In this document: positions 1-11,362 of the stretch, piece by piece
Position numbering within the stretch: position 1 is the stretch's first letter
How the letters are laid out: every line of letters begins with the position of its first letter
Source: Deinococcales bacterium
Lineage (GTDB): Bacteria > Deinococcota > Deinococci > Deinococcales > JAAFIG01
Length of the DNA stretch: 11,362 nucleotides
NCBI GenBank assembly: GCA_013298595.1
Contig: JAAFIG010000058.1
Location: 1 to 11,362, forward strand
Direction: 5' to 3'
The notes under the pieces: model-generated
Seen by the model: the letters and a program-made list of their open reading frames with translations, nothing else
What the model was told of the DNA's origin: nothing
Databases searched by the model: none
Position numbers and translations under genes: made by a program

Positions 1-511
1 GGTTTTTGAGGAAATCAACGACTTCGTTTAATTCTTCTTTGGCTTCGTCGCAACCAGCTACTTCTTTAAATGTGGTGTTTGGTTTCTCAACTTGTTTCGC
101 TCGAGATTTCCCAAAACTCATCGCGCTATCTGCGCCTTCGCCACCACCTGAACGTGAACGAATCAGCATGACCAATAAACCAATCACCACAGCGATACCA
201 ACGAACTGAATTGCCAACATAATATAATCAGCGGTTGGGGCAACTCTTTCGACTTTGTACTGCGTTTGGAATGAGACTCGAGCTGCTTCTAAGGCATCAA
301 ACACCGATTTATCGAGCACTAACTGCACAGTATAATTGGCTGGTTGTGTGCTCCGTGAACTTTCGCTAATCACAGAGGCGCTACCATCTGGATGTAAGGT
401 CACACTGGCAACCCCACCTGTACGCAGTTCATTCAGAAAAGTACTTGCTGAAGGAGCAGCAAGTGCCACACTTAACACGCAAATCAGTATCAAAGCAACT
501 CGAAATACCAT
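1..511 (-). CDS. ftsH: ATP-dependent zinc metalloprotease FtsH, N-terminal part (cut by window edge)
   Basis: FtsH is a membrane-anchored AAA+ protease that degrades misassembled membrane proteins and short-lived regulators. Only the first 170 codons lie in the window. They show a first hydrophobic helix (about residues 3-19), a periplasmic segment (about 20-95), a second membrane helix (about 96-117), a Gly-rich linker, and then the conserved entry to the AAA domain: [24 protein letters not shown] (residues 147-170). The AAA Walker motifs and the zinc site lie beyond base 1. The ATG at 511 is chosen because it directly precedes the first membrane helix and has a TANNNT box (518-523) six bases upstream, which implies a leaderless mRNA. 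The gene is divergent from the aldo/keto reductase. The periplasmic part is short but within family range. Family identity is secure from the [11 protein letters not shown] block. Confidence 0.93.
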
Positions 512-571
512 AGTGTAAGCGTAGCACCTCAAGCATGGGAAAAATGCACATTTTCCCCTATACTGTATGAA
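512..571. promoter_or_regulatory. Divergent promoter region ftsH / aldo-keto reductase, both apparently leaderless
   Basis: This 60-bp spacer must hold both divergent promoters. On the plus strand TATACT (559-564) lies 7 nt before the ATG at 572. On the minus strand TACGCT (518-523) lies 6 nt before the ATG at 511, with a second TACACT (512-517) abutting it. Neither gene has a Shine-Dalgarno sequence. No convincing -35 box is visible for either. The spacing puts the +1 at or next to the start codon, as in the leaderless promoters of Deinococcus. Confidence 0.55.
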
Positions 572-1561
572 ATGAAATATAGACGCTTAGGGAAGACAAA
601 TTTACAAGTCTCGGAAATTGGTTTTGGCGCTTGGGGCATCGGTGGAGCGCTATGGGGCGCAACCAAAGACACACAAAGTATCGCTGCTCTCGAGAAAGCC
701 ATTGATTTAGGCTTAAATTTTATTGATACTGCGTATTTTTATGGCAAAGGGCATTCGGAAAGAATTATTGGTGGTGTGGTACGCGCCAGCAATAAACAGT
801 ATGGCAGCCAATTGCTAGTGGCTACCAAAATCCCACCTAAGAATCGGGTCTGGCCTGCCCAAGCCGACTCGAGTATCGGTGATGTTTTTCCAAAAGCTTA
901 TATTCTTGATTATGTGCAACGCAGCCTTGATAATCTGGGGTTACCGCACATTGATTTGATGCAATTTCATGTTTGGCAGGATTCTTGGGCAGCCCAAGAC
1001 GAATGGCAAGAAACGATTAGCGAAATTACACGGCAAGGTTTGGTTAAACACTGGGGTATCAGCATCAACGATTACCAGCCAAGCAATGCCATCAAAGCCC
1101 TCGAGACTGGTTTGATTGGTGTGGTGCAAGTGATTTTTAATATTTTTGAACAAACCCCTCGAGATTTGTTATTTCCGACTTGTCAAAAACTTGATGTTGG
1201 TGTGATTGCTCGAGTGCCACTGGATGAAGGTGGTTTAACGGGTACCATCCAACCCGATACGATTTTTGCTGCTGATGATTGGCGTTCGCATTATTTCCGT
1301 GATAACCGCAAAGAACTTTTGGCAGAACGCTTAGAAGCTCTTGCCAAGAGCCTTGAACAACTCGAGACACCATTCACCAACCTTGCTGAAGCAGCACTGC
1401 GTTACTGCTTATCTGACACACGAGTCACCACAGTCATTCCTGGCATGCGTAGTGCTGCTCGAGCTGAGCAAAATTGCGCCTTTTCCGATGGCACATTGTT
1501 CAGTCAAGCCGATTTAAAAAGTCTCGAGCCACACGCTTGGGCACGTAACTGGTACGAATAA
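572..1561 (+). CDS. Aldo/keto reductase family oxidoreductase
   Basis: Predicted cytosolic NAD(P)H-dependent reductase of 329 aa with a (beta/alpha)8 barrel. The start [22 protein letters not shown] is typical of the family. The catalytic tetrad is visible: Asp52 and Tyr57 (in FIDTAYFYG), Lys86 (in VATKIPP) and His133 (in MQFHVW). The C-terminal cofactor region [17 protein letters not shown] (residues 285-301) matches the NADP-binding segment of the branch that resembles plant auxin-induced AKRs and YajO/Tas. The physiological substrate cannot be told from sequence. The start at 572 follows a -10 box by 7 nt with no ribosome site, so translation is probably leaderless. The gene ends 2 nt before the convergent condensing-enzyme gene, with no terminator between them. 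Confidence 0.9.
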
Positions 1562-1563
1562 AT

Positions 1564-2787
1564 TTAATCCAAATTCTCGAGACGGGTTTCTTCTACACCA
1601 CTGGGTAATTCGTTCTTGGGGATGTTGTACGTTTCGACCAGTTGAATGAGTAAATCTTCGGGTTTGCGTCCACGCCCAATTTGATGCGTTTGATTTTTGA
1701 AAGCCTCGGTGATGCTCTTAGCTTGTTCTCGAGTGATGGCATAATTTTCGACTTCTTTGAGGTAATAATAAATCAGATTCCAACCCGAAAGTGGTCCGAG
1801 TAGTAACTGGTTTTTATCGACACCAAAATCGTGTAAATTATGGGCTTCGTAGACTTTTTTCTCGTTAAGCACTGCTTTTTGATGCACACCAGCAGTGTGG
1901 GTGCGGTTGGTTAAAGACACAGGTTCGGTGTACGGCACGAGGGTATTAAGAATCGAAGCCATTAAAACATTGATTGGGTAACATTGGCTGAGGTTGTACT
2001 GATTGTGTAATTCTGGATAACTTTTTGACAAATTAAATAACGCCCCTGTCACCGAAGGAATCCCTGAACGCTCAGCTAAACCCCAAATCGAAGTGTCTAC
2101 GTACTTCACACCCGCCCGCACTGCTGCCAGCACATTAGCAAAAGCCAAGCCTCGGTCGTTATGAAAATGGCACTCGAGGGCAACGTTGGGGTATTTTTGT
2201 CGCAAAATACCAACAACTTCGGTCACATCGTGGGGTTCGGCTAAACCCACCGTATCAGGAATACCAAACGTGTTCACAAACGGGTACATGGCATCGTATA
2301 GCAACCATAAATCCTGACGGTTTGTGCGAAACGCATCTTCGGCACTAAAGCGCATATACAAATCTGGCAATTGCAAACGCACATTCTTGGCTGCATCCGA
2401 AGCCAGCGTTATGGCTTCCTCGAGCGATTTTTGGGCATTGTGTTGTTGCGCCAAAGCCGAAACCCCAAGGTACAAGTTTAAGCCATTACAACCCGCTTCT
2501 AAAGCCCGTTCGATATCCACAGCATGACAACGACAATGCCCTAGTAACAATAATGGTTTATCAGTCAGTGTTTTAGCATGGGCAATTAGCGCTCGCACAT
2601 CATCCTCTTCGGCTTTACCAACCACAGGCGAAAAGAATTCAAAGTGGGTGATACCCAATTCGATCAAACCTGCCAATAACAATTTTTTTTCCTCGAGGGT
2701 AAAACGGTATTTTAGCGTATCAAACAACAACGGTGATTGCTGACCATCGCGGAATGTCGTGTCTATCATTTCGATACGTTGATTCAT
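1564..2787 (-). CDS. DRE-TIM (HMGL-like) acyl-CoA condensing enzyme: homocitrate / isopropylmalate / Re-citrate synthase family
   Basis: A 407-aa enzyme of the family that condenses acetyl-CoA with a 2-oxo acid. It has the N-terminal signature MIDTTFRDGQQ (Arg13, Asp14), the metal-binding HxH in CHFHNDRG (His207, His209), WGLAERSGI (235-243), the second histidine motif THTAGVH (297-302) and a closing LGPLSGWN (330-337). It lacks the long C-terminal leucine-regulatory domain of standard LeuA. The DTTFRDGQQ form differs from the Thermus homocitrate synthase start as I recall it and recalls Re-citrate synthase-like proteins, so substrate is uncertain. The open frame runs up to 2889, but those 34 extra codons are encoded by the leader hairpin. 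The ATG at 2787 has a purine-rich ribosome site (GGAAAGAG, 2791-2798) and starts at the conserved domain. Expression is probably attenuated. Confidence 0.85.
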   Translation of the reverse strand: MNQRIEMIDTTFRDGQQSPLLFDTLKYRFTLEEKKLLLAGLIELGITHFEFFSPVVGKAEEDDVRALIAHAKTLTDKPLLLLGHCRCHAVDIERALEAGCNGLNLYLGVSALAQQHNAQKSLEEAITLASDAAKNVRLQLPDLYMRFSAEDAFRTNRQDLWLLYDAMYPFVNTFGIPDTVGLAEPHDVTEVVGILRQKYPNVALECHFHNDRGLAFANVLAAVRAGVKYVDTSIWGLAERSGIPSVTGALFNLSKSYPELHNQYNLSQCYPINVLMASILNTLVPYTEPVSLTNRTHTAGVHQKAVLNEKKVYEAHNLHDFGVDKNQLLLGPLSGWNLIYYYLKEVENYAITREQAKSITEAFKNQTHQIGRGRKPEDLLIQLVETYNIPKNELPSGVEETRLENLD

Positions 2788-2850
2788 TGTCTCTTTCCTA
2801 TTCTCGAGGTTTGTGCATGGCAATGCTTGTCTGCACCCTAGACGATATAC

Positions 2851-2883
2851 AAAAAAACCGACTCGTTGAAAATCTCGAGTCGG
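2851..2883 (-). terminator. Intrinsic terminator inside the leader (attenuator)
   Basis: Perfect 8-bp stem CCGACTCG / CGAGTCGG (arms 2876-2883 and 2858-2865), 10-nt loop, followed on the minus strand by seven U (2851-2857). It lies between the promoter at 2955-2984 and the gene start at 2787, so it would cut transcription after about 100 nt unless read through. One arm includes most of a CTCGAG motif. Confidence 0.75.
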
Positions 2884-2907
2884 AGGCAATCAGCAAAAAA
2901 CGAGTGC

Positions 2908-2949
2908 TTAACTCGAGCCTCCGTGCCAATGTTTTCCATAATTTTGCAT
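2908..2949 (-). CDS. Possible 13-aa leader peptide MQNYGKHWHGGSS
   Basis: The ATG at 2949 lies 5 nt after the TACACT box of a consensus promoter, so the transcript would begin at this codon and the peptide would be translated leaderlessly. The stop codon falls in the loop of the small hairpin 2901-2915, a position where a terminating ribosome could alter the downstream folding. The peptide has His-Trp-His but no leucine run, so a classic leucine attenuator is not supported. The ORF is very short and could be chance. A second overlapping frame (ATG at 2939, stop at 2838) would run through the terminator. Confidence 0.3.
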   Translation of the reverse strand: MQNYGKHWHGGSS

Positions 2950-2954
2950 GACGG

Positions 2955-2984
2955 AGTGTAACTTAGGCTTAAGAAACTTGTCAA
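2955..2984 (-). promoter_or_regulatory. Sigma-70-type promoter for the condensing-enzyme leader
   Basis: On the minus strand, TTGACA (2979-2984), an 18-nt spacer and TACACT (2955-2960). The predicted start is at about 2949. This is one of the two best promoters in the window. Confidence 0.7.
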
Positions 2985-3068
2985 GAAAAGGCATGAAGGT
3001 GAAAGGAAAAAGTCAACCGTAGCAGTGGGGCTTGCCTCGCCCTAGACCATTTTGTCACTATTCCCATC

Positions 3069-3099
3069 AAAAAAAACGGAGCGCTTTTAGCGCCCCGTT
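3069..3099 (-). terminator. Intrinsic terminator after the L25 gene
   Basis: On the minus strand a 10-bp stem AACGGGGCGC / GCGCTCCGTT with one G-U pair, a TAAAA loop and a run of eight U (3069-3076). It starts 15 nt after the L25 stop codon and closes the aroB-pth-L25 block. The rest of the stretch, 2985-3068, shows no gene or other signal. Confidence 0.9.
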
Positions 3100-3113
3100 C
3101 GAGAGAACATATT

Positions 3114-3710
3114 TTATTTCTCTTCTTTTTTGCCTTTAGCAATCACTTCTGGTTCAGCCACAGCTGCAACAACTTCTTCGGAAACTCGAGCATGATGAAT
3201 AACCAAAACCGTTGCTTTAGGATCAGAAACGAGTTTAACATTTTCTGGTAATGCCAAATCGCCAGCGTGCACTGGTTGGTTGACCTCGAGCTTTGAGATG
3301 TCCACAATCAGTTCTTGTGGGATGTTCTTAGGAGCGCATTTAACGGTGACGTTGTGGGCTACAATGTCGAGCACGCCACCAGCTTTAACGGCTGCGGAAA
3401 CACCCTTGGTATGAACTGGAATAACCACTTCGATTGGTTCGTCGGAAACAATTAAGAAATCAGCATGTTCCGCAATGCGTTTTTTCTTATTCATCGCTAC
3501 GGCTTTGACCAAAGTATCGAACTTTGCGCCATCGTCGAAGGTGAGGGTAATCACGCCGTGGGTGCTGACTTGGCGGAAAACTTTATCGAATGCTTTGCGT
3601 TCTACGAAAATACTTTTGTTGGTGACTTTATCGTAAACCACAGCAGGTAGCATACCTTCACTGCGTAAGCTACTTGATTTTTCGGTGCGAACTGTTGCCT
3701 TTAATTCCAC
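3114..3710 (-). CDS. rplY: Large ribosomal subunit protein bL25, two-domain CTC/TL5 form
   Basis: Binds 5S rRNA in the central protuberance of the large ribosomal subunit. At 198 aa it is the long form: an N-terminal L25 domain (about 1-90, MELKATVRTEKSSSLRSEGM and the LPAVVYDK beta strand, HADFLIV at 82-88) and the C-terminal beta-rich TL5/CTC domain (about 92-175, with GGVLDIVAHNVTVKCAPKNIP), then an acidic/basic tail. Long forms of this type are called CTC or TL5 in many bacteria, including Thermus and Deinococcus. The open frame extends to 4004 but the first 98 codons overlap pth and look nothing like L25. The real start is the GTG at 3710, preceded by a strong GGAGG (3716-3720) at 5 nt. 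It lies 91 nt after pth, and its own terminator follows. Confidence 0.92.
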   Translation of the reverse strand: MELKATVRTEKSSSLRSEGMLPAVVYDKVTNKSIFVERKAFDKVFRQVSTHGVITLTFDDGAKFDTLVKAVAMNKKKRIAEHADFLIVSDEPIEVVIPVHTKGVSAAVKAGGVLDIVAHNVTVKCAPKNIPQELIVDISKLEVNQPVHAGDLALPENVKLVSDPKATVLVIHHARVSEEVVAAVAEPEVIAKGKKEEK

Positions 3711-3801
3711 AAAAACCTCCAGACCGCACCTCGAAGGCGCGGCAAGCCTTGGGAGTGTACTACAAGTTTGGCTCTGAGGGAAGGGGCAGGTAAGCCCAAT
3801 A

Positions 3802-4425
3802 CTATGAAATGGTTGTGTCAGGGCTATCTGGCGTGGGTAGAACCATTGGTTTAGGGCGTAAATCTGTGCTATTAAAAACATTTTGTGCCACCTGAGCACC
3901 GTCTTTGAGAATTGCTGTGACTGCATTGGCTGCAACCACAATGATTTCCTCGAGCATGGTTTGTTCTTCTGGTTTAAAATTGGACAATACCCAATTGGGA
4001 ACACTCCATTCGGGTGGTGGTCTGGAAATACCTATTTTGAGACGGACATAATTTTCTTGCCCGAGTTTAGCAGAAATATCTTTAATGCCGTTCTGTCCGC
4101 CACTCGAGCCTCCTGTACGAATCCGTAAACGCCCAAAAGGCAAGTCCAAATCATCGTGTATGACAAGTAATTCAGATGGCTCGAGTTTATGAAAACGCAT
4201 AAAAGGAAGCACTGCTTCGCCTGATAAATTCATGTACGTGAAAGGTTTTTGTAACCAAATTTTGTTTGTGCCACCTCGAGTTTCAGCGAGTTCGCTATTG
4301 CCACGTTTTAACCAAGTGGCAGCTTGGCGACGAGCAAATTCCTCGAGTACCAAAAAACCAATGTTGTGCCGATTGCGACTGTACTGTGTTCCTGGGTTGC
4401 CAAGCCCAACGATCAAACGAATCAT
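3802..4425 (-). CDS. pth: Peptidyl-tRNA hydrolase
   Basis: Cleaves the ester bond of peptidyl-tRNAs released from stalled ribosomes, recycling tRNA. 207 aa, slightly longer than the E. coli enzyme because of a C-terminal tail of about 20 residues. The start MIRLIVGLGNPGTQYSRNRHNIGF contains Asn10 and the catalytic His20. Asn66 (in TYMNLSG), Asp91 (in VIHDDLDLP) and Asn112 (in GGQNGIKDI) occupy the other active-site positions. The ATG at 4425 has TATGCT (4431-4436) only 5 nt upstream and no ribosome site, so it may have its own leaderless promoter inside the aroB-pth spacer (49 nt). Pth next to L25 is a common bacterial arrangement and both serve translation. Confidence 0.95.
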   Translation of the reverse strand: MIRLIVGLGNPGTQYSRNRHNIGFLVLEEFARRQAATWLKRGNSELAETRGGTNKIWLQKPFTYMNLSGEAVLPFMRFHKLEPSELLVIHDDLDLPFGRLRIRTGGSSGGQNGIKDISAKLGQENYVRLKIGISRPPPEWSVPNWVLSNFKPEEQTMLEEIIVVAANAVTAILKDGAQVAQNVFNSTDLRPKPMVLPTPDSPDTTIS

Positions 4426-4430
4426 GCCTG

Positions 4431-4436
4431 AGCATA
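4431..4436 (-). promoter_or_regulatory. Candidate -10 box of a leaderless pth promoter
   Basis: TATGCT on the minus strand ends 5 nt before the pth ATG, which places +1 on the start codon. No good -35 is seen; TTGGAC lies 20 nt upstream, which is wide. Pth could equally be read through from aroB. Confidence 0.4.
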
Positions 4437-4474
4437 ACAGAGGTTGTCAGGTAAAAGTCCAAGCAACAATCAAC

Positions 4475-5530
4475 TCAAGCAGCCAGAAAAGCTAGAAACC
4501 CTGCCCATGTTTGCTCGAGTACCGCTTCTGGGACTCGTTCAAGTTTTGGTTTGCCAATAGCCTCGAGTAGCACAAAGCGAACCCCTGCGTTATCCGCTTT
4601 TTTATCTCGAGCCATAAAGTCACGCACACTGACCCAATTCAGTTCTGGCAATGGCATTGGTCGTTGATACTCGAGAAAAGCTTTGGTTTGGGGGCTAAGG
4701 TCGGTATAACCCATGTTTTTACCCAGCAGCGCCGCATAGTGCATTCCGTACCCAACAGCTTCGCCATGTGGCACAGCGTGGTGTGTTATCGCTTCGAGGG
4801 CATGCGCTAAGGTATGTCCAAAATTCAGATACGCCCGTTCGTTTTGTTCGGTAGGGTCGCGCTCTACAATATCTATTTTGACTTGCACTCCAGATGCCAA
4901 GGTTTGCTCGAGATTGCTATGGGTTGCGTTAAACCCTGTCTCGAGCACTGCTGCACACAATTGTGGATTAGCCAGTAAGCCATGCTTAAAAAGCTCAGCC
5001 GCGCCTTCTCGGAAGGTTCTGAGTGGCAAACTTTCCAAGGTGTTGGTATCCATAAAAACCGCTTTAGGTTGATGAAAAGCACCCACAAGGTTTTTACCTT
5101 CGGGTAAATTAACCCCTGTTTTACCACCCACACTGGCATCCACCATCGCCAGAAGGGTTGTCGGACAAACATAAAAAGCAATACCCCTCAGGTAACTCGC
5201 TGCAACATAACCCGCTAAATCGCTGGTTGCACCACCACCTAATGCTACGACTGCACTATCTCGAGTTAAACCCAACTGAGCTAATTGCGATAACAATTGT
5301 GCATGTATCGCCAGTGTTTTGGCTACTTCGCCTGCTGGGATAGTGAGTAAATACACACTTGAGCCACCTTGCTCGAGACTGGCAATCAGAGCAGGAGCGT
5401 ACAATGGCGCAATCTGACTATCAGCAATCACAACCACTTGTTTTTCTGGGATACGAACTTGTTGCAATGTTCCTCGAGCGATACGAATACGGTAAGCAGG
5501 GTTTAAATGCACAGTTAAATCAAATTCCAT
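4475..5530 (-). CDS. aroB: 3-dehydroquinate synthase
   Basis: Second step of the shikimate pathway: converts DAHP to 3-dehydroquinate, using NAD and a divalent metal in the cytosol. 351 aa, the usual bacterial length. Visible motifs are the NAD-binding GGGATSDLAGYVAASYLRG (98-116), TTLLAMVDASVGGKTGVN (124-141, with Lys137), REGAAELFKHG (metal ligand Glu179), LNFGHTLAHALE (His239) and PHGEAVGYGM (His255). The ATG at 5530 begins directly at the fold and lies 6 nt after a TAAACT box (5537-5542), another apparently leaderless start. No other shikimate gene is in the window. It is first in a minus-strand group with pth and L25. Confidence 0.96.
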   Translation of the reverse strand: MEFDLTVHLNPAYRIRIARGTLQQVRIPEKQVVVIADSQIAPLYAPALIASLEQGGSSVYLLTIPAGEVAKTLAIHAQLLSQLAQLGLTRDSAVVALGGGATSDLAGYVAASYLRGIAFYVCPTTLLAMVDASVGGKTGVNLPEGKNLVGAFHQPKAVFMDTNTLESLPLRTFREGAAELFKHGLLANPQLCAAVLETGFNATHSNLEQTLASGVQVKIDIVERDPTEQNERAYLNFGHTLAHALEAITHHAVPHGEAVGYGMHYAALLGKNMGYTDLSPQTKAFLEYQRPMPLPELNWVSVRDFMARDKKADNAGVRFVLLEAIGKPKLERVPEAVLEQTWAGFLAFLAA

Positions 5531-5629
5531 TGCTCTAGTTTACAATGTCTTATTCAATGCAGGTTTCGCACACCACACAATGCAGGTTTCGCACACCACA
5601 CAATGCAATAACCATGTAGACTAATACCT
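5531..5629. promoter_or_regulatory. Divergent promoter region aroB / RDD protein
   Basis: On the minus strand TAAACT (5537-5542) lies 6 nt before the aroB ATG. On the plus strand TAGACT (5617-5622) lies 7 nt before the GTG at 5630. Neither has a consensus -35. The two -35 regions fall at either end of a 23-bp tandem repeat, so the repeat could serve as a shared regulator site. Confidence 0.5.
5555..5607. repeat. 23-bp direct tandem repeat, 2.3 copies
   Basis: Two identical adjoining copies (5555-5577 and 5578-5600), beginning CAATGCAGG and ending CACACCACA, followed by the first 7 bases of a third (5601-5607). It lies between two divergent promoters. It could be a duplicated protein-binding site or a recent slippage event. 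There are too few copies, and no spacers, for CRISPR. Confidence 0.95.
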
Positions 5630-6889
5630 GTGAGTGACTGGATTAACACGATACGACAATCCGTGGGCGGTAGCGTCCACGCGCAAATAGACACACCCGA
5701 CGCTGCCATGCTGCTCTCCGATAACGAGTTGGTGTACATCAACGCCAGCGGTATGCAACGCGCCCGACTTGGCGATATTGCCAAAGTCAGCCGTGAAAAT
5801 GGTGAACTTGTCATTTCCTCGAGTACCACAGCTCTGATTCGTGGCGCGATCAAAGCGGATAAAGAAACCTTATCAAATTTCTTTTCACAAGTGAAACAAG
5901 TCGCAGCTTGGTCTCGAGAACGTCGCACTGTCATCATGGATAATCCAAATGCCACACCAATGGATTCAAGTTTTATGGGACGTGCTCCAGATAATGGAAT
6001 TGTCAAAACCGAAATGCCCGACCCAATCGGTGATATGCCATTACCCGAGCAGTACCGCCCAATGGTCAGTGTCAACCCCATTGAAACAAAACCAATGACT
6101 CCACCGCCACCACCTGTTGCGCCTCGAGCCAACCCCGAAAGCGCCCTAGGTCGAGGCATGACCGCTCCTCGGGATGAAGCCTTGATTGCTCTGGACAAAC
6201 CAAAAACCATGTCAGCTCCACGTCTCAGCGAAGCCAACAACGAACCCATTCGTCAAGATTATGCGGGTTTTTGGATGCGATTCTTAGCCTATATTATTGA
6301 TGCCATTGTGCTAGGTATTGCTGGTGGTATTATTTCAAATATCTTTACTGGTTCTGCAAGTTCCGCCTTGACACAATTAGCAACAAACAATGCAGGCTCG
6401 AGTAACTCACAAGAAGCTTTGAATCAGATCGCTGCTATTTTGCCTGGTTTTTTTACATCTGCTATTTTGGCTACAGCAGCAATTACGATTTTAACTTGGT
6501 TGTATTACGCAATGATGGAATCCAGCGAACGCCAAGGGACGCTTGGTAAAATGGCACTTGGTTTAGTTGTCACCGATGCAAATAACAAACGGATTTCCTT
6601 TGTCCATGCGACAGGGCGTTACTTTGCCAAATCAATTATTTCGTTCATCATGACAATTGTTACTTTATTAAGTCTTTTCCCACTGGTTGGGACAATTACC
6701 AATCTCGTCAGTAGTGGTGGTAACAGCAGCGATGGATTAACCGCTTTTTACACTGTGTTTGGTGGTATCGCCGCGATTTTGGGCATTGGTAGTTTAGCCA
6801 ATTTAATTGCCTATGTTATGGCTGGGTTTACAGCTAGAAAACAAGCACTGCACGATATGATAGCTAAAACCTTGGTTTATCGAAAGTAA
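5630..6889 (+). CDS. RDD-family integral membrane protein with a soluble N-terminal domain
   Basis: 419 aa in three parts. Residues 1-100 are soluble, with alternating beta strands (AAMLLSDNELVYINASG, ELVISSSTTALIRG) reminiscent of a small PH-like fold; I do not recognise the family. Residues 100-205 are a disordered linker with a proline run (TPPPPPVAP, 157-165). Residues 211-419 are an RDD domain: Arg217 and Asp224 in YAGFWMRFLAYIIDAIVLG, the sequence GTLGKMALGLVVTD (303-316) and the closing ALHDMIAKTLVYRK with Asp409. About four membrane helices are visible (218-238, 270-293, 335-360, 374-398). RDD proteins are poorly characterised; some have been linked to ion exchange. The GTG start at 5630 is inferred from the -10 box 7 nt upstream; there is no ribosome site. 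An intrinsic terminator follows. Confidence 0.8.
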   Translation: MSDWINTIRQSVGGSVHAQIDTPDAAMLLSDNELVYINASGMQRARLGDIAKVSRENGELVISSSTTALIRGAIKADKETLSNFFSQVKQVAAWSRERRTVIMDNPNATPMDSSFMGRAPDNGIVKTEMPDPIGDMPLPEQYRPMVSVNPIETKPMTPPPPPVAPRANPESALGRGMTAPRDEALIALDKPKTMSAPRLSEANNEPIRQDYAGFWMRFLAYIIDAIVLGIAGGIISNIFTGSASSALTQLATNNAGSSNSQEALNQIAAILPGFFTSAILATAAITILTWLYYAMMESSERQGTLGKMALGLVVTDANNKRISFVHATGRYFAKSIISFIMTIVTLLSLFPLVGTITNLVSSGGNSSDGLTAFYTVFGGIAAILGIGSLANLIAYVMAGFTARKQALHDMIAKTLVYRK

Positions 6890-6898
6890 GCTTTACCT

Positions 6899-6929
6899 AA
6901 AAGCGGAGCCACATAGCTCCGCTTTTTTT
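6899..6929 (+). terminator. Intrinsic terminator after the RDD gene
   Basis: Perfect 9-bp stem AAGCGGAGC / GCTCCGCTT (6901-6909, 6916-6924), CACATA loop and a run of seven T (6923-6929). Four A on the left give weak capacity in the other direction, so it may also help end the convergent operon whose last gene stops at 6943. Confidence 0.9.
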
Positions 6930-6942
6930 GGTCTCTCGAGAT

Positions 6943-7605
6943 TTAAATACTTCGACGTTCAGGGTCTGCTTGGTATTGTTTCTTGCTGTAAAACCACAAG
7001 TAAGTAAGGCTGGTAAACATCGCGGCTGTCCAAATAAGCATAACGGTTATCAAGATACTCGAGGGCAATGTCAAAGCAAGAATAGCTAAAGTTGCGCCAA
7101 GGATAACCCAGTGCCAACCACCTACGCGGTGGGTGGCATACCAAGCGCGGTCGCTGCCGAATGTCCAAGGGAATTTGATACCTGCGAATTTATTGGGTGG
7201 GGTTTTTGGCATGATATTGCCTATGACCATAAATAATGCACCTATAGCAATAAAGAAAATTCGTGAATCACCAATGCTATTATTTTTGAAAGCAGCAATG
7301 ATCCAAAATTGCAGAATAATCATAAATAATGTAATGGTTATTTGTATTGTACTCATTGTTTTTTGGGCATCACGAACTCGAGCATCTAAGTTAGGTAAGA
7401 ATTTATCCATTACCCATAATAATAAAATGGCAATGGCAGGTATCAACATGATGATGCTTGCCTCGAGCCGATTACCGTAACGGTCTGGGTTACCGTTGAT
7501 ATCAAAATGCACTGCGACTCGTTCTGGTAATTGAGCTGCACTAATAAAAGCAAATACACTGCACCAAATCGTTGCACCTATACTGAGTAAATCGAGGGGT
7601 TTCAT
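6943..7605 (-). CDS. SdpI-like membrane protein (DUF1648 plus SdpI domain)
   Basis: 220 aa, about six membrane helices (roughly 7-22, 50-67, 88-106, 113-131, 165-181, 183-205). The N-terminal DUF1648 signature is LPERVAVHFDINGNPDRYGN (26-45). The C-terminal SdpI signature is IGNIMPKTPPNKFAGIKFPWTFGSDRAWYATHRVGGW (128-164). In Bacillus subtilis SdpI protects against the killing peptide SDP and, by sequestering SdpR, senses it. Here the gene directly follows an SdpR-like regulator with a 4-bp ATGA overlap, the same order of partners as in Bacillus. No sdpABC toxin genes are in the window, so self-immunity is not shown. Resistance to foreign peptides or an envelope-stress role is equally possible. 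This is the last gene of the operon. Confidence 0.88.
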   Translation of the reverse strand: MKPLDLLSIGATIWCSVFAFISAAQLPERVAVHFDINGNPDRYGNRLEASIIMLIPAIAILLLWVMDKFLPNLDARVRDAQKTMSTIQITITLFMIILQFWIIAAFKNNSIGDSRIFFIAIGALFMVIGNIMPKTPPNKFAGIKFPWTFGSDRAWYATHRVGGWHWVILGATLAILALTLPSSILITVMLIWTAAMFTSLTYLWFYSKKQYQADPERRSI

Positions 7606-7883
7606 ATCGTCTCCTTGGGAGTTTCTCGAGGGGCAAAAAAGTCAAATAAATGGGCGACCACATCTTCAAAAACACTGGTGTTTAAGCAGTAAGTAATGGT
7701 TGTGCCGCGTTTATCTTGGATAATTAAATCGGCGGCTTTGAGGACATTAAAATGTCCACTGAGGGTACTTTTTGCTAAGGGAAAAAGGTCGGATAATTCG
7801 CCTGCACTACGTTCTTGTTCACGTAGTACGCGCAGAATTTCACGGCGAGTTGGGTCGGCAAGGGCTTTAAAAATTTCGTTCAT
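7602..7883 (-). CDS. ArsR-family repressor, SdpR-like
   Basis: 93-aa winged-helix DNA-binding protein. MNEIFKALADPTRREILRVLREQERSAGELSDLFPLAKSTLSGHFNVLKAADLI has the usual ArsR/SmtB start, with the recognition helix at about 37-50, followed by a wing (KRGTTITYCLN, 58-68). The alpha-3 metal motif of metal sensors (ELCVCDL) is absent; ELSDLF stands there, as expected for a non-metal SdpR type. The operon position between the hydrolase (4-bp overlap) and SdpI (4-bp overlap) suggests it represses its own operon, with SdpI as membrane partner. The candidate operator is the palindrome at 8856-8879. Its function is inferred from the Bacillus SdpR/SdpI pair. Confidence 0.88.
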   Translation of the reverse strand: MNEIFKALADPTRREILRVLREQERSAGELSDLFPLAKSTLSGHFNVLKAADLIIQDKRGTTITYCLNTSVFEDVVAHLFDFFAPRETPKETI

Positions 7884-8839
7884 GGCACAATAAATTTCTC
7901 GAGTGCAATCAGTAAACTCGGGGCAATGGCTAGGTTTGGGTTGGTGTAGGCTGCGTTTTGCGAACTTGGCTCGAGGGTAGCAAGTTTGAGTACGTGGTTC
8001 ATGCCTGTCAGAATGGTTGGTTGTTGCCCAATGGCATTGCCTAGGCGCTGAGCATCAGCAATACTGACTTGAGTATCGGTGCTGCCTTGTAGTATCAAGA
8101 TTCGAGTTTGTAGTTTTTTAATTTCTTCAGCTGGGTCGTACTGAAACCATGAAATTAAATAAGGTTGTACACTGTCTCGGAATAATATTTGTACCAGTTG
8201 GGTTGGTAATTGAATTTCTTTGCTCGGAACCAATTCACCATTTTGGAGTTTAGCAAAAACCCGTTTGATTTCTTCGAGCATTGCCGTGGTGACTTGGGGC
8301 GTGAGTTGCTCGAGTAAAATATCACTGATACGCCGACCAGCTCCAGCTAAGGAGATATAGCCTGTTACCTTGGTTTTTTGGGCTGCTAGTACGCCCAATA
8401 AACTGCCTTCGCTATGTCCGATGATGTAAACACCCGAGAATCGGGTGTCGGTTTTTAGCTTCTCGAGTAAGGCGCTGGCATCGTTGGCGTAGTCGTCGAA
8501 ACGCAGTTCGGTTTCGGTTTGTGTACTTTGGCTTGTGCTAACACCACGTTTATCGTAACGCAGCGAGGCGATACCTTTAGCTGCTAGGGCTTGGGCTAAT
8601 AATTTGTAACTATTAGATTGGAATTGTGTGCCTACTGAATTGCCATTTTGGTCGGTTGCGCCACTACCTGCGATGATGAGTACTACGGGGATTTTGCCAC
8701 TCGAGCCAATGGGTATGGTCAGTGTGCCATTTAGCGTTACTTTTGGTAGTTCAAGACGAATGCTCTCGAGTTTGGAGGTATTTTGGGCAATAGCTGTGAT
8801 GCCAAGAAGTGCTAAGGCTGTGATGACAATTTTGTTCAT
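7880..8839 (-). CDS. Exported alpha/beta hydrolase
   Basis: 319 aa. The N-terminus MNKIVITALALLGITAIAQ is a signal peptide-like segment without a lipobox cysteine, so the enzyme is probably periplasmic or loosely exported. The alpha/beta-hydrolase fold shows VVLIIAGSGATDQNG (oxyanion region, 52-66), the nucleophile elbow IIGHSEGS (Ser143), Asp255 in LQGSTDTQV and His282 in GMNHVLK, giving a complete Ser-Asp-His triad. It resembles the EstA-like and serine aminopeptidase-type hydrolases; the substrate is unknown. A strong SD, AAGGAG (8844-8849), precedes the ATG. It is the first gene of an operon with the SdpR-like repressor and SdpI-like protein and shares its last four bases with the repressor start. 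An esterase or peptidase co-expressed with an immunity pair suggests a role in envelope or peptide defence, an inference only. Confidence 0.88.
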   Translation of the reverse strand: MNKIVITALALLGITAIAQNTSKLESIRLELPKVTLNGTLTIPIGSSGKIPVVLIIAGSGATDQNGNSVGTQFQSNSYKLLAQALAAKGIASLRYDKRGVSTSQSTQTETELRFDDYANDASALLEKLKTDTRFSGVYIIGHSEGSLLGVLAAQKTKVTGYISLAGAGRRISDILLEQLTPQVTTAMLEEIKRVFAKLQNGELVPSKEIQLPTQLVQILFRDSVQPYLISWFQYDPAEEIKKLQTRILILQGSTDTQVSIADAQRLGNAIGQQPTILTGMNHVLKLATLEPSSQNAAYTNPNLAIAPSLLIALEKFIVP

Positions 8840-8855
8840 AAAACTCCTTAATTTG

Positions 8856-8879
8856 GTATTTCGCCAATTACCGAAATAC
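8856..8879. promoter_or_regulatory. Palindromic operator over the hydrolase-sdpR-sdpI promoter
   Basis: Perfect 8-bp arms GTATTTCG (8856-8863) and CGAAATAC (8872-8879) flank an 8-nt centre; the centre itself adds AA/TT, so 20 of 24 bases obey the symmetry. One arm overlaps the -10 box (8876-8881), and the site reaches past the predicted +1. A dimeric winged-helix repressor such as the SdpR-like protein in this operon is the obvious candidate ligand. Confidence 0.7.
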
Positions 8880-8904
8880 TAGACCTCGAGCCGAAATTTG
8901 TCAA
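8876..8904 (-). promoter_or_regulatory. Sigma-70 promoter of the hydrolase-sdpR-sdpI operon
   Basis: On the minus strand TTGACA (8899-8904), an exact 17-nt spacer and TAGTAT (8876-8881). Predicted +1 is near 8869, giving a leader of about 30 nt that contains the AAGGAG ribosome site. A CTCGAG motif sits inside the spacer (8885-8890). Confidence 0.8.
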
Positions 8905-9169
8905 GAGGATAAGCTAGAAGTCACTCAAACAAACCCCAGAGCTGTTTTAGCAAATCGAAAAGGCGAAATCAAAAGGATCGCAACCTACAAAATCTAAATT
9001 CAGTACACCACAAAAATCAAAAATATGAACCAACAACATGGCTACCCAACATTTTCATCCTCGAGCCAATCTTGCTTCATCCTTATTTCCCTTTTCCTTC
9101 TTCCGTCTGTCAGTCCAATGTGATACTTTGACACTTAGAATTCTGTCCTGAAAGCGAGGCTGTTGTTTC
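8905..9169. other. Gene-free spacer between the hydrolase operon promoter and the kinase gene
   Basis: No coding frame worth reporting. About 8976-9040 is rich in A and C and poor in G; 9081-9104 is almost purely pyrimidine on the plus strand. The kinase promoter must lie near the right end: TAGAAT (9136-9141) is a possible -10, and a TTGACA (9128-9133) is present but has no -10 at normal spacing. I see no RNA gene or strong hairpin. Confidence 0.5.
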
Positions 9170-10657
9170 GTGACTCTCCCCCCATTCCAATCCGAAGTTC
9201 AATCCTTGGTCGAACGCCTCTCGGCGAATGCTAAAGCTGTTGCTCTCAGCGAACTCGAGAACGGTGCTAAAAACCTAGAAAAAATTGCACTCCAAGCGGG
9301 TGCTACGCATCTGGCTCGAGTCTCTAATCGCTTAGCTGGTCTCGCCAAAACTGCTGCCGAAATGAGTTTTCCTGTGTCTTTAATGGTGCTGGATACAACC
9401 TTTAAAGCTTTAGAACGTGCCGATGTTAGCGAGAATCTGGATCGTTTAGAAACAGTGCTAGAAAGTTTAGAAGAAGAAGCTTTTTTGTATGCTCCTGCTA
9501 TGGGTTCGCTTAATCTCGAGCCTACACCTGTGCTTGAACCACAATCAGATGAAGCCACAGGTGGTTTTAGGCGAATTTTATCAGTAGATGATTCTGGGTT
9601 GGTTCGTAGTGCTTTGCGGCGCATTTTTGCCGAAGCGGGCGCGGGTGTCGAAGAGGCACGTAACGGCACAGAGTTACTCGAGCGGCTCAAAGAAATTGGT
9701 AAATACGATTTAGTACTGCTGGATTTACAAATGCCCGATTACACAGGTCTCGAGTTATTGCCGCATATCCGTAAAGCCTCGCAAGATGTGGTGGTGGTGA
9801 TGCTCACCGCTGCTGGTGATGTCAAAACCGCCATCGAAGCCATGCGAATCGGCGCCGATGGTTTTCTAGCCAAACAAGATTTACCACTCGAAGGTGATCG
9901 TAGCGAATTTTATTATGCGCTCGAGCAAGCCAAAGAGTACCGCGCTGGCATTATTGCCCGCCAACAACTCGAGAGTATGAAAGCCGATTTGTACAGCATG
10001 GTGACGCATGACCTGAAAAACCCTGCCAATGTGATTGGTTTAAGTTTAGAGCATATTCTCGAGAATAACACCAGTAATTTAACCGCCGAACAACATAAAG
10101 CTTTACAAGTTGGTAAAGATGCTGCTGAAAAATTACAACGCCTTGTGGTGGATTACCTCGATTACGCCAAAATAGACGCAGGGTACTTTACCCTCGAGCC
10201 AAACCCAACCGATATTGCTGTGCTGATTCGCTCGAGTGCTGAACAAGCTAAAGTGATTGCTACCAGCAAAGGGCAGCGCCTGAACTTAACCTCCCCAGAT
10301 AAACTCGAGACGATTGCCGATGAACCCCGCTTAAAACAAGTGGTGGATAACCTGATTGGTAACGCCATCAAATACACCCCAGATGATGGCTTAATAGATG
10401 TACAACTGACCACCACAGGTTCGTTATTTCGGATTTCCGTTGCCGATACAGGCAATGGTATTGCCGCCGATCATCTGCCACGTTTATTCAAAAAATATCA
10501 GCGCTTACCTGGCGAGCAACGCCGCAGCACAGGCACTGGTTTAGGCTTAGTGATTGTCAAAAGCATCATCGAAGCCCACGGCGGACGAGTCTGGGCAGAA
10601 AGTGCTGGTGTTGGCGAAGGCAGCACGTTCACCCTCGAAATACCCATAAGGAATTAA
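9170..10657 (+). CDS. Cytosolic hybrid histidine kinase: helical N-terminus, REC, HisKA, HATPase
   Basis: 495-aa signalling protein without membrane helices. Residues 1-110 are all-helical; the segment with His47 (ATHLARVSNRLAGLAKTA) faintly recalls an Hpt domain but lacks a clear HxxKG motif. Residues 134-250 are a receiver domain: Asp140/Asp141, phospho-acceptor Asp185 in LLDLQMPD, Thr213 and Lys235. Residues 265-335 are HisKA with His280 in SMVTHDLKNP. Residues 345-495 are the ATPase: N-box VVDNLIGNAIKYTP (391-404), G1 DTGNGIA (426-432), F-box LFKKYQR and G2 GTGLGLVIVK. All catalytic residues are present. A receiver before the kinase suggests it takes phosphate or is gated by another kinase; no partner response regulator is nearby. 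The GTG start at 9170 has only a weak GAGG (9156-9159) upstream. It contains about 11 CTCGAG motifs. Confidence 0.9.
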   Translation: MTLPPFQSEVQSLVERLSANAKAVALSELENGAKNLEKIALQAGATHLARVSNRLAGLAKTAAEMSFPVSLMVLDTTFKALERADVSENLDRLETVLESLEEEAFLYAPAMGSLNLEPTPVLEPQSDEATGGFRRILSVDDSGLVRSALRRIFAEAGAGVEEARNGTELLERLKEIGKYDLVLLDLQMPDYTGLELLPHIRKASQDVVVVMLTAAGDVKTAIEAMRIGADGFLAKQDLPLEGDRSEFYYALEQAKEYRAGIIARQQLESMKADLYSMVTHDLKNPANVIGLSLEHILENNTSNLTAEQHKALQVGKDAAEKLQRLVVDYLDYAKIDAGYFTLEPNPTDIAVLIRSSAEQAKVIATSKGQRLNLTSPDKLETIADEPRLKQVVDNLIGNAIKYTPDDGLIDVQLTTTGSLFRISVADTGNGIAADHLPRLFKKYQRLPGEQRRSTGTGLGLVIVKSIIEAHGGRVWAESAGVGEGSTFTLEIPIRN

Positions 10658-10668
10658 GAGGAACATAA

Positions 10669-10709
10669 AAAGACGAAGGCAAAAGACCAATTCCTTTGCC
10701 TTCGTCTTT
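10669..10709. terminator. Bidirectional terminator hairpin between convergent genes
   Basis: Perfect 15-bp stem (10669-10683 with 10695-10709, AAAGACGAAGGCAAA and its complement) and an 11-nt loop. On the minus strand the stem runs into UCUUUUUA, a good terminator tail for the sufT-like gene side. On the plus strand the T tract is short. It starts 12 nt after the kinase stop and lies 13 nt beyond the sufT-like stop. Confidence 0.85.
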
Positions 10710-10721
10710 GCTCTGCTTTAA

Positions 10722-11078
10722 CTACATATTAAAGCCAAACATTCGCATTTGGCGTTTGCCATCCTCGGACATTTTGGCAGGAGTCCACGGTGGAGTCCAG
10801 ACAAAATCCACGGTCACTGCCGAAACACCCTCGAGTCTCATCAGAGCAAGTTCAACATCAGCGCGAATCATGTCTTGAACTGGGCAACCAACACTGGTTA
10901 AGGTCATTTCGATGTCCACCATGCCATTAGGCGCAGTGACAACTTTGTACACCAAGCCTAAATCCACGATGTTAACAGGGATTTCGGGGTCTTTGACAAC
11001 TTTCATTGCCTCGAGAATTTGTTCTTCGGTTGGAACGGCATTACTGATTTCGGTTTGCTGTTCAACGACTGCTTCCAT
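10722..11078 (-). CDS. sufT: MIP18-family (DUF59) Fe-S cluster assembly protein, SufT-like
   Basis: 118 aa. The MIP18/DUF59 fold is shown by EEQILEAMKVVKDPEIPVNIVDLGLVY (18-44), the conserved cysteine in TSVGCPVQDMI (about 61-71) and a C-terminal WTPPWTPAKMSEDGKRQMRMFGF. The WxPPWxPxxM ending is typical of the SufT/PaaD-like branch, which helps mature Fe-S proteins. The ATG at 11078 has an AGGAGA site (11084-11089) that overlaps the stop codon of the preceding rhodanese gene, so the two are translationally linked. No sufBCDSU genes are visible here. The exact role (SufT or another DUF59 protein) is not fixed by sequence alone. Confidence 0.85.
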   Translation of the reverse strand: MEAVVEQQTEISNAVPTEEQILEAMKVVKDPEIPVNIVDLGLVYKVVTAPNGMVDIEMTLTSVGCPVQDMIRADVELALMRLEGVSAVTVDFVWTPPWTPAKMSEDGKRQMRMFGFNM

Positions 11079-11087
11079 GATTATCTC

Positions 11088-11362
11088 CTAAACAACGGGT
11101 AAACCTTCTGCGATCCAAGCGTTAATACCACCCTCGAGATTAGCGACTGTGTACCCATTTTGCTCGGCGAATTCGGCGGCTCGAGCGCTGCGGACACCAC
11201 CAGCGCAAATCAGAACAATTTCTTTGTCCTGAGGCATTTCTGTGTAACGGGTGCTGAATTCTGATAAGGGAATCAGTGTGGCATTGGCGACATGGGCGGC
11301 ATCCCATTCGTTTTGTTCACGCACATCGATCAGCACAGCACCTTGCTCGAGACGACTTTTAG
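11088..11362 (-). CDS. Rhodanese-domain protein, C-terminal part (cut by window edge)
   Basis: Sulfurtransferase-type domain. The frame is open to the end of the window and reads KSRLEQGAVLIDVREQNEWDAAH and onward, which aligns with a normal rhodanese before the GTG at 11336; that codon is therefore an internal Val and the true start lies beyond 11362. The active-site loop CAGGVR, with the catalytic Cys in IVLICAGGVRSARAAEF, is followed by NGYTVANLEGGINAWIAEGLPVV, the standard C-terminus. A single-domain thiosulfate sulfurtransferase next to a SufT-like gene suggests a sulfur-transfer link with Fe-S assembly. The stop codon lies 9 nt before the next gene. Confidence 0.9.
   Translation of the reverse strand, partial: KSRLEQGAVLIDVREQNEWDAAHVANATLIPLSEFSTRYTEMPQDKEIVLICAGGVRSARAAEFAEQNGYTVANLEGGINAWIAEGLPVV

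Follow-up and report, generated by a model that had tools for sequence, protein, structure and literature searches.

The closest described parallel to the element reported here is HIP1 (GCGATCGC), which together with the alternate HIPs of cyanobacteria was treated by Elhai (2015, PMC4390886) and reaches densities of 300–2,700 copies per Mb. The methyl-directed repair model developed there for cyanobacterial HIPs needs a GpC within the palindrome and saturates near 1 copy per 1000 nt (PMC4390886). A second comparison is offered by the uptake sequences (USS/DUS) of Pasteurellaceae and Neisseriaceae, which are longer, non-palindromic and biased toward non-coding DNA, and whose near-matches are slightly over-represented (PMC1939737). 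The XhoI/PaeR7I restriction-modification systems recognize a sequence identical to the present element, CTCGAG. In E. coli, GATC, the site of Dam in Enterobacteria, has a density of about 4 per kb. The conservation of HIP1 was reportedly studied by Xu, Lawrence and Durand in 2018; to our knowledge, HIP1 has lacked an explanation for three decades and has been regarded as specific to cyanobacteria.

The window, by which we mean the whole 11,362-bp stretch of DNA that was analyzed (45.7% GC), contains 67 copies of CTCGAG. Expected counts are 2.3 from base composition or 1.3 from a first-order Markov model, giving a 29- to 50-fold excess, and the runner-up palindromic hexamer occurs eight times. 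An earlier note on this DNA had counted about 67 copies against 2–3 expected and had placed copies in every gene; our recount agrees on both points. The aldo/keto reductase gene (572..1561, forward strand) holds eight (689, 868, 1100, 1158, 1209, 1361, 1458, 1523), six of them intact in the sister species (G001), and the peptidyl-tRNA hydrolase gene (3802..4425, reverse strand) holds five (3949, 4103, 4180, 4275, 4342), four of them intact there. Further copies lie in an HMGL-like/homocitrate-synthase-type gene (1564..2787, reverse; 1576, 1728, 2173, 2419, 2692), the 3-dehydroquinate synthase gene (4475..5530, reverse; 4514, 4562, 4606, 4670, 4907, 4940, 5260, 5372, 5473) and a hybrid histidine kinase gene (9170..10657, forward; 9254, 9315, 9515, 9677, 9749, 9920, 9968, 10058, 10193, 10231, 10304). 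The gene for ribosomal protein bL25 (3114..3728, reverse) contains two (3185, 3285); this protein is of the Thermus TL5 type and places the host in Deinococcota. Two non-coding copies (8885, 9060) occupy the intergenic spacer at 8840..9169. The remaining copies start at 100, 277, 2803, 2874, 2912, 5818, 5913, 6123, 6397, 6935, 7058, 7377, 7462, 7625, 7898, 7970, 8309, 8462, 8700, 8765, 10830, 11010, 11133, 11180 and 11346. Among the positions quoted previously, 868, 1100, 1158 and 8885 are exact, and those given as 2876 and 2911 are really 2874 and 2912. The latter pair had been described as hairpin arms, a description that does not hold: both are mostly unpaired or partly paired in the predicted fold, which is no better than that of shuffled sequences (z -1.19).

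The host (G000) is an uncultured member of Deinococcota from the same order as Thermus and Meiothermus. Searching for 16S gave no hit in any of the genomes, so the placement rests on bL25 and on kinship to genomes that can be identified. The host genome (4,582,226 bp, 68 contigs, one of which is the window) carries 27,159 copies of CTCGAG, about 1 per 169 nt or 5,900 per Mb, versus 15 of the reversed control GAGCTC. The earlier note had proposed counting palindromic hexamers against a Markov-corrected expectation. With copies masked from the background, the ratio of observed to first-order expected CTCGAG was 94 over 1.19 Mb, and every other palindromic hexamer was at most 1.6-fold of expectation. 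These counts rule out both a local anomaly of the window and a similar enrichment of other palindromes. Each flanking position carries less than 0.03 bits, which rules out a longer unit with conserved flanks and upholds the initial view that flanks are random and the hexamer itself is the unit. The element is not HIP1 itself, since its sequence is not GCGATCGC and its host is not a cyanobacterium; CGATCG is depleted in this genome (7 in 411 kb vs 46 expected). Recently acquired low-GC islands are poor in CTCGAG. Separately, viral contigs with clustered CTCGAG were seen, in a sample too selected and of contigs too short for interpretation.

The excess is independent of coding phase, gene and strand. 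Densities are 5.86/kb in coding and 5.67/kb in non-coding DNA, a pattern without the non-coding preference of uptake sequences. As had been suggested from the window, all three codon phases are used, and all are enriched genome-wide: they hold 3426, 1530 and 1201 copies, compared with 296, 150 and 55 expected from synonymous codon shuffling, so that a 12-fold excess is left over the shuffle. Codon usage as the cause is ruled out by this result together with the non-coding density. The palindrome excess thus exceeds what composition and codon usage provide, and copies are tied to no gene or frame. The Leu-Glu phase (CTC-GAG) is the largest of the three classes, and the other two are enriched equally or more. 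CTCGAG encodes 67% of Leu-Glu pairs, which are 2.38 times as frequent as expected (control Glu-Leu, 1.01 times); this surplus indicates that the element reshapes the proteome.

Comparison with the sister species, at 72% identity, showed that CTCGAG copies by far outlast other hexamers: 318 of 516 (62%) are intact, compared with 19% for other hexamers, and only 8% fall in the one-mismatch class, compared with 32%. Conservation at synonymous sites, proposed earlier as a check, was evident in the retention of CTC codons (80% within CTCGAG, 46% elsewhere) and GAG codons (85% and 50%, respectively). Where Leu-Glu pairs are conserved, 85 of 101 copies were kept, and 33 of 62 non-copies are CTCGAG in the other species; copies once lost come back at a high rate. 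Non-coding copies were retained in 10 of 14 cases. Copies are thus conserved between relatives above background.

Near-matches and spacing further describe the element. One-mismatch forms of CTCGAG are present at 1.46 times background, with transitions highest, and two-mismatch forms at 0.94 times. Genome-wide, TTCGAG/CTCGAA stand at 3.0 times background and the deamination products CTTGAG/CTCAAG at 1.7 times, and the one-mismatch forms resemble ordinary transition-type decay products. Gaps of 60–180 bp between copies are common and short ones rare. Past 60 bp the pair correlation is flat; at shorter distances copies in genes repel one another and those in spacers do not, a pattern that rules out regular spacing. 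Avoidance of mRNA hairpins as the cause of this repulsion is a guess, because the deficit shrinks with distance and spans more than one codon phase.

Across the order, the excess forms a gradient, absent in Thermus (O/E 1.0 in the sampled sequence), moderate in Meiothermus and extreme in families f1 and f2. It is present in seven genomes of two families. Five genomes from two families (G000, G001, G003, G002 and G012) have 5.8–6.2 copies per kb at G+C contents of 45, 49, 53, 60 and 48.5%, respectively. Meiothermus-type genomes have 1.4–3.4 per kb, and Meiothermus ruber holds 7,570 copies.

The parallel with HIP1 drawn in the earlier note is borne out: both are palindromes in huge genome-wide excess inside and between genes, in all phases, kept between species, acting at the DNA level, distributed among related genomes and lost from certain relatives. 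Unlike HIP1, CTCGAG belongs to another phylum, differs in sequence, lacks GpC, is denser, is a hexamer without extension and varies in graded strength across one order; nor did the search of five families yield a methyltransferase that its strongest genomes share. Like GATC, CTCGAG is a short palindrome of similar density for which reading at the DNA level is proposed; GATC, unlike CTCGAG, reaches its density without enrichment. CTCGAG is best read as a new HIP-class element outside cyanobacteria, and we found no description of iterated CTCGAG in the open-access literature searched.

The element is maintained by a force acting on DNA itself, and the data fit a balance between mutation and a selection-like force that acts uniformly, site by site. 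Our preferred reading, held at just short of even confidence, is that CTCGAG is a HIP-class element of a Deinococcota lineage, each copy of which is slightly favored and read by a sequence-specific DNA protein. Copies would arise by point mutation and then be retained, bringing Leu-Glu and Ser-Ser replacements where the protein tolerates them. The per-copy advantage would be roughly equal and small (scaled strength B about 3.1–3.7), and it seems to add up site by site, whatever the local spacing, because sites outside genes do not repel one another. The protein may be a binder, involved in nucleoid or chromosome organization, or a modifier; a nucleoid or segregation site is a possible role. 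Several observations weigh against this reading. The five methyltransferase families searched yielded no reader that the strongest genomes have in common, the flat pair correlation offers no hint of a function tied to spacing, and B drops as G+C rises at constant density, which a fixed per-site advantage alone does not predict. Functionless biased conversion, too, would give about 27,000 sites one uniform strength, the same within genes as between them.

Such functionless biased repair or gene conversion, which would restore CTCGAG from site-destroying mismatches or turn near-sites into it, is rather unlikely but is the strongest rival. It would account for the uniform strength in all contexts, the equal coding and non-coding densities, the absence of neighbor dependence beyond 60 bp and the low one-mismatch class between species, and solitary XhoI-type methyltransferases do occur in Meiothermus-type genomes with moderate excess. 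However, no one-mismatch form is emptied genome-wide, CTTGAG/CTCAAG and TTCGAG/CTCGAA included, which makes biased repair of one particular mismatch unlikely and, to that extent, weakens the biased repair or conversion raised in the earlier note; Vsr-like conversion of one mismatch type is ruled out, as the form concerned is not depleted. Since CTCGAG has no GpC, the published HIP1 repair model is inapplicable as written, a requirement that belongs to Elhai's model and not to every HIP definition, and the density here lies well beyond that model's saturation. The search also gave no shared methyltransferase.

It is improbable that a solitary CTCGAG methyltransferase reads the site, as an epigenetic mark or in a Dam-like function in mismatch repair or replication, the f1 enzyme lying outside the searched families or missing from drafts. 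Full-length XhoI-type gamma methyltransferases (alignment A1) are present without an XhoI nuclease in G015, G025 (M. ruber, at 2,437,391–2,439,139), G037, G046, G047 and G058, and in G009 such an enzyme adjoins a decayed XhoI gene. Their CTCGAG specificity is deduced solely from the neighboring nuclease, and their presence barely follows CTCGAG density among Meiothermus-type genomes. The XhoI-type enzyme is absent from G000, G001, G003, G008, G012 and G016, and G002 has only a distant relative (195 bits). More broadly, no member of the five Pfam families searched is common to the strongest genomes (f1, g11; draft assemblies), a result that lends the orphan-methyltransferase reading no support in the host lineage; neither G003 nor G008 holds a close relative of the m5C enzyme that G000, G001 and G012 share (L128, L130, L129). 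No XhoI-family nuclease (PF04555) was detected in the strong-excess genomes G000–G003, G008, G012 and G016. In genus g10, three genomes with an intact XhoI-family nuclease have 0.7–1.0 CTCGAG per kb and three siblings without it 1.6–2.0, in keeping with the earlier expectation that an active XhoI system depletes its site.

Slightly less probable still is a DNA uptake or self-recognition signal spread by molecular drive through natural transformation. Thermus and its relatives are naturally competent, and CTCGAG resembles USS/DUS as a short oligonucleotide in large excess with mildly over-represented one-mismatch forms. In contrast to those sequences (PMC1939737), it is a palindrome, several times denser and without non-coding preference; two-mismatch forms are not in excess, and the sampled Thermus sequence shows no enrichment. 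That the excess merely follows from codon or dipeptide preference, or is an artifact of this locality or of assembly, has next to no chance of being right: the Leu-Glu phase is the largest, but the other phases, the non-coding density, the synonymous shuffle and the seven genomes refute it.

A more ambitious form of the preferred reading, which we hold with distinctly less confidence, is that CTCGAG constitutes a chromosome-wide DNA-reading system of Deinococcota, operating without a conserved methyltransferase, convergent with HIP1, held at about 6/kb over a 15-point G+C range and rewriting the proteome (more than twice the Leu-Glu). A second, denser HIP case in another phylum separates general from cyanobacterial explanations, a separation helped by the gradient across the order, and implies that a GpC-containing palindrome is not required for HIP-type iteration. 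M. ruber is cultured, rich in copies and equipped with a candidate solitary XhoI-type methyltransferase, so that both ideas, methylation and binding, are directly testable. Finally, CTCGAG is an example of a DNA-level element able to alter amino-acid composition genome-wide.

The window contains 67 copies of CTCGAG against 2.3 expected from base composition and 1.3 from dinucleotide composition, in agreement with the count of about 67 versus two to three given in the earlier note; runner-up palindromic hexamers reach at most 8 copies each. The window is one entire contig (C54) of its source genome (G000; 68 contigs totalling 4,582,226 bp, 94% complete), which carries 27,159 copies, or one per 169 bp. 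GAGCTC, a control with the same letters reversed, occurs 15 times. Since this control is itself strongly avoided, fairer measures are observed/expected ratios (O/E) from a first-order model with copies masked out, shuffling of synonymous codons within the real proteins, and comparison with other palindromes. The masked model gave an O/E of 94 and the codon shuffle, used because first-order expectations understate codon effects in GC-rich genomes, gave 12. All other palindromic hexamers had O/E values of 1.6 or less. The enrichment is neither a local anomaly nor general to palindromes.

The palindromic background of this genome has its own peculiarities. Most other palindromes are avoided: GGCC occurs 30 times in 1.19 Mb (0.008 of expected; L045-L064, L200-L239), GGGCCC and AGGCCT are absent, and GAGCTC, TTCGAA, CCGCGG, GGCGCC, and TGGCCA are nearly so. 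Which palindromes are avoided varies among G000, G001, G002, G003, and G012, as though the lineage were under pressure from many restriction systems.

The best matches by far to the window's bL25, which carries a TL5-type C-terminal domain, are ribosomal proteins of Thermus thermophilus and Deinococcus. Together with kinship to identifiable genomes, this places the host in a Deinococcota lineage of the order containing Thermus and Meiothermus (we infer that genera g7 and g13 are Thermus and Meiothermus, respectively). Separately, the contig end carries a dispersed repeat: the first 64–174 bases of the window (1-174) have counterparts of 75–83% identity at several further sites in G001, G002, and G003.

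Comparison with related genomes revealed an excess graded across the order. All four genomes of the host's family carry 26,600–28,200 copies each. In the second family, G012 and G016 (58% complete), both of genus g11, have 21,868 and 14,690, G008 has 13,552, and G004 just 683. Meiothermus-type genomes (g13, g20, g21) contain ~1.4–3.4 copies per kb and Thermus ~0.6–1.1. With codons fixed, in drafts 91–94% complete and from samples of at most 100 kb outside G000 and G001, O/E was 12.3, 11.0, 9.0, and 6.2 in G000, G001, G003, and G002; 12.3, 3.6, and 0.5 in G012, G008, and G004; 3.8–5.0 in G015 and G052; and 1.0 in Thermus G007 (15 kb only). In G004 (L256-L257), where CTCGAG O/E was 0.3, the excess was lost or never gained; there GATC is at 2.1 times expected and TTAA almost absent.

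The excess operates at the DNA level, and the proteome is bent to it. Density in G000 is 5.86 per kb in coding and 5.67 in non-coding DNA. All three codon phases are used, as previously noted, and each is enriched: 3,426 copies versus 296 expected in the Leu-Glu phase, and 1,530 versus 150 and 1,201 versus 55 in the remaining two. Leu-Glu pairs, 67% of them spelled CTCGAG, are 2.38 times as frequent as expected in the G000 proteome, versus 1.01 for Glu-Leu; the Leu-Glu ratio is 2.0–2.4 in the other strongly enriched genomes and 1.1 in G004. CTC makes up 91% of Leu codons before GAG and 10% otherwise, and beyond the site CTC and GAG codons lack the excess.

Copies also persist between species. 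When G000 and G001 were aligned with blastn (40 kb, 72% identity), 318 of 516 copies were intact in the other genome, compared to 19% for other hexamers; the best other hexamer, kept at most 48% of the time, is an overlapping piece of the CTCGAG site. Only 8% of copies were one mismatch away, versus 32% of controls. Retention was 66, 60, and 63% by phase, 10/14 in non-coding DNA, and 24/40 among alignable window copies. Four-fold degenerate sites are 45% identical, and synonymous positions are therefore far diverged, yet CTC is conserved at 80% within the site versus 46% elsewhere and GAG at 85% versus 50%. Where Leu-Glu pairs are conserved, 85 of 101 CTCGAG copies persist, and 33 of the 62 pairs spelled otherwise in G000 are CTCGAG in G001.

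The proposed parallel with HIP1, the cyanobacterial highly iterated palindrome (HIP), is borne out descriptively: CTCGAG is a palindrome in extreme excess, in all contexts, and conserved. It is found in another phylum, has another sequence, and is denser (5,930 per Mb versus 300–2,700 for HIP1; the alternate HIP rCCGGy is described as higher than the remaining ones) (PMC4390886). In the Elhai repair model, the palindrome must contain a methylated GpC, and saturation is reached at ~1 site per 1000 nt (PMC4390886), whereas CTCGAG lacks GpC and is six times denser.

An orphan methyltransferase mark, suggested earlier, is not supported for this lineage. A search with five Pfam methyltransferase families in 16–20 genomes, followed by all-against-all comparison, found no enzyme common to the strongly enriched genomes. 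Four genomes of the order carry XhoI-family nuclease genes, and none of these four is strongly enriched. Intact nucleases adjoin a beta-class methyltransferase in G018, G041, and G042 (L380, L381, L382), which have 0.70, 0.97, and 0.87 CTCGAG per kb versus 1.65–1.97 in three siblings without the nuclease, as expected if active XhoI systems deplete the site. In G009, a gamma-class XhoI-type methyltransferase lies beside a frameshifted, decayed nuclease gene (L065:1120-2871, L383:1408-2099). Its close relatives (~50% identity, full length) occur in Meiothermus-type genomes that lack any XhoI nuclease, among them M. ruber (G025), and were not found in G000, G001, G003, G008, G012, or G016. In G025 (L386, L389, L436:3353-5143) and G015 (L438:4207-6084) this enzyme is solitary, at the same chromosomal place 3′ of the same gene, with no XhoI nuclease found nearby or elsewhere in either genome. 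It is a lead in Meiothermus, its putative specificity drawn from its neighbour alone. Given those absences, and since its presence scarcely follows CTCGAG density among Meiothermus types, it does not explain the window's lineage. Separately, D12-type (67–90% identical; L420, L421, L422, L428, L429) and N6/N4-type (~75%; L107, L109, L110) methyltransferases are conserved among the sampled Meiothermus-type genomes, were not found in Thermus G007, and are likely lineage-wide solitary enzymes.

The pair correlation of CTCGAG stays flat at distances above 60 bp. Below that, pairs are depleted in genes (0.2 at 6–9 bp, rising to 0.8 at 48–60 bp), an effect absent in spacers and for control hexamers. 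Two copies in one mRNA could pair as a 6-bp stem. Low-CTCGAG islands look recently acquired: a ~30% GC polysaccharide cluster (L213:10000-20000; G000:C34 ~70-84 kb), an MBL/ThiF/JAB-like defence cluster (L055:7000-12500; G000:C3), and an island encoding a D12 methyltransferase (L434:3855-8475; G000:C2).

One-mismatch forms in G000 stand at 1.46 times background and two-mismatch forms at 0.94. The top one-mismatch forms are transitions (TTCGAG/CTCGAA 3.0, CCCGAG 2.0, CTTGAG/CTCAAG 1.7), and those under background (CACGAG, CGCGAG, CTAGAG) are low in G004 as well. One-mismatch forms thus look like ordinary decay products, and no single mismatch type is efficiently converted to CTCGAG. The scaled strength of the selection-like force keeping the site, B, derived from the ratio of perfect to one-mismatch forms, is 3.73, 3.62, 3.20, 3.11, and 3.67 in G000, G001, G003, G002, and G012, ~1.9 in G008 and G052, and −0.8 in G004. 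One surviving explanation, slightly less favoured, is a biased process that has no function and acts alike throughout the genome. Density in the five strongly enriched genomes is near-constant at 5.8–6.2 per kb despite G+C contents of 45, 49, 53, 60, and 48.5%. We lean by a small margin toward the other, selection for a site read by a putative DNA protein, since density varies less than B among genomes differing in G+C and since the decay products have not been wiped out.

Follow-up and report, generated by a model that had tools for sequence, protein, structure and literature searches.

In the trp, his and leu attenuators of enterobacteria, a stalled ribosome selects either an antiterminator or a terminator. 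Leader-peptide-mediated transcription attenuation is also said to operate in the hcs/lysine cluster of Thermus thermophilus, reportedly described by Tsubouchi et al. in J Biol Chem in 2005. That leader consists of a promoter, a mini-ORF with Lys codons and no Shine-Dalgarno (SD) site, alternative helices and a terminator before the homocitrate synthase gene. In Sinorhizobium meliloti, the first bases of the trpL transcript are the start codon, ATG, of a leader peptide of 14 codons, and its 3′ end is at an attenuator; the released RNA, rnTrpL, acts as a small RNA, and both RNA and peptide function in trans (PMC7298713).

A leader of similar composition is found in an 11,362 nt stretch of Deinococcales DNA, here termed the window, which is contig 54 of a 4.58-Mb draft genome (G000) of 94% completeness. 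We put the probability at about 85% that it is a leaderless, lysine-responsive leader-peptide transcription attenuator placed before a homocitrate synthase gene. Thermus has provided the precedent for this principle, and the window leader is best read from its sequence as a divergent member of the T. thermophilus hcs mechanism. It differs from the Thermus leader in having one Lys codon and not two, in preceding a homocitrate synthase of another lineage, in the separation of its gene from the lysine cluster and in the presence of CTCGAG in its stems. The S. meliloti trpL leader is similar in that the predicted transcript would start at the leader ATG and end at an attenuator, but it has Trp codons and a trpE(G) target. 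With the enterobacterial attenuators the window leader would have in common the choice made by a stalled ribosome. Those systems, however, use an SD site and form a complete 2:3 antiterminator, whereas the window antiterminator overlaps only about three basal bases of the terminator.

All parts of the leader are on the minus strand. The promoter has a −35 element TTGACA (2979-2984) and, after an 18 nt spacer, a −10 element TACACT (2955-2960). Five nucleotides further on is the ATG (2947-2949) of an open reading frame of 13 sense codons, MQNYGKHWHGGSS (2908-2949), which ends with TAA (2908-2910), is predicted to be leaderless and contains as codon 6 an AAA Lys codon (2932-2934), the predicted stall codon. 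It encodes His-Trp-His as well, and has this one Lys codon with no tandem. Within the frame lies the 5′ arm of the antiterminator helix, CGGAGGC (2917-2923), which pairs with the 3′ arm GCCTCCG (2881-2887); between the arms is a small hairpin, CGAGTTAAGCACTCG (2901-2915), whose loop contains the stop codon. The intrinsic terminator (2851-2883) consists of CCGACTCG, a 10-nt loop, CGAGTCGG and a run of seven T residues (2851-2857), and has the three bases CCG (2881-2883) in common with the 7-bp helix. As in other attenuators, the short ORF is thus situated between promoter and terminator. The putatively regulated gene (1564-2787) follows with an SD-like AGGAAAG at 2793-2799. A terminator at 3074-3100 closes the upstream rplY (bL25) transcription unit and leaves the leader to its own promoter. 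The original prediction had named the promoter, the mini-ORF with its stop in a hairpin loop, the 7-bp helix that takes three terminator bases and the terminator itself, and these were all recovered base for base.

Single motifs do not set the leader apart. The window promoter scores 10/12 in a promoter scan, and matches of this kind are as frequent as chance would give (16 sites against 16.3 expected from shuffled sequence). A simple terminator scan missed the terminator on account of its 10-nt loop. The case therefore rests on comparison and not on the promoter, and it is by comparison, with an architecture scan and a covariance model, that the feature stands above chance. A scan for the whole architecture in 428 kb of the window genome gave three matches, and the reversed control gave none. 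Of the 111 genomes of the order, 65 have a leader of this type by a covariance model whose training sequences include the window. When window and congener were left out of the model, positions 2849-2949 ranked first in 462 kb (24.5 bits, E 0.083). Next were the congener leader (24.4 bits) and a second leader of the window genome (21.7 bits), with the remainder at or below 19.5 bits, where the noise lies (~19.5). This sequence match gives modest support, and would not be overwhelming alone. Two weak model matches were set aside: one in the window genome (C16), inside unrelated sequence, and one adjoining a tRNA gene in genome G044 (L087).

The arrangement of promoter, SD-less mini-ORF, helix and terminator precedes homocitrate synthase genes in most genomes of Thermus, Meiothermus, Calidithermus and allied families, where genomes were taken as Thermus by gene content and position. 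It is found 5′ of both kinds of homocitrate synthase: in nearly all cases TTGACA is followed after 15-18 nt by a −10 element and the ATG comes 5-12 nt later, the one noted exception in promoter fitting being leader L028, with no good −10. The short distance between −10 and ATG, which the original prediction had read as a transcript start at the start codon, therefore recurs across the order, the 5′ end itself being a predicted one. The related ORFs have 12-21 codons and are followed by a long helix that brackets the stop codon and then by the terminator. The peptides, each ending at a stop codon, include MILSAKKPSAGGLV in Meiothermus, MLARAKKLGRRGVG in Thermus and MYKLVTRAIQNTDKRKAGGSS in the congener; one genome of the window's own family has MFSAKKPSSEDASA. 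The window leader can be aligned with those of the Thermus type (L013, L020 and others), and this order-wide conservation supports the attenuator reading.

Of major interest are the Lys codons. The AAA at codon 6 of the window ORF is invariant in 26 of 26 aligned leaders, and in 24 of these it forms part of an AAA-AAA (Lys-Lys) pair. The preceding AAA is missing only in the window and its congener; in the latter, the tandem has been altered to Lys-Arg-Lys. The window ORF had been noted to have no leucine codons, with a signal other than leucine expected, and the comparison now favours lysine, which its sequence context makes the most likely signal. Agreement between codons and targets across the wider set of leaders described below is the strongest argument for ribosome-mediated attenuation.

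The 407-amino-acid protein encoded by the downstream gene displays the Pfam HMGL-like domain and a homocitrate synthase post-HMGL domain (HCS_D2). Its best NCBIfam model is homocitrate synthase, with a score below the curated cut-off. Among solved structures, its nearest relatives are homocitrate synthases, including 2ztj/3a9i, the Thermus enzyme. All orthologues keep an RFSxED motif with its arginine, and no such motif was found in the leuA stretch of the window genome; in the Thermus enzyme this arginine binds 2-oxoglutarate. Orthologues that are 73-85% identical are found in one congener and all through Meiothermus and Calidithermus. Thermus and other families have instead a canonical homocitrate synthase that is 31-35% identical to the window protein (Thermus ~31%). 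The Meiothermus orthologues head the lysine operon, ~2.4 kb upstream of lysX, at the place where Thermus has hcs; in the window genome, lysX is on another contig, behind a Lys-Lys leader of its own, MNDAQKKPNLGHSS. Orthologue and structure comparisons thus agree with the homocitrate synthase-like target first proposed, and judged by its sequence the gene most likely encodes a non-canonical homocitrate synthase of the lysine pathway. By these protein features and the Meiothermus orthologues, the leader precedes the first gene of the pathway, as in the Thermus type. A check for the diaminopimelate pathway by way of lysA was uninformative, as that family matches nearly every genome, including those with the AAA pathway. 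Genomes of Roizmanbacteria (CPR) contain a relative that is 53-55% identical to the window protein (L044-L046), an odd distribution suggesting gene transfer. A survey of the phylum (PMC3356886, Table 1) leaves this enzyme blank for Meiothermus ruber and silvanus. The present genes point to the probable homocitrate synthase of Meiothermus and of the uncultured lineage of the window.

The 7-bp helix and the terminator overlap at alignment columns 71-75 and for that reason cannot both be complete. Both are conserved and both covary. In the antiterminator helix 87% of cells keep pairing, and one G-C pair is changed to A-U in seven sequences. In the terminator stem 87% of pairs are also kept, with compensatory changes at three pairs; a C-G pair is U-A in four sequences, and one A-U pair is present only in the window. 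Both helices exceed all shuffles in covariation score, and they exceed the slid controls as well.

Folding was modelled at 37 °C with a fixed ribosome mask of 12 nt. A ribosome placed on the stop codon leaves the two basal terminator pairs of the window with probabilities of 0.98 and 1.0. When it is stalled at codon 6 instead, these fall to 0.03 and 0.12, as the antiterminator helix takes them. In this model, the basal pairs of the window thus switch with ribosome position, as the alternative helices originally proposed would have it. Over 39 leaders the mean basal-pair probability drops from 0.88 to 0.36. Several leaders do not switch, among them L014, L033, L035 and L040, which keep their basal pairs, and detachment of the terminator from its U-run is consequently taken only as the likely mechanism on this model. 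How far the stall codon lies from the helix was dropped as evidence, since the 12-nt mask fixes part of this distance.

We infer the following course of events. Transcription would start at the ATG or within one or two bases of it, and the mini-ORF would be translated without an SD site. When lysine is available, the ribosome would reach the TAA at 2908-2910 and cover the arm at 2917-2923. Positions 2876-2883 would then be available, the complete terminator would form against the U-tract, and an RNA of ~99 nt would result. Under a shortage of charged tRNA-Lys, the ribosome would wait at the AAA of codon 6. The arm at 2917-2923 could then pair with 2881-2887 and take the basal C-C-G of the terminator stem. 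With its stem detached from the U-run, the terminator would fail and the polymerase would continue into the homocitrate synthase gene. Counting against this reading are the single Lys codon and the His-Trp-His of the window ORF, the weakness of the leave-out match (E 0.083) and a folding switch that not every relative displays. A further suggestion of the original prediction, that a terminated RNA of ~100 nt might act as a small RNA, gained no support here and would be possible in principle, given the example of rnTrpL.

An alternative is that the attenuator is real and its signal has changed within the genus, to histidine, tryptophan or the general speed of translation. Loss of the tandem in the window, which leaves one Lys followed by His-Trp-His, and the Lys-Arg-Lys of the congener would fit such a change, as would the separate Lys-Lys leader that guards the lysine cluster of the window genome. 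We regard it as unlikely, however: the AAA kept in the window is the very one that never varies among the leaders, neither His nor Trp is encoded at this place in the congener, and the target is an enzyme of the lysine pathway. Less probable again is a leader that binds a protein or metabolite (a riboswitch, a T-box or the site of an RNA-binding protein), the mini-ORF being incidental. Its helices would appear similar, and the extra small hairpin between the arms might be so explained. Against this, the ORF, its frame and its Lys codons are conserved in the 26 leaders and the segment between the helix arms is not, and the codons follow the downstream gene across targets. Rfam gave no family at gathering score for the window, and up to E 5 only two sub-threshold matches, both clearly unrelated; neither a T-box, whose absence had been noted at the outset, nor a lysine riboswitch was among the results. 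The least probable reading, that of a non-functional remnant or chance structure built from the very frequent palindrome CTCGAG, draws on the chance-level promoter score and on the 67 copies in the window, including those in the terminator stem and inner hairpin and close to the start of the gene, but CTCGAG makes up little of the antiterminator helix or of the basal terminator pairs, the architecture is also present in species with few copies and the reversed control gave no match.

A lysine-responsive attenuator at this locus would offer a testable form of lysine control for an uncultured lineage and for Meiothermus. Similar leaders are found before other genes, the target names being a reading of protein starts. 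The window genome was sampled by pattern search and in stretches. In addition to the Lys-Lys leader before its lysine cluster (lysT-lysU-lysX; C35, L137), the whole-genome pattern search yielded a leader MKNAPIIVVVVALSKGVAA, with the run IIVVVV, before the acetolactate synthase gene ilvB (C34, L135), a Leu-rich leader MKSVVSLFLALNPSRVAA before leuA (C49, L144) and MQNAYWYTT, with YWY, before a DAHP synthase/chorismate mutase gene (C6, L120). The third match of the 428-kb architecture scan, MVNALSPFTRFA, has two Phe codons and precedes pheS (C23, L129). The ilvB, leuA and DAHP synthase leaders have counterparts in the congener, and those of ilvB and leuA also in genome G003; the congener displays in addition MKHTARA before alaS. 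In Calidithermus-type genomes, MFGLATTTRRREDS and MFRLATTTRRREDF (L088 and L089, in G047 and G046) carry three Thr codons before thrS, with an architecture that matches the lysine leader. Two further leaders from Calidithermus-type genomes (L085 and L086, in G044 and G045) have MLPRSRKPRHRGLG, with Arg-Ser-Arg-Lys, before a lysJ/argD-type aminotransferase gene, whose type of enzyme may act in lysine as well as in arginine synthesis.

These leaders suggest that amino-acid control in the order commonly takes the form of SD-less attenuation, which would provide a natural setting for the study of leaderless translation. We would give even odds to a broader proposal, in which order-wide and largely undescribed leaderless attenuators control genes of amino-acid synthesis and tRNA charging in Deinococcales (Lys, Ile/Val, Leu, aromatic, Phe, Thr and Ala) and the lysine leader is present in two copies in the genus, a Lys-Lys form in charge of the lysine cluster and a weakened form with one Lys that tunes the separate, non-canonical homocitrate synthase. 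One candidate of the window genome, MKHPQTTLHTAVRVKRSKAG with its stop codon, before a saccharopine dehydrogenase-like gene (G000:C7, L122), was not counted, there being no clear terminator visible. It is conserved, with a counterpart MKHPKSTIPVAVQVKRSKSG (G001:C411, L184), and both ORFs have Lys/Arg codons.

The palindrome CTCGAG is itself unusually abundant. Its 67 occurrences in the window compare with 1.2 expected, and it occurs 27,159 times in the 4.58-Mb genome, or once per 169 bases, whereas its reversal, GAGCTC, is present 15 times. In each of the family's four genomes there are ~6 CTCGAG per kb and almost no GAGCTC; the density is ~1.4-3 per kb in Meiothermus and ~1 or less in Thermus. 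This abundance resembles that of the cyanobacterial HIP1, and a literature search found no report of it for the group. Elsewhere in the window, at 6943-7883 on the minus strand, an ArsR-type regulator gene lies directly 5′ of one for a small, SdpI-looking membrane protein, a pair that, judged by translation alone, recalls the sdpRI immunity pair. At 10669-10709, a terminator-like 18-bp inverted repeat is situated just 3′ of a response-regulator/histidine-kinase fusion (9170-10657).
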